Assembly: GCA_025057645.1 (NCBI GenBank)
Contig: JANXBJ010000001.1
Span: 492,357 to 556,356 of the forward strand
Length of the DNA stretch: 64,000 nucleotides
Source: Anaerolineales bacterium
GTDB lineage: Bacteria > Chloroflexota > Anaerolineae > Anaerolineales > UBA4823
Direction: 5' to 3'
The notes under the pieces are model-generated. The model worked only from the letters and a program-made list of their open reading frames with translations. It had not been told where the DNA came from and ran no database searches. The position numbers and the translations under genes are program-made. Within the stretch, counting starts at the first letter, position 1. The number at the start of each line of letters is the position of its first letter. Positions 1 through 64,000 of the stretch are shown here, piece after piece.

Positions 1-3
1 GAG

Positions 4-1425
4 ATGCTCTACACTTTTGCGATGAGCCTGGCCGGACTAGAAGCTGGAGCTGCGTTGGGATGGTTTTTGGGATGTTTTGCGCTCTTGGGGCTTGCCGAGA
101 TATTGCGAAGTCATCTTTCTCGTCCGGAGCTTTGGGTCACATTATCGACATCCCTTAGTGGATTTACCTTTGTTGAGAGTTTAGCCTGGGCTTATGTGGA
201 TTGGATCACCTTCTTCTGGGGGGTGTGTGTCCTTTTTGCTTTGAAAGAGGCCTTTGTAGAAAGGCCGCATCAAAATGTTCTTCTCGCCGGGGTATTTTCT
301 GGGTTTGCGCTGGGAACGAAGTATACCGCAGGGGTAATCGCAGTCGCTGCAGCGTTTGCCATTGTATTTTTGCTTCCTCAAACAGTGAAGCCGACTGGCG
401 AAGCGCAACAACCTTTGAGCGCAACCTGGTCTTCTAAGGTAGGAACTCTACTTCTATTCATTTTTGCCCTACTCACCGTTTCTTTTCCGTGGTGGCTCAA
501 GAATCTTCTGGCTGTTGGGCAGCCTTTTTATCCTCTTTTGTTCCCCGCAGGGGAGATGAGTGCCCTGCGGATCGGTTTCTATGCCGGGCTACAACCTTGG
601 GGAAGCTGGTGGACTTCTCTCCTGTTGCCGTTTTCCGCCACTTTTTTAGGCGTGGAGGGCAAAGAGGGATTTAGTGCGAGCATTGGGCCGTTGTTTTTAT
701 TACTGGTGCCGTTCTCCTTTCTTCCTGCCGAGGCGGGAGATCTCGACCGGAAATTGATTCGTTTGAGCGCCCTCTTTGGGTTGGTGGGTTGGTTATTTTG
801 GGGAATTGGGGCACGTCTTGCAGGATATCTGATCCAGACGCGGTTGTATTGGTCGATCATGCCCAGTTTAGCCATCCTCTCCGGCTTTGGGTATCGGAAG
901 CTTCATGCGCTTGACTTTAAGCCTGTGCGTATCTGGTTTGTGGCGAACGGCGTTGTGCTAATGGTTATAGTCTTGACCACTGTCGAAGTTTTGACCTCAA
1001 CAGTGCAGAAAAGGGTCCTTGAATACATTGCTGGCCGAATTGATGCTCAAGCCTACCTAACTCACAACCTAGGGTGGCACATTGTCGCCGCCCAGTGGGT
1101 CAGGCAATTGGGAGGAGCGGGCTCGACCCTGCTCCTTTTCGAGCCACGCAGTCTCTATTGCTTGCCAAATTGTGAAAGTGATGAGCTTCTCGATGAGTGG
1201 TTTGTTGTCGCTCAAGATCCCTCCAATGCTCCTGAAAAGGTTATTCGAGCTTGGAAAGAACGTGGGTTTCAGCGCGTTTTGATCTTTCGCCAAGGCGCAG
1301 AGTTTTTGCAAAAGAGCGATCAGCGTTATCCGGCCGCTCAGTGGAAGCTTTTTGAGCGAGTGGTTGCACAACTCCCTAAGGAACAAGATTTTGGTGGCGC
1401 CTATTCGTTGTATACACTCCCATGA
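4..1425 (+). CDS. Polytopic membrane protein, GT39/PMT-like glycosyltransferase (5' end may lie outside the window)
   Basis: 473-aa ORF with many hydrophobic segments; followed by two similar membrane proteins with overlapping ends. Confidence 0.6.
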   Translation: MLYTFAMSLAGLEAGAALGWFLGCFALLGLAEILRSHLSRPELWVTLSTSLSGFTFVESLAWAYVDWITFFWGVCVLFALKEAFVERPHQNVLLAGVFSGFALGTKYTAGVIAVAAAFAIVFLLPQTVKPTGEAQQPLSATWSSKVGTLLLFIFALLTVSFPWWLKNLLAVGQPFYPLLFPAGEMSALRIGFYAGLQPWGSWWTSLLLPFSATFLGVEGKEGFSASIGPLFLLLVPFSFLPAEAGDLDRKLIRLSALFGLVGWLFWGIGARLAGYLIQTRLYWSIMPSLAILSGFGYRKLHALDFKPVRIWFVANGVVLMVIVLTTVEVLTSTVQKRVLEYIAGRIDAQAYLTHNLGWHIVAAQWVRQLGGAGSTLLLFEPRSLYCLPNCESDELLDEWFVVAQDPSNAPEKVIRAWKERGFQRVLIFRQGAEFLQKSDQRYPAAQWKLFERVVAQLPKEQDFGGAYSLYTLP

Positions 1426-3014
1426 TTAAGCTCAAGGAACTGTTGTGGGTTTGGCTCGGATGCTTGACAGTTGTAGGGTTGGCAGCTGCTTTTCAGTCTT
1501 CGCCGGGCTATATGGACGCAGAATATTATTACGCCGGGGGAAAGCTCTTGTGGCAGGGGCATGGGTTTGAAGAGCCATATCTATGGAATTACCTTACCGA
1601 CCCGCGCGAATTACCTGTTCCTTCCCATACTTACTGGATGCCCCTCGCGTCGCTATGGGCTTGGTTGGGGATGTCGCTTGTGGGTTCTGATGCTTTTCAA
1701 GCCGCGCGTTGGCCTTTTATCCTGCTCGGTTCGTTGGTTTCTCCTCTGACTTATTGGTTGGGTTGGAAAATTTCTCAACAGCGCTTTACCTCTCTGTTGG
1801 CTGCACTCTTCGCCTGGTTTCCGATGTTCTATTTAGCCTATCTGCCGACAACCGATACTTTTGCGATGTACATGATCCTAGGCACTCTCTGGTTGGTCTT
1901 GGCAGCAAGAGTGGCTCAGCTAAAGGACAAAAGTGTCTTTCTGGCGGGTTTAATTTGCGGTGCGATGCATTTGGCTAGGGCAGATGGGTTCTTCTGGATG
2001 CTTGTGTTTCTGTTGCTTATCGTTAGGGAAGGGTTTATCGAGCCTCGGCACCCCTTTTGGTTGCAGCAGCTAAGAAAGATCACGATTTTTATTACCGGCT
2101 ACGCTCTTTTGATGGGCGGCTGGTATGGGCGGAATTTATTGGAATATCGTTCGCCTTTCCCTCCAGGCAATGAACGCGCTTTGTTCTTGCGCAACTACAA
2201 TGATCTGTATCGGTATCCTGCTAGCGATCTCAGTCTCGAGTACTTGCTTGGATATGGACTGGTGCCCCTGGTCTACGATCGTTTGCATGCTGCCGGTCAA
2301 AATCTTTTGAGCCTCATTGCCGTCCAAGCGCAGATTTTGCTCGCTCCCTTGTTTATTCTTGGGTTTTGGAAACGCAAACGAGAGCCAATTGTCGCTCGGG
2401 CTGCCGCCGTTTGGCTAGTGATGTTTGCGCTTATGAGTTTTGTTTTCCCTTATGCTGGTTGGCGGGGGGGATATTTTCATGTTGCGGCTGCATTTCAGCC
2501 ATTGGTTTGGTCCCTTGCGAGTGAGGGTTTTGGGGTTTTTGTGCAATGGGGGGTTCGCAAAAGGGGTTGGTCTCCGATAAGCGCAACGCAGGTTTTTGCC
2601 TTCTTTGTTTTGGGAATGCTGATGATCCTAACAGTTTACCTCTATTGCACAAGAGTGATTGGCAAAGACGTTCGGAATCCGGTGTGGGACGAGGCTCACC
2701 AAAGACAAGTTAAGATTTGTGCAAAGCTCCGTGGGATTACCAACGCTGAAGGTATAGAGGACTGGAGTGTGATGATCAACAATCCAGTTGGGTTTTACCT
2801 TGCCTGCGAAAAGCGGGCTGTCTCTGTACCCGTGGGAGGGTTGACTGTCGTCCAGCTCGTCGCACGGCAATACGGGATCGAATTCCTAGTCTTAGAGAGG
2901 GATCATCCTGCGGAAATCTCGCCCTATTTTTATCGTCCCGCCGACACTTCGTTTCTCACCCTCTTGGATAACCAAAAAGAGTGGAAGGTTTACCGTTTTC
3001 ATGCGAGTCGATAA
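1422..3014 (+). CDS. Polytopic membrane protein, GT39/ArnT-like glycosyltransferase
   Basis: 530-aa ORF; 'PGYMDAEYYYAGGKLL' N-terminal loop and multiple TM segments; start overlaps the previous stop. Confidence 0.65.
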   Translation: MIKLKELLWVWLGCLTVVGLAAAFQSSPGYMDAEYYYAGGKLLWQGHGFEEPYLWNYLTDPRELPVPSHTYWMPLASLWAWLGMSLVGSDAFQAARWPFILLGSLVSPLTYWLGWKISQQRFTSLLAALFAWFPMFYLAYLPTTDTFAMYMILGTLWLVLAARVAQLKDKSVFLAGLICGAMHLARADGFFWMLVFLLLIVREGFIEPRHPFWLQQLRKITIFITGYALLMGGWYGRNLLEYRSPFPPGNERALFLRNYNDLYRYPASDLSLEYLLGYGLVPLVYDRLHAAGQNLLSLIAVQAQILLAPLFILGFWKRKREPIVARAAAVWLVMFALMSFVFPYAGWRGGYFHVAAAFQPLVWSLASEGFGVFVQWGVRKRGWSPISATQVFAFFVLGMLMILTVYLYCTRVIGKDVRNPVWDEAHQRQVKICAKLRGITNAEGIEDWSVMINNPVGFYLACEKRAVSVPVGGLTVVQLVARQYGIEFLVLERDHPAEISPYFYRPADTSFLTLLDNQKEWKVYRFHASR

Positions 3015-4500
3015 ATCGGATATAGCCTTAGCCGCCTTAGCGGTGCTTTCAAGCACAGCATACCTCTTTTATAGCGCAGCTTTCTATCGAGTCGGTTTTC
3101 CGCTTGACGATGCTTGGATTCATCAGACCTATGCGCGAAGCCTCGCTCAAGGGGAGGGTTGGTCCTTTGAGCCTGGCGTCGTTTCAGGAGGAACTACATC
3201 CCCGTTTTGGGTGTTGCTGCTGAGTTTAGGCTACCTGCTGCAAATACCCCCGTTTGCCTGGTCGTTCTTTCTCGGGATTGGTTGCTTAGTGGGAATAGGA
3301 ATTTGTGGGATGAGGTACTTCCGGCAAATTCATCCCTCGTTGGGGTGGTTAGGGTTGTTTTTGATCCTAGAGTGGCACTTTACTTGGGCCTCGGTTTCAG
3401 GGATGGAGACCCTCTTGGCCACCCTAATTGTCTTTATAGTGTTTTCTTTTCTGAGCTTGGAGAAGGTGGATTGGGGTCTCTCCCTGCTCATGGCGGTCAG
3501 TATCTGGGTGCGTCCGGATTTGATCACGCTTCTCTTGCCTTTGGTAGCCCATATATTTGTTCGACTCAGGAATGAAGCGAGAATTCTCAGGTCGTATTTG
3601 CCCGTTTTTATTGCGATGGGAGCGTCATTGGCTGGATATATAGCCTTTAATATCGGAGTGAGCGGGACTTGGTTTCCCACAACCTTTTATGCAAAGCAAG
3701 CCGAGTATGCTGAATTGCGCCAAAGCCCTTTTCTTTATCGCTTTGGACAGCAGTTTTTTGTAGCCCTGATTGGGGGAGGAATTTTTCTTCTGCCCGGGGT
3801 TCTTTATGAGGCATATCGTAGCTGGAGAGAGAAGGATTGGAACGCAAGCGCATGGCTCTTGTGGTATTTGGGGGTCTTAGGGCTTTATGCAGTGCGCTTG
3901 CCGGTAACTTACCAACATGGCCGGTATATCATGCCGGCGTTAGCAGTTTTCTACACCCTGGGCTTGAAGGGCTCGGTTTTCGCTTATCGCTGGTTGGCAG
4001 GCCGGCAGAAGATTGGGTGGATTCTCTCTAGAGCTGGTGTTTTTTCTTGGATAGTCGTCACTCTTGGGTTTTGGGGAATGGGTGGCAGCGCATATGCGCG
4101 TGATGTGGCGGTGATTGAAACTCAGATGGTCAATACCGCAAAATGGGCAGCGCTCAGCCTCCCAACACGTGCACGCATTGCAGTCCATGATATTGGTGCA
4201 ATAGGGTACTACACCGAGCATCAAATTCTGGACTTGGCCGGTTTGATTAATCCCGAGGTGATCCCATTTCTAAGAGATGAGGAAAGATTGGCCCGCTATT
4301 TAGATGAGCAAGGGGTCGATTTCCTGATTTGCTTCCCCAATTGGTATCCGCACCTTACTCAAGATCTCGAAGCGGTGTATATTGCCGAGGATTGGGTGCT
4401 GAAGGAATATAATGAAAGGCCCATGACCGTTTATCGGTGGGGACTTAACGACTTTATTAGCTTACCTGACCCTAGTCCTTTAATGCTATACTATAGGTAA
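3001..4500 (+). CDS. Polytopic membrane protein, GT39-like glycosyltransferase
   Basis: 499-aa ORF; 'GFPLDDAWIHQTYARSLAQGEGWSF' acidic loop typical of GT-C family proteins. Confidence 0.65.
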   Translation: MRVDKSDIALAALAVLSSTAYLFYSAAFYRVGFPLDDAWIHQTYARSLAQGEGWSFEPGVVSGGTTSPFWVLLLSLGYLLQIPPFAWSFFLGIGCLVGIGICGMRYFRQIHPSLGWLGLFLILEWHFTWASVSGMETLLATLIVFIVFSFLSLEKVDWGLSLLMAVSIWVRPDLITLLLPLVAHIFVRLRNEARILRSYLPVFIAMGASLAGYIAFNIGVSGTWFPTTFYAKQAEYAELRQSPFLYRFGQQFFVALIGGGIFLLPGVLYEAYRSWREKDWNASAWLLWYLGVLGLYAVRLPVTYQHGRYIMPALAVFYTLGLKGSVFAYRWLAGRQKIGWILSRAGVFSWIVVTLGFWGMGGSAYARDVAVIETQMVNTAKWAALSLPTRARIAVHDIGAIGYYTEHQILDLAGLINPEVIPFLRDEERLARYLDEQGVDFLICFPNWYPHLTQDLEAVYIAEDWVLKEYNERPMTVYRWGLNDFISLPDPSPLMLYYR

Positions 4501-4518
4501 ATTTTTTTAAGGCGCTTT

Positions 4519-5238
4519 ATGGAGACGAAGGCGAGAATATCCCTGGCCATTATTGAAGATCACCCGATTTTCCGACAGGGGATTGAGGATGTTTTGCGCT
4601 TAGAAAGAGATTTCGAGGTGGTCGGGAGGGCATCAACCGGCGAAGAAGGACTGGCATTGATACGCGCTTTTCGTCCCCAACTTGCACTTACTGATCTCAG
4701 CTTGCCTGATCTCGACGGGGTGAAGTTGGTGAAACAGGTAGTTTGGGAACGCTTTCGGACGCGGGTGGTTATATTGAGTGCTTACGATGATCCCGGTCAA
4801 ATGCTTCAGGCTTTCTGTTCTGGGGTATGGGGTTACTTTATAAAGGATATTCAGCCAACTGAACTTGTTGCGCGCTTGCGATGGGTTGCGCAAGGCTATT
4901 ACGTTGTGGGTGATCGAACTCTAACCCCGGCAGAATTCAAGAGATGGCTTATTGAGTACTCAGAGATTGAGGGGAAATCGAGGCAAGAGTTGACTGCAAT
5001 TTCTCTACCTTCACCGCGTGAAATGGAAGTCCTATCGCACCTACTTCTTGGTCGAAGCAATAAACAAATTGCGGTTGCGATGGGGATCAGCCCTCAAACT
5101 GTGAAGAACCATCTAGCCTCCTTATTTCGCAAGCTCGGTGTAAAGGACCGCACTCAAGCGGTGGTCTATGCTTTGCAGCTTGGTTGGGTGTCAGCGCAAA
5201 GTCTCAAAGTAAATAAAAATTTGGAAGGACTCTTATGA
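4519..5238 (+). CDS. NarL/LuxR-family response regulator
   Basis: REC domain plus C-terminal HTH 'LSPREMEVLSHLLLGRSNKQIAVAMGISPQTVKNHLASLFRKLGVKDR'-type motif. Confidence 0.93.
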   Translation: METKARISLAIIEDHPIFRQGIEDVLRLERDFEVVGRASTGEEGLALIRAFRPQLALTDLSLPDLDGVKLVKQVVWERFRTRVVILSAYDDPGQMLQAFCSGVWGYFIKDIQPTELVARLRWVAQGYYVVGDRTLTPAEFKRWLIEYSEIEGKSRQELTAISLPSPREMEVLSHLLLGRSNKQIAVAMGISPQTVKNHLASLFRKLGVKDRTQAVVYALQLGWVSAQSLKVNKNLEGLL

Positions 5239-6296
5239 GCGGCCGGCAGGAACAAAACCCCTTGGATCTAACTGAACGACTTCTTGAACAGGTAGAACAG
5301 CTTCTCTCAAGCCTGCGTCGGGAGTTATATGAGCAGGAACGTCTCCTGCAGCAGAGCCAACAGGAAGTTGAAAAGCTTAGTAGGAAAAATGCCTCAATTA
5401 CGGCTGAACTTCAGAAGATGCAGTCTCACACGGACGAGTTTTCTCGGCATGAATTAAGAATGGGCTATGAAGCTGCGCTGGAGGCGCAGCAGCGTTTGTA
5501 CCTAATGTCGGGGAAGGTGGAGAAAATCCAAAGCCAGATCCAACAACTCAAAATGCAAAGCGAATGGTTGGAGAATTTCCGACTCCATTTGGATACTCTC
5601 CAAGAGAGCCTTGCGAGCTCCGGTAGAGGCCTCAGGCCGGGCGAAGGCATTGAAATGATTATCCAAGCCCAGGAGGCCGAGCGACAGAGATTATCCCGGC
5701 AGATGCACGATGGCCCCGCCCAGGCGCTTTCCAACTTTATTTTACAGACCGAAATAGCCATGCGTCTTTTCGAGATCGACCCTGCAAAAGCGAAAGAGGA
5801 ACTTGAGAGTCTCAAACTTTCCGCCACTCAGGCTTTTCAAAAGGTGAGAGACTTCATCTTCGAACTCAGACCGATGATGTTGGACGATTTGGGGCTAGTC
5901 CCGACAGTTAGGCGATACGTAGAGGCGCTCCAGAACGTGCCCGGTGTCTCTATTCAACTTACCTTGGGCGGGGTGGAAAGGAGACTCGAACCTTACCTTG
6001 AGGTCATGGTCTTTCGAGCAATTCAGGAACTTTTAGGGAACGCCGTCCGCCATAGTCAAGCTAGTGAGGTGCGTCTCCATTTAGATCTCGGGGATAATCA
6101 CTTAAGGGTCGTTGTGGACGATAACGGTAAGGGGTTTGACCCGGAGATCTTGCGAGAGCGCACCAATATGGGATTGAAAGTGATCCGCGATCGAGTAGAG
6201 ATGGTTGGAGGGGAGTTCCAACTCAATACGAGGATTGGAGAAGGAACTCGCGTTTCGTTTAGCATCCCGCTCCAAGAAATAGCCCAACTTACATAA
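5235..6296 (+). CDS. DegS/NarX-type sensor histidine kinase (HisKA_3 + HATPase_c), cytoplasmic, coiled-coil N-terminus
   Basis: 'EAERQRLSRQMHDGPAQALSN' H-box and 'DNGKGFDP' G-box; ATGA overlap with the upstream regulator. Confidence 0.92.
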   Translation: MSGRQEQNPLDLTERLLEQVEQLLSSLRRELYEQERLLQQSQQEVEKLSRKNASITAELQKMQSHTDEFSRHELRMGYEAALEAQQRLYLMSGKVEKIQSQIQQLKMQSEWLENFRLHLDTLQESLASSGRGLRPGEGIEMIIQAQEAERQRLSRQMHDGPAQALSNFILQTEIAMRLFEIDPAKAKEELESLKLSATQAFQKVRDFIFELRPMMLDDLGLVPTVRRYVEALQNVPGVSIQLTLGGVERRLEPYLEVMVFRAIQELLGNAVRHSQASEVRLHLDLGDNHLRVVVDDNGKGFDPEILRERTNMGLKVIRDRVEMVGGEFQLNTRIGEGTRVSFSIPLQEIAQLT

Positions 6297-6324
6297 TTGC
6301 AAGGAAAATTTCACAAAAAGGATA

Positions 6325-6353
6325 TTGCATAAAATTAAAAGATTCCATATAAT
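6325..6353 (+). promoter_or_regulatory. Sigma70-like promoter for the Flp pilin gene
   Basis: TTGCAT (6325-6330), 17-bp spacer, TATAAT (6348-6353); strong RBS aaaggaggt downstream. Confidence 0.7.
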
Positions 6354-6407
6354 GCAGTTAACTGCTCTTTGCAGAGTAGAATCTCTGAGGAAAGGAGGTA
6401 AGGCGCA

Positions 6408-6554
6408 ATGCTATTTGCCCCGAAAGAAAAAGGTCAGGGTCTGGTGGAATATGCGCTGATCTTGGTCCTAGTGGCGATTGTGGTCATCGTAATCCTTGCG
6501 CTGTTAGGGCCCGCCATCGGTAACGTGTTCAGCCGAATCGTTAGCGCAATCTAA
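6408..6554 (+). CDS. flp: Flp/Fap-type pilin (48 aa)
   Basis: Own translation: MLFAPKEKGQGLVEYALILVLVAIVVIVILALLGPAIGNVFSRIVSAI; type IVb prepilin motif G-QGLVEYALIL; absent from the ORF track because of its size. Confidence 0.93.
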   Translation: MLFAPKEKGQGLVEYALILVLVAIVVIVILALLGPAIGNVFSRIVSAI

Positions 6555-6589
6555 TTCATTCACAAGCGTAAATATCCTATTATTTCGGG

Positions 6590-6620
6590 AAAACCCTGGT
6601 CAAAAGACCAGGGTTTTTCT
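6590..6620 (+). terminator. Intrinsic terminator after the pilin gene
   Basis: Perfect 12-bp stem AAAACCCTGGTC-aaaa-GACCAGGGTTTT followed by a T tract. Confidence 0.9.
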
Positions 6621-6833
6621 TGGCCTCTAACTTGCAAACTTGATCTTTGTGCAGAAAAACAGCAAAGAATCCAGTTTTGGAAGTTGGGCAAGTTTACCTT
6701 GATTTTGGCCCGAGACTCTCCGAGGCGACTTACAAAATTGTATAGGGTTGTGATATCCGAAAAGGATGGATGTATAATACTAACATGAAAGACCGCCCGG
6801 CGACGCCAAAAAGTCTAATTTCTGGAGGCGCTC

Positions 6834-7955
6834 ATGCGACGAGGAAGAGTTTTCTTTTTATTGGCCCTGATCGTCCTTCTGTGTTTGGTGGCGGTTGTGT
6901 TGGTTGTTCTACGGCTGCGGCCTGCAATTACCCCGCAACCTTCCCCGGTGGGCGAACCCACCCCACAAGTGGTCGATACGGTCAATGTTTTGGTAGCAAC
7001 TCAGAAGATTCCCCGTGGTGGCGTGATTAGCCGCGATGTAGTAAGTTTGATTCCAATCCAGCGCCAGTTTTACTTGCAGGGGATGTTTTCTGAAATTAAG
7101 GACGTTGAGGGAAGGTTGGCGAAGATCGATATAGAAGCAGGGTTGATTATCCTGGAAAGCATGCTCGCTGGGAGCGCTGAAGAGTTGTCGGCCACGGGTT
7201 CGGATATTGCGCTATATATCCCGCGCGGGAGTGTTGCGGTCGCAATCCCTATAGAGCGCCTCACAAAAGCCAGCTTTCCGGTGCAGGCTGGAGACCGAGT
7301 TAACGTAGCTGTGGTTCATTCGTTTGTCGATATCGATACGGAGTATCAAACGAAGCTGCCCAACGTTGCGGGCGAGGCGATTGCTCCGGGAACGCGCGAC
7401 CCGGCTGTGTATCTTACGGCGGGAGTGTCGGCGCCTGTGGGTGAGGGGAGTGGAAACGCCGGCCGCGCTGAGACAGTTCCCGGGCTAGGTCAGCCGATTG
7501 TTGTGGTTCCGGCAGAACCTCAGCGGCCTCGTCTGGTTGCTCAGGTGATCTTACAGGATGTGACGGTTCTAAGCGTTGGGACCTATGAGGCTGGCTTTCG
7601 GAGCGAAGCGGTTTCTACTCCAGCTCAACAGCCTCCGGAGCAAGGCCCTCAGCCCCCGACGCAACCAACGCCACAGGCCCCCAAACCCGCTCCGGAGTTT
7701 GTGAGTTTGATCGTTACGCCCCAAGATGCCCTCATGTTGACCTATCTGATGGCCAACGGGGCACAATTCACCTTGCACTTAAGGGCCGCGGGGGATAACT
7801 CTAGGGTTCAGATTGAGGCTCAGACTCTTCAATATTACTTGAATAGGTATAACGTGCCCGTGCCTGTCAAATTGCCCTATGGTATTGAGCCTAGAGTCGA
7901 TTCGCCAAATATGCCCAATATTACTTTTCAACCTACTCCAACGCCAATCCCATGA
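6834..7955 (+). CDS. cpaB: Flp pilus assembly protein CpaB (SAF domain), Pro-rich linker
   Basis: N-terminal TM, 'VLVATQKIPRGGVISRDVVSLIPI' SAF motif, tad gene context. Confidence 0.87.
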   Translation: MRRGRVFFLLALIVLLCLVAVVLVVLRLRPAITPQPSPVGEPTPQVVDTVNVLVATQKIPRGGVISRDVVSLIPIQRQFYLQGMFSEIKDVEGRLAKIDIEAGLIILESMLAGSAEELSATGSDIALYIPRGSVAVAIPIERLTKASFPVQAGDRVNVAVVHSFVDIDTEYQTKLPNVAGEAIAPGTRDPAVYLTAGVSAPVGEGSGNAGRAETVPGLGQPIVVVPAEPQRPRLVAQVILQDVTVLSVGTYEAGFRSEAVSTPAQQPPEQGPQPPTQPTPQAPKPAPEFVSLIVTPQDALMLTYLMANGAQFTLHLRAAGDNSRVQIEAQTLQYYLNRYNVPVPVKLPYGIEPRVDSPNMPNITFQPTPTPIP

Positions 7956-7994
7956 AGGCGGCTATCTTGCCGAGGCATAGGGACAATAGGGACA

Positions 7995-9251
7995 ATGGAA
8001 GCAACGGAGAAAATTCGAGTAGTTATTGTGGATGATATTGCGGAGACGCGCGAGAACATTCGCAAGCTTCTCCAGTTTGAGAAGGATATTGAAGTTGTCG
8101 GTGCAGCTAAAAATGGCAGGGAGGGAATCGAGATCACCCGTCAAACGAAACCGGATGTGGTGATTATGGATATAAACATGCCGGACATGGACGGGATCAC
8201 AGCGACAGAGGCCATCCGCCGAGCCAATCCCTATACCCAAATTGTCATTCTCTCCGTGCAAGGGGATCCGAATTACATGCGCCGAGCGATGTTGGCCGGA
8301 GCGCGTGACTTCTTGACTAAGCCGCCAAGTGTAGACGAGTTGACTGCTGCAGTAAGGCGTGCCGGGAAAATGGCCTACGAAGAACGAGAGAAAATCCCCC
8401 CTCCAATTCACTCTGGTGTAGGAGGCTCGCTAACTGGAGTAAACATCTACGATGGCAAAGTCGTTGTGGTCTACAGTCCCAAAGGCGGAGTGGGCACCAC
8501 CACGGTAGCGACCAACCTCGCTGTTGCTTTGCATAGCTCGGAGACACCAGTGGTTATCGTAGATGGCAATCTTCAGTTTGGGGACGTGGCGGTGTTTCTG
8601 AATGAACAGGGAAAGAACAGTGTGGTTGATTTAGCTCCCCGGGTGGACGAGTTAGACCTTGAAGTCGTAGAGAGTGTCCTTTTGGTGCATAAACCTTCGG
8701 GAGTCAAAGTCTTAGCAGCTCCTCTGCGCCCAGAATACGCTGAGAGTGTTACCGGTGAACAATTTGCAAAAGTGCTGCAGTTCTTACGCAAGATGTTTGC
8801 CTACGTGGTTGTCGACTCCTCGGCCTACTTGTCAGATGTCGTTCTATCGGCATTTGACGTGACGGATGTGATCTTGCTGCTGACCACACAGGATATTCCT
8901 GCAATTAAGAATGCGCGTATGGCATTAGAAGTTCTAGATGCGTTGAGTATTAATCGAAAAAGAGTGCTTTTCGTGCTCAACCGCTACGATAAGCGCATCG
9001 GGATCACTCCGGAGAAGATCGCCGAAAGCATTAAGCAGGAGATGGTGGCTACGATCCCGTTTGACGAGCGGACTGTGATTCCCTCTGTGAATCGAGGTAT
9101 TCCGTTTATGTTGGAGGACCGGACGAGACCCATCGCTAAAGCCTACTTGGGTTTGGCGGAGCTCGTCCGGCAGCGTATCACTCAAGTAGCGGATTTGGAG
9201 ATTGAGACAAAGAAAACCTATAGTGGTATACTGGGTAGAGTTAGTCGTTAG
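7995..9251 (+). CDS. cpaE: CpaE/TadZ-like protein: REC domain fused to a ParA/MinD-like ATPase
   Basis: N-terminal REC 'VVIMDINMPDMDG'; deviant Walker A 'YSPKGGVGTTTVATNLA'; tad context. Confidence 0.9.
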   Translation: MEATEKIRVVIVDDIAETRENIRKLLQFEKDIEVVGAAKNGREGIEITRQTKPDVVIMDINMPDMDGITATEAIRRANPYTQIVILSVQGDPNYMRRAMLAGARDFLTKPPSVDELTAAVRRAGKMAYEEREKIPPPIHSGVGGSLTGVNIYDGKVVVVYSPKGGVGTTTVATNLAVALHSSETPVVIVDGNLQFGDVAVFLNEQGKNSVVDLAPRVDELDLEVVESVLLVHKPSGVKVLAAPLRPEYAESVTGEQFAKVLQFLRKMFAYVVVDSSAYLSDVVLSAFDVTDVILLLTTQDIPAIKNARMALEVLDALSINRKRVLFVLNRYDKRIGITPEKIAESIKQEMVATIPFDERTVIPSVNRGIPFMLEDRTRPIAKAYLGLAELVRQRITQVADLEIETKKTYSGILGRVSR

Positions 9252-9263
9252 GAGAGGTTGAGA

Positions 9264-10658
9264 ATGTCACTCCTGAAGCGAATCGAACAAGGACAAAGTA
9301 ACGCCCCTGGGGGCGGAGACTTAGATGCTAAGGCGCGCCTGCTTGCCGTGCAGGCTCGGCGTCCTACGCCGGCTGCTGCTCCCCAGCGTGATACCTATTT
9401 GGATTTGAAGACCCGCGTTCAGAATCGATTGCTGGCTGAGCTAGACCCGGCTATGGATGTTACACGCGTGAGCGAAGTGCGCCAGACTATCCAGGAACTC
9501 TTCGATCAGGTGCTTAGTGAGGAAAACATTGTCCTCTCTCGACCTGAACGGCATCGCTTATTTGAACAGATTGTCGCTGAGATTTTAGGTTTCGGCCCAC
9601 TCCAACCCCTATTAGAAGATGAGACGATCACCGAGATTATGGTCAATGGGGCCAAGAATATTTACATCGAAAGGAATGGCAAGATTCAACGGGTGCCGCT
9701 CACCTTTGAGAGCGATGAACACGTGATGCGGATCATCGACCGGATTGTGGCGCCCCTTGGAAGGCGCATTGATGAATCAAGCCCCTATGTCGATGCGCGC
9801 TTGCCAGACGGATCGCGGGTCAATGCGGTGATTCCACCCATCTCATTGGTCGGCCCCACTATTACGATCCGGAAATTCTTTAAGAATCCCATAACTATAG
9901 AACAACTTATTCAATATGGGACGATTACTCCTGAGGCCCTGCAATTTCTCAAAGCATGTGTGGAGGCTCGATTGAATATCGTGATCTCTGGGGGAACGGG
10001 TTCGGGCAAGACTACTCTGTTGAATATCCTTTCCCAGTTTATTCCAAACGATGAGCGCATTATCACGATCGAAAATGCTGCCGAGTTGCAACTGCGTCAA
10101 GAACACGTAGTCACCTTGGAATCCAGGCCACCAAACATCGAAGGCAAAGGAGAAGTGACCATTCGTCAACTGGTCATCAATGCGTTGCGGATGAGGCCCG
10201 ATCGGATTATCGTGGGTGAGATTCGGGATGAAGCGGCACTGGATATGCTGCAAGCGATGAACACCGGTCATGATGGCTCGATGACTACGGCGCACTCCAA
10301 CTCTCCGCGTGACACTTTAGCGCGAATTGAAACCATGGCTCTCATGGCCGGTATGGATTTGCCTGTTCGAGCAATTCGAGAACAAATTGCTTCGGCGATT
10401 GACTTAATCATTCATGCTGAAAGGATGAGGGATGGATCTCGAAAGGTTGTGAATATCACCGAAGTAAGCGGAATGGAAGGGGATGTGATTACCTTGACCG
10501 ACATCTTCGTTTTTGAACAAAGTGGTTATGAGAACGGAAAGGTCTTAGGACGGCTGCGTGCCACAGGGCTGCGCCCGAAATTCATGGACAAGATTGAAGC
10601 TGCAGGCATTCACCTGCCTGCTTCGATTTTCGGGTTGGGTGAGCGGCGACGTTACTAG
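9264..10658 (+). CDS. cpaF: Flp pilus assembly ATPase CpaF/TadA
   Basis: '[20 protein letters not shown]' Walker A, '[35 protein letters not shown]' secretion ATPase motifs. Confidence 0.96.
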
Positions 10659-10673
10659 ACGCTTGAGGGGAAG

Positions 10674-11645
10674 ATGGATCCACTGATTATTATCCTCTTC
10701 GTTGGTGGAGCTATTGTCGTTGCACTGGTGATTATGGGTTTTGTTGTCACCCTGACGAGTGAACAAGCTCTCGTTGAAGAGAGGCTCGGGCGATACATTG
10801 TCGATCGCGTCGAGGAAAGACAAACGAAACGGGAAGAACGGGCAACCCCGATCGGGGATTGGGTCAATGAGCGGGTGACAAGGTCGAAGTGGGGGGCCGG
10901 AATTGCGCGCGAATTGGCGCGCGCTGATATCAAGATGAAGCCCGGGGAGTATATCGCTTTGGTTGTTATTATGGTGGTTTTTGTTGGAGGTTTGGCTTAC
11001 TTCTTCGGAGGACGAAATCTGATTTTTACCTTGCTAGGGTGTCTGGGCGGATATTGGCTCCCCCGGCTTTATATCAAGCGCTTGCAGAGTCAGCGCCTGC
11101 ACCAATTCAATAACCAGCTTGCGGATATGCTTAACCTAATGGTCAATGGTCTGAGGGCGGGGTATTCAGTAGTACAGGCGATGGAGGCGGTGAGTAAGGA
11201 GATGCCCTCTCCGATTTCGGATGAGTTTCGGCGCGTTGTCCAAGAGATGCAGTTAGGTATTCCAATGCAAGTGGCTTTGGATAATCTTCACCGACGCGTA
11301 CCAAGCGATGACCTCGACCTCATTATTGCTGCGATCAACGTGCAACGCGAGGTAGGAGGGAATTTGGCTGAAATTCTGGATACGATCTCCCATACGATTC
11401 GGGAACGCGTCCGCATTAAGGGTGAAATCAGAGTGCTAACTGCACAAGTGGTCTATTCGGGCCGATTTCTTGCGTCAATGCCATTATTGATTCTGGTTAT
11501 CCTCTGGCTGGTTAATCGCGCCTATATGATGCAATTCTTCAATCCTAGCACCCGAATTTTTGGCATTACTATGTTGGTGATCGGCGCTTTGATGATCGTT
11601 GCTGGGTATTACGTGATGATGCGCATAGCCAATATCGAGGTGTAA
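10674..11645 (+). CDS. tadB: Tad secretion membrane protein TadB (T2SS F domain)
   Basis: T2SSF fold 'LADMLNLMVNGLRAGYSVVQAMEAVSKEMPSPISDEFRRV'; order after cpaF. Confidence 0.92.
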   Translation: MDPLIIILFVGGAIVVALVIMGFVVTLTSEQALVEERLGRYIVDRVEERQTKREERATPIGDWVNERVTRSKWGAGIARELARADIKMKPGEYIALVVIMVVFVGGLAYFFGGRNLIFTLLGCLGGYWLPRLYIKRLQSQRLHQFNNQLADMLNLMVNGLRAGYSVVQAMEAVSKEMPSPISDEFRRVVQEMQLGIPMQVALDNLHRRVPSDDLDLIIAAINVQREVGGNLAEILDTISHTIRERVRIKGEIRVLTAQVVYSGRFLASMPLLILVILWLVNRAYMMQFFNPSTRIFGITMLVIGALMIVAGYYVMMRIANIEV

Positions 11646-11666
11646 CACGGAGGATGGAGGCAGTTT

Positions 11667-12632
11667 ATGGAAGGGATGCTTCTCTGGATTATTGTGGGCT
11701 TGGTCGTTTTTGTCTTGTTCGGGGCTTTGATCCTAGTTCTTGTCGGTTTGCGCGACGCCGGTCGAGAGGATCCCTTGCAACGGAGACTGACAGAATTTGC
11801 TGCACGAGGGGAAATTGCTACCCTAGAGGAAATCGAGCTCTCGCAGCCTTTTTCCGAGCGGGTGTTGATTCCCTTGGCGAGGCGGTTTGGGGATTTTGTT
11901 GCGCGTTTTACCCCTCAAAACGCCTTGCAAAACACAGCCCGTCGCCTTGAGCTGGCGGGGAATCCCAGAGGGTTAGATCCAACTGTCTTTTGGGCTTCGA
12001 GATTTCTGCTGGCCTTCCTAATGGGAGGGTTGTTTCTCTTTCTTTTTTCTGTAGGCCTGAGGGACTGGAGTTGGGTTTGGAAGTTTATTGTGATTTTGGT
12101 CTTTATGGTGATTGGTTTCTACATTCCCGAAATGCTTTTGACGAGCAGGATTAGTCGCCGACAGAAAGAGATCCGCAAGGCAATGCCCGATGCATTAGAT
12201 CTATTGACTATCTGTGTTGAAGCCGGTTTGGGCTTTGATGGGGCTATGGCTAAGGTGGCCGAGAAGTGGGACAATGAGTTAAGTTTGGCCTTTGCGCGTG
12301 CCTTGAAGGAGATTCAGTTAGGTAAGTTGCGCCGTGAGGCCCTTCGAGACATGGCAGATAGAATTGGTATTCCTGAGATGACCAGTTTTGTTGCTGCTGT
12401 GATCCAGAGCGAGCAGCTGGGCGTCAGCATGGCGAAGGTTTTGCGGATTCAATCCGACCAGATGCGGATTCGCCGACGCCAACGGGCTGAGGAAGAAGCA
12501 CACAAGGCGCCAATTAAGATGCTGATTCCGCTCGCCTTATTGATATTTCCCTCCATATGTATCGTGTTGATGACCCCAGCCTTTATCATGCTTATGCAAT
12601 CTGCGCTCAGGAACCTCCTGTTCGGCGACTGA
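11667..12632 (+). CDS. tadC: Tad secretion membrane protein TadC (T2SS F domain)
   Basis: 'MPDALDLLTICVEAGLGFDGAMAKVAEKW' motif; follows tadB. Confidence 0.92.
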   Translation: MEGMLLWIIVGLVVFVLFGALILVLVGLRDAGREDPLQRRLTEFAARGEIATLEEIELSQPFSERVLIPLARRFGDFVARFTPQNALQNTARRLELAGNPRGLDPTVFWASRFLLAFLMGGLFLFLFSVGLRDWSWVWKFIVILVFMVIGFYIPEMLLTSRISRRQKEIRKAMPDALDLLTICVEAGLGFDGAMAKVAEKWDNELSLAFARALKEIQLGKLRREALRDMADRIGIPEMTSFVAAVIQSEQLGVSMAKVLRIQSDQMRIRRRQRAEEEAHKAPIKMLIPLALLIFPSICIVLMTPAFIMLMQSALRNLLFGD

Positions 12633-12642
12633 GAACTCAGAA

Positions 12643-13374
12643 GTGAGTATTTTCGATCGCTCCTCTGTCTATCCGTATACCCTTTATCGGGGCTTCTGGA
12701 AATTTCTTGATTGGGTTTATCCTCCGAGTTGTGCAGGGTGCGGTAGAACTGGGGTGCGTTGGTGCTCAGATTGTCAGGGCAGTGTTCAGAGGATCACGGG
12801 AGAGCTATGTGACCGGTGCGGGCTTCCGCTCCCTACCTCTGCAGCTTGCCCGACCTGTGCAGATAGAGCCTTTATTCTCGATGGACTGCGAGGGTACGGG
12901 CGCTATTCTGGACCGTTACGTAACGTCATTCACCGGCTGAAGTATCATAGGGATGTCTCATTAGCGGAAACCCTTTCCCTCCGCCTGATTGAATTGTTTC
13001 TCGAAACCAATTGGGTGTGCGACTTGGTCGTTCCGGTTCCATTAGGCGTTGTTCGAAGAAGGGAACGTGGATATAATCAAGCTGCACTAATTGCCTATCC
13101 CCTTGCCTTGGCGGTGCGGATTCCATATAGTGGGCGAGCTCTGCAAAGAGTGCGTGAAACGTCCTCTCAAGTTGATCTGGGACTCTCGCAACGTCTCGAG
13201 AACGTGCGGGATGCTTTTTGGGCAGAGGCGTCTTCTGTTAAGGGAAAGTCGGTCCTAGTAGTGGATGATGTGATGACAACCGGTGCCACAATCAATGAAT
13301 GCGCAAAAGCACTAAAGGAGGCTGGGGCGAGGGCCGTTTTTGGATTAGTAGTTGCGAGAACTATCCTTACCTAA
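12643..13374 (+). CDS. comF: ComF family phosphoribosyltransferase (GTG start)
   Basis: N-terminal Zn finger CxxC pairs; PRPP motif 'VLVVDDVMTTGATINECAKAL'. Confidence 0.9.
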   Translation: MSIFDRSSVYPYTLYRGFWKFLDWVYPPSCAGCGRTGVRWCSDCQGSVQRITGELCDRCGLPLPTSAACPTCADRAFILDGLRGYGRYSGPLRNVIHRLKYHRDVSLAETLSLRLIELFLETNWVCDLVVPVPLGVVRRRERGYNQAALIAYPLALAVRIPYSGRALQRVRETSSQVDLGLSQRLENVRDAFWAEASSVKGKSVLVVDDVMTTGATINECAKALKEAGARAVFGLVVARTILT

Positions 13375-13385
13375 AGGAGGCGAAG

Positions 13386-13949
13386 ATGGCAATACCCGTA
13401 GAGGTAGTGAGTCGGAACATGGAGATTAGTGAGAGATTGCAGGATTACATCGATAAAAAGGTGGCCAAGTTAGATCGCTACTTGCCCGGGATTGAGGAGG
13501 CGCGGGTGGATGTCACATACGAGAAGTCCGCGCGCAATGCCGCAGACCGTCAAATTGCGCAGATCACAATCCGTGGGAAAGGTTTTATCCTCCGTTCTGA
13601 GGAACGTGCGGACGATATTTTTGCCGCTCTGGATACGGCTTTGGATAAGATCCAACGTCGTATCGAACGCTTTAAGGGCAAGCGTTACCGCGGACGTGGC
13701 GATGGCAAGAGTGTCGCCGAAGCTATCGTTTCTGAGACCGAAGGGGAGTCCGTGGAAGAGCAACCCGTTATTGCAAAGCGCAAGAGATTTCTCGTTACCC
13801 CGATGGATGAGCTTGAAGCCATTGAGCAAATGAATTTGCTAGGACACGATAGCTTTTTTGTGTTCTACAACACAAATTCTGGAGCTATTAACATCCTCTA
13901 CAAACGGCGTGATGGCACGTATGGGATCATCGAACCTGAAGTTCGCTAG
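13386..13949 (+). CDS. hpf: Long-form ribosome hibernation promoting factor HPF/RaiA
   Basis: 'VEVVSRNMEISERLQDYIDKKVAKLDRYLPG' N-domain and C-terminal 'FFVFYNTNSGAINILYKRRDGTYGIIEP'; RBS aaaggagg; ORF-track start (13299) is too early. Confidence 0.95.
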   Translation: MAIPVEVVSRNMEISERLQDYIDKKVAKLDRYLPGIEEARVDVTYEKSARNAADRQIAQITIRGKGFILRSEERADDIFAALDTALDKIQRRIERFKGKRYRGRGDGKSVAEAIVSETEGESVEEQPVIAKRKRFLVTPMDELEAIEQMNLLGHDSFFVFYNTNSGAINILYKRRDGTYGIIEPEVR

Positions 13950-14126
13950 GAGCTTATATGGAAGGGCGGGGGAGCAACTCCGCTCTTTTTACATCTGTTC
14001 AAAGATTATAGATGGCCTCTGTAAAAGCGAGTGACTTTGCATAAATTTGATGCCTTGGTGCATGTCGCTTAATCGAACTATATCCATCGAGCTTTCCATA
14101 GTTTGGTCATGATGTAAAGGTGCGGA

Positions 14127-14738
14127 ATGAGCGGAAAGTGGTTTTACTTTCTCCTTGCTTTGCTGGTTACCAGCTCGGGATGCTCGAGCGGATCTGTAGA
14201 AACTCTCGAGGGTGGGGCAGGGCCTTCAGCTTATCCTTCAGTCCCGGCTGTGTCAAACATCGAGTCGAGGTCCATGTTCCCATCTCCATATCCTCCCTCT
14301 AACGAACAAGGAGAGGAGATTAAGACTCCAAAAACCGCCCCGTATCCGGGAATTGAATCTGTGAGAGAGAATGTAACGCCTCAGTCAACCGCTGAAACTC
14401 CGTTCCTCCTGGTCGATATTACGATACAACCAACTAACCCAGACGAGTTCGTGATGGCCTCGGGCGGATACCAATTGGTTGAGTTTTTTGCTTTTTGGTG
14501 TCCGACATGCAAGAGCATGACACCTGTTCTGAGGAAGCTAGAGAGTAAGTATGCAGGGAAAATCCGATTTACTTACTTGGATATCGATGACCCGAAGACA
14601 AATCCTATCAAGCAAGCTCTGGGATATCAATTCCAGCCCCATCTTTTTCTTGTTGACCCCGAAGGAAACGTGATCAAACAATGGATTGGGTACGTCGCCG
14701 AAGAGGAGTTGGATGCTGTGCTGGGCTCTTTGCCTTAG
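14127..14738 (+). CDS. Thioredoxin-like lipoprotein
   Basis: Lipobox 'LLVTSSGC'; thioredoxin active site 'FFAFWCPTCKSMTPVLRKLE'. Confidence 0.88.
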   Translation: MSGKWFYFLLALLVTSSGCSSGSVETLEGGAGPSAYPSVPAVSNIESRSMFPSPYPPSNEQGEEIKTPKTAPYPGIESVRENVTPQSTAETPFLLVDITIQPTNPDEFVMASGGYQLVEFFAFWCPTCKSMTPVLRKLESKYAGKIRFTYLDIDDPKTNPIKQALGYQFQPHLFLVDPEGNVIKQWIGYVAEEELDAVLGSLP

Positions 14739-14791
14739 AGAATCCGGGGTGGGCCTTGGTATCGGAATTCCGACTTATTTGGTGGGGAAAA

Positions 14792-14858
14792 TTAGACAAA
14801 TATTGCCCATTGAGGGTAATAAATGTCACTTGTCTAAACCACATGCTTTTGTTATATA
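14792..14858 (+). promoter_or_regulatory. Candidate CODH/ACS operon promoter and operator
   Basis: TTGTCT (14830-14835), 17 bp, TATATA (14853-14858); -35 overlaps one arm of the inverted repeat TTAGACAA (14792-14799)/TTGTCTAA (14830-14837). Confidence 0.5.
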
Positions 14859-14936
14859 AACGTAAGATTAGCCCATACCCAACTCTCGAGTGTTCGGATT
14901 TCGAACGTTCATACGCTACAAGGAAGGAAGGAAGCC

Positions 14937-15329
14937 GTGGAAAAGGTCATTATCGAGATTCCAACCATGTATGGGGACCATCATGTCCTCGAGGTGAGGA
15001 AAATTCTTCTATCGATTCCCGGGGTCCAGGATGTCTACGCAAGCAGTGCGTTCGGATTCGTCGAAGTCTCTTATGATCCGAGCAAAGTTAACGACCTCGA
15101 GATCAAAATGAAACTGGATGAAGCGGGGTATTTGGGGGAATGGAATCTGCCTAGAGAGTTGAGTATCCCGGCGACAGAGAAGTCTGAACTGGCTAAATAT
15201 TTTCGACACTCCGAGGTGTTCGAGGCAACCAAAGAGGTGATTAGTTTTACCCAGAACTTGCCCTATTACGGGAGACCCTTATGGCCCTGTCCGGGGATGG
15301 GTGTGATTAGAGCAGAAATAGAGGAGTAG
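14937..15329 (+). CDS. HMA-like ferredoxin-fold protein lacking CxxC, CODH/ACS-associated, unknown function
   Basis: 130-aa ORF; 'VLEVRKILLSIPGVQDVYASSAFGFVEVSYDPSKVNDLEIKMKLDEAGY' HMA-like pattern; 5 bp upstream of cooS. Confidence 0.75.
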   Translation: MEKVIIEIPTMYGDHHVLEVRKILLSIPGVQDVYASSAFGFVEVSYDPSKVNDLEIKMKLDEAGYLGEWNLPRELSIPATEKSELAKYFRHSEVFEATKEVISFTQNLPYYGRPLWPCPGMGVIRAEIEE

Positions 15330-15334
15330 GTAAG

Positions 15335-17356
15335 ATGGCAAGAGAGAAACGAACTCACGAAGATCGGACAGTAGATCCAGCCGCTCAGGAGATGCTTTAC
15401 CGCGCAGACGAGCTGGGGTTGAGTACTGCGTTTACCCGTGTGGATGAGCTCGTGCCTTGCAATATCGGTAGTGCGGGGATGTGTTGCAAACTGTGTGGCA
15501 TGGGGCCATGCCGCTTGACCAAGGATGGGATGACTGGTATTTGCGGAGCTACGATTGACACTATCCAGGCGCGGAACTTCGTACGCGCAGTTGCTGCGGG
15601 CGCTGCGGCCCACTCCGATCATGGACGAGATATGGCCTTTATCTTGAAAGCGGTTGCGAACCGCCAGGCCGAGGGCTACTCTATCAAAGACGTGGCTAAG
15701 TTGCGCATGGTGGCTTCCTACTATGATATTCCAATCCAAGGGAGATCTCCAGAAGAAATCGCCAATGACTTGGCCGACTTGTATATTGCCCAGTTTGGTC
15801 AGCAAACCGGGGAAGTAGTGCCGGCGCGTCGGGCCCCGGCGAAGAGGCAGCAGTTGTGGAGAGACCTCTGTGTGATGCCGCGTGGAATCGACCGCGAGGT
15901 CGTAGAGGCATTGCATCGGACGCATATCGGCGATGACCAAGACCCGGTTCACCTGCTTCAACATGCGGTTCGTACGGCGCTCTCTGACGGGTGGGGCGGG
16001 AGCATGATCGCTACAGATATTTCAGATATTCTCTTCGGAACCCCAGCTCCGCTGCTAGGACAGGCCAATTTGGGTGTCCTGAGGGAGGACATGGTCAACG
16101 TGATCGTACATGGGCACGAACCTACCCTCTCCGAAATGATTGTCGCTGCCTCTCAAGACCCTGGAATCATCGAGTATGCACGCGCTGCCGGAGCCAAGGG
16201 GGTCAATTTATCGGGGATTTGCTGTACTGCCAATGAAATTCTGATGCGCCAGGGCATCCCGGCTGCGGGCAACTTTCTCCATCAAGAACTGGCTATCCTC
16301 ACTGGCGCAGTTGAGGCAATGGTTGTTGACGTGCAGTGCATCATGCAGGCCCTGACCGATTTGGCTGCTAATTTCCACACCAAGATTATCACGACTTCCC
16401 CTAAGGTGCGCATCAAGGGTGCATTACATATTGAATTCGATGAACATAAGGCCTTAACTATCGCCAAGGAAATTCTCCGAGTAGCGATTGATAACTATAA
16501 GCATCGCGGAGAGACTCACATTCCAAAGGTTAAAGAGAACTTAGTGCCCGGTTTCTCCCACGAGTATATTAACTACATGCTAGGTGGGTCTTACCGGGCC
16601 TCTTTCCGGCCCCTCAACGACGCAATCATGGCGGGCCGGATTCGCGGGGTGGCTGCAATTGTTGGATGTAATAACCCGCGCAGTAAGCAAGATTACCTCC
16701 ACACCTATGTAACTCAAGAATTACTCAAGCAAGATGTGTTAGTCGTAGAGACTGGCTGTGGGGCTATTGCCAGTGCCAAACTGGGGCTACTGTTAGGAGA
16801 TGTAGGCCTGAAGAAAGTCGGCCCGGGCTTGCGAGAGGTATGTGAAGCAATTGGGATCCCGCCTGTGCTCCACATGGGTTCGTGCGTGGACAACACTCGC
16901 ATTCTTACGGTCTTGACGCAAATGGTCAGAGAAGGAGGATTGGGGGATGACATTGATCAGATTCCAGCGGTGGGTTTAGCCCCGGAATGGATGAGCGAGA
17001 AAGCGCTTTCCATTGGTGTTTATTGTATGGCCTCTGGCGCTTACGTGATTTTCGGTGGTTCTTCTCCTGTCAGCGGTATGCCCGATCGAGTATCGGACAG
17101 CGATCTGATCCTGCGGTACCTCAGTGAGGGGTGGGAGAAGTTATACGGCGGCAAGATGGAGTTTGTCGCCGATCCGGATGAGATGGTACGCAGGGCGCTT
17201 GAGCATATTGACAAAAAGCGGGCTGCCCTCGGGCTACCAGAGTACGATCCGCAACGATTTGGAAAAAGCGGCGATCAACGAATGCTTGAGTTAGAGAACT
17301 TGCCTCTCACCGAACGTGTCAAGGCGATTTACGGAGCACCAGTAGCAGCTGATTAG
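15335..17356 (+). CDS. acsA/cooS: Ni-dependent carbon monoxide dehydrogenase catalytic subunit
   Basis: 'CNIGSAGMCCKLCGMGPCR' cluster motif, 'GCNNPRSKQD', 'VVETGCGAIASAKLG', 'MGSCVDNTR', 'YCMASGAYVIFGGSSPVSG'. Confidence 0.97.
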   Translation: MAREKRTHEDRTVDPAAQEMLYRADELGLSTAFTRVDELVPCNIGSAGMCCKLCGMGPCRLTKDGMTGICGATIDTIQARNFVRAVAAGAAAHSDHGRDMAFILKAVANRQAEGYSIKDVAKLRMVASYYDIPIQGRSPEEIANDLADLYIAQFGQQTGEVVPARRAPAKRQQLWRDLCVMPRGIDREVVEALHRTHIGDDQDPVHLLQHAVRTALSDGWGGSMIATDISDILFGTPAPLLGQANLGVLREDMVNVIVHGHEPTLSEMIVAASQDPGIIEYARAAGAKGVNLSGICCTANEILMRQGIPAAGNFLHQELAILTGAVEAMVVDVQCIMQALTDLAANFHTKIITTSPKVRIKGALHIEFDEHKALTIAKEILRVAIDNYKHRGETHIPKVKENLVPGFSHEYINYMLGGSYRASFRPLNDAIMAGRIRGVAAIVGCNNPRSKQDYLHTYVTQELLKQDVLVVETGCGAIASAKLGLLLGDVGLKKVGPGLREVCEAIGIPPVLHMGSCVDNTRILTVLTQMVREGGLGDDIDQIPAVGLAPEWMSEKALSIGVYCMASGAYVIFGGSSPVSGMPDRVSDSDLILRYLSEGWEKLYGGKMEFVADPDEMVRRALEHIDKKRAALGLPEYDPQRFGKSGDQRMLELENLPLTERVKAIYGAPVAAD

Positions 17357-17367
17357 GAGGTCTATTT

Positions 17368-19650
17368 ATGTCTCGCTACATAGCAACTCGTGCGATTCGT
17401 GGTGCAAATGCGTTAGTTCGTGAAGCAGAATTGATGCTCAAGCGGGCCATCCAAGAAAAAGGTGGGAACCAGAAAGTTGCTTTTCCCAACACGGCCTATT
17501 ACTTGCCATTGATTTATGGGATGACGGGCATCGCTGTAGAAAAACTTGAAGATTTGGTCCCTGTGATTGAGCATGCCAAAAGGTTGTTGCACCCGATTCC
17601 TGCCGAAAGCCAGTGGACACCTTACTTGGGAGAAGCTCTCGATTGTGGAATGGCGACCTTGCTAGCGGCAGAGGCCATTGAGGCGATTCGCTTTGTATAT
17701 GGATTGCAGCCGGAACGCATGCCAGGTTTCACCCTTGCTGGAGGTACTTCCTATCCTGAGCTGGACTCGCCGAGTAATGGCCGGGTAGGGCATCTTAACG
17801 GTCCAATTGATGACATTCAGCTCCGGGCATGGGGGATTCAGCTCGTTGATGGAAGAATGCCCGGCTTTGCAGCCATTATCGGTGCTGCAAAATCTAATGA
17901 AGTGGCGGTGAAGATCGTCCGTGAATTACAGAAGCGCAACATTCTTTGCTTCCTCTCTGGAAATGTGAATGGGCGGAGCATTATCCATCAGTTGATTGAA
18001 GAGGGGGTGGAGCTTGGTTACGATACCTATACAGTGCCGTTCGGAACGGATACCCTCAGCGCCATATATGCCCTTGGCTTTGCGACCCGTTCGGCGCTGA
18101 CCTTTGGAGGCCTAAAGGCAGGGCAAGCACGTGAGATCTTACTATACAACCGAGAGCGTGTCTTTGCATTTGTGTTAGCTCTGGGAGAGGTGGATGATCT
18201 CAAGTATGCAGCCGCTGCTGGAGCGATCAATTTCGGCTTCCCGGTGATTGCGGACACTGTCATCCCTCAAATTCTACCCACGGGGATCACGAAGTATGAA
18301 CACGTCGTCAGCATGCCCTTCAACGAAATTGAGGGGGCAGATGATCTAGAAAGAGCAGAACGATTAGTTCAAAAATGTATTGAGGTCAGAGGGGTAAAGG
18401 TCAAAATCACCGAAGTGGATGTACCTGTGCCATATGGCTCTGCATTTGAGGGCGAGGTTGTCCGTAAAAGCGATATGCGGGTGGAGTTTGGCGGTAAGTA
18501 CTCACGGTGCTTCGAATATCTTTTCATGGCACCGTTAGAGGAAGTGGTGGATGGTAAGATAGAAGTGATTGGTCCCTCTTATGAACATGTTGAGCCCCAA
18601 GGTCATATGGACATGGGAATCGTTGTCCGGGTTGCAGGGCGAAACATGCAGGAGGACTTTGAGCCAGTGCTGGAGCGACAAATTCACTACTTTATCAATG
18701 GTGCATCGGGGATTCAGCATATCGGCCAGAGAGACATTGCGTGGATTCGGATCTCCAAGAATGCTGCTGACAAGGGGTTCAAGTTAGAGCACTTCGGTAA
18801 GATCCTTCACGCCCGCTATCACTCCGACTTCGGTGCGATTGTGGATAAAGTTCAGGTCACAATTATCACCGAGCCAGAACTGCTTCAGCAATGGCTTGCC
18901 AAAGCTCGGGCGGCTTATGACTACCGCAATAAACGGCTGGCTGATCTAACGGATGACAAAGTGGATGAATTTTACTCTTGTACACTTTGTCAATCGTTTG
19001 CGCCGAACCACGTATGTATTATCAGCCCCGAACGACTTGGATTGTGCGGGGCCTACAATTGGCTGGACTGCAAAGCCTCCTATAACATCAACCCAACCGG
19101 ACCCAACCAACCGATCAAGCTCGGGAAGGTGATTGATCCCGTGAAAGGTTATTGGACCGGCACGAATGAGTACGCAAAGATCGGATCGCACGGTGTCGTT
19201 CAAGAGGTAGCGATGTATTCCATTATGGAAAACCCCATGACCGCCTGCGGTTGCTTTGAGTGTATTGTCATGCTGATCCCTGAAGCAAATGGCGTCATGG
19301 TCGTCAGTCGGGAGGACCCGAGCATGACGCCGGCAGGGATGACGTTTAGTACTTTAGCGGGCCTCGCCGGGGGTGGTCTACAGACTCCTGGGGTCATGGG
19401 GGTGGGCAAATATTTCCTATTGAGCCCAAAGTTCATTTCAGCGGACGGAGGCTTCAAGCGTGTTGTGTGGATGAGCAGTATCCTCAAAGAGACGATGGCC
19501 GAAGAACTAAAGAAGGTTGCGGAGCGGGAAGGCGATCCAGACTTAATTGAGAAAATCGCTGACGAGCGGTACGTGACCACCGTGGAAGAACTGTTGACTT
19601 GGTTGCAGGAGCACAATCATCCTGTGCTGACCATGGAGCCGATGTTCTAG
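17368..19650 (+). CDS. acsB: Acetyl-CoA synthase (CO-methylating), alpha subunit
   Basis: 760 aa; A-cluster region 'CTLCQSFAPNHVCIISPERLGLCGAYNWLDCKASY' and 'GCFECI'. Confidence 0.97.
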   Translation: MSRYIATRAIRGANALVREAELMLKRAIQEKGGNQKVAFPNTAYYLPLIYGMTGIAVEKLEDLVPVIEHAKRLLHPIPAESQWTPYLGEALDCGMATLLAAEAIEAIRFVYGLQPERMPGFTLAGGTSYPELDSPSNGRVGHLNGPIDDIQLRAWGIQLVDGRMPGFAAIIGAAKSNEVAVKIVRELQKRNILCFLSGNVNGRSIIHQLIEEGVELGYDTYTVPFGTDTLSAIYALGFATRSALTFGGLKAGQAREILLYNRERVFAFVLALGEVDDLKYAAAAGAINFGFPVIADTVIPQILPTGITKYEHVVSMPFNEIEGADDLERAERLVQKCIEVRGVKVKITEVDVPVPYGSAFEGEVVRKSDMRVEFGGKYSRCFEYLFMAPLEEVVDGKIEVIGPSYEHVEPQGHMDMGIVVRVAGRNMQEDFEPVLERQIHYFINGASGIQHIGQRDIAWIRISKNAADKGFKLEHFGKILHARYHSDFGAIVDKVQVTIITEPELLQQWLAKARAAYDYRNKRLADLTDDKVDEFYSCTLCQSFAPNHVCIISPERLGLCGAYNWLDCKASYNINPTGPNQPIKLGKVIDPVKGYWTGTNEYAKIGSHGVVQEVAMYSIMENPMTACGCFECIVMLIPEANGVMVVSREDPSMTPAGMTFSTLAGLAGGGLQTPGVMGVGKYFLLSPKFISADGGFKRVVWMSSILKETMAEELKKVAEREGDPDLIEKIADERYVTTVEELLTWLQEHNHPVLTMEPMF

Positions 19651-19762
19651 TTTCTCGGGGAAGCTAGGGTAGAATCGCAAATAGATCGAACGCCTTTCCA
19701 TTCTTTTCTTTTGCGCACAACATGCTTTCCTGAGCAAAAGCTGAAAACGGAAGGAGAAAGCG

Positions 19763-20740
19763 ATGCCCGTAGAAATTCCAAAAGAGAAGTGGCCCGGATC
19801 GGTGCTCACAGTCACTCTCGGTGCGTTACCATCGGAAGGGGGTACGCGTAAGCGGGTTGTCACTGTGGGGGGTGAAACCACGTTGCCATTTTTACACTTT
19901 GAGGGGGAGATTCCCAATCCTCCTGTCGTTGCAATTGAGATAAAGGACCGCAAACCTGACGACTGGTCTCCCTTGCTGCTTGAAGCCTGGAAAGACGTTA
20001 TCGATGACCCTGCCCAATGGGCAGCAGCCGCTGAGGCGGCTGGCGCTGACTTGATCGTGCTAGCTCTTAGCCTAACAAATCGCAACGGAGAACCAACAAC
20101 CCCAGAGGAGGCCGTAGCAAACGTCAAAGCGGTTCTTGGTGCGACAGGACTGCCATTGATCGTGTTAGGCCCCGGTCAAGCCGAAGTTGATAACACCCTG
20201 CTGGTTGCTGTATCCGAGGCGACTAAAGGCGAGCGTCTTGCCTTAGGAATATGTGAAGATAAAAATTATCGTACGATTGTTGCCACAGCAATGGCAAACG
20301 GACATCTGGTCATAGCGCGAACGCCGATGGATGTGAATCTGGCAAAGCAGTTGAATATCCTGATTAGTGATATGGGGTTGCCCTTGAATTGCATTCTCAT
20401 GGACCCAACTACTGGGGCGCTGGGCTATGGGATCGAGTACGGGTATTCTGTGATGGAGCGACTCCGGCTTGCTGCTTTGCAAGGGGATAAAATGACCCAG
20501 CTTCCGATGATTGTAACACCCGGCTTTGAAGCGTGGAAGGCCAAGGAATCTAAAGTGGGCGAGGGTGTACCTAAAGCGTGGGGAGATTGGTTAAGCCGGG
20601 CCATTAACTGGGAGACGTTGACCGCATTGACACTTATCGAGGCAGGAGCAGATATTGTTGTCCTCAGACATCCCGAGAGTGTAAAGCGCGTCAAAGCGGC
20701 CATTGAAGAGCTAATGGCAGCTAAGACTCTGGTTTCTTGA
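19763..20740 (+). CDS. acsD: Corrinoid iron-sulfur protein small (delta/beta) subunit
   Basis: TIM-barrel CFeSP small-subunit-like sequence; between acsB and acsC. Confidence 0.93.
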   Translation: MPVEIPKEKWPGSVLTVTLGALPSEGGTRKRVVTVGGETTLPFLHFEGEIPNPPVVAIEIKDRKPDDWSPLLLEAWKDVIDDPAQWAAAAEAAGADLIVLALSLTNRNGEPTTPEEAVANVKAVLGATGLPLIVLGPGQAEVDNTLLVAVSEATKGERLALGICEDKNYRTIVATAMANGHLVIARTPMDVNLAKQLNILISDMGLPLNCILMDPTTGALGYGIEYGYSVMERLRLAALQGDKMTQLPMIVTPGFEAWKAKESKVGEGVPKAWGDWLSRAINWETLTALTLIEAGADIVVLRHPESVKRVKAAIEELMAAKTLVS

Positions 20741-20769
20741 GGATTACCCCATAGTCGTGGAGGTAACCA

Positions 20770-22098
20770 ATGGCCTTGACAGGAATTCAGATTTACAAAT
20801 TGCTACCGCAAACCAATTGTAAAGAGTGTGGGTTTCCCACCTGTTTGGCATTTGCCATGAAGCTTGCGGCCAAACAAGTGGAGCTCTCGGCTTGCCCCTA
20901 TGTTTCCGAAGAGGCAAAAGCTCAGCTGGAGGAGTCTGCCGCTCCACCAATCCGCTTGATTACTTTGAAATCTAATGGTTACGAGGTAAAGGCCGGCAAT
21001 GAGGTAGTGATGTTTCGCCATGAGAAGACTTTTTACAATAAGCCCGGCCTCTTCGTCAAGCTTCAAAGCTCTGCATTGGAAGAGGAAGTCAAAAGCTTGG
21101 CGAAACGAATTCATGATTACTGCGTCAACTATGTTGGGATTGAGCTGCAAGTCGATGGTTTTGCCGTGGAGGACGACACACACCAACCGGATAAGCTCAA
21201 AGCTACGCTGGCAGCGATTCGTTCGGTGAGTAACAAGCCTGTCATGATCTTTTCCGATTATCCTGAGAACTTAGGGCCGGCTTTGGAGCAACTCGATAAC
21301 GAAGTACCCCTTATTGGGTGCGCCACCTCGGATAACTGGGAAAAATTCGCTGACCTCGCTAAACGCTTCAAGGCAGCCCTCGCCGTAAAGGCCGATCAGA
21401 TTGAAACCCTCGCCGAGCTCACAGAGAAGATCAAGGGCAAGGGAGTCGAGGATTTGGTTCTCGTGCCCATGGGCAAGAATCTAGGGCATGAGTTAATGCT
21501 TCAAACTCAGCTTCGACGCCTGGCCCTCAAGGCGAATTATCGCCCTGTTGGCTACCCTACTCTGGCTTTCTGCAGCAGCCAGGCGCAAATGGTTCAAGCG
21601 ATTGCCAAATATGCGGGTTTCCTCGTCCTCGATGCTTTTGCAGAGGACCTACTATACCCTCTGTTAGTCCTGAGACAGAACATTTACACTGACCCGCAAA
21701 AGCCGATTCAGGTTCAACCCGGCTTGTATGAGATTAACAATCCTCAGCCCACCGACCCTGTCCTGGTCACCACGAATTTTAGCATCACCTATTTCAGTGT
21801 GGCCAATGAAGTGGAGAGTTCAGGCTATCCAGCTCATCTTCTGGTGACGGATGCTGAGGGAATGAGTGTGCTAACTGCTTGGGCTGCCGGCAAATTCGAT
21901 GCCGAACGCATTGCGAAGGCAGTACGAGCTGCGAATCTCGAAGAGAAGATCACCCGCAAACGCTTAGTTTTGCCGGGCGCAGTTGCTGTGCTTTCCGGGG
22001 AGGTCGAGGCTGAATTGCCGGGTTGGGAGGTTCGAGTCGGCCCTCGCGAGGCTGTCGATATTCCAAAGTTTTATAAACAGGTCTTACAGGTAAATTAA
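20770..22098 (+). CDS. acsC: Corrinoid iron-sulfur protein large (gamma) subunit
   Basis: N-terminal 4Fe-4S 'TNCKECGFPTCLAFAMKLAAKQVELSACP'; operon position. Confidence 0.95.
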   Translation: MALTGIQIYKLLPQTNCKECGFPTCLAFAMKLAAKQVELSACPYVSEEAKAQLEESAAPPIRLITLKSNGYEVKAGNEVVMFRHEKTFYNKPGLFVKLQSSALEEEVKSLAKRIHDYCVNYVGIELQVDGFAVEDDTHQPDKLKATLAAIRSVSNKPVMIFSDYPENLGPALEQLDNEVPLIGCATSDNWEKFADLAKRFKAALAVKADQIETLAELTEKIKGKGVEDLVLVPMGKNLGHELMLQTQLRRLALKANYRPVGYPTLAFCSSQAQMVQAIAKYAGFLVLDAFAEDLLYPLLVLRQNIYTDPQKPIQVQPGLYEINNPQPTDPVLVTTNFSITYFSVANEVESSGYPAHLLVTDAEGMSVLTAWAAGKFDAERIAKAVRAANLEEKITRKRLVLPGAVAVLSGEVEAELPGWEVRVGPREAVDIPKFYKQVLQVN

Positions 22099-22125
22099 GG
22101 GCTTGTCAACGGTATCCTCTTCTTT

Positions 22126-24066
22126 ATGACCGTTCACAGAGTGACCTTTAACCACCGGGCTGAGCCAGTCACGGTCAAGAGCGGAACGCTTATCACTGAG
22201 GCCGCAAAACTAGCGGGGATTGACATCCATCAGCCCTGCGGCGGACAAGGACGCTGCGGACGCTGCATCGTGCAAGTGACCGAAGGCAAGGTTCGCCTAC
22301 GCAGTTCCCTGCGCCTTTCGGCAGAGGACTTAAGTTTGGGTTACTGTCTGGCCTGTCAAGCTGTTATTGAGGGGGACATCTCTGTTTTGATTCCAGAGCA
22401 AGAAAGAATCGAGAGGCGGTTAGTGACCGATCGAACTGCAGTGGAAGTCGAGCCGCCACCAACTTACGCTCCAAATCAGCAAACCCTGAAACGATACTTT
22501 CTCACCCTTGAGCCGCCAGATTATGAGGACCAGACAGATGACTTAAGCCGTTTACTAACCCAGCTACGCGTCGATCTGGGTTTCGAGGAGGTTGAAATCC
22601 CGATCACTTTGCTGAAGAAGATCGGCACAGTCTTGAGAGAAGGCAACTGGCGGGTGACCATTTTTTTGGATGTTGTGCCTTGCAGAAACGGCGTACCTCA
22701 CGTCCGAATGGTTGAAATCTTCCCCGAACATTGTGAGGATGATAGCCCGATATGGGGAGCAGCAATTGATATTGGGACAACCACAGTTACCTTATGGTTG
22801 GTGGACTTATGGACGGGAGTGATTCATGCGCAGGTGGCGGAGTACAATGCGCAGATTCGTCGTGGTGAGGATGTGATTTCGCGGATAATCTATGCCGATA
22901 AAGACGGGGGCCTGCAAGAGCTTCAGGAGTTAGTGGTTGGCACCATTAATCAACTGGTCGAAGTAGCCTGTAAACGGGTAAAGCATTACGAGGTAAAACC
23001 AAATGATATTCTCAAGGTAACAGTTGCCGCCAATACGACAATGATGCACTTGTTCCTGGGTGTTCCGCCCAGTTACATTCGATTAGCGCCTTTCATTCCC
23101 ACTTTTAGCCAAGCTCCCATACTGCGTGCGCAGGAAATTGGACTCAAGATTAACCCCCATGCGATTGTGGATTGTCTGCCGGGGGTAGCTAGCTATGTCG
23201 GCGCAGATATTACCGCGGGCGTACTCTCGGCAGGAATGGACGACACCGATAAGTTAACTCTGTTTCTGGATGTTGGTACGAACGGTGAGATGGTCTTGGG
23301 GTCCAAAGAATGGCTGGTTACTTGCGCGTGTTCAGCAGGACCAGCTTTTGAAGGTGCTGGTGTGCGAGATGGGATGCGGGCAACCGACGGAGCCATCGAG
23401 GAGGTGTGGATTAACTCGGAAACTTATGAACCCGACTACCGCGTGATCGGTGGAGGAAAACCGCGTGGTATCTGTGGAAGTGGGCTGATCTCCTTGCTTG
23501 CTGAAATGTTTATGACCGGGGTCATTGACAAGGCAGGTAATCTGAATGCAAATCTTCCAACCCCTCGAATTCGGGAAGGTGAGCATGGAATGGAGTATGT
23601 AGTTGCCTGGGGCAGTGAGACTCAGCATGGCAGGGATATTGTGGTAACTAGGGTAGACATCGATAACCTGTTGCGAGCCAAGGCAGCTATTTATGCCGGT
23701 TTTTTAGTCCTCGCTCAGAGCGTCGGAGTGCCCTTGGAAGAGACGGAACAAGTATTGATCGGTGGTTCATTTGGAAAGTACCTAAACATTGAGAAATCCA
23801 TCCAAATCGGGCTGCTACCTGATCTGCCCTGGGAGAAATTCCATTTTCTCGGCAATACCGCCGTGAAAGGAGCGTATTATGCCTTGTTAACTCATGAGAG
23901 CCGAGAGCGGATCCGCGAAATCGCCGCTAAAATGACCTATATTGAGCTCTCGGCAGATAATGCGTTTTATGAAGCTTTTATGTCGGCTATGTTTTTGCCT
24001 CACACGGAAATCTTGCGTTTCCCGTCAGTGATGGAGGCGATCAGGAGTCTGAGGACACCTCAATAA
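22126..24066 (+). CDS. acsV: ASKHA-fold corrinoid reductive activator with N-terminal [2Fe-2S] domain (RACo/AcsV-like)
   Basis: 'CGGQGRCGRCIVQV...YCLACQ' plant-type [2Fe-2S]; 'AAIDIGTTTVTLWLVDL' and 'LFLDVGTNGEMVLGS' ASKHA motifs. Confidence 0.9.
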   Translation: MTVHRVTFNHRAEPVTVKSGTLITEAAKLAGIDIHQPCGGQGRCGRCIVQVTEGKVRLRSSLRLSAEDLSLGYCLACQAVIEGDISVLIPEQERIERRLVTDRTAVEVEPPPTYAPNQQTLKRYFLTLEPPDYEDQTDDLSRLLTQLRVDLGFEEVEIPITLLKKIGTVLREGNWRVTIFLDVVPCRNGVPHVRMVEIFPEHCEDDSPIWGAAIDIGTTTVTLWLVDLWTGVIHAQVAEYNAQIRRGEDVISRIIYADKDGGLQELQELVVGTINQLVEVACKRVKHYEVKPNDILKVTVAANTTMMHLFLGVPPSYIRLAPFIPTFSQAPILRAQEIGLKINPHAIVDCLPGVASYVGADITAGVLSAGMDDTDKLTLFLDVGTNGEMVLGSKEWLVTCACSAGPAFEGAGVRDGMRATDGAIEEVWINSETYEPDYRVIGGGKPRGICGSGLISLLAEMFMTGVIDKAGNLNANLPTPRIREGEHGMEYVVAWGSETQHGRDIVVTRVDIDNLLRAKAAIYAGFLVLAQSVGVPLEETEQVLIGGSFGKYLNIEKSIQIGLLPDLPWEKFHFLGNTAVKGAYYALLTHESRERIREIAAKMTYIELSADNAFYEAFMSAMFLPHTEILRFPSVMEAIRSLRTPQ

Positions 24067-24090
24067 TCTCGTTTTAGGGAGGGGTACCCC

Positions 24091-25014
24091 ATGTATATCA
24101 TAGGAGAAAACATCCATATCATTTCCGAACGGGTCAAAGAAGCGCTCAAGGAGAAAAACAAGAAGTTTTTTCAAGAATTAGCCGTCAAACAGGTGGAAGC
24201 GGGGGCAAAGGCTCTGGATTTGAATTTAGGGCCGAGGAAAGCTGATGGCGAAGAAGTGTTCCCCTGGATGGTCGAGACTATTGAGGCAGTGGTCGATGTG
24301 CCTTTGAGTTTTGATACAACCAATCTGGCGGCGATCGAGGCAGGTCTTAAGAAGGTAACGAAGGCGCAGCCGATCATTAACTCGACTTCAGCTGAGCCAG
24401 AGCGGCTTGAAAAGGTTCCTCTTTTGGCTAAAAAATACAACACAAAGCTAATTGCCCTGACTATGGGAAAGAGTGGGATACCGGTGGCGGCGGATGAGCG
24501 AGTTAATATCGCCCTTGAATACCTAATCCCTAGGGCTTTGGAAGTAGGGTTGCCTATCGAAGACTTAATTATCGATCCCTTGGTGCTCACCGTGTCCGGT
24601 TGTCAGGAATATTGTCCCGAGTTAATCGAAGCCATACGGACACTCCAGTATGCTTGGGATCCGCCGCCGATGATTTCCGTCGGGCTGTCCAACGTTTCTA
24701 ACGGCGTACCGAGAGAGAATCGGCCGCTGATCAATCGTGTATACTGTGCGATGTTGATGGGGGTTGGCTTAAGGATGATGATTGCCGATCCACTGGATGC
24801 CAAGCTAAGAGAGACTGTTCGAATTATTGAAGAGCGAGATGCTTCTACCCCGATTGGTCGCCTTTATTTGCGAATCGCTGATAAAATAAGAGAGATGCAA
24901 GAGGTCACCATAGAGGATATAGATTTTGATGATCCTGAGCAAGTGGCTGTTTGGAAGACCACCCAGATTTTACTGAATAAAGTCATTTATGCGGATGGTT
25001 ATCTTGAACAGTAG
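24091..25014 (+). CDS. acsE: Methyltetrahydrofolate:corrinoid iron-sulfur protein methyltransferase
   Basis: Pterin-binding TIM barrel: 'AKALDLNLGPRKADGEE', 'LSFDTTNLAAIEAGL', 'IIDPLVLTVSG'. Confidence 0.93.
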   Translation: MYIIGENIHIISERVKEALKEKNKKFFQELAVKQVEAGAKALDLNLGPRKADGEEVFPWMVETIEAVVDVPLSFDTTNLAAIEAGLKKVTKAQPIINSTSAEPERLEKVPLLAKKYNTKLIALTMGKSGIPVAADERVNIALEYLIPRALEVGLPIEDLIIDPLVLTVSGCQEYCPELIEAIRTLQYAWDPPPMISVGLSNVSNGVPRENRPLINRVYCAMLMGVGLRMMIADPLDAKLRETVRIIEERDASTPIGRLYLRIADKIREMQEVTIEDIDFDDPEQVAVWKTTQILLNKVIYADGYLEQ

Positions 25015-25048
25015 GACTGTCAAAGCGTCCAATTCTTAGGAGGTTCTC

Positions 25049-26542
25049 ATGCCGATATTTACTCCGGGACGACGGTGGCAACCGCCTTTTTACCCTTTCA
25101 AGAAACAAGCCTTCGGGGCACGCTTATTGGCCGAAATCGAGAGAATGGTAAAGGGGCCGCTGTTTGGCTGCCGTATGTGTGGAAATTGCTTGTTGCAGGA
25201 GACTGCTTTCATTTGCCCCATGGAATGCCCGAAAGGGATTCGTAATGGGCCTTGCGGCGGCTCGACAGCGGAGCATTGCTATGTTGACGAGACGCGACCA
25301 TGCATTTGGTATAAAATCTACGACCGAGCCTTCAAGATGGGGCGTGAGGAGTATCTTTTAGAGGTATTACCGCCTTTAGATTGGGACAAGGTTGGGACGG
25401 AGACTTGGGGGGACGTGATCCGCCAAGTCCGCAGGATTGGTACGAAAAGGGTAGTTGCTGGGTTGTTATCCAAGGATGCGGCTCAGCGCGCAGTAACGTG
25501 GGACTCAATCTTTCGTCCCATTCGCCAACCGGATTGGTGGCAGGGAGATGCCGAGTATCATCCGCCGAGGTATACAGAGCCGATCTCGGAACTCGAGCGT
25601 AGATTAAGAGCGGGGGAATTTGTGGTCACCGCTGAGGTAGCTCCCCCGATGACCGTTTCGACAAACAAACTGCTGAGCAATATTGAGTTGGTCAAGCCTT
25701 ACGTCACTGCGATCAATTTCACAGACTCGCCCTCGGCAACGCCGCGCATGTCTAGCTGGGCGTGTAGTGTGATGGCAGTTCAGGCAGGGGCAGAGCCGGT
25801 CATGCAGATCGCTGCTCGTGACCGCACGCGGGTAGGATTACAGGCCGAAGTTCTAGGCGCTAATGCTTTGGGTGTGAAGAACATTTTGTGTTTGTCTGGC
25901 GATAGCATGCGCATGTCTCCTAATCCCCGCGGCAGAATGGACGTGGTCGATATCGACTCAATTCAAATGATCTGGATTTTGCGCCGAATGAGGGACGAGG
26001 GGAAGTACTTGGATGGCCGAGCACTCAAGTTTCCACCCAAGATTTTCATTGGCGCTGCCGCGTCCCCGTTTGCCTCGGAGCCGCGTTTTCAGGCGATTCG
26101 CGAGCATAAAAAGGTGAATGCAGGAGCTCAATTTTTGCAAACCAATTTGGTATACGATCCGGAAAGATTCGAAATTTGGCTAAACGAATTGGCTAAGCGG
26201 AACATTCTCGACAAAGTTTACATCTTGGTGGGCATTACGCCGCTGAAGAGCTACAAGACGGCTTTATATATGAACAATGAAGTGCCCGGGGTTTTTATCC
26301 CTGAAAAGATCATGAAACGGATGGAGAAAGCCGGCGAAGGTGCTGCTGAGGAGGGTGTTCAGATTGCTTTGGAGCTGATCGAAGCCGTACGTAAATTGCA
26401 GGGAGTTCATGGAATCCATCTGATGGCTGTCGGTTGGGAAGAAATCGTCCCCCGAATTGTCACCGAGGCTGGCCTACTGCCCAAGCAGTTTCTATCTAGC
26501 GAGCCAAAGACTACGGAAGTGGTCATAAGCTCGGAAGTCTAG
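25049..26542 (+). CDS. metVF: MetV-like Cys-rich domain fused to MetF-like methylenetetrahydrofolate reductase
   Basis: N-terminal 'GCRMCGNCLLQETAFICPMECPKGIRNGPCGG' (MTHFR_C/MetV); C-terminal MetF 'LRAGEFVVTAEVAPP'...'NILCLSGDSMRMSP'. Confidence 0.88.
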   Translation: MPIFTPGRRWQPPFYPFKKQAFGARLLAEIERMVKGPLFGCRMCGNCLLQETAFICPMECPKGIRNGPCGGSTAEHCYVDETRPCIWYKIYDRAFKMGREEYLLEVLPPLDWDKVGTETWGDVIRQVRRIGTKRVVAGLLSKDAAQRAVTWDSIFRPIRQPDWWQGDAEYHPPRYTEPISELERRLRAGEFVVTAEVAPPMTVSTNKLLSNIELVKPYVTAINFTDSPSATPRMSSWACSVMAVQAGAEPVMQIAARDRTRVGLQAEVLGANALGVKNILCLSGDSMRMSPNPRGRMDVVDIDSIQMIWILRRMRDEGKYLDGRALKFPPKIFIGAAASPFASEPRFQAIREHKKVNAGAQFLQTNLVYDPERFEIWLNELAKRNILDKVYILVGITPLKSYKTALYMNNEVPGVFIPEKIMKRMEKAGEGAAEEGVQIALELIEAVRKLQGVHGIHLMAVGWEEIVPRIVTEAGLLPKQFLSSEPKTTEVVISSEV

Positions 26543-26562
26543 GTGAGGGTGAACAGTTCAAT

Positions 26563-26604
26563 CGCTCCTGCTAACCCGGAAGCAGGAGCGGTTTCTTCTT
26601 TTTT
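26563..26604 (+). terminator. Intrinsic terminator closing the CODH/ACS operon
   Basis: 10-bp perfect stem CGCTCCTGCT-aacccgga-AGCAGGAGCG followed by gtttcttctttttt. Confidence 0.88.
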
Positions 26605-26701
26605 GCCTATTGCCTAACTTAAGCTGGATAAGTATGATTATACTTAGAAAACTAGTGCTTATTTGAAACAAGGATTCTCTGTTGGGCAAAGTAGGAGAAT
26701 T

Positions 26702-28945
26702 ATGCGCATAGACACATTGATGTCTATCCTACCCGGAACCTACAGCCAGCTCGACCGAGAAATGATCCTGAAAGCTTACCAAGTTGCAGAGGAAGCCCAT
26801 CGGGGGCAGAAGCGCGCTTCAGGTGAGCCCTACATCAATCACTGTGTGGCTGTGGCAGGAATTTTAGCAGAGATGCATGTGCCCCCGGAAGTGGTTATCG
26901 CAGCCTTGTTGCATGACACCGTAGAGGATACGGAGGTTACTCTTGAGCAGATTCGCCGTCTCTTCGGTGATCGAGTTGCCATGCTCGTTGATGGGGTTAC
27001 GAAGTTGACTAATTTGCCCAGGGTCTCGCGTGGGGACCAACAGGCAGATGCGGTCGAGCAAGAAGAGTTTGCGCGCGAACTGGCAGAAAAGCGCGGTCTA
27101 CCAGATCCCGATATGGAAGCTGAGCAGATCAAACGCAGCCGACGGTACGATGCTGCTTCGGAGACGCTGCGGAAGACCTTTTTAGCAATGGGTGAGGACG
27201 TCAATGTGGTGCTGATAAAACTGGCGGATCGTCTTCACAACATGCGCACGCTCAGCTATATGCCGGAGCATAAGCGAAAACGGATTGCCCAACAGACGCT
27301 GGATATTTTTGCTCCGCTGGCGAATCGGTTGGGTATTTGGAACATGAAGTGGGAACTGGAAGATTTGAGTTTTCGCTACGTAGAGCCCCAGAAATACAAA
27401 GAGATCGCTGACCTGCTCGCTGCACGCCGCTCCCAGCGCGAAGCCGAAATGGAAGTGATAAAGAGCAGACTAAGTGAGTGCTTGAGCAAAGCCGGAATCC
27501 AAGCCGAGATCACAGCTCGGCCGAAGCATATTTACTCTATTTACATGAAAATGAAGCGGAAGGGTATTCCTTTCGATATGGTGTATGACGTGAGGGGCGT
27601 ACGGATTATCGTCCCAGACATTCCGACATGTTATGCAGCTTTGGGTGTGATCCATACAACTTGGCGGCCTATTCCGGGTACTTTTGACGATTATATTGCT
27701 GCGCCGAAGGATAACTTTTATCGCTCACTTCACACCGCAGTGATCTTTGACGATGGCAAGACGCTCGAGTGCCAGATTCGGACGCCAGAGATGCACCAGA
27801 ATGCTGAGTATGGGATTGCTGCTCACTGGCGCTATAAGGAAGGTGTTTCTAGAGATAGTGAGTATGAGAAACGCCTCCTTTGGTTGCGCTCCCTGATGGA
27901 ATGGCGTCAAGATGTAGCTGACGCAAAAGAGTTTCTCGATAGCATGAAAACAGATGTTTTTCAAGACCGTGTCTACGTTTTTACTCCTAAAGGCGACATC
28001 ATCGACTTGCCTGCAAAGTCTACGCCCATTGATTTCGCCTATCATGTCCACACCGATATTGGTCACCGCTGTCGCGGAGCAAAGGTAAATGGAAAGCTGG
28101 TGCCTTTGGACTATATTCTGAAGACCGGTGACCAGGTTGAAATCCTAACCGCAAAACGCGGCGGTCCTAGCAGGGACTGGCTCAATCCCCACCTTGGTTT
28201 GGTTCGAACGCAGAGGGCAAAGGCTAAAATCCGGCAGTGGTTCAAGAAGCAAGCCCGCGAACAAAATATCGCTCAGGGCAAGTTGATTATCGAGAAAGAG
28301 TTACGCCGTTTGGGTTTGCTGGACCTGAATATAGAGCGGCTGGCTAAGGAATTTGACTATAAATCTACTGATGACTTGTACGAAGCAGTGGGTTGCGGGG
28401 ACATCAATATCAGCAAGATCGTCAATCATCTGACTCTGGGGGAGAAAGAGACGATCCCGGTGGATGTTCATCAAGCACGTCCCATCGTTGAGACGGGCCG
28501 GACGGAGGAGACGGTGACCGTTTTGGGCCTCAAGGGATTGCTAACAAACATGGCGCGTTGCTGTAATCCAGCGCCCGGGGATGAGATCATCGGCTATATC
28601 ACGCGAGGACGGGGGGCCACCATCCACCGTCAAGATTGCCCCAATATCATGCGTATTCGCGAGCGTGAACGCTTGGTAAAGGTTTCATGGGGAGAACCAA
28701 AGAGCACCTATCCCGTTCCGATTCGGATCAAGGCCTACGACCGCAATGGTCTAATGAAGGATATTTCCACTTTGGTTGCCGATGAAGGGGTAAATATGGC
28801 TTCTATCTCTGTGGAAACCAACCGCAATTTGGCGGTTATCAACATCACTTTGGAAGTACACGACATTGCGGAGTTAAGCCGTTTGCTCGACCGCATCGAA
28901 AACCTGCCCAACGTTACTGAGGCGATTCGGGTTAGACCCGGGTAA
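26702..28945 (+). CDS. relA: RelA/SpoT (p)ppGpp synthetase/hydrolase
   Basis: HD 'ALLHDTVEDTEVT', synthetase 'YDVRGVRIIV', TGS 'VYVFTPKGDIIDLP', C-terminal ACT; ATG at 26702 preferred over TTG 26663. Confidence 0.96.
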   Translation: MRIDTLMSILPGTYSQLDREMILKAYQVAEEAHRGQKRASGEPYINHCVAVAGILAEMHVPPEVVIAALLHDTVEDTEVTLEQIRRLFGDRVAMLVDGVTKLTNLPRVSRGDQQADAVEQEEFARELAEKRGLPDPDMEAEQIKRSRRYDAASETLRKTFLAMGEDVNVVLIKLADRLHNMRTLSYMPEHKRKRIAQQTLDIFAPLANRLGIWNMKWELEDLSFRYVEPQKYKEIADLLAARRSQREAEMEVIKSRLSECLSKAGIQAEITARPKHIYSIYMKMKRKGIPFDMVYDVRGVRIIVPDIPTCYAALGVIHTTWRPIPGTFDDYIAAPKDNFYRSLHTAVIFDDGKTLECQIRTPEMHQNAEYGIAAHWRYKEGVSRDSEYEKRLLWLRSLMEWRQDVADAKEFLDSMKTDVFQDRVYVFTPKGDIIDLPAKSTPIDFAYHVHTDIGHRCRGAKVNGKLVPLDYILKTGDQVEILTAKRGGPSRDWLNPHLGLVRTQRAKAKIRQWFKKQAREQNIAQGKLIIEKELRRLGLLDLNIERLAKEFDYKSTDDLYEAVGCGDINISKIVNHLTLGEKETIPVDVHQARPIVETGRTEETVTVLGLKGLLTNMARCCNPAPGDEIIGYITRGRGATIHRQDCPNIMRIRERERLVKVSWGEPKSTYPVPIRIKAYDRNGLMKDISTLVADEGVNMASISVETNRNLAVINITLEVHDIAELSRLLDRIENLPNVTEAIRVRPG

Positions 28946-28951
28946 GAGTTC

Positions 28952-28978
28952 TTGACTTCTCAATAACTTTGGTATAAT
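28952..28978 (+). promoter_or_regulatory. Promoter with extended -10
   Basis: TTGACT (28952-28957), 15-bp spacer, TGG-TATAAT (28973-28978). Confidence 0.5.
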
Positions 28979-29035
28979 TCCGCACCGCCATTCGCAAGTA
29001 GGCGGCCTGGTTGACGTTTTACAGGAGGTTTTATT

Positions 29036-29272
29036 ATGCCACGGATTCGATGTCATTACTTGGACTGTGTGTTTTTGGATGACGGTTATTGTGGTGCGGC
29101 GGCTATTGAGCTCGATCCCGATGCGGGTTGCATGACCTTCAAGCGCGCCGACGAAATCGATGAGGAGGAAGAATGGGAAGACGAAGATGAAGAGCTTATT
29201 GATGAGGACGAGTGGGACGAGTTAGAGGACGAAGAGGACCTCTGGCTAGATGAAGACGAGGAAGATTACTAG
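29036..29272 (+). CDS. Small Cys4 protein with hyper-acidic C-terminal tail
   Basis: RBS aggagg; 'CHYLDCVFLDDGYCGAAAIELDPDAGC' then about 40 residues of which 30 are D/E. Confidence 0.85.
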   Translation: MPRIRCHYLDCVFLDDGYCGAAAIELDPDAGCMTFKRADEIDEEEEWEDEDEELIDEDEWDELEDEEDLWLDEDEEDY

Positions 29273-29284
29273 CTAGCAGGGTAT

Positions 29285-30202
29285 ATGATTGAAGCGATCG
29301 TCTTCGGAAACGTAACCCTAGACGTGATCTGTCAAACTGTCGATGAGGTGCCGCGCTATGAGTCGGTCTCGTTTGACCGAGTAGTGCTTTCGCCGGGCGG
29401 ATGTGCATCAAACGTCGCCATAGGTCTAGCGGCCTTGGGAGTAAGTCCCGCTCTGGTATGTAAGATCGGTCAAGACCCGGCTGCAGAGATTCTCAAGAAG
29501 ACATGGGAGAAATTTGGTTTGTCTCTGGATTATGTGCGGGTAGACCCAAGTGTCCATACTGCAGTCAGCGTTGGGCTGGTTGATCATGATGCTCAGCCCC
29601 GCTTTGTTCACACTCCGGGAGCCAATGGACGTCTCACCCTCGAAGACTTCCCTGAAACTTTGTTCCATCAGGATGGGATAAAAAGTCTACACATAGCTGG
29701 TTTTTTTGTGCTACCCGGGTTGTTGGATGAGAGGCTGCTTGATTTCCTCAAGAGAGCTCATGAGAAGGGATGGTTTGTCTCGTTAGATGTAGTGAACTCT
29801 AAGCGCTACTGGAGGCCGGAGTATCTGTTCCGCTGCCTTGAGGAGATAGATGTCTTTTTATGCAATAAAGCGGAGGCAATAAAGCTTAGCGGTGCTAACA
29901 GTGTGGAAGAAAGTGCCCAGCGATTGCGTGAGTTAGGGGCGAAGTGCGTGGTGATAAAGGTTGGAGCTGAAGGTTGTTATCTGCATAGCGATGAGGTCGT
30001 CCGGCGGGTTCCGACCCGACCCGTAACGGTGATTGATACGACCGGAGCGGGGGATGCATTTGCGGCGGGGTTCATCTCAGCTTTAGTGCGGGGAAAAGGT
30101 CTTGAGGAGGCTTGTTTGCTGGCGAACGAATGCGGTGCAGGGGTGGTGCAAGAGTTGGGCACGATCACTTACTGGGAGCGACGGAGAGGGGCTGAGCAGT
30201 AG
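29285..30202 (+). CDS. PfkB-family carbohydrate/nucleoside kinase
   Basis: 'SPGGCASNVAIGLAALG' and 'DTTGAGDAFAAGFISAL' PfkB signatures. Confidence 0.93.
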   Translation: MIEAIVFGNVTLDVICQTVDEVPRYESVSFDRVVLSPGGCASNVAIGLAALGVSPALVCKIGQDPAAEILKKTWEKFGLSLDYVRVDPSVHTAVSVGLVDHDAQPRFVHTPGANGRLTLEDFPETLFHQDGIKSLHIAGFFVLPGLLDERLLDFLKRAHEKGWFVSLDVVNSKRYWRPEYLFRCLEEIDVFLCNKAEAIKLSGANSVEESAQRLRELGAKCVVIKVGAEGCYLHSDEVVRRVPTRPVTVIDTTGAGDAFAAGFISALVRGKGLEEACLLANECGAGVVQELGTITYWERRRGAEQ

Positions 30203-30373
30203 CACGGTTTTAGGTTAGCTTAAGCGAAGCGCGGAGCGGAGGTGTGTCTGTTGGGTTCACCTTAATGCGTATAGCCACCTAGCACAACAACAAGCAGAAC
30301 ACCACAACAAACCTCAAAAAACCAACCCCACAAGAACCAAACCAATCCAAGCCAGAGAACTCGAACTCAACCA

Positions 30374-30940
30374 ATGCGCTTCAGGTTCGATCACTTCGAT
30401 TGGATCGCTCCAATATACGACAGAATTATCCCCCGTGCGCAGATTGAAACCCTGATTCAATATGGCAAGTTCCCCACGGAGGGGAGAGTGCTCGAGGTCG
30501 GTGGTGGAACAGGGAGGATCGTCCAGGAGATGAATCAGATCCAAACCCAAATCTTCGTCCTCGATAGCAGCCTAGGGATGTTGCGGGTCGCTCAAAGTAA
30601 GCTGGCCGTAAATTTGGTTCTGGGTATGGCCGAGCACTTGCCGTTCGCAGAAGAGAGCTTTGAGCGAGTGATTCTTATCGACACTTTACATCACGTTGTA
30701 GACGCTCACCAAACCTTGTCGGAGTGCTTGCGAGTCTTGAGAAAGGATGGGCTTTTGCTCATTCAAGAGCCAGATATCCACCAGTGGGGCGGCAAGCTAA
30801 TCTGTGCCCTTGAAAAACTGCTTTTGATGCGGAGTCGTTTGTTATCTACGGACGAGATTAATTCCATGCTCTCCCCCTTGGCAAGCGAGGTTACGGTTTA
30901 CCTAGGACAGCACCAATATTGGATTATCTGCAGAAAATAA
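30374..30940 (+). CDS. Class I SAM-dependent methyltransferase
   Basis: 'VLEVGGGTGRIVQEM', 'VILIDTLHHVVDAHQTLSECLRVLRKDGLLLI'. Confidence 0.87.
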   Translation: MRFRFDHFDWIAPIYDRIIPRAQIETLIQYGKFPTEGRVLEVGGGTGRIVQEMNQIQTQIFVLDSSLGMLRVAQSKLAVNLVLGMAEHLPFAEESFERVILIDTLHHVVDAHQTLSECLRVLRKDGLLLIQEPDIHQWGGKLICALEKLLLMRSRLLSTDEINSMLSPLASEVTVYLGQHQYWIICRK

Positions 30941-30948
30941 TGCATTCA

Positions 30949-32037
30949 CTAGCATATTCTCGGCAACATCTCGCCGGAGAGCATTTCGAGCAGCCGAGTA
31001 CTCCCCATCGAAGTGCGAAGCAGGACTTTTCGAGCGGGTTGTGGAATTACTTCACCGATAATGGCTGCCTCAACACCGTAAGGATGAGAGCGAATGGCTT
31101 TCAGAATGTCCCCTGCCTTGCTTGGATCGACAAAAAACAAACATTTCCCTTCGTTCGCCATATAGAGGGGGTCGAAGCCTAACATCTCGCATACTGAGAG
31201 GACAGCTTCACGGATCGGAATGGCCGTTTCATCGATCTGAATACCGACGTTCGACTGCCGGGCGATCTCAATCAGGGCAGTTGCTATCCCACCCCGGGTC
31301 GGGTCGCGCATCGCGTGAATGGCATTGCCCTTCTCCTGCCTCCCGGCCTCTAAGGCAACAGCGATCAGTTGGTTTAGCGGGGCGACATCACTTCTAAGGT
31401 CAGCAGTGAGCCCCAACTCGCCACGAGCAAGTAAGACGGCCACCCCGTGCTCCCCTATTGTACCGGATAGGATAACCTGATCTCCGACCTGCACTCTACA
31501 GCCGCCAATTTGAAGCGATTTATGGCGAATCCCGATGCCTGTAGTATTGATGAAGATTCCATCTCCTTTTCCTTTTTCGACCACTTTTGTGTCACCAGCG
31601 ACAACTTGGACGCCGGCTTCCTCAGCGGCCTCGACCATGGAGGATACGACGTGCTTCAAGACTTCAACCTGTAGTCCTTCTTCTAGAATAAAGCCCGCCG
31701 ATAGGTACAACGGCTTGGCACCCATAACTGAAATATCGTTAACTGTGCCGCATATAGCCAGCCTGCCGATATCCCCACCGGGGAAGAAAATCGGAGAAAT
31801 CACATGGGAGTCTGTGCTTAGCACAATTTCAAATTCGGAATCAACTTCTGGAAGGACAGCTCCATCGTCCCGCTGTTCGAGAAAAGGATTTTTGAACTGA
31901 GCTGCAAAAACTTCTTCGATGAGATTATGAGTCAGTCTCCCTCCACTACCGTGGCCAATGACGATTTGCTCGGAGTGAGATAGCGGAACTGGGCAATAGG
32001 CGCCTAGGAAGTCGAGTGCCCGGCTTTGATCAGACAT
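30949..32037 (-). CDS. hypE: [NiFe] hydrogenase maturation protein HypE
   Basis: AIRS-like fold '[14 protein letters not shown]'...'[17 protein letters not shown]'...'[14 protein letters not shown]' with conserved C-terminal PRxC; start inferred to overlap hypD. Confidence 0.95.
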
Positions 32038-33148
32038 GGCTCCTCTCCGATGAGCCGGCATGACGAGAGTATTGATAATAGGCCGCACAAGCACCCTCTG
32101 AAGAGACCATCGTCGCCCCAAGGGGATTCTGCGGGGTGCAAAGTGTTCCGAATGCAGCACATTCGTAGGGCTTCTTGAGGCCCTGCAGAATCAGGCCTGA
32201 AATACACAGCGGAGACTCTTGGCCCTCAACGGACTGTGTTTCAAACCGCCGCTCCGCATCAAATCTAGCATATGTGTCCCTGAGCTTCCAGCCACTTCTG
32301 GGGATTACCCCAATGCCACGCCACGTTCGATCGCAGACTTCAAAAACTTGAGAGATCACTTTTTGTGCGGGGATATTCCCTTCATAAGTGACAACCCTTG
32401 AATATGCGTTTTCTACCTCATGCGTTCCCCTTTCCAACTGAAGCACAACTCGATAAATTCCCTCTAGGATGTCCAGTGGCTCAAAACCGGTTACGACAAT
32501 AGGGACGCGAAATTGCGAGGCAATCGGTACATATTCCCAGTAACCCATCACAGTGCATACATGTCCGGCTGCTAAGAAACCCTGCACTCGATTATGGGGG
32601 GAGGAAAGAATTGCCCTTATAGCAGGCGGAACACACACATGAGAAACCAGCATGCTAAAGTTCTCAATCTTCAGGGCTTCCGCCTGCAGAACACACATTG
32701 CGTTGGCGGGCGCAGTGGTCTCGAAGCCGATAGCGAAAAACACAACTTGTTTTGTGGGATTTTCCTGAGCGATTTTGAGGCTATCCAGCGGCGAGTAAAC
32801 TACCCGAACATCTCCTCCCCTCGCCTTCACGCTGAACAAGTCTCCTGAAGAACCCGGCACGCGGAGCATATCTCCGTAAGAGGTAAAAATCACGTCCGGC
32901 AAGGAGGCTATTTGCAAGGCTTTATCTACAAGCTCAAGCGAAGTCACGCATACTGGGCAACCCGGGCCGTGGATTAGCTCGATCTCCTCGGGCAGGAGCT
33001 GATCCAACCCAAACTTTTTGATTGCATGGGTCTGACCACCGCAGATTTCCATGATCGACCACGGCCGCGTCAGCACCTTTCTGATCTGGCGCACCTTGGC
33101 TTGAACTAATTTGGTGTCCCGAAAACCATATCGAAGCCTGAGGTCCAT
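32030..33148 (-). CDS. hypD: [NiFe] hydrogenase maturation protein HypD
   Basis: '[12 protein letters not shown]', '[10 protein letters not shown]', '[14 protein letters not shown]', '[13 protein letters not shown]'. Confidence 0.97.
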
Positions 33149-33161
33149 CAGAACAACACCT

Positions 33162-33401
33162 CTACGAGGCGTCTTCTAGGTCTGCAAGCTCACTCAGCAA
33201 AGCGAGAGTCTGGTTTGCCTCTTCCTCACTGATTACATTAAGTGCAAAACCGACATGAACTAATACATAGTCGCCTACTTTCGCTTCAGGGACGTAGGTG
33301 AGACAAGCTTCACGGAACACACCACCAAAATCGACTTTGCCCATAACTAAACCGTTCGATTCATAAACTTCGATAATTTTACCCGGTATGCCTAAACACA
33401 T
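33162..33401 (-). CDS. hypC: [NiFe] hydrogenase chaperone HypC/HybG
   Basis: N-terminal [12 protein letters not shown] (start 33401). Confidence 0.95.
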
Positions 33402-33441
33402 CGCTTGCTCTCCACAAAACCATCCTGAATGATTGACTAGG

Positions 33442-35775
33442 TTATTGCCGTTTGGATGCAATCGCCACTTGGCCTAGAGAGATCCCGCCGTCGTTTGGGG
33501 GGATCTCACGGTGAGTCAGAACGGTAAAGCCTTCCTGTCGCAAGCGCCTACAGGTTCTTTGCAGCAACTTTATGTTCTGCCAAACGCCTCCGCTAAGGGC
33601 AACCTGAAGGATTCCGGTTTCCCTATACAGAAGTTTGCAAACCTCCAACACGAGTATAGAAAGCGTGTCATGAAACCGTGTCGCAATATCAACCGGAGAC
33701 ACGCCACTTAAGTATTCATCGACGATGGCATGAACCATTCGGCGGACATCGATCTGAATCAACGAATGCCCCTGCGTTGGTGCAGAAATTAACTCGTAAG
33801 GGTATGCATGACCACTGCCCTCAGAGGCCAGGGCCTCCAATTCAATGGCCGCTTGGGCCTCGTAGTTGATGGCTTGGCGCACGCCGATCAGCGAGGCCAC
33901 CAGATCGAACAACCTTCCGATGCTCGAGGTGGGGGTAAGATTGATCTGGCGTTCCAACTGCAAGGTAAGCAATTGACGTTCTTCAGCAGGCAGCGCCTGA
34001 ACGGGCGGCAAATCGGGGTGCCATTCTATTCCAGCATGAAATAAGTAGGCGAGAGCAACCCGTGCCGGAACCCGAACTGCGCGGTCTCCCCCGGGTAAAG
34101 GAAAATATTGGAGATGGGCCGCTCTCCGATAAGCTTGGTAGGAGACGATTAAAAATTCTCCGCCCCAAATACATCCATCTTCACCGTAGCCTGTCCCATC
34201 AAAAGAAACCCCGATAACAGGCTCATTGCTACTCCAACCGTTTTCTGCCATACAGCTCGCAATGTGGGCGTGATGATGCTGAATCGCTAGCAGCGGGAGT
34301 TTATCCTGCTTCGCTTTCTGCAATGCGTAATGGGTGGATAAATAGTTGGGGTGTTTGTCGCAAGCGAGCAACTCCGGACGGACGCGAAATAGTCTTTGGT
34401 AGTGCTCGATGCCTTCCTCTAGGGAGCGATAAGTCTCATAGGTCTCCAAATCACCGATATGATGACTGACAAAGGCGTATTCCTCGCGAGTAAGGCAAAA
34501 GGTGTTTTTCAGCTCGGCACCAACCCCAAGGATCGGGTTTGTTTTCCACGGCAGACGAATTGGGTTTGGCGCATAGCCTCGCGAGCGCCGAGTGGAGTAT
34601 AGCCTACGGCGGCCTTCTCCATCTTCAACCGTCCGCACAACTGAGTCATCGCAGCGGATATGGATTGGCCGATTGTGGAGCAGAAAAACGTCCGCCAGCG
34701 TTGCCAGTTGAGAAAGCGCTTGGTCGTTCTCAGTAGCAATCGGCTCTTCCGATCGGTTTCCGCTGGTGAGGACGATCGCTTCAAGAGGATAGTTACGGTA
34801 GGTCCGTTGATCAAAGTCATAAAATAACAGATAGTGTAGCGGGCTATAGGGCAACATCACTCCCAGCGTATTCTGGTTTGGAGCCACGCTGGGGACAATC
34901 GAAGAAGAAGGGCGTTTTGGTAAGAGAACAATCGGTCGTTCCCTAGAGGTTAGCAAATCGATGTCCGCTTGTGTCGTCAAGCAGTGCCGTTGGATGGTTT
35001 CAAGGTCAGGCATCATCAGGGCGAAGGGTTTGTCCACTCGTTTCTTCCGCTCTCGGAGGGCTGTCACTGCGCGCGTATTGAGAGCGTCACAGGCAAGGTG
35101 AAAACCCCCAATCCCCTTAACCGCTACAATTAGTCCTTCTTGGAGGCTCTTTTGGACTTGTTGAATAACTTCTATATCACTCAAACCGGGAACTAATTTC
35201 CCCGCAAACACCAAGCTCAAGTGGGGGCCACACTCAGCACAAGCCACAGGCTGAGCATGAAAGCGCCTATCCATTGGATCATGATACTCTTTGCTGCATT
35301 GTGAACACAGGGGAAACGATGCCATGGTAGTGTTGGGCCGGTCATAAGGGATAGCCTTGGTGATCGTAAAACGCGGCCCGCAATTCGTGCAGTTAATGAA
35401 GGGATACAGGAAACGCCGGTTTTGAGGGTCGAATAACTCGCTAAGGCACTCTCCGCAAATCGAGATATCTGGAGATATCGGAAGGAAAGCGGTATCAATA
35501 TCTTGCGATTCGATGATCTCAAATGCGGTGAAATGATTGCTCTGAGCAGGGTGGGATTCTATATAGTCAATCCGGGCAAGGGGAGGAGTCTCGCTTTTGA
35601 GCCTCTCGAGGAAGCGGACAATCGCTCCCTCCTCGCCCTCAACCAAGATTTCTACTCCAGCACTCGTATTTTTTACCCAACCTAGCAGGCCTTCCTGGTT
35701 TGCCAAACGGTAGACAAAAGGGCGAAAACCAACTCCTTGAACGATACCACCAATGCGGATATACCTACCAACCAT
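33442..35775 (-). CDS. hypF: Carbamoyltransferase HypF
   Basis: Acylphosphatase 'GIVQGVGFRPFVYRLA', Zn fingers CxxC, YrdC domain, 'HHHAHIASCMAENG'. Confidence 0.97.
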   Translation of the reverse strand: MVGRYIRIGGIVQGVGFRPFVYRLANQEGLLGWVKNTSAGVEILVEGEEGAIVRFLERLKSETPPLARIDYIESHPAQSNHFTAFEIIESQDIDTAFLPISPDISICGECLSELFDPQNRRFLYPFINCTNCGPRFTITKAIPYDRPNTTMASFPLCSQCSKEYHDPMDRRFHAQPVACAECGPHLSLVFAGKLVPGLSDIEVIQQVQKSLQEGLIVAVKGIGGFHLACDALNTRAVTALRERKKRVDKPFALMMPDLETIQRHCLTTQADIDLLTSRERPIVLLPKRPSSSIVPSVAPNQNTLGVMLPYSPLHYLLFYDFDQRTYRNYPLEAIVLTSGNRSEEPIATENDQALSQLATLADVFLLHNRPIHIRCDDSVVRTVEDGEGRRRLYSTRRSRGYAPNPIRLPWKTNPILGVGAELKNTFCLTREEYAFVSHHIGDLETYETYRSLEEGIEHYQRLFRVRPELLACDKHPNYLSTHYALQKAKQDKLPLLAIQHHHAHIASCMAENGWSSNEPVIGVSFDGTGYGEDGCIWGGEFLIVSYQAYRRAAHLQYFPLPGGDRAVRVPARVALAYLFHAGIEWHPDLPPVQALPAEERQLLTLQLERQINLTPTSSIGRLFDLVASLIGVRQAINYEAQAAIELEALASEGSGHAYPYELISAPTQGHSLIQIDVRRMVHAIVDEYLSGVSPVDIATRFHDTLSILVLEVCKLLYRETGILQVALSGGVWQNIKLLQRTCRRLRQEGFTVLTHREIPPNDGGISLGQVAIASKRQ

Positions 35776-35794
35776 TTCGCCACGCACCTAATTT

Positions 35795-36466
35795 TTAATC
35801 TAGAGAACGGTGGTATTCGATCTTGCTTTCTAGCCACTGATACCAATCCGATAATCCTTCACCGGTACGGCAGGAAATCAAGCGGAGTTCCACGTTCGGG
35901 TTTAGGGCTTCTAAGCCTTTGCGAAAGAAATCAAGGTCAAAGTCCACGTAAGGCAGCAAGTCGATTTTATTCAGAAGGACGTAATCCACTCCGCGATACA
36001 TCGAAGGGTACTTGTGTGGTTTGTCGTGGCCCTCCGGCACGGAGGCGACCAGTACGTTTGCAGACGTACCCAGATCAAAACTGGCGGGACAGACCAGATT
36101 GCCTACATTTTCTACGATCAAAAGGTCGAAATAACCCGGGTCGATTTGCGTTAGAGCCCTATTAAGCATGACCGCATCCAGGTGGCAATTTCCTCCAGTA
36201 TTGATTTGGATTGCCGTGGCACCTGCTGCAACCGCACGCTCTGCGTCCAGAGTGGTTGCAATATCTCCCTCGATTACCAAAATGCGATAGCGCGGCGATA
36301 ATCCCCTGACGGTCCGCTCGATGAGCGTGGTTTTCCCTGCCCCGGGTGAGGCCATTAGATTGATTGAAAATAGCCGAGCTTTCGCTAAGATCTGCCGATT
36401 GGTTTCTGCAATCGCTTCATTGGCGCTGAGGATATTCTGAACGACTTGAAGACGTTGTTGGCTCAT
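35795..36466 (-). CDS. hypB: Hydrogenase nickel-incorporation GTPase HypB
   Basis: 'NLMASPGAGKTTLIERTV' P-loop, 'NTGGNCHLDAVM'; no His-rich N-terminus. Confidence 0.96.
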   Translation of the reverse strand: MSQQRLQVVQNILSANEAIAETNRQILAKARLFSINLMASPGAGKTTLIERTVRGLSPRYRILVIEGDIATTLDAERAVAAGATAIQINTGGNCHLDAVMLNRALTQIDPGYFDLLIVENVGNLVCPASFDLGTSANVLVASVPEGHDKPHKYPSMYRGVDYVLLNKIDLLPYVDFDLDFFRKGLEALNPNVELRLISCRTGEGLSDWYQWLESKIEYHRSLD

Positions 36467-36807
36467 GTTTCGACATCGATCGCCCTAACGTAGAACTCTT
36501 CACCAGTAAGGATTTTAACGCGCGAACTTGCACAATTTGGACAGAAAATCGTCTCTTTATTTAAGTGGTAGACGGTTCGGCATTCTTGACATTCAAAAGA
36601 CGCAGCAACGCGCTGAAAATCCAATTGGGCGTGTTCTGCTATGGTGTCTTTGGCTATAATATCCCAGTAGAACTGAATCGACTCATCAACGAATGAAGAA
36701 AGCTCTCCGATAACCAAATAAATCCGAGAGATTTTTGTAGCCTTAGCCCTTCTGGCATGCTCTAGGACGATGTCCAGAATGTTTTGGGTAACTGCAAGTT
36801 CATGCAT
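36463..36807 (-). CDS. hypA: Hydrogenase maturation nickel metallochaperone HypA
   Basis: MHELAVTQNIL start and Zn site CQEC...CPNC. Confidence 0.96.
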   Translation of the reverse strand: MHELAVTQNILDIVLEHARRAKATKISRIYLVIGELSSFVDESIQFYWDIIAKDTIAEHAQLDFQRVAASFECQECRTVYHLNKETIFCPNCASSRVKILTGEEFYVRAIDVET

Positions 36808-36845
36808 GCACAGGACTTGCCCATTTGGCGCTCTCTCGCTAAGGG

Positions 36846-37052
36846 CTAGGCTTTGCTGCCGCTCTTTCCTTCTCCCGTGCTTTCAGCCTTTTGCTCGGTT
36901 GCCTCCTCAGTAGAGGACTGAAGCCCTTCTTTGAAAGCCCGAATGGCCTTGCCGAATTCGCCTGCCACTCTACTAATTCGACCAACACCGAAGAGCAAGA
37001 TCACGATAAATAGAATGATCAGTAATTCTGCACCCTGAGGTAAATTAAGCAT
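36846..37052 (-). CDS. tatA: Twin-arginine translocase TatA/E
   Basis: '[32 protein letters not shown]'-type TM plus amphipathic helix. Confidence 0.92.
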
Positions 37053-37107
37053 AAAAAAGCCTCCTTGTCCTTTGAAGGTCGAACTTTTTCAATTATACTA
37101 CGAAACC

Positions 37108-38460
37108 ATGACGGGCCGAGAGTTGATTATAGTTGGCGGAGGTCTTGCGGGTTGCGAAGCGGCGTGGCAAGCAGCTCAGAGGGGGATTCGCGTTCGTCTG
37201 CTCGAGATGCGACCGCTGGTGAGCACAGGCGCTCATGTTTCTGACCGCCTAGCGGAGCTTGTTTGTTCTAATTCGCTGGGTTCGAACCAGATTGACCGAG
37301 CAACGGGGCTTTTGCTTCATGAACTACGAATGCTGGGTTCACTGCTCATCCGTTGCGCCGATCAGACTGCACTGCCGGCGGGTCAAGCGCTGGCTGTTGA
37401 TCGGGAGCGATTCTCCCAAGAGGTCACGCAAGCCATTCTTTCCCATCCCAACATCGAGGTGTGTCGCGAAGAAGTAAAGCACATCCCAGAAACTTGTTGC
37501 ATCCTTGCTTCAGGACCTCTTACTTCTGAGAGCCTTGCAGCTTCAATTGCTCACTTCTTAGGCCATGCTAATCTATTTTTCTATGACGCCATTTCCCCAA
37601 TTGTCGAAGCGAGCACTATTAACATGGAAATTGCCTTTCGGGGTAACCGCCATGGCCAAGAGGAAGACGGAGATTACATCAACTGCCCGATGACTCGAGA
37701 GGAGTATGAGAGGTTCGTAGAAGAACTCATCAGAGCCGAGAGGATTCAGCTCCGCCCCTTTGAAGAACAGATTGAACACGGTGTGAGGGGTGGCAAGGGT
37801 CAGTTCTTTGAAGCTTGCTTACCGATTGAGGTCTTGGCACAACGAGGGAAAGAAGCATTGGCTTTCGGCCCTCTAAGGCCTATTGGTCTGAAGGACCCGA
37901 GGACAGGCCGCCGTCCTTATGCAGTGGTTCAGCTTCGGCAAGACAACCTTGCCGGCACGTTATACAATATGGTGGGATTTCAAACCAATCTGACTTTCTC
38001 TGAACAAAAAAGGGTCTTCCGCCTGATCCCGGGTCTTGAGAATGCTGAGTTCACGCGCTTTGGCCAGATGCATCGGAACACTTATATTTTCTCCCCTCAG
38101 GCCCTCAAGCCAACGCTACAAACGATGCGCCGCCCCGATCTCTTTATGGCCGGGCAATTGGTTGGTGTAGAGGGTTATGCCGGAAACATTGCCACAGGTT
38201 GGTTGGCCGGGGTTAATGCCTCTCGCTACCTGATGGGCAGGCCTCTAGTGCAACTTCCCAGGGAAACCATGATCGGCAGCTTGATCTACTACGTCACCCA
38301 TGCCAGTGAGAAAGACTTTCAGCCGATGAAGGCAAACTTTGGCTTGCTCCCTTGCCGTGAAGACGAATGGGTAAAGAATAAAAAACAACGTCACCAATAC
38401 TTTGCCCAACGGTCTATTCTCGTCTTGCAGAAATGGATCAGAGAGCACGGTGGGCTCTAA
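37108..38460 (+). CDS. trmFO: tRNA (uracil-5-)-methyltransferase, folate-dependent, TrmFO
   Basis: '[21 protein letters not shown]', 'LVCSNSLGS', '[20 protein letters not shown]'. Confidence 0.96.
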
Positions 38461-39353
38461 GACAACACATAGGTGTCTGTATCATCCTGCTCGGTTTTGT
38501 TCCACTTGCGTTGATGGGATGCGAAAACCAGCAGACTGTCTTGTCATCCTCTTCGCCGGAAGATCGACATGCCTTAATCCAACAGGATTTGTCCTTTCAG
38601 ACGGAATGTGGACCACGCTTTCCCGGTTCAACGTGCCATCAAAAGGTGCGCGAATGGATTATTGAGGAGATGCGGGAAAATCACTGGATAGTCGAGACAC
38701 AAATTTTCACGTATAAAGACATCACTGGCGTGAATATTGTCGGCAGATATGGGTCGGGGCGAGATTTGGTTATCCTCGCCACCCACTATGACACCCGCTT
38801 CACCGCCGATCGAGACCCCCAAGTTGAACTTCGCAACCAACCGGTGCCCGGTGCCAATGATGGTGCATCAGGTGTTGCGCTTCTTCTCCACCTTGCAAGG
38901 GAGATTCCCAAGCTCTCTTTTTCCGAGGAAAAGGAAATTTGGCTGGTCTACTTTGATCTGGAGGATAACGGAGGTTACCCGGGATGGGACTGGATATTAG
39001 GGTCAACTGCCTTTGTGAATTCCCTGACTGAAACGCCTCAGGCGGTTGTGGTTGTGGACATGATCGGCGACCGAGACTTGAACCTTTTCTACGAGCATCA
39101 TTCGACTCTAGAACTCAGCCAAGAGATCTGGCAGACCGCCCGACAGCTCGGCTACGAACAATATTTCCGGCCGCAATTGAAGCATCGTTTGATTGACGAT
39201 CATCTCCCCTTTATCGAGCGAGGCTTTCCTGCTTCGTTGCTGATCGATTTTGATTACCCCTACTGGCATACCACGCTGGATACCCTGGACAAGGTCTCTG
39301 CTGAGAGCCTACTAATAGTGTCCCACACTTTATTGCAGTGGTTAGGCCAATGA
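38433..39353 (+). CDS. M28-family peptidase / glutaminyl cyclase-like lipoprotein
   Basis: Lipobox 'LALMGC'; 'LATHYDTR', '[17 protein letters not shown]', '[20 protein letters not shown]'. Confidence 0.82.
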
Positions 39354-39403
39354 ACTTGTTTGAGGCTCTCAATTGACGTTGTGGAATACTCATGGACTAA
39401 GCG

Positions 39404-40624
39404 ATGAAGATAGAACTGGCAAATTTTGTTTCCGAGATCGCCGAAAAGCTGACGAGCACCTCAGCCATCCGGCCTTCCTTAGAGAAGGAAGTCGGTGCGC
39501 TTCTTGATGCGCTTTCTGCCTCAGCACAAACCGGTGATCCTTCTAGTCTAGACAACTTACTGGAGTCGTGGATCTCTCAATACACACAAGCCGAGCTACC
39601 CCAAATTGCTTCCGATTTGGCCAGTTTTCTTCATTCAATCGAACATGCGCTTATTGCTACTATCCGCTGTCACCTCACTCGAGCGCCTCAATCGGACGAA
39701 GCTTCGCCAGAGGAGCAGCTAATTCGGGAAATCTCTGAGGATTTCTTCCGAGCACAGAAGAGACTCTACGACCTCGCCTTCAAAAGGTATGCCGAACAGC
39801 ATTCAAAGACTGCTACTGAAGCACGGGTGATGCTGGAGAAGCTTGAACAGAGCAAATCGAACTTTATCTCGATTGCTGCTCATGAGCTAAAGACCCCTCT
39901 CACGATTATAGAAGGATACTCAACAATGCTTGCAGATGCGCTCTTGCAAGAAGGGTCATCGACCTACCGCATCTACCTAGAAGGAATGCGAAAAGGAGTT
40001 GAGCGACTCAAGCAGATTGTGCAAGATATGATCGATGTCTCCTTGATTGATTCTAGAATGCTCTTACTCAACTTTCAGCCGTGCTTGATCAACCGCTTGA
40101 TCGAAACGGTTGTTGAAGATATGAAAAAAAAGGCCTCCGATCGGGATTTATTGATTCAGTGGCGCCCTATTCCGAGATGTGAGGAGCAAATTTATCTTGA
40201 TGAAGTTCGTCTTTCCCAAGCTCTGCGCAACGTGATCGAGAATGCTATCAAGTATACCCCAGACGGGGGAAGGGTGAGCGTTTACGGGAGAAGGCTCAGT
40301 GGATTCATTGAAATAGTTGTCGAGGATACCGGGATTGGAGTAGACCCAGAGAATCAAACACGCATCTTCGAGAAATTTTCCCAGCTGGGCCAAGTGTCTT
40401 TGCACTCGTCAAGCAAATCCAAGTTCAAGGGAGGTGGAGCCGGGCTGGGCTTACCAATTGCAAAAGGCATACTGGAGGCCCATGGTGGTACAATATGGGT
40501 GGAATCCCCGGGTTACGATGAAGTCCGGTGCCCGGGTTCAACCTTTCATCTAATGGTGCCAGTCAATCTTCGGCCTCCTAGGCCGTCGCTTAACTTCCTA
40601 AGGAGTGATAAGCCCAAAGGGTAG
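39404..40624 (+). CDS. Sensor histidine kinase (HisKA + HATPase_c)
   Basis: 'FISIAAHELKTPLTIIEGYSTML', 'NVIENAIKYTPDGG', 'GAGLGLPIAKGILEAHGG'. Confidence 0.92.
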   Translation: MKIELANFVSEIAEKLTSTSAIRPSLEKEVGALLDALSASAQTGDPSSLDNLLESWISQYTQAELPQIASDLASFLHSIEHALIATIRCHLTRAPQSDEASPEEQLIREISEDFFRAQKRLYDLAFKRYAEQHSKTATEARVMLEKLEQSKSNFISIAAHELKTPLTIIEGYSTMLADALLQEGSSTYRIYLEGMRKGVERLKQIVQDMIDVSLIDSRMLLLNFQPCLINRLIETVVEDMKKKASDRDLLIQWRPIPRCEEQIYLDEVRLSQALRNVIENAIKYTPDGGRVSVYGRRLSGFIEIVVEDTGIGVDPENQTRIFEKFSQLGQVSLHSSSKSKFKGGGAGLGLPIAKGILEAHGGTIWVESPGYDEVRCPGSTFHLMVPVNLRPPRPSLNFLRSDKPKG

Positions 40625-40636
40625 GTGGATATCGGA

Positions 40637-42013
40637 ATGGCAAAGAAAGTTCTTCCTGTTCTAGAGCCTTATCGAGAGAGAGCCATCGCCGTGGGTGTTG
40701 AAGTTGGTCGACCTACCGCAGAATTTACCCTAGAAGACTCTCTCAACGAGCTCTGCCTTCTCGCACGAACAGCGGGAATTGAAGTCATTGCGATGGTTAC
40801 TCAGAAGTTGGATAGACCCAATCCACAAACATACATCGGTTCAGGAAAACTCGAGGAAATAAAGGCATTGGTTAATGAGCTGGATGCAAATATCATTTTG
40901 TTCGATGAGGAGCTTTCTCCGCGTCACTTGAGGGAGCTTGAAAAGCATTTTGACGAGAATGTGCGCATTATCGATCGCACAGCGCTGATTCTAGATATCT
41001 TTGCCCAACACGCCCATACCCACGAGGGGGCACTCCAAGTGGAACTCGCCCAATATGAGTATCGCTTGCCACGTTTGACGCGTGCCTGGACACACTTAGC
41101 TCGTCAAGCCGGGGGAGGTGGAGGAAGGGCCGGGGGTGTTGGTGGAGTAGGCCTGCGTGGACCTGGCGAAACCCAGTTAGAGGCTGATCGACGCGATATT
41201 CGTCGAAGAATTGCCCACCTGAAGGAAGAGTTAGAGAAAGTTCGGGCACATCGTCGTCAATATCGAAGAAGGCGGAAGAAATCCGGGATTCCGGTGGCCG
41301 CTCTTGTTGGTTATACCAATGCCGGAAAGTCTACTCTGCTGAACACGCTCAGCAGAGCAAATGTCTACGTAGCGGACCAACTGTTTGCCACGTTAGACCC
41401 TACTACGCGGAGGGTCGTTCTGCCCAGCCACAACGAAATCTTGCTCACGGATACCGTCGGGTTTATTCAAAAGTTGCCCGCTCATCTCATTGCTGCGTTT
41501 AGAGCCACCTTAGAAGAAATTGCAGAAGCGGATATCTTGCTTCACGTTCTAGATATCTCTCAGCCTATTGCTCGCCAGCAAGCCCAAGCGGTATTTCAGA
41601 CCCTTCAGGAAATCGGTGCCGATCACCTGCCTATCTTTACGGTTCTGAATAAAATTGACCTACTCAGTGATCCAGAGCAAGTTGTTAGGATGATGGGTCA
41701 ATATCCGAATTCCGTGGCGATCTCAGCTCTTACCGGGTTAGGCATTGAAGAACTGACTCACAAGCTGGATGAGTTTCTCTTTCGACGTAGACACCCAATA
41801 GCCGTGGAGATTCCCCCGAGAGAGTCGCACCTTGTCAACCTGATTTCTGACGAGGGCTGCATTGAGCGAATTGCCTATGTTGGAAATAAGGTAAGGATCG
41901 AAGGATGGATTGTTGGAAGGCATCTGGCGAAATATACTCCCTACCTTTGCCAAACGGGTCACGAAGAGATGGAGTTTGTCGGGAGAGCACCTGATGAGAG
42001 AGTTTCTGAATAG
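40637..42013 (+). CDS. hflX: Ribosome-associated GTPase HflX
   Basis: 'GPGETQLEADRRDIRRRI', 'LVGYTNAGKSTLLNTLS', 'LTDTVGFIQKLPAHLI'. Confidence 0.96.
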   Translation: MAKKVLPVLEPYRERAIAVGVEVGRPTAEFTLEDSLNELCLLARTAGIEVIAMVTQKLDRPNPQTYIGSGKLEEIKALVNELDANIILFDEELSPRHLRELEKHFDENVRIIDRTALILDIFAQHAHTHEGALQVELAQYEYRLPRLTRAWTHLARQAGGGGGRAGGVGGVGLRGPGETQLEADRRDIRRRIAHLKEELEKVRAHRRQYRRRRKKSGIPVAALVGYTNAGKSTLLNTLSRANVYVADQLFATLDPTTRRVVLPSHNEILLTDTVGFIQKLPAHLIAAFRATLEEIAEADILLHVLDISQPIARQQAQAVFQTLQEIGADHLPIFTVLNKIDLLSDPEQVVRMMGQYPNSVAISALTGLGIEELTHKLDEFLFRRRHPIAVEIPPRESHLVNLISDEGCIERIAYVGNKVRIEGWIVGRHLAKYTPYLCQTGHEEMEFVGRAPDERVSE

Positions 42014-42206
42014 CCTGCTCGATCGGCTGTCGGACTTTCTAGCCCACCGAAAGGGATTGCTGCCTCTACTAGGGCTTTTCCTGATCATTCTCAATGGAGT
42101 TCTCCAGTTCCTCCCCTTCGAGAGTGTCTGGATCGAAGCCAATCTGCTGTTGCACGTCGGCCTGATCCTTGCCATTTTCGGTTTTCTCCTCGCCTGGTCT
42201 TTGTAG
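41994..42206 (+). CDS. Small membrane protein (70 aa)
   Basis: In-frame ATG at 41994 overlapping the hflX end; two predicted TM segments. Confidence 0.55.
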   Translation: MREFLNSLLDRLSDFLAHRKGLLPLLGLFLIILNGVLQFLPFESVWIEANLLLHVGLILAIFGFLLAWSL

Positions 42207-42355
42207 CTAGCCGAATGAGTACCTCTGCCAAGCAGTGCGATTTATTCCCTTTTATGGCACCGTAGAGCGGACTTGGAGCGAATAAGCTCCTCTTTGCATA
42301 TTGCGCACCAAGCCGGCAATACAATCACCTGCAACGAGCAAAAGCTAAAGAAGGC

Positions 42356-43339
42356 CTAGCTCTGCTCGAAAATCTCATGGTAGTGACGATCGAGTTCTTC
42401 ATCGGAAAGGTGAGCATATCGTTGAGTGACGCCGATCGATTTGTGCCGTGCCAGCTCTTGGGCTAGCTTCAGATTACCGCCTGAGCCTCGTAGGACGGTT
42501 GTCACGAAATAGTGGCGGAAGGAATGGGGAGTGATCAGTTGAGCAGCTTCTCTGCCCAAAGCAAGGGCAACATGGTGCTCGATAATTTGGCGCCCGGTAG
42601 TGGTGGAAATGGGCTTAATCTCCTTTCCAACCCGGCGGTCATGTCGGGCGAAAAGCGGCAAAGAGGCAATCGGTCTTCCTAAAGCTCCGTCCAAAGGGGA
42701 ACGCTCAGCCAAGTATTCCTTGATAGCCTTTAAGGAGCGAGTGGAGAAGCGGATAACCGCCTGTTGATTTCCCTTGCCGAGAACGATAGCTTTATGCTCC
42801 ATCCAGTCAACGTCGCCGCGCCGTAGGCTGCAAGCCTCGTGGATCCGGAGTCCTGTATCTGCAAGTGTCAGAATTAGGGCTCGATCGCGCAAGACTCGCA
42901 ATCGATCCCTATACCTGCGGGGTAAATTATCTACAAGCTTAATTGCATAAGTAACTATTTCTTCTATTTCTTTTTGCGCAAATTGAGGTAAGCGCTGCCC
43001 TGGGCGGCGGGTTCGCTGGCGAATGAGCAGGCGAAGTTTCGACAAATTCACCGAGATAATTTCCGAAGCAGAAAGATATTCGAAGAAGCGGTAGATTGCC
43101 GTCAGGTAGAGGTGCTCCGTGGCAGGGGCGAGGTGGTGAAGTCGGTCGATGCACTTTAGAATGGAACTTTCTCTTAGGGTGCTTATAGGTTGGCGACCAA
43201 CCTCTTGCGGGTCTCCAAGCGATTGAAGGAAAAAAGATAGGGCACTGGCGTAACTACGGTGGGTGTTTTGGCTGCGCGAGCTTTGGATTAGAGAGAGAAA
43301 TCCATCAAATGCTTGCGAAATTGTAAATTTTTCGGTCAT
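42356..43339 (-). CDS. Tyrosine recombinase (XerC/D-like)
   Basis: Catalytic R-K-HxxR-H-Y set: 'TGLRIHEACSLRRGDV', 'GKGNQQ', 'PHSFRHYFVT', 'ARHKSIGVTQRYAHL'; start at 43339 (MTEKF) preferred given the promoter. Confidence 0.93.
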   Translation of the reverse strand: MTEKFTISQAFDGFLSLIQSSRSQNTHRSYASALSFFLQSLGDPQEVGRQPISTLRESSILKCIDRLHHLAPATEHLYLTAIYRFFEYLSASEIISVNLSKLRLLIRQRTRRPGQRLPQFAQKEIEEIVTYAIKLVDNLPRRYRDRLRVLRDRALILTLADTGLRIHEACSLRRGDVDWMEHKAIVLGKGNQQAVIRFSTRSLKAIKEYLAERSPLDGALGRPIASLPLFARHDRRVGKEIKPISTTTGRQIIEHHVALALGREAAQLITPHSFRHYFVTTVLRGSGGNLKLAQELARHKSIGVTQRYAHLSDEELDRHYHEIFEQS

Positions 43340-43359
43340 TTCGAACCTTAGCGCCTTTG

Positions 43360-43399
43360 AATTATACTTACGATAATAATAGTTATCGTAAGTATAATT
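43360..43399. repeat. Perfect inverted repeat 17-6-17, dif-like core 43366-43393
   Basis: aattatACTTACGATAA-taatag-TTATCGTAAGTataatt; arms 43360-43376 and 43383-43399 identical by reverse complement. Confidence 0.95.
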
Positions 43400-43419
43400 G
43401 AGAAAGCATATTTTGTCAA
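43391..43419 (-). promoter_or_regulatory. Sigma70-like promoter of the recombinase gene, -10 inside the inverted repeat
   Basis: Minus strand TTGACA (43419-43414), 17 bp, TATACT (43396-43391). Confidence 0.75.
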
Positions 43420-43452
43420 CTCTCTGAACAAGGCACATGCCCTGGCCAGCAT

Positions 43453-43890
43453 CTAAAAGCCAAACGCGTCCGAAAAGCGCTTCAAGGCATCAGAGTAATC
43501 TATCCCCCTCTTCGCCTTTACTCCTTCTTTGGAAAGACGCACGTGCCGAGCAAGTTCTCGGAGGACGCAATCGATCTCCGAGAGATCTGATTGACGAACG
43601 GCGTTGATTAGCCTTCGCTTAGCCTCCCCTACCCAGCTCCATTCTTGATAGAAGTGATCAGCCTTGACCCAGTACCCCTTCTTCTCCCAGGCGGCCGAGG
43701 TCTGTTGGACGCTGTTTTCAATTTCATCGAGCGATAGAGCAATAAATGATGCTATATTTAATAATTTTTCATCTTTTCGTTCAAAATAGTCCTGAACAGC
43801 TTGTTCGATCAGCCTCAAAGCCTTTCCTCTCAGTTGCCGACCGCTTTGTGTTTGAACAATTCTACCCACTAACAGACTTCCCTTTATCAA
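43453..43890 (-). CDS. Hypothetical protein, 145 aa, TTG start
   Basis: ORF upstream of and codirectional with the recombinase; no family recognised. Confidence 0.6.
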   Translation of the reverse strand: MIKGSLLVGRIVQTQSGRQLRGKALRLIEQAVQDYFERKDEKLLNIASFIALSLDEIENSVQQTSAAWEKKGYWVKADHFYQEWSWVGEAKRRLINAVRQSDLSEIDCVLRELARHVRLSKEGVKAKRGIDYSDALKRFSDAFGF

Positions 43891-43898
43891 CTACGTTA

Positions 43899-43927
43899 TT
43901 GACGGATGGTCAACCTGTGCTTATAAT
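43899..43927 (+). promoter_or_regulatory. tRNA-Leu promoter
   Basis: TTGACG (43899-43904), 17 bp, TATAAT (43922-43927), 20 bp before the tRNA. Confidence 0.8.
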
Positions 43928-43947
43928 ATAACAAGAATCTGTCCCAT

Positions 43948-44029
43948 GGGGAAGTGCTGGAATTGGCAGACAGGCATGACTTAGGATCATGTGCCGCAAG
44001 GCGTGCGGGTTCAACTCCCGCCTTCCCCA
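43948..44029 (+). tRNA. tRNA-Leu (anticodon UAG)
   Basis: Acceptor GGGGAAG/CTTCCCC, anticodon arm CATGA-CTTAGGA-TCATG, T arm GCGGG-TTCAACT-CCCGC; CCA not encoded. Confidence 0.95.
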
Positions 44030-44122
44030 TATCCCTCTCGACTTAATCCGATATTTTGGGGAACACGGATACGAACCCTAAAATAAGCTCCCGTCGTTTC
44101 CTACATTCCTTCTAACTTCTAG

Positions 44123-44148
44123 TTTGAATAAGCCCTTTGAATAAGCCC
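44123..44148 (+). repeat. Perfect 13-bp tandem duplication
   Basis: TTTGAATAAGCCC twice in tandem. Confidence 0.95.
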
Positions 44149-44290
44149 TAAGTTTATCCCAAACCGATCAACCTTCCAATGGGGCTACTTTTTGAATGTA
44201 GCAGGCCGCTTTTTTACCAATCGTTAACGGGGGCATGATATAATCCAACTCGACCAAAAGCCTAATGCCAACTCAGAGGATGGTTGAGCC

Positions 44291-45808
44291 TTGAAAGTAG
44301 AAAAAACGCCCTTGCAGAATCGGACATTGAAACTGGTGGTTGAGGCTTCGCCAGAAGAAACCGAAAACGCTCGCCGCTCAGCAGTCCAAAAGCTGGGGAA
44401 ACGTGTTCGCGTCCCGGGTTTTCGGCCGGGAAAAGCTCCCTATTCTATGGTACTCAAGTCTCTGGACCCGGGCTTGCTCCAAGAAGAAACCCTTGCGGTT
44501 TTTCTAGACAGATATTATCCTGAAATCTTAGAGCAAGAGGGAATCGAACCCTATGACGTCGGGAGATTGAAGTCGGTTCTAAACCTCGACCCTCTAAAGG
44601 TGGAAATCCATGTTCCCCTGAAACCCCTAGTTCAACTTGGGGATTACCACTCTATTCGCATTCCGTATGAGCCCCCTGTCATCAGCGAGGAGCAAGTCGA
44701 GCGGGCGCTCGATCTCCTCCGCCAACGTCATGCGATTCTCGAACCCGCTGAGCGAGAGATTCAAAAGGGCGATGTGGTCTACATCGATCTGATCGCCTTG
44801 CGCAAAGCCCATGACGCTCCAGGTCAAGTTATCGCTACAAAGGATGATTTTCCCGTCCTAGTGCTTGAGGATCGAGAGGATCTAAAAGAATTCGAGGAGT
44901 ATCCTTTTGAAGGGTTCAGCCGGGCACTCCTTGGTAGGCAAGCAGGGGAACGGTTTTCTGTAGAGCATAGCTATCCGCACAACTCTCGAATTGCAGAGTT
45001 TGCAGGAATGGATATCCGCTTCGAAGTTAGGGTTAGGGAAGTCAAAGCTCGAATCTTACCCGAATTAAACGACGAATTTGCCCAGTCCCTCGGCGAATAT
45101 TCTTCTTTGGAGGAGTTAAGAAATTCTGTGCGCTCGATGCTAGAGAGAGAGGCATTAGAGGAATATCTAAAAGAATACGACTCTAAGGCTTTGGAGGAGG
45201 TGATCAAGATCTCAACAATAGAATATCCTCCGGAGCTCATAGAGCGGGAGCGGGAAGCCTACCTCGCAGGGCTAGAACGAAGGCTGAGGCAACATAATCT
45301 CGATCTCGAACTTTACAAGAAAATTCGCGGTGAGCAGGAGTTTGAGAAGGAAGTTCAAGAAGCCGTTGAGTACCGCCTGAAAGCCACCTTAACCCTGCTC
45401 GAAGTCGCCAAGAGGGAGCAAATCCGGGTTGACCCCGAAAAGCTGCGCCAGAGCGCAGACCAGGCTGTCCGAAAGGCTCTCGAAAAGTCTCAAGAACTCC
45501 GCATCCCCAAGCAAGTGGGTAGAAACATTGCTTTGCGCGCACTGGAAAACCAGGTAACCCGTGATCTGTTTGAGGTTGTCTATAAAAGGCTGCGCCAAAT
45601 CGCAAAGGGCGAAGGCGGGACTAGGGCTTCTATCCTCGAAGGTGAGGCGATTCCGGACTACATTGCCCTTGCCGAGGGTTCTGGAGCGGCGGAAAGTAAC
45701 GCACCCTTGTCGGGCGACGAGGGCTCAGGAGAACTCCCTACTAGAGACGATCTACCCCATAGCCTAAAAAATTCTGATAAAAGCTCTCAAGAACTTGAAA
45801 ATTTGTAA
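44291..45808 (+). CDS. tig: Trigger factor (TTG start)
   Basis: 'VRVPGFRPGKAPYSMV' ribosome-binding loop; PPIase and C-terminal domains; upstream of clpP; TGA-TATAAT at 44236-44244. Confidence 0.93.
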   Translation: MKVEKTPLQNRTLKLVVEASPEETENARRSAVQKLGKRVRVPGFRPGKAPYSMVLKSLDPGLLQEETLAVFLDRYYPEILEQEGIEPYDVGRLKSVLNLDPLKVEIHVPLKPLVQLGDYHSIRIPYEPPVISEEQVERALDLLRQRHAILEPAEREIQKGDVVYIDLIALRKAHDAPGQVIATKDDFPVLVLEDREDLKEFEEYPFEGFSRALLGRQAGERFSVEHSYPHNSRIAEFAGMDIRFEVRVREVKARILPELNDEFAQSLGEYSSLEELRNSVRSMLEREALEEYLKEYDSKALEEVIKISTIEYPPELIEREREAYLAGLERRLRQHNLDLELYKKIRGEQEFEKEVQEAVEYRLKATLTLLEVAKREQIRVDPEKLRQSADQAVRKALEKSQELRIPKQVGRNIALRALENQVTRDLFEVVYKRLRQIAKGEGGTRASILEGEAIPDYIALAEGSGAAESNAPLSGDEGSGELPTRDDLPHSLKNSDKSSQELENL

Positions 45809-45826
45809 AGGTAAGGAAGAAGACAT

Positions 45827-46459
45827 ATGAGCAAGAAACTTTCTCCATCCTCACTGATCCCAATGGTGATCGAAACCTCTGGACACGGCGAGAGAGCCTA
45901 TGACATTTACTCATTACTGCTCAAGAACCGGATTGTCTTCCTAGGTACACCGATCACCGACCAGATCTCTAATTTGATTGTTGCCCAATTGCTCTACTTG
46001 AGCAGCGAGGACCCGGAAAGCCCCATTCAAATGTATATCAACTCGCCGGGTGGTCATGTCTACGCAGGCATGGCGATATACGATACCATGCAGATGATCC
46101 CGAATCCGATCAGCACCCTAGCGCTGGGGATGACAGCCTCCTTCGGGACGGTCCTCCTCACCGCCGGCACGAAGGGGCAACGATATGCCCTGCCCCATGC
46201 GACCATCCACATGCATCAGCCTCTAGGGGGTGCTCAAGGTCAGGCCACGGATATCGAGATTCAGGCCAAGGAGATCCTGCGCCTAAAGACTCGGCTGAAC
46301 GAGATTTTGGCTTTACACACAGGTCAGAGTGTTGAAACCATTGAAAGGGACACAGAAAGAGACTTTTACCTGACCGCTCAACAAGCGGTTGAATATGGAA
46401 TTGTCGACCAGGTCATGGAGATACCGGAGTCGAAACGCATCGTTCGCCAAACTGCATAG
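45827..46459 (+). CDS. clpP: ATP-dependent Clp protease proteolytic subunit
   Basis: '[32 protein letters not shown]' active site; '[10 protein letters not shown]'. Confidence 0.97.
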
Positions 46460-46485
46460 GCTTGGAGATCGTTAAGCGGCGTATA

Positions 46486-46528
46486 GAAAGGAGAGCTTCG
46501 GTGCGGGCCACTCGCCTACTCTCCTTTC
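46486..46528. repeat. 10-bp inverted repeat, terminator/attenuator-like
   Basis: GAAAGGAGAG (46486-46495) / CTCTCCTTTC (46519-46528), 23-nt loop, followed by ccggctttattt. Confidence 0.75.
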
Positions 46529-46554
46529 CGGCTTTATTTAGGGATAAGGGAGTA

Positions 46555-47352
46555 ATGAATCTGGATAGAAACAACCCGATTAAAGCGCTCATCGTAGATA
46601 TGGATGGCGTCTTGTGGCGCCAATCTCAGCCGATCGGCGATTTGCCCCGCATTTTCGAGAAGATTCGCCAAAAAAACCTCAAAATCACTCTGGCCACCAA
46701 CAATGCTACTCTCACCGTAAGCCAATATCTCCAAAAGTTAGCTTCATTTGGGGTTAATTTATCCCCCGAGCAAATCGTCAATTCTCCCCAAGCTGCAGCG
46801 GCCTATATGGTCGAGCACTTTCCGCGGGGAAGTTTGGTCTTCGTCATCGGCAAAGATGGTCTTCGTCAAGAATTGCAAAGTCAAGGCTTTGTTCTTTCGG
46901 ATGGCCAAGCCCAAGACGTTTGCGCAGTTGTGGTTGGCATGGATTGGGATTTGCGGTTTGAACAACTCTGCCAAGCCACGCTTCTGCTGAGAGCTGGTGC
47001 TGAATTCATCGCTACCAATAGCGACCGCACCTTTCCAACCCCGCAGGGCTTGATCCCGGGAGTGGGTGCAATCCTAGCCCTCTTGGAAACAGCCACTGAT
47101 AGAAAGCCCATAGTTGTAGGGAAACCTGACCCATTAATGTATCAGATCGCCTTGCAGCGGATGGAGGTTTCCCCTGCTGAATGCTTAGTCGTGGGTGACC
47201 GTCTGGAGACCGATATTCTCGGTGGTCAAAACCTGGGGTGCAAAACCGCTTTAGTGCTCTCCGGAGTGACCACCCTAGACCAAGCTCAAAAATGGGCCCC
47301 CCTGCCGAATATGATCTGTCAAAACCTCGAGGAAGTCGTGGATCGGCTTTGA
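46555..47352 (+). CDS. HAD-IIA family (NagD-like) hydrolase
   Basis: 'ALIVDMDGVLW', 'LATNNATLTVSQY', 'VVVGKPDPLMYQIAL', 'CLVVGDRLETDILGGQNLG'. Confidence 0.93.
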   Translation: MNLDRNNPIKALIVDMDGVLWRQSQPIGDLPRIFEKIRQKNLKITLATNNATLTVSQYLQKLASFGVNLSPEQIVNSPQAAAAYMVEHFPRGSLVFVIGKDGLRQELQSQGFVLSDGQAQDVCAVVVGMDWDLRFEQLCQATLLLRAGAEFIATNSDRTFPTPQGLIPGVGAILALLETATDRKPIVVGKPDPLMYQIALQRMEVSPAECLVVGDRLETDILGGQNLGCKTALVLSGVTTLDQAQKWAPLPNMICQNLEEVVDRL

Positions 47353-47358
47353 GCTTGT

Positions 47359-48441
47359 ATGGATGACCGCCCTTTTATTTACGATTGGTCAAAAGAGGAA
47401 CTAGCTCAAATTCTCCAACATTGGGGCGAACCATCCTATCGCGCCGGGCAGCTTTGGCAAGGCTTATACCGGAGTTTGTGGAGCCGAGCCGACCAATTCA
47501 CGGTGTTTCCGAAAAGCTTGCGACAAAAGCTGAATGAGCATTTTGTGTTCGAGTCACTTTCTGTCGTCAACGAATCCTTTGCCGACCAAGGAATGACTCA
47601 TAAAGTCCTATTTCACACCCCAGAGGGCAATCCGGTTGAGACCGTACTGATGCGAAGCGATGATGGCCGTATTACCCTGTGTATCTCCTCTCAATCCGGC
47701 TGCGGGATGGGGTGTGTCTTTTGCGCAACCGGCCATATGGGTTTTTTAGCCAATTTGACTGCCGGGCAAATCGTGGAGCAGGTCCTCTATTTTGCCCGCC
47801 TTCTGAAGCAAGAGAACAAAACCTTATCCAACATTGTTGTGATGGGTATGGGGGAACCATTCCATAATTTTGCCCAGACACTTCAGGCTATTGACCGCCT
47901 GAATGACCCGTCCGGCTTTCGCTTCGGGGAGCGTCGCTTCACGATTTCAACTGTAGGCATAGCCCCGATGATCCGCAAATTCACTGCTCTAAAAAGGCAA
48001 ATCAACTTAGCCATCTCTCTTCATGCAGCAGATGATGAATTGCGCTCGCAACTCGTGCCCATCAATCGCAAATATCCGCTAGAAGTCCTTTTAGAGGCTT
48101 GCCGAGAATATGTAGAGCAAACGCATCGTAGGATTAGCTTTGAGTGGGTCCTAATCCATCAGGTCAACGACTCACGAGAGCAAGCCTACCGTCTGGCAAG
48201 ACTTCTCAAGGGCCTACTTTGCCATGTCAACTTGATTCCTCTAAATCCCACTCCTGGATATCGCAGGAGAGCTCCGCCACAAGAGACGATCGAAGAGTTC
48301 AAAGCCGTTCTACAATCTCATCGCATCCCGTGCACCGTGCGCGCTCCACGAGGGCTCTCGATTTGGGCTGGATGCGGGCAACTGGCTGCGCTACAGCAAG
48401 AGCGCGGTTTGGGAGGTTACGCTAGAATGTCTCTAGTGTAG
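47359..48441 (+). CDS. rlmN: 23S rRNA (adenine2503-C2)-methyltransferase RlmN
   Basis: 'SSQSGCGMGCVFCATGHMG' radical SAM CxxxCxxC, 'VVMGMGEPFHN'. Confidence 0.95.
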   Translation: MDDRPFIYDWSKEELAQILQHWGEPSYRAGQLWQGLYRSLWSRADQFTVFPKSLRQKLNEHFVFESLSVVNESFADQGMTHKVLFHTPEGNPVETVLMRSDDGRITLCISSQSGCGMGCVFCATGHMGFLANLTAGQIVEQVLYFARLLKQENKTLSNIVVMGMGEPFHNFAQTLQAIDRLNDPSGFRFGERRFTISTVGIAPMIRKFTALKRQINLAISLHAADDELRSQLVPINRKYPLEVLLEACREYVEQTHRRISFEWVLIHQVNDSREQAYRLARLLKGLLCHVNLIPLNPTPGYRRRAPPQETIEEFKAVLQSHRIPCTVRAPRGLSIWAGCGQLAALQQERGLGGYARMSLV

Positions 48442-48494
48442 GGTTTCCTTTCTCTCTTTTGGGTCTTGGGCGAGTTTTCGGCACCGGAGGTACT

Positions 48495-48728
48495 ATGAGC
48501 GCGCAGCAATTGATCAGACTTACCTACCCCTCTAGTCTGCTTCGCGTTCCGGTCATCAATCAGTTGATCAAGAACTTCGACGTTACGGTTAATATCCTGA
48601 GAGCTCAAATCGACATCCAAGACGGTTGGATTGAGATAGAACTCAGTGGCAATATGCATGTGATCGAAGAAGCTGTCCAGTGGCTGCAACAGCAGGGGAT
48701 TCGGGTAGAATTCCTTCCGGAGCGCTAG
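48495..48728 (+). CDS. NIL-domain protein
   Basis: 'VINQLIKNFDVTVNILRAQIDIQDGWIEIELSGN' NIL pattern. Confidence 0.85.
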   Translation: MSAQQLIRLTYPSSLLRVPVINQLIKNFDVTVNILRAQIDIQDGWIEIELSGNMHVIEEAVQWLQQQGIRVEFLPER

Positions 48729-48738
48729 CACAGGGTCT

Positions 48739-49446
48739 ATGGAAGTTCAGATAGCGGTCGCAAAGATTCCCAAATTCGGCGCTTCAGAGAGCGGGGACAC
48801 TGTAGAGGTCATTGAGCGACCGCAAGGTGGGATTTCCGTAGTGCTTTCGGACGGTCAGACCTCCGGGAGGGGGGCGAAGTCGATCTCCAACTTAGTTGTG
48901 CGCAAGGTGATCTCCTTGCTAGCAGAGGGGGTCAGGGATGGAGCTGCGGCAAGGGCAGCCTCGGATTACCTCTACACTCACCGCAGCGGCAAGGTTTCGG
49001 CAACATTAAACATCTGTTCGGTTGACTTGGTCACCAAAACGTTGGTAATTACTCGGAACAACCCTACGCCTGTGGTCCTATTCGAGCACTGCGAAATGAG
49101 AGTGCTTGACGAAGAGAGCAAACCCGTAGGTGTATATCGCGGGACGCGGCCGGTGATTGTCGAAGTTCGTCTAGCCAACGGCTTGTGCGCAGTCGTGTTT
49201 TCTGATGGTCTGACCCATGCCGGCTCAAGAACAGGGAACCCTATTGATCTATACGGCGTTCTTAGCCGATACGGAAATCTCCCCGATGCTCCGCCTCAAG
49301 TGATTGCCGACTCGCTCTTGCGCCAAGCCGTCGAATTAGATGGGGGGAGACCTTCGGACGACATTAGCATTGTGGTTGTCAAAGTCCTTCCTCACCAAGG
49401 CGATCAAGCGCGGCGAATGGTGGTGCGTCTTCCAATTGATGCCTGA
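48739..49446 (+). CDS. SpoIIE/PP2C-type serine phosphatase
   Basis: 'VVLSDGQTSGRGAKSISNLVVRKVISLL', 'VVFSDGLTHAG', 'PSDDISIVVVKV'. Confidence 0.85.
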   Translation: MEVQIAVAKIPKFGASESGDTVEVIERPQGGISVVLSDGQTSGRGAKSISNLVVRKVISLLAEGVRDGAAARAASDYLYTHRSGKVSATLNICSVDLVTKTLVITRNNPTPVVLFEHCEMRVLDEESKPVGVYRGTRPVIVEVRLANGLCAVVFSDGLTHAGSRTGNPIDLYGVLSRYGNLPDAPPQVIADSLLRQAVELDGGRPSDDISIVVVKVLPHQGDQARRMVVRLPIDA

Positions 49447-49858
49447 TCGGAGCAACCGCTCGCACGAGAAGATGAGCCTTTGCATTGGTGTTGTGGGACC
49501 TTGTGCCGCCGGTAAGACCACCCTTGTCAAAAGATTGCGCAGTCAGGGCTACATAGTACGGCACATCGCTCAAGAGCATTCCTATGTGCCCACAATGTGG
49601 AGGAGAATCGCAAATCCGGACATTCTGATCTATCTTGATGTCAATTACCAAAACACCCGCACCCGTAAGTGCCTCGATTGGACGTTTGAAGAATATCAGG
49701 AACAACTGAGACGACTATCGCATGCCCGCGCTCATGCCGACTTGATCGTTGATACCAACCCTCTATCAGAAGAGGAAGTTTTTCAGTCAGTCCTAAGGTT
49801 CATAGAGAATTCCGAGAAACTCTCGAGGCAAAGGAAAAGCTCAGACTCTGAGTCTTAG
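49439..49858 (+). CDS. Small P-loop NTPase
   Basis: Walker A 'GVVGPCAAGKTTLVKRL'; 'DILIYLDVNY'; overlaps the phosphatase stop. Confidence 0.75.
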   Translation: MPDRSNRSHEKMSLCIGVVGPCAAGKTTLVKRLRSQGYIVRHIAQEHSYVPTMWRRIANPDILIYLDVNYQNTRTRKCLDWTFEEYQEQLRRLSHARAHADLIVDTNPLSEEEVFQSVLRFIENSEKLSRQRKSSDSES

Positions 49859-49901
49859 AAACGGGTAAAATTTTCCCAATTTTTGTGGTTCAGGTGAAGA
49901 C

Positions 49902-51782
49902 ATGGCATCGCATACTTTTACCGTTCACTTACAGCCTATTGGCAGGCGAGTCCAAGTTCGCTCTGATCAGAGTTTGCTTGATGCTGCCCAGCTTGCTGGG
50001 GTAGAGCTCACTTCACTCTGTGGGGGTGTTGGGGTCTGTGAGGCCTGTCGTATCCGCCTAGTGAAGGGTCAGCTAACCCCCTTGACCGCCGACGAGAGCC
50101 ACGCCTTTTCTGCAACACAAATCCAACAAGGCTTTCGGCTTGCCTGTCAAGCGCGTCCCCTCTCGGACGCCGTTATTGAAATTCCTCCCGAGTCCCTATC
50201 TACCCCACAAAGGCTGCAGTTAGAGGGACTTCAAAAAGTTGAGGATCTCGATCCTGCGGTGCGGCGATATTTCGTGGAAATCCCTCCTCCTTCCATTGAG
50301 GACCTCCGAGCCGATCTGACACGCCTGCGCGATGCGCTCGAGCCCATTTGCCCCAACTTTGAGTGCGATTATAAAGTTAGTCAGAAAATCCCCTCCGTAT
50401 GTCGTTCGTCGCAGTGGAAGGTGCAGGCTGTATTCCATAACTCTCGGCTGATTCAGGTCTTGCCGGCATACCCCAAAACCAAATTGCTCGGTTTAGCGGT
50501 CGATATCGGCACAACGAAAGTGGCAGCTTACTTGGTTGATCTCGAGACCGGTGAAGTGTTCGCCCAAGCGGGAAGCATGAATCCACAGATCGCATTCGGT
50601 GAGGATGTGATCAGCCGTATTTCCTATCTTATAAACCACCCCGATCAACGCGCAAATCCTGAAGGGAATGTGCTACATCGGCGGATCATCGAAAGCCTGA
50701 ATACACTGATCGAGCAGATGCTAGCAGAAGCCAATGAACCCTCGCTGACTAATGAGGCCATCGTGGATGCGGTGGTGGTGGGTAACACAGCAATGCATCA
50801 TCTTTTTGCAGGATTGCCCGTGGAACAACTGGGAGTCTCTCCCTACGTCCCGGCAGTGTCTGAGCCCCTCTACATTCCAGCAAGAGACTTGGGACTGTTC
50901 ATTGCCCCCTCGGCGCTCGTTTATCTCCCTCCAAACATCGCCGGTTACGTGGGTTCAGATCATGTGGCCATGTTGCTTCCCACCATCTATCCATACTATG
51001 CAGCTCCAAGCCAGGGTCTGTCTAATGTGATGGCAATCGACATTGGCACCAACACCGAAATTTCTCTACTCCACCGCCGAGAGATTGTTTCTTGTTCTTG
51101 TGCCTCAGGGCCAGCATTTGAAGGGGCGCACATTCAGTATGGGATGCGAGCCGCACCGGGAGCCATCGAGAGAGTGCAAATTACCCCCGAGAAAAAAATC
51201 CTGCTTAAGACCATCGCAGATCAAGAGCCGGTCGGAATCTGTGGTTCTGGGATTCTGGATGCCATCGCTGAAATGTACTTTGCTGACTTGCTAGACTCCA
51301 AAGGGATGTTCTTAAACAACCACCCAAACATTCGCATCCAGAATCGGAGGATGGAATTTCTCCTTGTCCCTGCAGAGCAAAGTGGCCATCATCAAGAGAT
51401 CGTTATCACTCGTCGCGATGTCAATGAGATCCAACTGGCTAAAGGTGCGATTCGGGCCGGAATCAACATCCTGCTCGGCGAAGCTGGCCTAAGAGCCGAG
51501 GACTTGGATGCGCTGATCATTGCAGGAGCTTTCGGCAGCTATATTGACGTTCGGAGTGCTATGAGGATCGGGATGTTGCCCCCCATCCCCCTTGAAAGGT
51601 GTCACCAAGTGGGAAATGCAGCCGGAACAGGTGCAAAGCAAATGTTGCTTTCCAAACGCTATCGGCAGGTCGCCTCCGAATTAGCGCAGCGGATACGCTA
51701 TATCGAGCTTTCTAATCACCCCAAATTTGCGGATGAGTTTTCAAAGTCTTTGTTTTTCCCGCCAAAGGATTTGTCAAATTAA
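49902..51782 (+). CDS. Second ASKHA/[2Fe-2S] corrinoid reductive activator (DUF4445-type)
   Basis: 'CGGVGVCEACRI...LACQ'; 'AVDIGTTKVAAYLVDLETG'; 'MAIDIGTNTEISLL'; paralogous to 22126-24066. Confidence 0.9.
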   Translation: MASHTFTVHLQPIGRRVQVRSDQSLLDAAQLAGVELTSLCGGVGVCEACRIRLVKGQLTPLTADESHAFSATQIQQGFRLACQARPLSDAVIEIPPESLSTPQRLQLEGLQKVEDLDPAVRRYFVEIPPPSIEDLRADLTRLRDALEPICPNFECDYKVSQKIPSVCRSSQWKVQAVFHNSRLIQVLPAYPKTKLLGLAVDIGTTKVAAYLVDLETGEVFAQAGSMNPQIAFGEDVISRISYLINHPDQRANPEGNVLHRRIIESLNTLIEQMLAEANEPSLTNEAIVDAVVVGNTAMHHLFAGLPVEQLGVSPYVPAVSEPLYIPARDLGLFIAPSALVYLPPNIAGYVGSDHVAMLLPTIYPYYAAPSQGLSNVMAIDIGTNTEISLLHRREIVSCSCASGPAFEGAHIQYGMRAAPGAIERVQITPEKKILLKTIADQEPVGICGSGILDAIAEMYFADLLDSKGMFLNNHPNIRIQNRRMEFLLVPAEQSGHHQEIVITRRDVNEIQLAKGAIRAGINILLGEAGLRAEDLDALIIAGAFGSYIDVRSAMRIGMLPPIPLERCHQVGNAAGTGAKQMLLSKRYRQVASELAQRIRYIELSNHPKFADEFSKSLFFPPKDLSN

Positions 51783-51844
51783 GGCTCTATTTGGTATCAT
51801 AGTGTGCAAATTGAGAGGCCACTCACCACCCTAAGGAGAAGGAA

Positions 51845-52492
51845 ATGTCCCAAGAAATCTTTGCAAAATTGACTAATAGTCTTGTCGAAGGAGACCCAGA
51901 TGCCACCTACGAAGCGACTAAAGAAGCTTTGGCTGCGGGTATTGAGCCAATGGTCATCATAAAGGAGGGCCTAATTCCCGGAATGAACATTGTGGGAGAG
52001 AAGTTTTCTTGTGGGGAATACTTCCTGCCCGACCTGATTATTGCGGCAGATGGAATGCAGAAAGCTATGACCCTCCTTGAACCGGAGTTGCTGAAGCGTC
52101 AACAGGCCATTGAGTCGGCAGGGACTGTCTTGTTGGGAACGGTCAAGGGCGACATCCATGAGATTGGCAAATCACTGGTGGCCACTATGCTGACTGCAAA
52201 CGGCTTCAAGGTCCATGATTTGGGTGTGGATGTGCCAACCGAGACATTTGTCGCGAAAGTAAAAGAGATGAAGCCGGATATCCTGGGGTTGTCTGCATTA
52301 CTCACGACAACTATGGTAATGCAACGCGAGGTCATTAGGGCCCTTCAAGAGGCTGGGATTCGGGATCAGGTTAAGGTAATGGTGGGTGGAGCACCAGTAA
52401 CCCGTAGCTGGGCGGAGGAAATCGGTGCTGATGGTTATGCCGAAGATGCGATGGGCGCCGTTCAGGTTGCGCGTCAGCTGCTCGGCAAATGA
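51845..52492 (+). CDS. B12-binding corrinoid protein (MtaC/MtbC-like)
   Basis: 'GDIHEIGKSLVATMLTANGFKVHDLGVDVP' cobalamin-binding DxHxxG motif; N-terminal helical cap. Confidence 0.93.
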   Translation: MSQEIFAKLTNSLVEGDPDATYEATKEALAAGIEPMVIIKEGLIPGMNIVGEKFSCGEYFLPDLIIAADGMQKAMTLLEPELLKRQQAIESAGTVLLGTVKGDIHEIGKSLVATMLTANGFKVHDLGVDVPTETFVAKVKEMKPDILGLSALLTTTMVMQREVIRALQEAGIRDQVKVMVGGAPVTRSWAEEIGADGYAEDAMGAVQVARQLLGK

Positions 52493-52567
52493 GTTCCTCG
52501 AGACCGATGCTCAGGATGCTCAGTATTAATCTTAGCTTCGAGAAAGCAAAAACGCCCTTGTTATATC

Positions 52568-52596
52568 TTGACGTGCCAAGGCAAGTATAGTAAACT
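52568..52596 (+). promoter_or_regulatory. tRNA-Asp promoter
   Basis: TTGACG (52568-52573), 17 bp, TAAACT (52591-52596). Confidence 0.5.
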
Positions 52597-52608
52597 TTCT
52601 GGGCGAAA

Positions 52609-52684
52609 GGTCCCGTGGTGTAGTCTGGTTTAACATACGGCCCTGTCAAGGCTGAGATCGCGGGTTCAAATCCCGTCGGGACCG
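52609..52684 (+). tRNA. tRNA-Asp (anticodon GUC)
   Basis: GGTCCCG/CGGGACC acceptor, CTGTCAA anticodon loop, T arm GCGGG-TTCAAAT-CCCGT. Confidence 0.95.
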
Positions 52685-52691
52685 CAGCTTG

Positions 52692-52730
52692 AATAAGTGT
52701 CTGGACTCGTATATCCAGACACTTATTTTG
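52692..52730 (+). terminator. Terminator after tRNA-Asp
   Basis: Perfect 14-bp stem AATAAGTGTCTGGA-ctcgtata-TCCAGACACTTATT then TTTT-gc-TTTT. Confidence 0.9.
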
Positions 52731-52747
52731 CTTTTATAATACTGCTG

Positions 52748-54523
52748 ATGGGTATCCTGCCTCTACCTTCACCCACAGCCATCCTTTTCGAGGCCGATGC
52801 AAGGCGTTGGGCGTGTTTTTCTAATCCGTTGACCACCCTGGACACTCGCCAAATCCACGAAGTCTTGCCGATCCTTCAGCAGGTCGAGCGCAAGGTATCG
52901 CAGGAAAAGTTGTATGCGGTGGGTTTCCTGAGCTATGAAGCTGCTCCGGCCTTCGACTCTGCTTTCTCGACCCACAGGCCTTGCAACGATTTCCCTCTAA
53001 TCTGGTTCGGATTATTTAAGGATTTTGGGACTGTCCATCTAACCCAACTCTCCCCGAACGGGTACAAACTCTCCAATTGGAAACCCTCGGTCACCCGCAA
53101 AGAATACGATCAAGCAATTGGCGAGATCAAGAACGCCATTGCACGCGGTGACACTTACCAAGTAAACTACACGCTGCGCCTTACGGCTGAGTTCTCAGGG
53201 GACCCTTTGGGATTCTTTCTTCAGCTAGCCTCTGCTCAGAGAGCAAAGTACCTTGCCTATCTTGATATCGGAAACTTTGTGATTTGTTCTGCCTCACCCG
53301 AACTATTCTTTGAGTATAGCAAGGGGCACGTAGTTTGTCGTCCTATGAAAGGGACTGCCAAACGGGGGTTGTGGTACGAGGATGATCAAAAGAAAGCAGA
53401 AGAACTGTTCTATTCGGTCAAGAACCGCGCCGAAAATGTGATGATTGTGGATATGATCCGCAATGACCTAGGCCGCATCGCCAGAATCGGCAGTGTAAAA
53501 ACCACACGTCTTTTTGAAGTCGAACGCTATCCCACCGTGTGGCAAATGACTTCTACCGTTGAGGCAGACACTAGCGCAAGTATCTCTGAGGTTCTTGGGG
53601 CTCTCTTTCCCTGTGCCTCGATCACGGGAGCGCCCAAGGTGAGTACGATGGAGATTATCTCGCGGCTGGAAACCCGTCCGAGGCAAATCTACACCGGGGC
53701 AATTGGCCTGATCACTCCCCAAAATTGCGCTCGATTCAACGTGGCTATTCGAACGGTCTTAATTGACCGCCGTAGCGGCACCGCAGAATACGGCGTTGGC
53801 GGCGGCATCGTCTGGGACTCCACCCCGGAAGGGGAGTACGAGGAATGCCAAATCAAAGCTCAATTCCTCACCTACAGAAACCCCGACTTCGATTTATTAG
53901 AAACCTTGCGGTGGACACCCCAGGAGGGCTACTTCTTGCTCGACCAGCACCTAGAGCGCCTCAGACAATCTGCAGCCTATTTTGATTTCGCCTACGACGG
54001 TCTGGCAATAAAGGAAGCCCTCCTGAATTACGCTCGATCGCTTTCATCCCCTCAACGCGTTCGGTTGACCCTGAAGAGCGATGGAGCTTTGGCGATTCAA
54101 TCGGCTCCTCTGTCCAATCCGATCCAGACGGTTAGGTTGGTTCTTGCCAAGAAGCCGATTTCATCCCAGAATCCCTTTCTCTACCACAAAACAACTTATC
54201 GCCAGGTCTACGAAACAGCCCGACGCGAGGCCCAAGTTCTGGATCCAAACTGCGAGGTCCTACTTTGGAACGAACGCGGCGAAATCACCGAAAGCGAAAT
54301 TTCCAATATCGTCGTCCGAATCGAAGGACGGCTATGGACTCCGCCGATCTCATGTGGACTGCTCCCGGGTGTATTCCGAAGATGCCTAATAGAAAGAAAC
54401 GAAATTCAAGAGAAAGTTATTCGCATCGAGGATTTACCCCGTTGTGAGGAAATCTTCCTGATCAATTCGGTCCGCCAGTGGCGGAGAGGAATGATTGAAC
54501 CGGGCGGATGGAGGCCACTATGA
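52748..54523 (+). CDS. pabBC: Aminodeoxychorismate synthase component I fused to aminodeoxychorismate lyase (PabB-PabC)
   Basis: Chorismate-binding 'SASPELFFEYSKGHVVCRPMKGTAKRG', 'GAPKVSTMEII'; C-terminal class IV aminotransferase. Confidence 0.93.
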   Translation: MGILPLPSPTAILFEADARRWACFSNPLTTLDTRQIHEVLPILQQVERKVSQEKLYAVGFLSYEAAPAFDSAFSTHRPCNDFPLIWFGLFKDFGTVHLTQLSPNGYKLSNWKPSVTRKEYDQAIGEIKNAIARGDTYQVNYTLRLTAEFSGDPLGFFLQLASAQRAKYLAYLDIGNFVICSASPELFFEYSKGHVVCRPMKGTAKRGLWYEDDQKKAEELFYSVKNRAENVMIVDMIRNDLGRIARIGSVKTTRLFEVERYPTVWQMTSTVEADTSASISEVLGALFPCASITGAPKVSTMEIISRLETRPRQIYTGAIGLITPQNCARFNVAIRTVLIDRRSGTAEYGVGGGIVWDSTPEGEYEECQIKAQFLTYRNPDFDLLETLRWTPQEGYFLLDQHLERLRQSAAYFDFAYDGLAIKEALLNYARSLSSPQRVRLTLKSDGALAIQSAPLSNPIQTVRLVLAKKPISSQNPFLYHKTTYRQVYETARREAQVLDPNCEVLLWNERGEITESEISNIVVRIEGRLWTPPISCGLLPGVFRRCLIERNEIQEKVIRIEDLPRCEEIFLINSVRQWRRGMIEPGGWRPL

Positions 54524-55563
54524 GCACCAGCATTTTTGAAAGCGAAATTTACGAGCAACCCGATGTCTTGTCTCGGTTCCTCAAGGAGAGTCTTGACCGC
54601 GTCAGAGAGATAGCAAAACACCTGCAGAAGCACGAGCCAAAGTTTGTTTTGGTTGCTGCGCGAGGAACCTCAGATAACGCAGCCATTTACGCCAAATATC
54701 TTATCAGTGCCTACCTAAGAATTCCCGTGGGACTGGCTATCCCCTCTTTATATACGCTCTATCACCAACCACCTCTGATGCGCCAGACGTTGGTTATCGG
54801 GATTTCCCAATCAGGAGCCTCTCCGGATGTGCTTGCCGTAATGGAAGAAGCCAGAAACCAAAAGAGTCCGACCTTGGCGATTCTAAATCGTCTCGATGCA
54901 CCGATGGCGAAGCATGCCGATCTGATCATCCCTCTTGGCTGCGGGGAGGAGCGTGCAGTTGCTGCAAGCAAGACCCACACTGCTCAGTTGCTTTCCATTG
55001 CGTCTCTGGTAGCTCTCTGGGCAGAATCTCCAACGATGATCGAAGAACTCAACCCGGTGCCGGATTACCTGCGCTTTGTCCTAAGCTCTCCAGATCAAGT
55101 CAGAGCTATCGCCGAGCAAATCAAAGACCATAATCGCATTCTGGTCGTCGGACGAGGCTTTACCCATTGCACTACTCACGAGATTGCGCTCAAGATTAAG
55201 GAGCTTTCCTACGTCAGTGCCGATCCATATTCGGCGGCCGATTTCATGCATGGCCCGATTGCCCTGGTCGAGGAGGGATTTCCCCTCATTGCTATTGCCC
55301 CTAAAGGCAAAACTGTCAACTCCATGAAAGAATTGGTTAATGAAGTTGATCGAATAGGAGCAGAAACGATCGTAATTAGCAATGATGAAGAGCTTATAAA
55401 CACCCACTCTAAAGCGATTCCCCTGCCGAGAGATCTCCCCGAGTGGCTGGCACCGATTGTGGCTGTTGTCCCCGGTCAATTGCTTGCGCTATTTCTCACC
55501 CTTGCCCGCGGCAACGATCCTGACCAGCCGAGGCGACTGAAAAAGGTCACCAAGACACTTTGA
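54520..55563 (+). CDS. SIS-domain protein, GlmS isomerase/AgaS-like
   Basis: 'VLVAARGTSDNAAIYAKYL', 'GISQSGASPDVLAVMEEA', 'SYVSADPYSAADFMHGPIALVEEG'; ATGA coupling. Confidence 0.88.
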   Translation: MSTSIFESEIYEQPDVLSRFLKESLDRVREIAKHLQKHEPKFVLVAARGTSDNAAIYAKYLISAYLRIPVGLAIPSLYTLYHQPPLMRQTLVIGISQSGASPDVLAVMEEARNQKSPTLAILNRLDAPMAKHADLIIPLGCGEERAVAASKTHTAQLLSIASLVALWAESPTMIEELNPVPDYLRFVLSSPDQVRAIAEQIKDHNRILVVGRGFTHCTTHEIALKIKELSYVSADPYSAADFMHGPIALVEEGFPLIAIAPKGKTVNSMKELVNEVDRIGAETIVISNDEELINTHSKAIPLPRDLPEWLAPIVAVVPGQLLALFLTLARGNDPDQPRRLKKVTKTL

Positions 55564-55592
55564 CAATTTATCGACAAAAACATAATAAATTA

Positions 55593-55621
55593 TTGACAAA
55601 GGGGAGCGGCTCTGGTAGAAT
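55593..55621 (+). promoter_or_regulatory. Sigma70-like promoter
   Basis: TTGACA (55593-55598), 17 bp, TAGAAT (55616-55621). Confidence 0.7.
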
Positions 55622-55654
55622 TTGAAAAAGCATTTACCGAAGGAGAATTTCTCA

Positions 55655-56605
55655 ATGAGAATTACTATTGCAGGAGGCACTGGGTTTATCGGAACGGTTC
55701 TGACCAGAGAATTGATCCAAGAGGGTCATCAGGTGGTTATTCTGACTCGCTCCGACCCTCAGCGCTTGCAGAATCGGGACGCCGGTGGAAATCCTTCCTT
55801 TGTTCAGTGGGATGGTGAAAATCAGGGTGACTGGGTTTCCGAAATCGGCCGCTCTCATGCCGTGATCAACCTGGCGGGAGAGAACATTGGCGGCAAAAGC
55901 CTCGCCGAGCTGATCACCCGCCGTTGGACACCGGAACGTAAACAAACTCTGCGCAGAAGCCGCATTACCAGCACGAAGGCCCTGGTGGAGGCGGTTAAGA
56001 ACTCTCCCACGAAGCCTCACACATATATTCAAGCTTCTGCAGTGGGCTACTACGGAAGCCATCCAGAACGAGAGATGGATGAAAACGCTCCCGCAGGGAG
56101 CGATTTCCTCGCCGATCTTTGTGTGGAGTGGGAAAATGCAAGCGCAGAACTCGACCGCTTAGGAGTACGACGTGTAATTGTTCGCATTGCGGGTATTGTA
56201 ATGTCCCTCGAAGGCGGGTCACTTCCCTTCATCTTGCTGCCTTATCGCTTCTTCTTGGGTGGACCTTTGGGAAATGGAAAGCAGTGGGTCTCCTGGATTC
56301 ACATTCACGATCTGGTTCGCGCAATCAAGTTTCTGCTCGAGCACCCCAGCGCCCAGGGGGTGTTCAATCTTTGTGCTCCAGAAGCAGTGACCAATTCTCA
56401 ATTCAGCCAAATTCTCGGCCGGGTTCTGAGAAAGCCCTCCTTTTTCCCTACTCCTACATTCCTCTTTCGCATCCTCTTCGGAGAGAAGGCAGACCTGCTG
56501 TTAGCATCTCAAAAGCAGATACCGAAGAGGTTACTAGACTTAGGTTTTGAGTATCATTATCCAACTGTCGAAAGCGCTCTGCGAAACTTATTAACTGCCT
56601 CATAG
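55655..56605 (+). CDS. TIGR01777-family SDR epimerase (YfcH/SulA-like)
   Basis: 'MRITIAGGTGFIGTVLTREL', 'VINLAGENIGGKSL', 'ASAVGYYGSHPE'. Confidence 0.93.
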   Translation: MRITIAGGTGFIGTVLTRELIQEGHQVVILTRSDPQRLQNRDAGGNPSFVQWDGENQGDWVSEIGRSHAVINLAGENIGGKSLAELITRRWTPERKQTLRRSRITSTKALVEAVKNSPTKPHTYIQASAVGYYGSHPEREMDENAPAGSDFLADLCVEWENASAELDRLGVRRVIVRIAGIVMSLEGGSLPFILLPYRFFLGGPLGNGKQWVSWIHIHDLVRAIKFLLEHPSAQGVFNLCAPEAVTNSQFSQILGRVLRKPSFFPTPTFLFRILFGEKADLLLASQKQIPKRLLDLGFEYHYPTVESALRNLLTAS

Positions 56606-56629
56606 GAACTGTCGATCCGGGCTTGAGAG

Positions 56630-57571
56630 ATGAAAGACTATACGAATTTAGGGACGATCTCGCAAAAGATATCTTGGCTTGGCATTGGAACTTGGGCATG
56701 GGGCGACCGCCGCTTCTGGGGATATGGGACAGACTACTCCCTCAAGGACGTCGAAGAGGCCTTTTTCACCACAGTTTCAAGTGGAATTAATTTCATCGAC
56801 ACCGCAGAAGTTTATGGTGGTGGGCTTTCAGAAAAAATTATCGCCTCGCTTATGGAAAAGGTACAAACTCCGCTCGTTATTGCTACCAAGTTTTTTCCGT
56901 TTCCATGGCGAGTGCGGGCCAAAGACTTCCGCAAAGCCCTCCTCAACAGTCTCAAGCGCTTAAGGTTAGAGCGAGTTCACCTCTATCAGATTCACTGGCC
57001 TTTCCCTCCTGTACCGATAGAAAAATGGGTCAGTTGCTTGGCGGATGCTTACGAAGAGGGATTGGTCGAGGCTGTCGGGGTTTCTAACTATAATGCCGAC
57101 CAGCTTCAAAGAGCCCATGATGTTCTGGTCAGGCGCAATATCCCTCTAACCTCCAATCAAGTGCCCTACAGCCTAATTAATCGTAAGATTGAACAGAATG
57201 GCGTATTTCGGGTTTGTCAGGAACGCAAAATACAAATTATCGCCTACAGCCCAATTGGACAGGGGCTGCTCACGGGGAAATATTCTGAGCAACGTCCACC
57301 TTCAGGGGTGCGTCGCTTTCTATACTCTAAGCAGCTACTGCGCAAAATCCAACCACTCCAAGAAAAGCTGAAAGAGATTGGTGAGGCTCACGGCGGCAAG
57401 ACTCCAGCTCAAGTTGCCCTCAACTGGGTAATTTGCAAGGGCGCCATTCCCATCCCGGGTGCCAAAAATGCCCGGCAGGCTGAAGAGAATGCCGGAGCCC
57501 TAAATTGGCGTCTTACCCCGGAAGAAGTGTCGGCACTAGACCAACTAAGCAGTCACCTGACTTCATCTTGA
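56630..57571 (+). CDS. Aldo/keto reductase
   Basis: 'INFIDTAEVYGGGLSEKIIA', 'LYQIHWPFPP', 'VEAVGVSNYNADQL'. Confidence 0.94.
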   Translation: MKDYTNLGTISQKISWLGIGTWAWGDRRFWGYGTDYSLKDVEEAFFTTVSSGINFIDTAEVYGGGLSEKIIASLMEKVQTPLVIATKFFPFPWRVRAKDFRKALLNSLKRLRLERVHLYQIHWPFPPVPIEKWVSCLADAYEEGLVEAVGVSNYNADQLQRAHDVLVRRNIPLTSNQVPYSLINRKIEQNGVFRVCQERKIQIIAYSPIGQGLLTGKYSEQRPPSGVRRFLYSKQLLRKIQPLQEKLKEIGEAHGGKTPAQVALNWVICKGAIPIPGAKNARQAEENAGALNWRLTPEEVSALDQLSSHLTSS

Positions 57572-57670
57572 CTTAGACTCATTCGGAGGACCCGCCTAAA
57601 TCTTTGTCTCGTCCCGGCAAGATAGAAGTAAAATAAAGGACATATCCTCACTTTCTTTTTAGGATAAGCG

Positions 57671-58798
57671 ATGGTTCAAGTCGACCGTGTTGACCTTTCA
57701 AATCCTAAAGATGTGCACCGTTTCATTACGCTCCCCTTTCGTCTTTACCAAAACACTCCTCAATGGGTCCCTCCTTTTTTGAACGACTCGAAGCTTTATC
57801 TGAATCCAAAGAAACACCCCTTCTATCGCCATTCAGCTGCAGAATTCTATATCGCCCGAAAGGAGGGGGAAGATGTCGGCAGAATCGCCGTGCTCGAAAA
57901 TCGGCGATTTAACGAGTATCACCAACGTCGTGACGCACAATTCTACTTTTTCGACTCGGTAAACGATTTAGAAGTTGCCAAAGCCCTGTTCGCTTGCGCT
58001 GCAGAGTGGGCGAAGGCCCGGGGCCTAGACCGCATAGTGGGCCCTAAAGGAATGGGCCCCTTGGATGGATATGGCATATTGGTCGAGGGGTTTGAGCATC
58101 GTCAAATGATGATGATGATGAACTATAACCATCCGTACTACAAAGACCTCTTGGAGTCCCTAGGCTTTACCAAAGAAGTTGATTTTGTTTCTTGTTATCT
58201 ATCTGCAGAGGCCTTCCGAATGCCGGAGCGGATTCACCATATTGCTCAGCGTGTTCAAGAGCGAGGCACCTTGAAGGTGCTCTCCTTCGAGAATCGCGCT
58301 CAACTCAGACAGTGGGCGAAAAAAATCGGGCAAGCGTATAATCGCGCCTTCGTTGAGAACTGGGAATATTACCCTCTGACTGACGAAGAAATCCAGTTTG
58401 TGCTGGACAGTATCGTTCCTTATGCGGACCCCAAGTTAATCAAAGTCATCACCCACAGGGATGAGGCGGTGGGCTTTTTATTTGGCTTTCCCGATATTTC
58501 AGCCGCTATGCAGCGAGCCAGAGGGAAGCTCAACCCGATTACGATCCTGGATATTCTGCTTGAAATGCGTCGTACGGAGTGGGTCTCTATGAACGGAGCC
58601 GGGATTCTCCCACAATTTCACGGGCGCGGCGGTAACGCACTGTTATACTCGGAAATGGAAAAGACCGCCCGTCACTATCGTTTCAAACATGCCGAACTGA
58701 CCCAGGTCGCCGAGACCGCTGTCCAAATGCGCCGCGATCTGGAGAATTTGGGAGGTAAACCCTATAAGAATCACCGCGTATTCTCAAAAAATATATAA
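57671..58798 (+). CDS. GNAT-like acyltransferase family protein
   Basis: 'FITLPFRLYQNTPQWVPPFLNDSK', 'GRIAVLENRRFNEYH'; family recalled, not searched. Confidence 0.65.
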   Translation: MVQVDRVDLSNPKDVHRFITLPFRLYQNTPQWVPPFLNDSKLYLNPKKHPFYRHSAAEFYIARKEGEDVGRIAVLENRRFNEYHQRRDAQFYFFDSVNDLEVAKALFACAAEWAKARGLDRIVGPKGMGPLDGYGILVEGFEHRQMMMMMNYNHPYYKDLLESLGFTKEVDFVSCYLSAEAFRMPERIHHIAQRVQERGTLKVLSFENRAQLRQWAKKIGQAYNRAFVENWEYYPLTDEEIQFVLDSIVPYADPKLIKVITHRDEAVGFLFGFPDISAAMQRARGKLNPITILDILLEMRRTEWVSMNGAGILPQFHGRGGNALLYSEMEKTARHYRFKHAELTQVAETAVQMRRDLENLGGKPYKNHRVFSKNI

Positions 58799-58829
58799 CT
58801 AGGCTATTGCAGCAGCTTCTGCATCATTG

Positions 58830-60119
58830 ATGAGCGAAGGTCAAGTCACTCTAAAAGAACTTCTCGCCGAACCGAGTCGAGTCGAAGACCTGAAGATTCC
58901 CCAGAGCATTGTTTTGGACATCATCTTTCGCCTTTTGTTCAACGAAGGCAACGTTGCCCTCGCTCGATTTGTCGAAGTGCTCAAAATCTCCAACCGCATT
59001 ATTGACGAGATCCTGGCGTGGATGCAAAAGGAACATTTGGTAGAGGTCGCCAAAGCAATCGGAGATTTAGGCCGGCTGGGTTATGTCTACACCCTCACGG
59101 AGGCTGGTGAGGAGCGAGCTCGCGCAGCTTTTGAACGCAGTCAATATATTGGCCCTGTACCTGTATGCATCCCGGATTACAACTTGGGGATTGAAATGCA
59201 GACGAACCGACGGCGTTATGTTCAGGCCGCCCAAGTAAAAGAAGCCCTAAGGGGGCTAATCCTCCCTGAGGATTTTCACCGCAGGATCGGACCAGCAATC
59301 AACTCCGGTTCTTCCCTTTTTCTTTACGGACCTCCCGGCAACGGGAAAACCACGGTTGCGCAAGCCATCTCACGCCTCATCTCAGGCACTGATCCGATCT
59401 GGCTGCCCTATGCAATCACAGCTGGAGGGCATATTATCCAAATTCACGATCGGCTGATCCACCATCCGGCTAAGCCTGACGCCCAAAGCAGAGCTGAGCT
59501 CGGGCGTATCGATGGGCGCTGGGCGCTATTCCACCGCCCTACGGTAATGGTCGGCGGAGAACTGAAAATGGAGTCCCTCGACCTCCGCTACGACCCGGTC
59601 GCTAAAATCTACGAAGCCCCGCTACAGCTCAAGGCCAACGGTGGAATGTTCCTTATCGACGATTTTGGCAGACAACAGGTTCGACCGAATGACCTACTCA
59701 ATCGCTGGATCGTCCCCCTCGAAAATCAAGTGGATTTTCTGCGGCTGGTTAGTGGTCAAACCTTGGTTGTGCCGTTTCGATTGCTACTGGTTTTTAGCAC
59801 CAACTTAGACCCCCATGCCTTAATGGATGACGCCTTCTTGCGTCGGATTCAAATCAAGGTAGAACTTCCCTCTCCAGATGAAAAAATGTTTGCTCAAATT
59901 TTTCTTCTAGAGTGTAAAAATCAAAACATCCCCTTCAACAAAGAAGCTTTTGTCTACCTGTTGAATAAATGGTATAAACAATCCGAGCGTGTCATGCAAG
60001 CCGTTCATCCCAGAGACCTGCTCCGCACCATCAAAGCGATTTGCGATTATGAAGGCATTCCCCCTGCGATGACGCCGGAGCTGCTTGACCAAGCTTGCAA
60101 GAGCTACTTCGTTAGTTAA
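58830..60119 (+). CDS. AAA-type ATPase with N-terminal winged-helix-like region
   Basis: Walker A 'LFLYGPPGNGKTTVAQAIS', Walker B 'GGMFLIDDFGRQQ', sensor 'LLLVFSTNLDP'. Confidence 0.87.
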   Translation: MSEGQVTLKELLAEPSRVEDLKIPQSIVLDIIFRLLFNEGNVALARFVEVLKISNRIIDEILAWMQKEHLVEVAKAIGDLGRLGYVYTLTEAGEERARAAFERSQYIGPVPVCIPDYNLGIEMQTNRRRYVQAAQVKEALRGLILPEDFHRRIGPAINSGSSLFLYGPPGNGKTTVAQAISRLISGTDPIWLPYAITAGGHIIQIHDRLIHHPAKPDAQSRAELGRIDGRWALFHRPTVMVGGELKMESLDLRYDPVAKIYEAPLQLKANGGMFLIDDFGRQQVRPNDLLNRWIVPLENQVDFLRLVSGQTLVVPFRLLLVFSTNLDPHALMDDAFLRRIQIKVELPSPDEKMFAQIFLLECKNQNIPFNKEAFVYLLNKWYKQSERVMQAVHPRDLLRTIKAICDYEGIPPAMTPELLDQACKSYFVS

Positions 60120-60264
60120 TAGCACACTTGAGCAAAAGTATCCCTCAAATAGGTTCTGCTGCCTCGATCGCCATCGGGGGGAGTTGTGAATTGATAGCAA
60201 TTGATAGTCATTAAGATACAAAATCCCTTACGACAAATCTCTACATAGATGAGTCGAGGCAAAG

Positions 60265-61419
60265 ATGCGTGAGGTAGCGATTGTTGGCATTGGTATGACC
60301 CCTGTGGACGAACACTGGGATAAATCCATCCGAGAGTTGGCCGCAGAGGCAGTGCTTTTAGCCTTAGAAGACGCACAGCGCGAGAGCGTTGATGCGCTAT
60401 TTGTCGGCAATATGCTCTCGGGTCTGATCAGCCAGCAGGAAAACTTAGGTGCTCTTGTGGCCGACTGGACCGGGCTGCGCTACACCGAAGCGATAAAGGT
60501 CGAAGCCGCATGTAGTTCGGGAGCAGCAGCAGTGCGCCAAGCTCTCATTGCAGTGGCCTCGGGTTATATTGACTCAGCCATCGCTGTCGGGGTGGAAAAA
60601 ATGACTGAAGCCAGAGGAAGCGAGGTCACTGCCGCTTTGGCGACTGCCGCCGATGCCGATTATGAAGTAGCCCATGGCGTCAGTTTTGTCGCCCTAAATG
60701 CTCTGATCATGCAGCGATACATGCATGAATATGGCTGGCAACACGCTCACTTCGCACCTTTCTCGATCAACGCGCACGCAAACGCCCTCACAAATCCCTA
60801 TGCTCGGCTACGGGAGAAAATCGACGAGCAGGACTATGCAAAGGCGAAGATGATCGCCTACCCAATTAACTTGCTTGATGCCTCTCCAATCGGCGACGGT
60901 GCAGCTGCGGTTCTCCTGGTGCCCCGGGAAACGCTGCGGAAGAACGGTAAGCCGATCATTAAGATCGCCGGCTCAGCCGCAGCAACGGACAGCATTGCCA
61001 TCCACGACCGCAAAGACCCGCTATGGCTGAGAGCAGCGGAAATCTCTGCCAAGAAAGCCTTTTCTCAAGCCGGCGTCGGGCCCAAGGAGATCGACTTTTT
61101 TGAACTTCATGATGCTTTCTCAATTATGTCTGCTTTATCTCTGGAAGCATGCGGATTTGCACAGCGCGGCCAAGGACCGCGCCTTGCTCTCGAAGGCCAA
61201 ATCACCCTCAAGGGTAAGCTTCCGATCACCACCATGGGGGGACTAAAGGCACGCGGACATCCAGTAGGCGCCACAGGAGTATATCAAATCGTTGAAGCGG
61301 TTTTACAATTGCGTGGTGCTGCCGGGGAGAACCAAGTGCCCGACGCAAAAATCGGGATGACCCAAAACATCGGCGGAAGCGGCTCAAATATCATTACCCA
61401 TATTTTAGTTAGGGAATAG
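60265..61419 (+). CDS. Thiolase-family acyltransferase (SCP2-type)
   Basis: 'KVEAACSSGAAAVRQALIAVASG', 'FELHDAFSIMSALSLEACG', 'GGLKARGHPVGATGVYQ'. Confidence 0.92.
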   Translation: MREVAIVGIGMTPVDEHWDKSIRELAAEAVLLALEDAQRESVDALFVGNMLSGLISQQENLGALVADWTGLRYTEAIKVEAACSSGAAAVRQALIAVASGYIDSAIAVGVEKMTEARGSEVTAALATAADADYEVAHGVSFVALNALIMQRYMHEYGWQHAHFAPFSINAHANALTNPYARLREKIDEQDYAKAKMIAYPINLLDASPIGDGAAAVLLVPRETLRKNGKPIIKIAGSAAATDSIAIHDRKDPLWLRAAEISAKKAFSQAGVGPKEIDFFELHDAFSIMSALSLEACGFAQRGQGPRLALEGQITLKGKLPITTMGGLKARGHPVGATGVYQIVEAVLQLRGAAGENQVPDAKIGMTQNIGGSGSNIITHILVRE

Positions 61420-61453
61420 GAAATCAACACATCTAACGAACCGAGTTTTTTCC

Positions 61454-61600
61454 ATGTTTCCGCAAATTCAGCTTACTCCTACGCCCGTTTTAGAGTATAC
61501 TCCCCCCAATCCGGCCCTTATCAATGGAATCATTGGGCTGGCAGCACTAATAGTCATTGTGATTCTGACTGGGATTTGGATCAATAAGGCTAACCTCTAA
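61454..61600 (+). CDS. Small single-TM protein (48 aa)
   Basis: Own translation MFPQIQLTPTPVLEYTPPNPALINGIIGLAALIVIVILTGIWINKANL; not in the ORF track. Confidence 0.5.
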   Translation: MFPQIQLTPTPVLEYTPPNPALINGIIGLAALIVIVILTGIWINKANL

Positions 61601-61867
61601 GCAATCCTATACTAAAGCAATCAGCTCCATGATCTCCTATCTCCCTATCCTGCAATTGCGCACGACCATCTCCACCCGACTTTAGACCGCAAACAAAAGA
61701 ATAGGTTATATTAAAGTTAAAGCCGCTTCAAAGAGGCTCTTTTCGCAGGGAGCTTTAGCAAGGAACCGCTGCGGAAAGGCCTAAGATTCTTCAGAGGGCC
61801 TTCCTCGCTGCTGAGTCTATCCCATTCGTTTCAGTGGATTTGCGCGCATGCTTTAAAGGAGTCGCCT

Positions 61868-63139
61868 ATGACCGAAGACCTTCGCTCGTTTCTAAAAATC
61901 TCCCTCTCAAAACTCGAGGAGATCAATGCAGTCTTTCTTGATCCCGAGATCCAGATTGTGCAGCAATTCTTAGATGTAGTCCAGAAATACGGGACGCCAG
62001 AGGAAATCAACCGTAAGGCTAGAAAAGCTTCAGATTTATCGTATCGGCTTGATTGGATTCGCCAAAAATGTCCTCAGTACCTCGAGGACTTAAAATGGCT
62101 CGAGGAACAGCGGGATCAGAAAAAGTTTATCAGTGTGAAGCAGTATCGACGCAAAATCTTGGGAGAGAAGGCTGAGCACCTCCCTTTTAGGGAGGATCAC
62201 GCAGTGACTCTAGAGATCAGTGCTGCTCAATACTTTCCGTGGGTTATCGTAATTGCGCATAAAGCGATCGCAGAACAGATGCTAATGCCCTCGCGCTTCA
62301 TTCGAGTGCGTAAGATGCGAGAACAGAAAGAGGACGGCGAGTTAGTAGCTTTTGCGGCTGCAATGCAGATCATCGGCGCCAGTTACGTTGAGTCTCTGGA
62401 TACCAAAGGCACCGATGGTTCCAATATCCATCTCGGGGGGCCGGAGACAATCACAGGCTATTTCGGCGGCGTGGGACAGCCCAACGAGCATGCACTCCAA
62501 TGGGTAGATGAATACCTTTACTACTACACCAACTACGGCGTTCGTCAAGTGTTAAACTTGAATTCCGGAACCATCCTCCTTGGCTACCTACTGCATCGGA
62601 TAGGTATCGATATTGAATTTAAGATTTCGGTTTTCGTAGGCAACGACAATCCTTATGCTGCACTTTGGACTCTCATCGGCGCAAAGTTATTCTCTCGTCC
62701 TGACGGAAGCACTCCGCTGGTAGGCCTCAACTGGAGTAATTCTGTCAGCAACCAAACCATCGAACTAACTGCTCAAGTTCGCAAGAAGCTCAATTTTGAG
62801 GAGCGGGTGCGCTTCGAGCACCACATCACCGAAGCATGGAAGAGCATCGTGTGTCAGCCCTACAACCGCCGAATAGAGCTTATCGATTTAGCTCAAAAAG
62901 TGAAGAACCTCAGCGCAAAACACGAAGGGGGCGACCCAGAGGTGGAGATGACCCGAGAGCACCCTTCGGATATCTTGGACTACTTCCGTGAGAAGTCGGA
63001 AATTATCGCCTCAGGCGATTGGGATCACCTTCTTCAGAACTTTCTGGACAAGTTTGAAGCTACGAATCGAACAGCCCGAGCTTTAACGGAAAACGGATTG
63101 TCTTTCGTTGCGGCACAAAACCTTCACTATTACGAGTAG
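61868..63139 (+). CDS. Uncharacterised 423-aa protein
   Basis: Full-length ORF with RBS-like aaaggag; no family recognised; convergent with a cooC-like gene. Confidence 0.75.
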   Translation: MTEDLRSFLKISLSKLEEINAVFLDPEIQIVQQFLDVVQKYGTPEEINRKARKASDLSYRLDWIRQKCPQYLEDLKWLEEQRDQKKFISVKQYRRKILGEKAEHLPFREDHAVTLEISAAQYFPWVIVIAHKAIAEQMLMPSRFIRVRKMREQKEDGELVAFAAAMQIIGASYVESLDTKGTDGSNIHLGGPETITGYFGGVGQPNEHALQWVDEYLYYYTNYGVRQVLNLNSGTILLGYLLHRIGIDIEFKISVFVGNDNPYAALWTLIGAKLFSRPDGSTPLVGLNWSNSVSNQTIELTAQVRKKLNFEERVRFEHHITEAWKSIVCQPYNRRIELIDLAQKVKNLSAKHEGGDPEVEMTREHPSDILDYFREKSEIIASGDWDHLLQNFLDKFEATNRTARALTENGLSFVAAQNLHYYE

Positions 63140-63205
63140 AACCTGCAATTACGAGTAGGAATCTGCAGGAATAGCCGCCGGTTTACCCGCATAGCCAACG
63201 TGCAC

Positions 63206-64000
63206 TCAGCGGCGGCTATTCAATTGATCCATCATCTGAGCCACCTGAAGATAGATGGGTGTGTCCTCGCCGAGCTCGATAATCGGCTTTCCGGAAGCGT
63301 CAAACTCGCTCAATCGACCTTCCTCTCGGAAGACCCCTATTAGCGGGATGTCTAACTCCTCGTGGATAAACTTTCGTAGCTCGGAGGCGATCTCCTCACG
63401 CACCCGATTCAGAACTAGGTAGACGTTATGAATGCTAATGTCCAATTCACGGCAAAGGTTGGCGATGCGTTGAGCAGCAATCAAGCCGCGCAAGCTCGGA
63501 TCGGAAACAATAATCAGATGATCGACATTGCGAGTGGTCCTTCGACTCAAGTGCTCCATGCCGGCCTCATTGTCGATCACAACATAGCGATAGTTCTTGC
63601 TGATCGTGTCGATCACCATGCGCAGATTATGGTTCACGGCGCAGTAGCAACCGGGCCCCTCGGGACGTCCCATAGCAATTAGGTCAAACTCTTGGCCCTC
63701 GACTATGGCCGAGCGAATCTGGTAATCCAAATACTCGCGCTTAGCAATGCCACCGGGTAGCGAGCCCATAGCCGCTCCGCCGGCGGCAAGCGACTCCTTG
63801 ACCTGCTCTAAAAGGTCCTCGCGAATATCCCCGACAGTCGACTCTAATTCAACCCCTAATGCCAGATTCAGATTGCTGCTCGGGTCGGCGTCAATGGCGA
63901 GAATTGGGATCATCTTGTTTCGGACCAACCACTTGATGATTAGGGCCGCAATTGTGGTTTTCCCTACCCCACCCTTTCCTGCCAGTGCAATGGTAGTGGA
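63206..64000 (-). CDS. cooC: CooC/AcsF-family nickel-insertion ATPase (5' end beyond the window)
   Basis: Open frame to the window edge, reading AGKGGVGKTTIAALIIKWLVRNK before the listed ORF; 'GPGCYCAVNHNLRMV' and 'YVVIDNEAGMEHLSRRT' CooC signatures. Confidence 0.92.
   Translation of the reverse strand, partial: STTIALAGKGGVGKTTIAALIIKWLVRNKMIPILAIDADPSSNLNLALGVELESTVGDIREDLLEQVKESLAAGGAAMGSLPGGIAKREYLDYQIRSAIVEGQEFDLIAMGRPEGPGCYCAVNHNLRMVIDTISKNYRYVVIDNEAGMEHLSRRTTRNVDHLIIVSDPSLRGLIAAQRIANLCRELDISIHNVYLVLNRVREEIASELRKFIHEELDIPLIGVFREEGRLSEFDASGKPIIELGEDTPIYLQVAQMMDQLNSRR

Follow-up and report, generated by a model that had tools for sequence, protein, structure and literature searches.

Chromosome dimer resolution by a single recombinase is known from few bacterial lineages (XerS, XerH and XerL). 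Among the single-recombinase systems, XerS/difSL and XerH/difH have their site near the gene (PMC5357621). XerS/difSL is FtsK-dependent, and the archaeal XerA appears to be FtsK-independent (PMC5357621). The XerL/dif system of the Legionellales has a single recombinase order-wide, a site with perfectly symmetric arms and a terminus position (PMC9765430). For the phylum Chloroflexota, the dif-site survey covers just three Dehalococcoides genomes (PMC3025954), and no earlier dif predictions beyond those three were found in the literature searched. Chloroflexi are absent from the main text of the tyrosine-recombinase classification (PMC8138268). A description of an Anaerolineales Xer/dif system was not found either in the literature searched, a non-exhaustive search, and the system presented here is likely, though not proven, to be newly described.

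The locus lies in a 64,000-nt stretch of an Anaerolineales genome, called the window here. It consists of a recombinase gene and a dif-like site, very probably a module for chromosome dimer resolution in the Anaerolineales, with one active Xer recombinase and one dif-like site at the terminus. The gene encodes a Xer-type tyrosine recombinase of 327 aa (42356–43339, minus strand; PF00589, 85 bits), with an ATG start at 43339. The reading frame stays open upstream as far as 43438. The start at 43339, and with it the 20-bp gap between gene and repeat, was accepted because the orthologs align from ~43339 and a promoter-like site is found at 43391–43419. The active site is that of an intact tyrosine recombinase, with six catalytic residues (R165, K189, H272, R275, H299 and Y308), all invariant in 22 and in 42 aligned orthologs.

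Judged by its sequence, the recombinase is Xer-like, though it scored far under the NCBIfam cut-offs for XerC (120 bits, cut-off 335), XerD (115 bits, cut-off 330), XerA (115.5 bits, cut-off 220) and XerS (55 bits, cut-off 267). In profile matches to solved structures, XerA (94 bits) and XerD (74 bits) were nearest, followed by XerH (36 bits). Length (327 aa) and a profile score below those of XerA and XerD spoke against membership in XerH. A structure model was predicted with a 42-row alignment as input (pLDDT 87), a single-sequence input giving a poor model. By fold comparison of this model, XerA was again the nearest solved structure.

Upstream of the gene, a 40-bp perfect inverted repeat was found (43360–43399, no strand assigned), with arms of 17 nt and a centre of 6 nt (17-6-17). 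The arms (43360–43376 and 43383–43399) are 100% complementary and are separated by the 6-nt TAATAG, which confirmed the original prediction of a perfect inverted repeat 20 bp upstream of the recombinase start. For length, it outranks every other perfect inverted repeat in the window (spacer 3–10), and in 12 dinucleotide shuffles perfect arms never exceeded 12. Its 28-bp dif-like core (43366–43393, minus strand) reads ACTTACGATAA-CTATTA-TTATCGTAAGT on the gene strand. The 11-6-11 layout with ATAA and TTAT bordering the 6-bp centre, also part of the prediction, proved correct. The inner arm, next to the gene (43366–43376, minus strand), and the outer arm, far from it (43383–43393, minus strand), are both conserved in orthologous loci and are the presumed recombinase-binding half-sites. 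The central 6 bp (43377–43382, minus strand; CTATTA on the gene strand) are the presumed strand-exchange region, with the directional consensus S-T-A-T-Y-A. The core scored 47.5 bits (leave-one-out), compared with −6 in shuffles. No second copy of the 28-mer was present in the window, nor in the 3.10-Mb genome with up to three mismatches allowed. The genome thus holds a unique chromosomal site in the range of ~28–31 bp, with two inverted arms and a short centre, as in single-recombinase Xer/dif systems. The single copy near the terminus was the outcome named beforehand as support for a dif site. A 145-aa ORF without Pfam or NCBIfam match lies between the site and a tRNA-Leu gene (43453–43890, minus strand).

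The conservation of the module was determined in 249 genomes of the order Anaerolineales (Chloroflexota) with a completeness of at least 90%. All are assemblies, mostly metagenomic. The gene was present in 198 of the 249 genomes, nearly always in one copy, at a threshold of E<1e-60, and ~20% of the order was without the gene at that level. It was found in 38 of 61 relatives, and in the same class outside the order its presence was patchy. Recombinase identity dropped with kinship, from 68–70% within the genus to about 50% within the order.

With a leave-one-out position weight matrix, 45 of 50 training loci were found to have an 11-6-11 site upstream of the gene. The scores were mostly 40–58 bits, compared with at most ~3 in shuffles; 44 were above 15 bits and one was weak, at 6.9. 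Hold-out loci from other genomes gave a similar result (44/50), with a median distance to the gene of 39 bp. The upstream sites of both sets always had one orientation. Read towards the gene, the consensus was ATGCTTTYGATAA-STATYA-TTATCATAARCAT. The centre is directional, with T at position 2 in 44 of 44 sites and A at position 6 in 42 of 44. Covariation was found for the arm positions 2/27, 5/24, 7/22 and 8/21 (p 0.001–0.007 by shuffling, kinship being ignored in the p values). The proposed alignment across relatives therefore revealed a gene and a site that are conserved order-wide, together with the 6-bp centre. The arms were perfectly symmetric in 14 of 88 sites (range 7–11 of 11 arm pairs), and perfect symmetry characterizes this lineage rather than the order as a whole. 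One genome (JABGQV01) has two recombinase paralogs, each with its own site (L237 and L238). The L237 site is standard and that of L238 is a perfectly symmetric variant, GCTTCGCTTAA-gtatta-TTAAGCGAAGC. Such paired sites are what recombinase-site co-evolution would predict.

Genome-wide, site and gene were strongly linked. The core pattern TTNNGATAASTANNATTA occurred in 126 of the 198 gene holders and in 3 of the 51 non-holders (Fisher p 8e-15). In two of these three non-holders, the match was no more than 0.8 kb from the start of a contig. In total, 140 matches were obtained, compared with 7 for the reversed control. All 104 matches on the contig of the gene shared its strand; 85 were at most 400 bp upstream of it, and 100 lay within 5.2 kb of it. 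One of the 104 was a second match, 1.7 Mb off (G203). In several genomes the site was apart from the gene, either on another contig (G048 and G089) or at a distance of 6 kb (G028), 9.2 kb (G254) or 67.6 kb (G084). This persistence apart from the gene argues against a pure operator and fits a recombination site that is acted on in trans.

On viral contigs, the pattern matched 7 times, as often as the reversed control (7), and for this reason the viral copies were not counted as evidence. Only two viral contigs, each with a near-perfect intergenic copy of the site, scored above the control (L277:3012–3051 and L281:97–136). The pieces examined hold no recombinase, and the L277 copy is flanked by a portal and a minor head gene. 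These could be phages exploiting the host Xer system.

A switch from G-rich to C-rich along a strand usually marks the replication terminus. On the 865-kb contig of the locus, GC skew was positive for ~500 kb leftwards and negative for ~300 kb rightwards. In a one-step fit, the skew changed from +0.090 to −0.054 with the break at 523 kb. Located at 535.7 kb, the site is 13 kb from this sharp reversal, and is therefore at the replication terminus. Within the window, the cumulative skew rises to ~30 kb, is flat to ~56 kb and then drops. This plateau forms a terminus zone (30000–56000, no strand assigned), with the G-rich replichore to its left, the C-rich one to its right and the site close to its middle (43.4 kb). 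Three complete relatives were sampled at 20 points; two of them, G047 and G108, belong to the same genus. The distance between fitted terminus and gene was 4.5% of the half-chromosome in G108 and 6.7% in G047. For G130, GC skew puts the terminus 0.5 Mb away (25%) and AT skew within 0.1 Mb (5%). The terminus position of single-recombinase systems was thus found in the genome of the window, with G108 and G047 in agreement and the two skews of G130 in disagreement. Two further single-contig genomes (G018 and G021) consist of N-joined scaffolds and were excluded from the skew analysis. In G047, dnaA is 0.68 Mb from the recombinase gene and was of no help as an origin marker. FtsK-orienting motifs flipping at the site were also looked for, and those obtained were all accounted for by the general skew.

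FtsK with a gamma domain was present in all 16 genomes checked. These genomes usually encode two separate gamma-domain FtsK-type proteins each. The original prediction had asked for a count of XerC/XerD paralogs, and no canonical XerC or XerD was found in the genome of the window. Its other PF00589 matches are an integron integrase, a broken integron-integrase copy and a dead Xer-like protein, so that a second catalytically active Xer recombinase was not found there; in a few relatives, a XerD-like protein is encoded as well. The integron integrase and the broken copy are on separate contigs (L002, G000 C16, and L005, G000 C55), the intact one (TIGR02249, 440 bits) on a contig of 27.7 kb. Among the 249 genomes, the NCBIfam XerD cut-off was passed in one, and scores above 200 bits were reached in nine. 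The model is strict (no more than 4 of 14 control genomes passed), and the count therefore shows only that canonical XerD is not usual in the order. That this gene strictly replaces XerD was considered and rejected, since in five genomes (G039, G052, G040, G085 and G256) it occurs together with a XerD-like protein above 200 bits. In G039 and G052 (genus g27), the XerD-like protein reaches nearly 300 bits and the consensus pattern is absent, a possible transition between systems.

The dead Xer-like paralog is encoded beside tilS (G000 C60:28588–29535; L004:1081–2031). It was found in 15 of 16 genomes (L180–L194), 51–83% identical to the copy in the genome of the window. In all 15, the first catalytic arginine is replaced by lysine, and the catalytic tyrosine is lost. 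Because this catalytically dead paralog is conserved, it is safer to speak of "one catalytic recombinase" than of "one protein".

A sigma-70-type promoter, TTGACA-17-TATACT (43391–43419, minus strand; 11/12 matches), overlaps the repeat, its −10 box falling within the outer arm. Among the relatives, about half of the loci have a TTGACA ~24–29 bp upstream of the 40-mer, with an A/T-rich −10 box just upstream. A fixed promoter spacing, with the −10 box in the arm, was considered as a general rule and rejected; it applies to the window and a few relatives, and elsewhere the promoter is just upstream of the site. Autoregulation of the recombinase is likely from this arrangement, because recombinase bound there would sit over the promoter or the start region. 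A wider, order-wide scheme is rather unlikely, in which dif doubles as the operator of its own recombinase gene, its occupancy sets the recombinase level and, in addition, the dead Xer paralog acts as a regulatory or structural partner.

For the reaction itself we infer binding, cleavage and dimer resolution, with FtsK dependence and autoregulation. Two recombinase monomers would bind the two arms of the site, and the two sites of a chromosome dimer would synapse. Strand exchange across the conserved directional 6-bp centre would then resolve the dimer. The septal translocase FtsK, through its gamma domain, probably triggers the reaction. Bound recombinase probably represses its own transcription, the site covering the promoter of the gene.

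The site, its conservation and linkage to the gene, the catalytic residues, the terminus position and the presence of FtsK gamma were shown by computation. Dimer resolution has to be weighed against three other explanations. The palindrome might serve not for recombination but only as a symmetric operator, through which the recombinase promoter is repressed, be it by the recombinase itself or by a different dimeric regulator. An operator would agree with the place of the site, which lies upstream of the gene in most loci and, in the window and many relatives, overlaps a sigma-70-type promoter at its −10 box or start region. We regard this as very improbable. The arms are spaced 11-6-11 around a 6-bp centre that is conserved and asymmetric, several genomes retain the site 6–68 kb from the gene or on a different contig, and its position is at the skew-defined terminus. 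Nor is there much reason to assume an element that inserted near tRNA-Leu, with the recombinase as its integrase and the palindrome as its attachment site. Tyrosine recombinases often belong to elements, a point in favour of this reading, and the gene is 0.6 kb from a tRNA-Leu gene. However, the window contains no duplicate of the tRNA 3′ end, the gene is nearly always single-copy, order-wide and falls in identity with kinship, the palindrome is unique in the genome, hence without an attL/attR pair, and no close plasmid relative was found. The variable presence, boundaries and duplicated att sites of a phage or element integrase were thus lacking, and the probability of this explanation is close to nil. 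The alternative of an integration module, offered in the original prediction, is not supported either.

The third alternative is a two-component system. Here a second Xer protein, which could be the dead paralog or an active one that was missed, would use the site together with the active recombinase. In its favour is the presence of the paralog in 15 of 16 genomes, at 51–83% identity to the copy in the genome of the window. Most sites are imperfectly symmetric (7–11 of 11 pairs), hence the arms may be non-equivalent. Against this, the paralog is without catalytic arginine I and tyrosine and is unlinked to the site, nearly all genomes are without a XerD-grade second recombinase, and the site in the genome of the window is perfectly symmetric. 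A two-component system therefore appears improbable. The proposed one-protein module with a symmetric site was largely supported: canonical XerC and XerD were not found in this genome and its site is perfect, with the qualifications that a dead paralog is conserved, that perfect symmetry is not order-wide and that the site overlaps the promoter of the gene.

Dimer resolution by one catalytic Xer recombinase in the Anaerolineales would add a one-recombinase lineage from another phylum, spanning most of an order. Its site has a near-canonical dif layout, is beside or on the recombinase promoter, and is sometimes perfectly symmetric. The site offers a terminus marker for Anaerolineales genomes and is a possible landing site for their phages and integrative elements. 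With a symmetric site and a single enzyme, a long-standing question becomes testable, that of strand-exchange order and the response to FtsK.

Each of the known systems shares part of these features. XerCD/dif, the system of most bacteria, has the same 28-bp 11-6-11 site, ATAA-6-TTAT around the centre, terminus position and FtsK gamma domain, but works with two recombinases, whereas here there is one catalytic recombinase, whose scores for XerC (120 bits, cut-off 335) and XerD (115 bits, cut-off 330) are low. XerA/dif of archaea likewise has one Xer protein, and XerA is the nearest solved structure. The recombinase here reached 115.5 bits with the XerA model (cut-off 220), and its host is a bacterium with FtsK gamma. 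XerS/difSL of streptococci and lactococci likewise has a single recombinase, and its gene and site are direct neighbours that form one module (PMC5357621). However, difSL has 31 bp, an 11-bp centre and unequal arms, and the Anaerolineales site has 28 bp and a 6-bp centre, so that the site is not of the XerS type (31 bp, 11-bp centre). XerH/difH of Campylobacter and Helicobacter also combines a single recombinase with a site near the gene (PMC5357621). XerH proteins have 354–362 aa, compared with 327 aa here, and the match to the solved XerH was weak (36 bits). For XerL (Lpg1867), the comparison covered its published description. In L. pneumophila, dif is >400 kb from xerL (PMC9765430), whereas the site here adjoins the gene. 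The arms of the XerL dif are unlike known Xer motifs (PMC9765430), whereas the Anaerolineales arms have the usual inner ATAA/TTAT. The Anaerolineales system thus joins adjacency of site and gene with near or full symmetry, and retains the canonical 11-6-11 layout.
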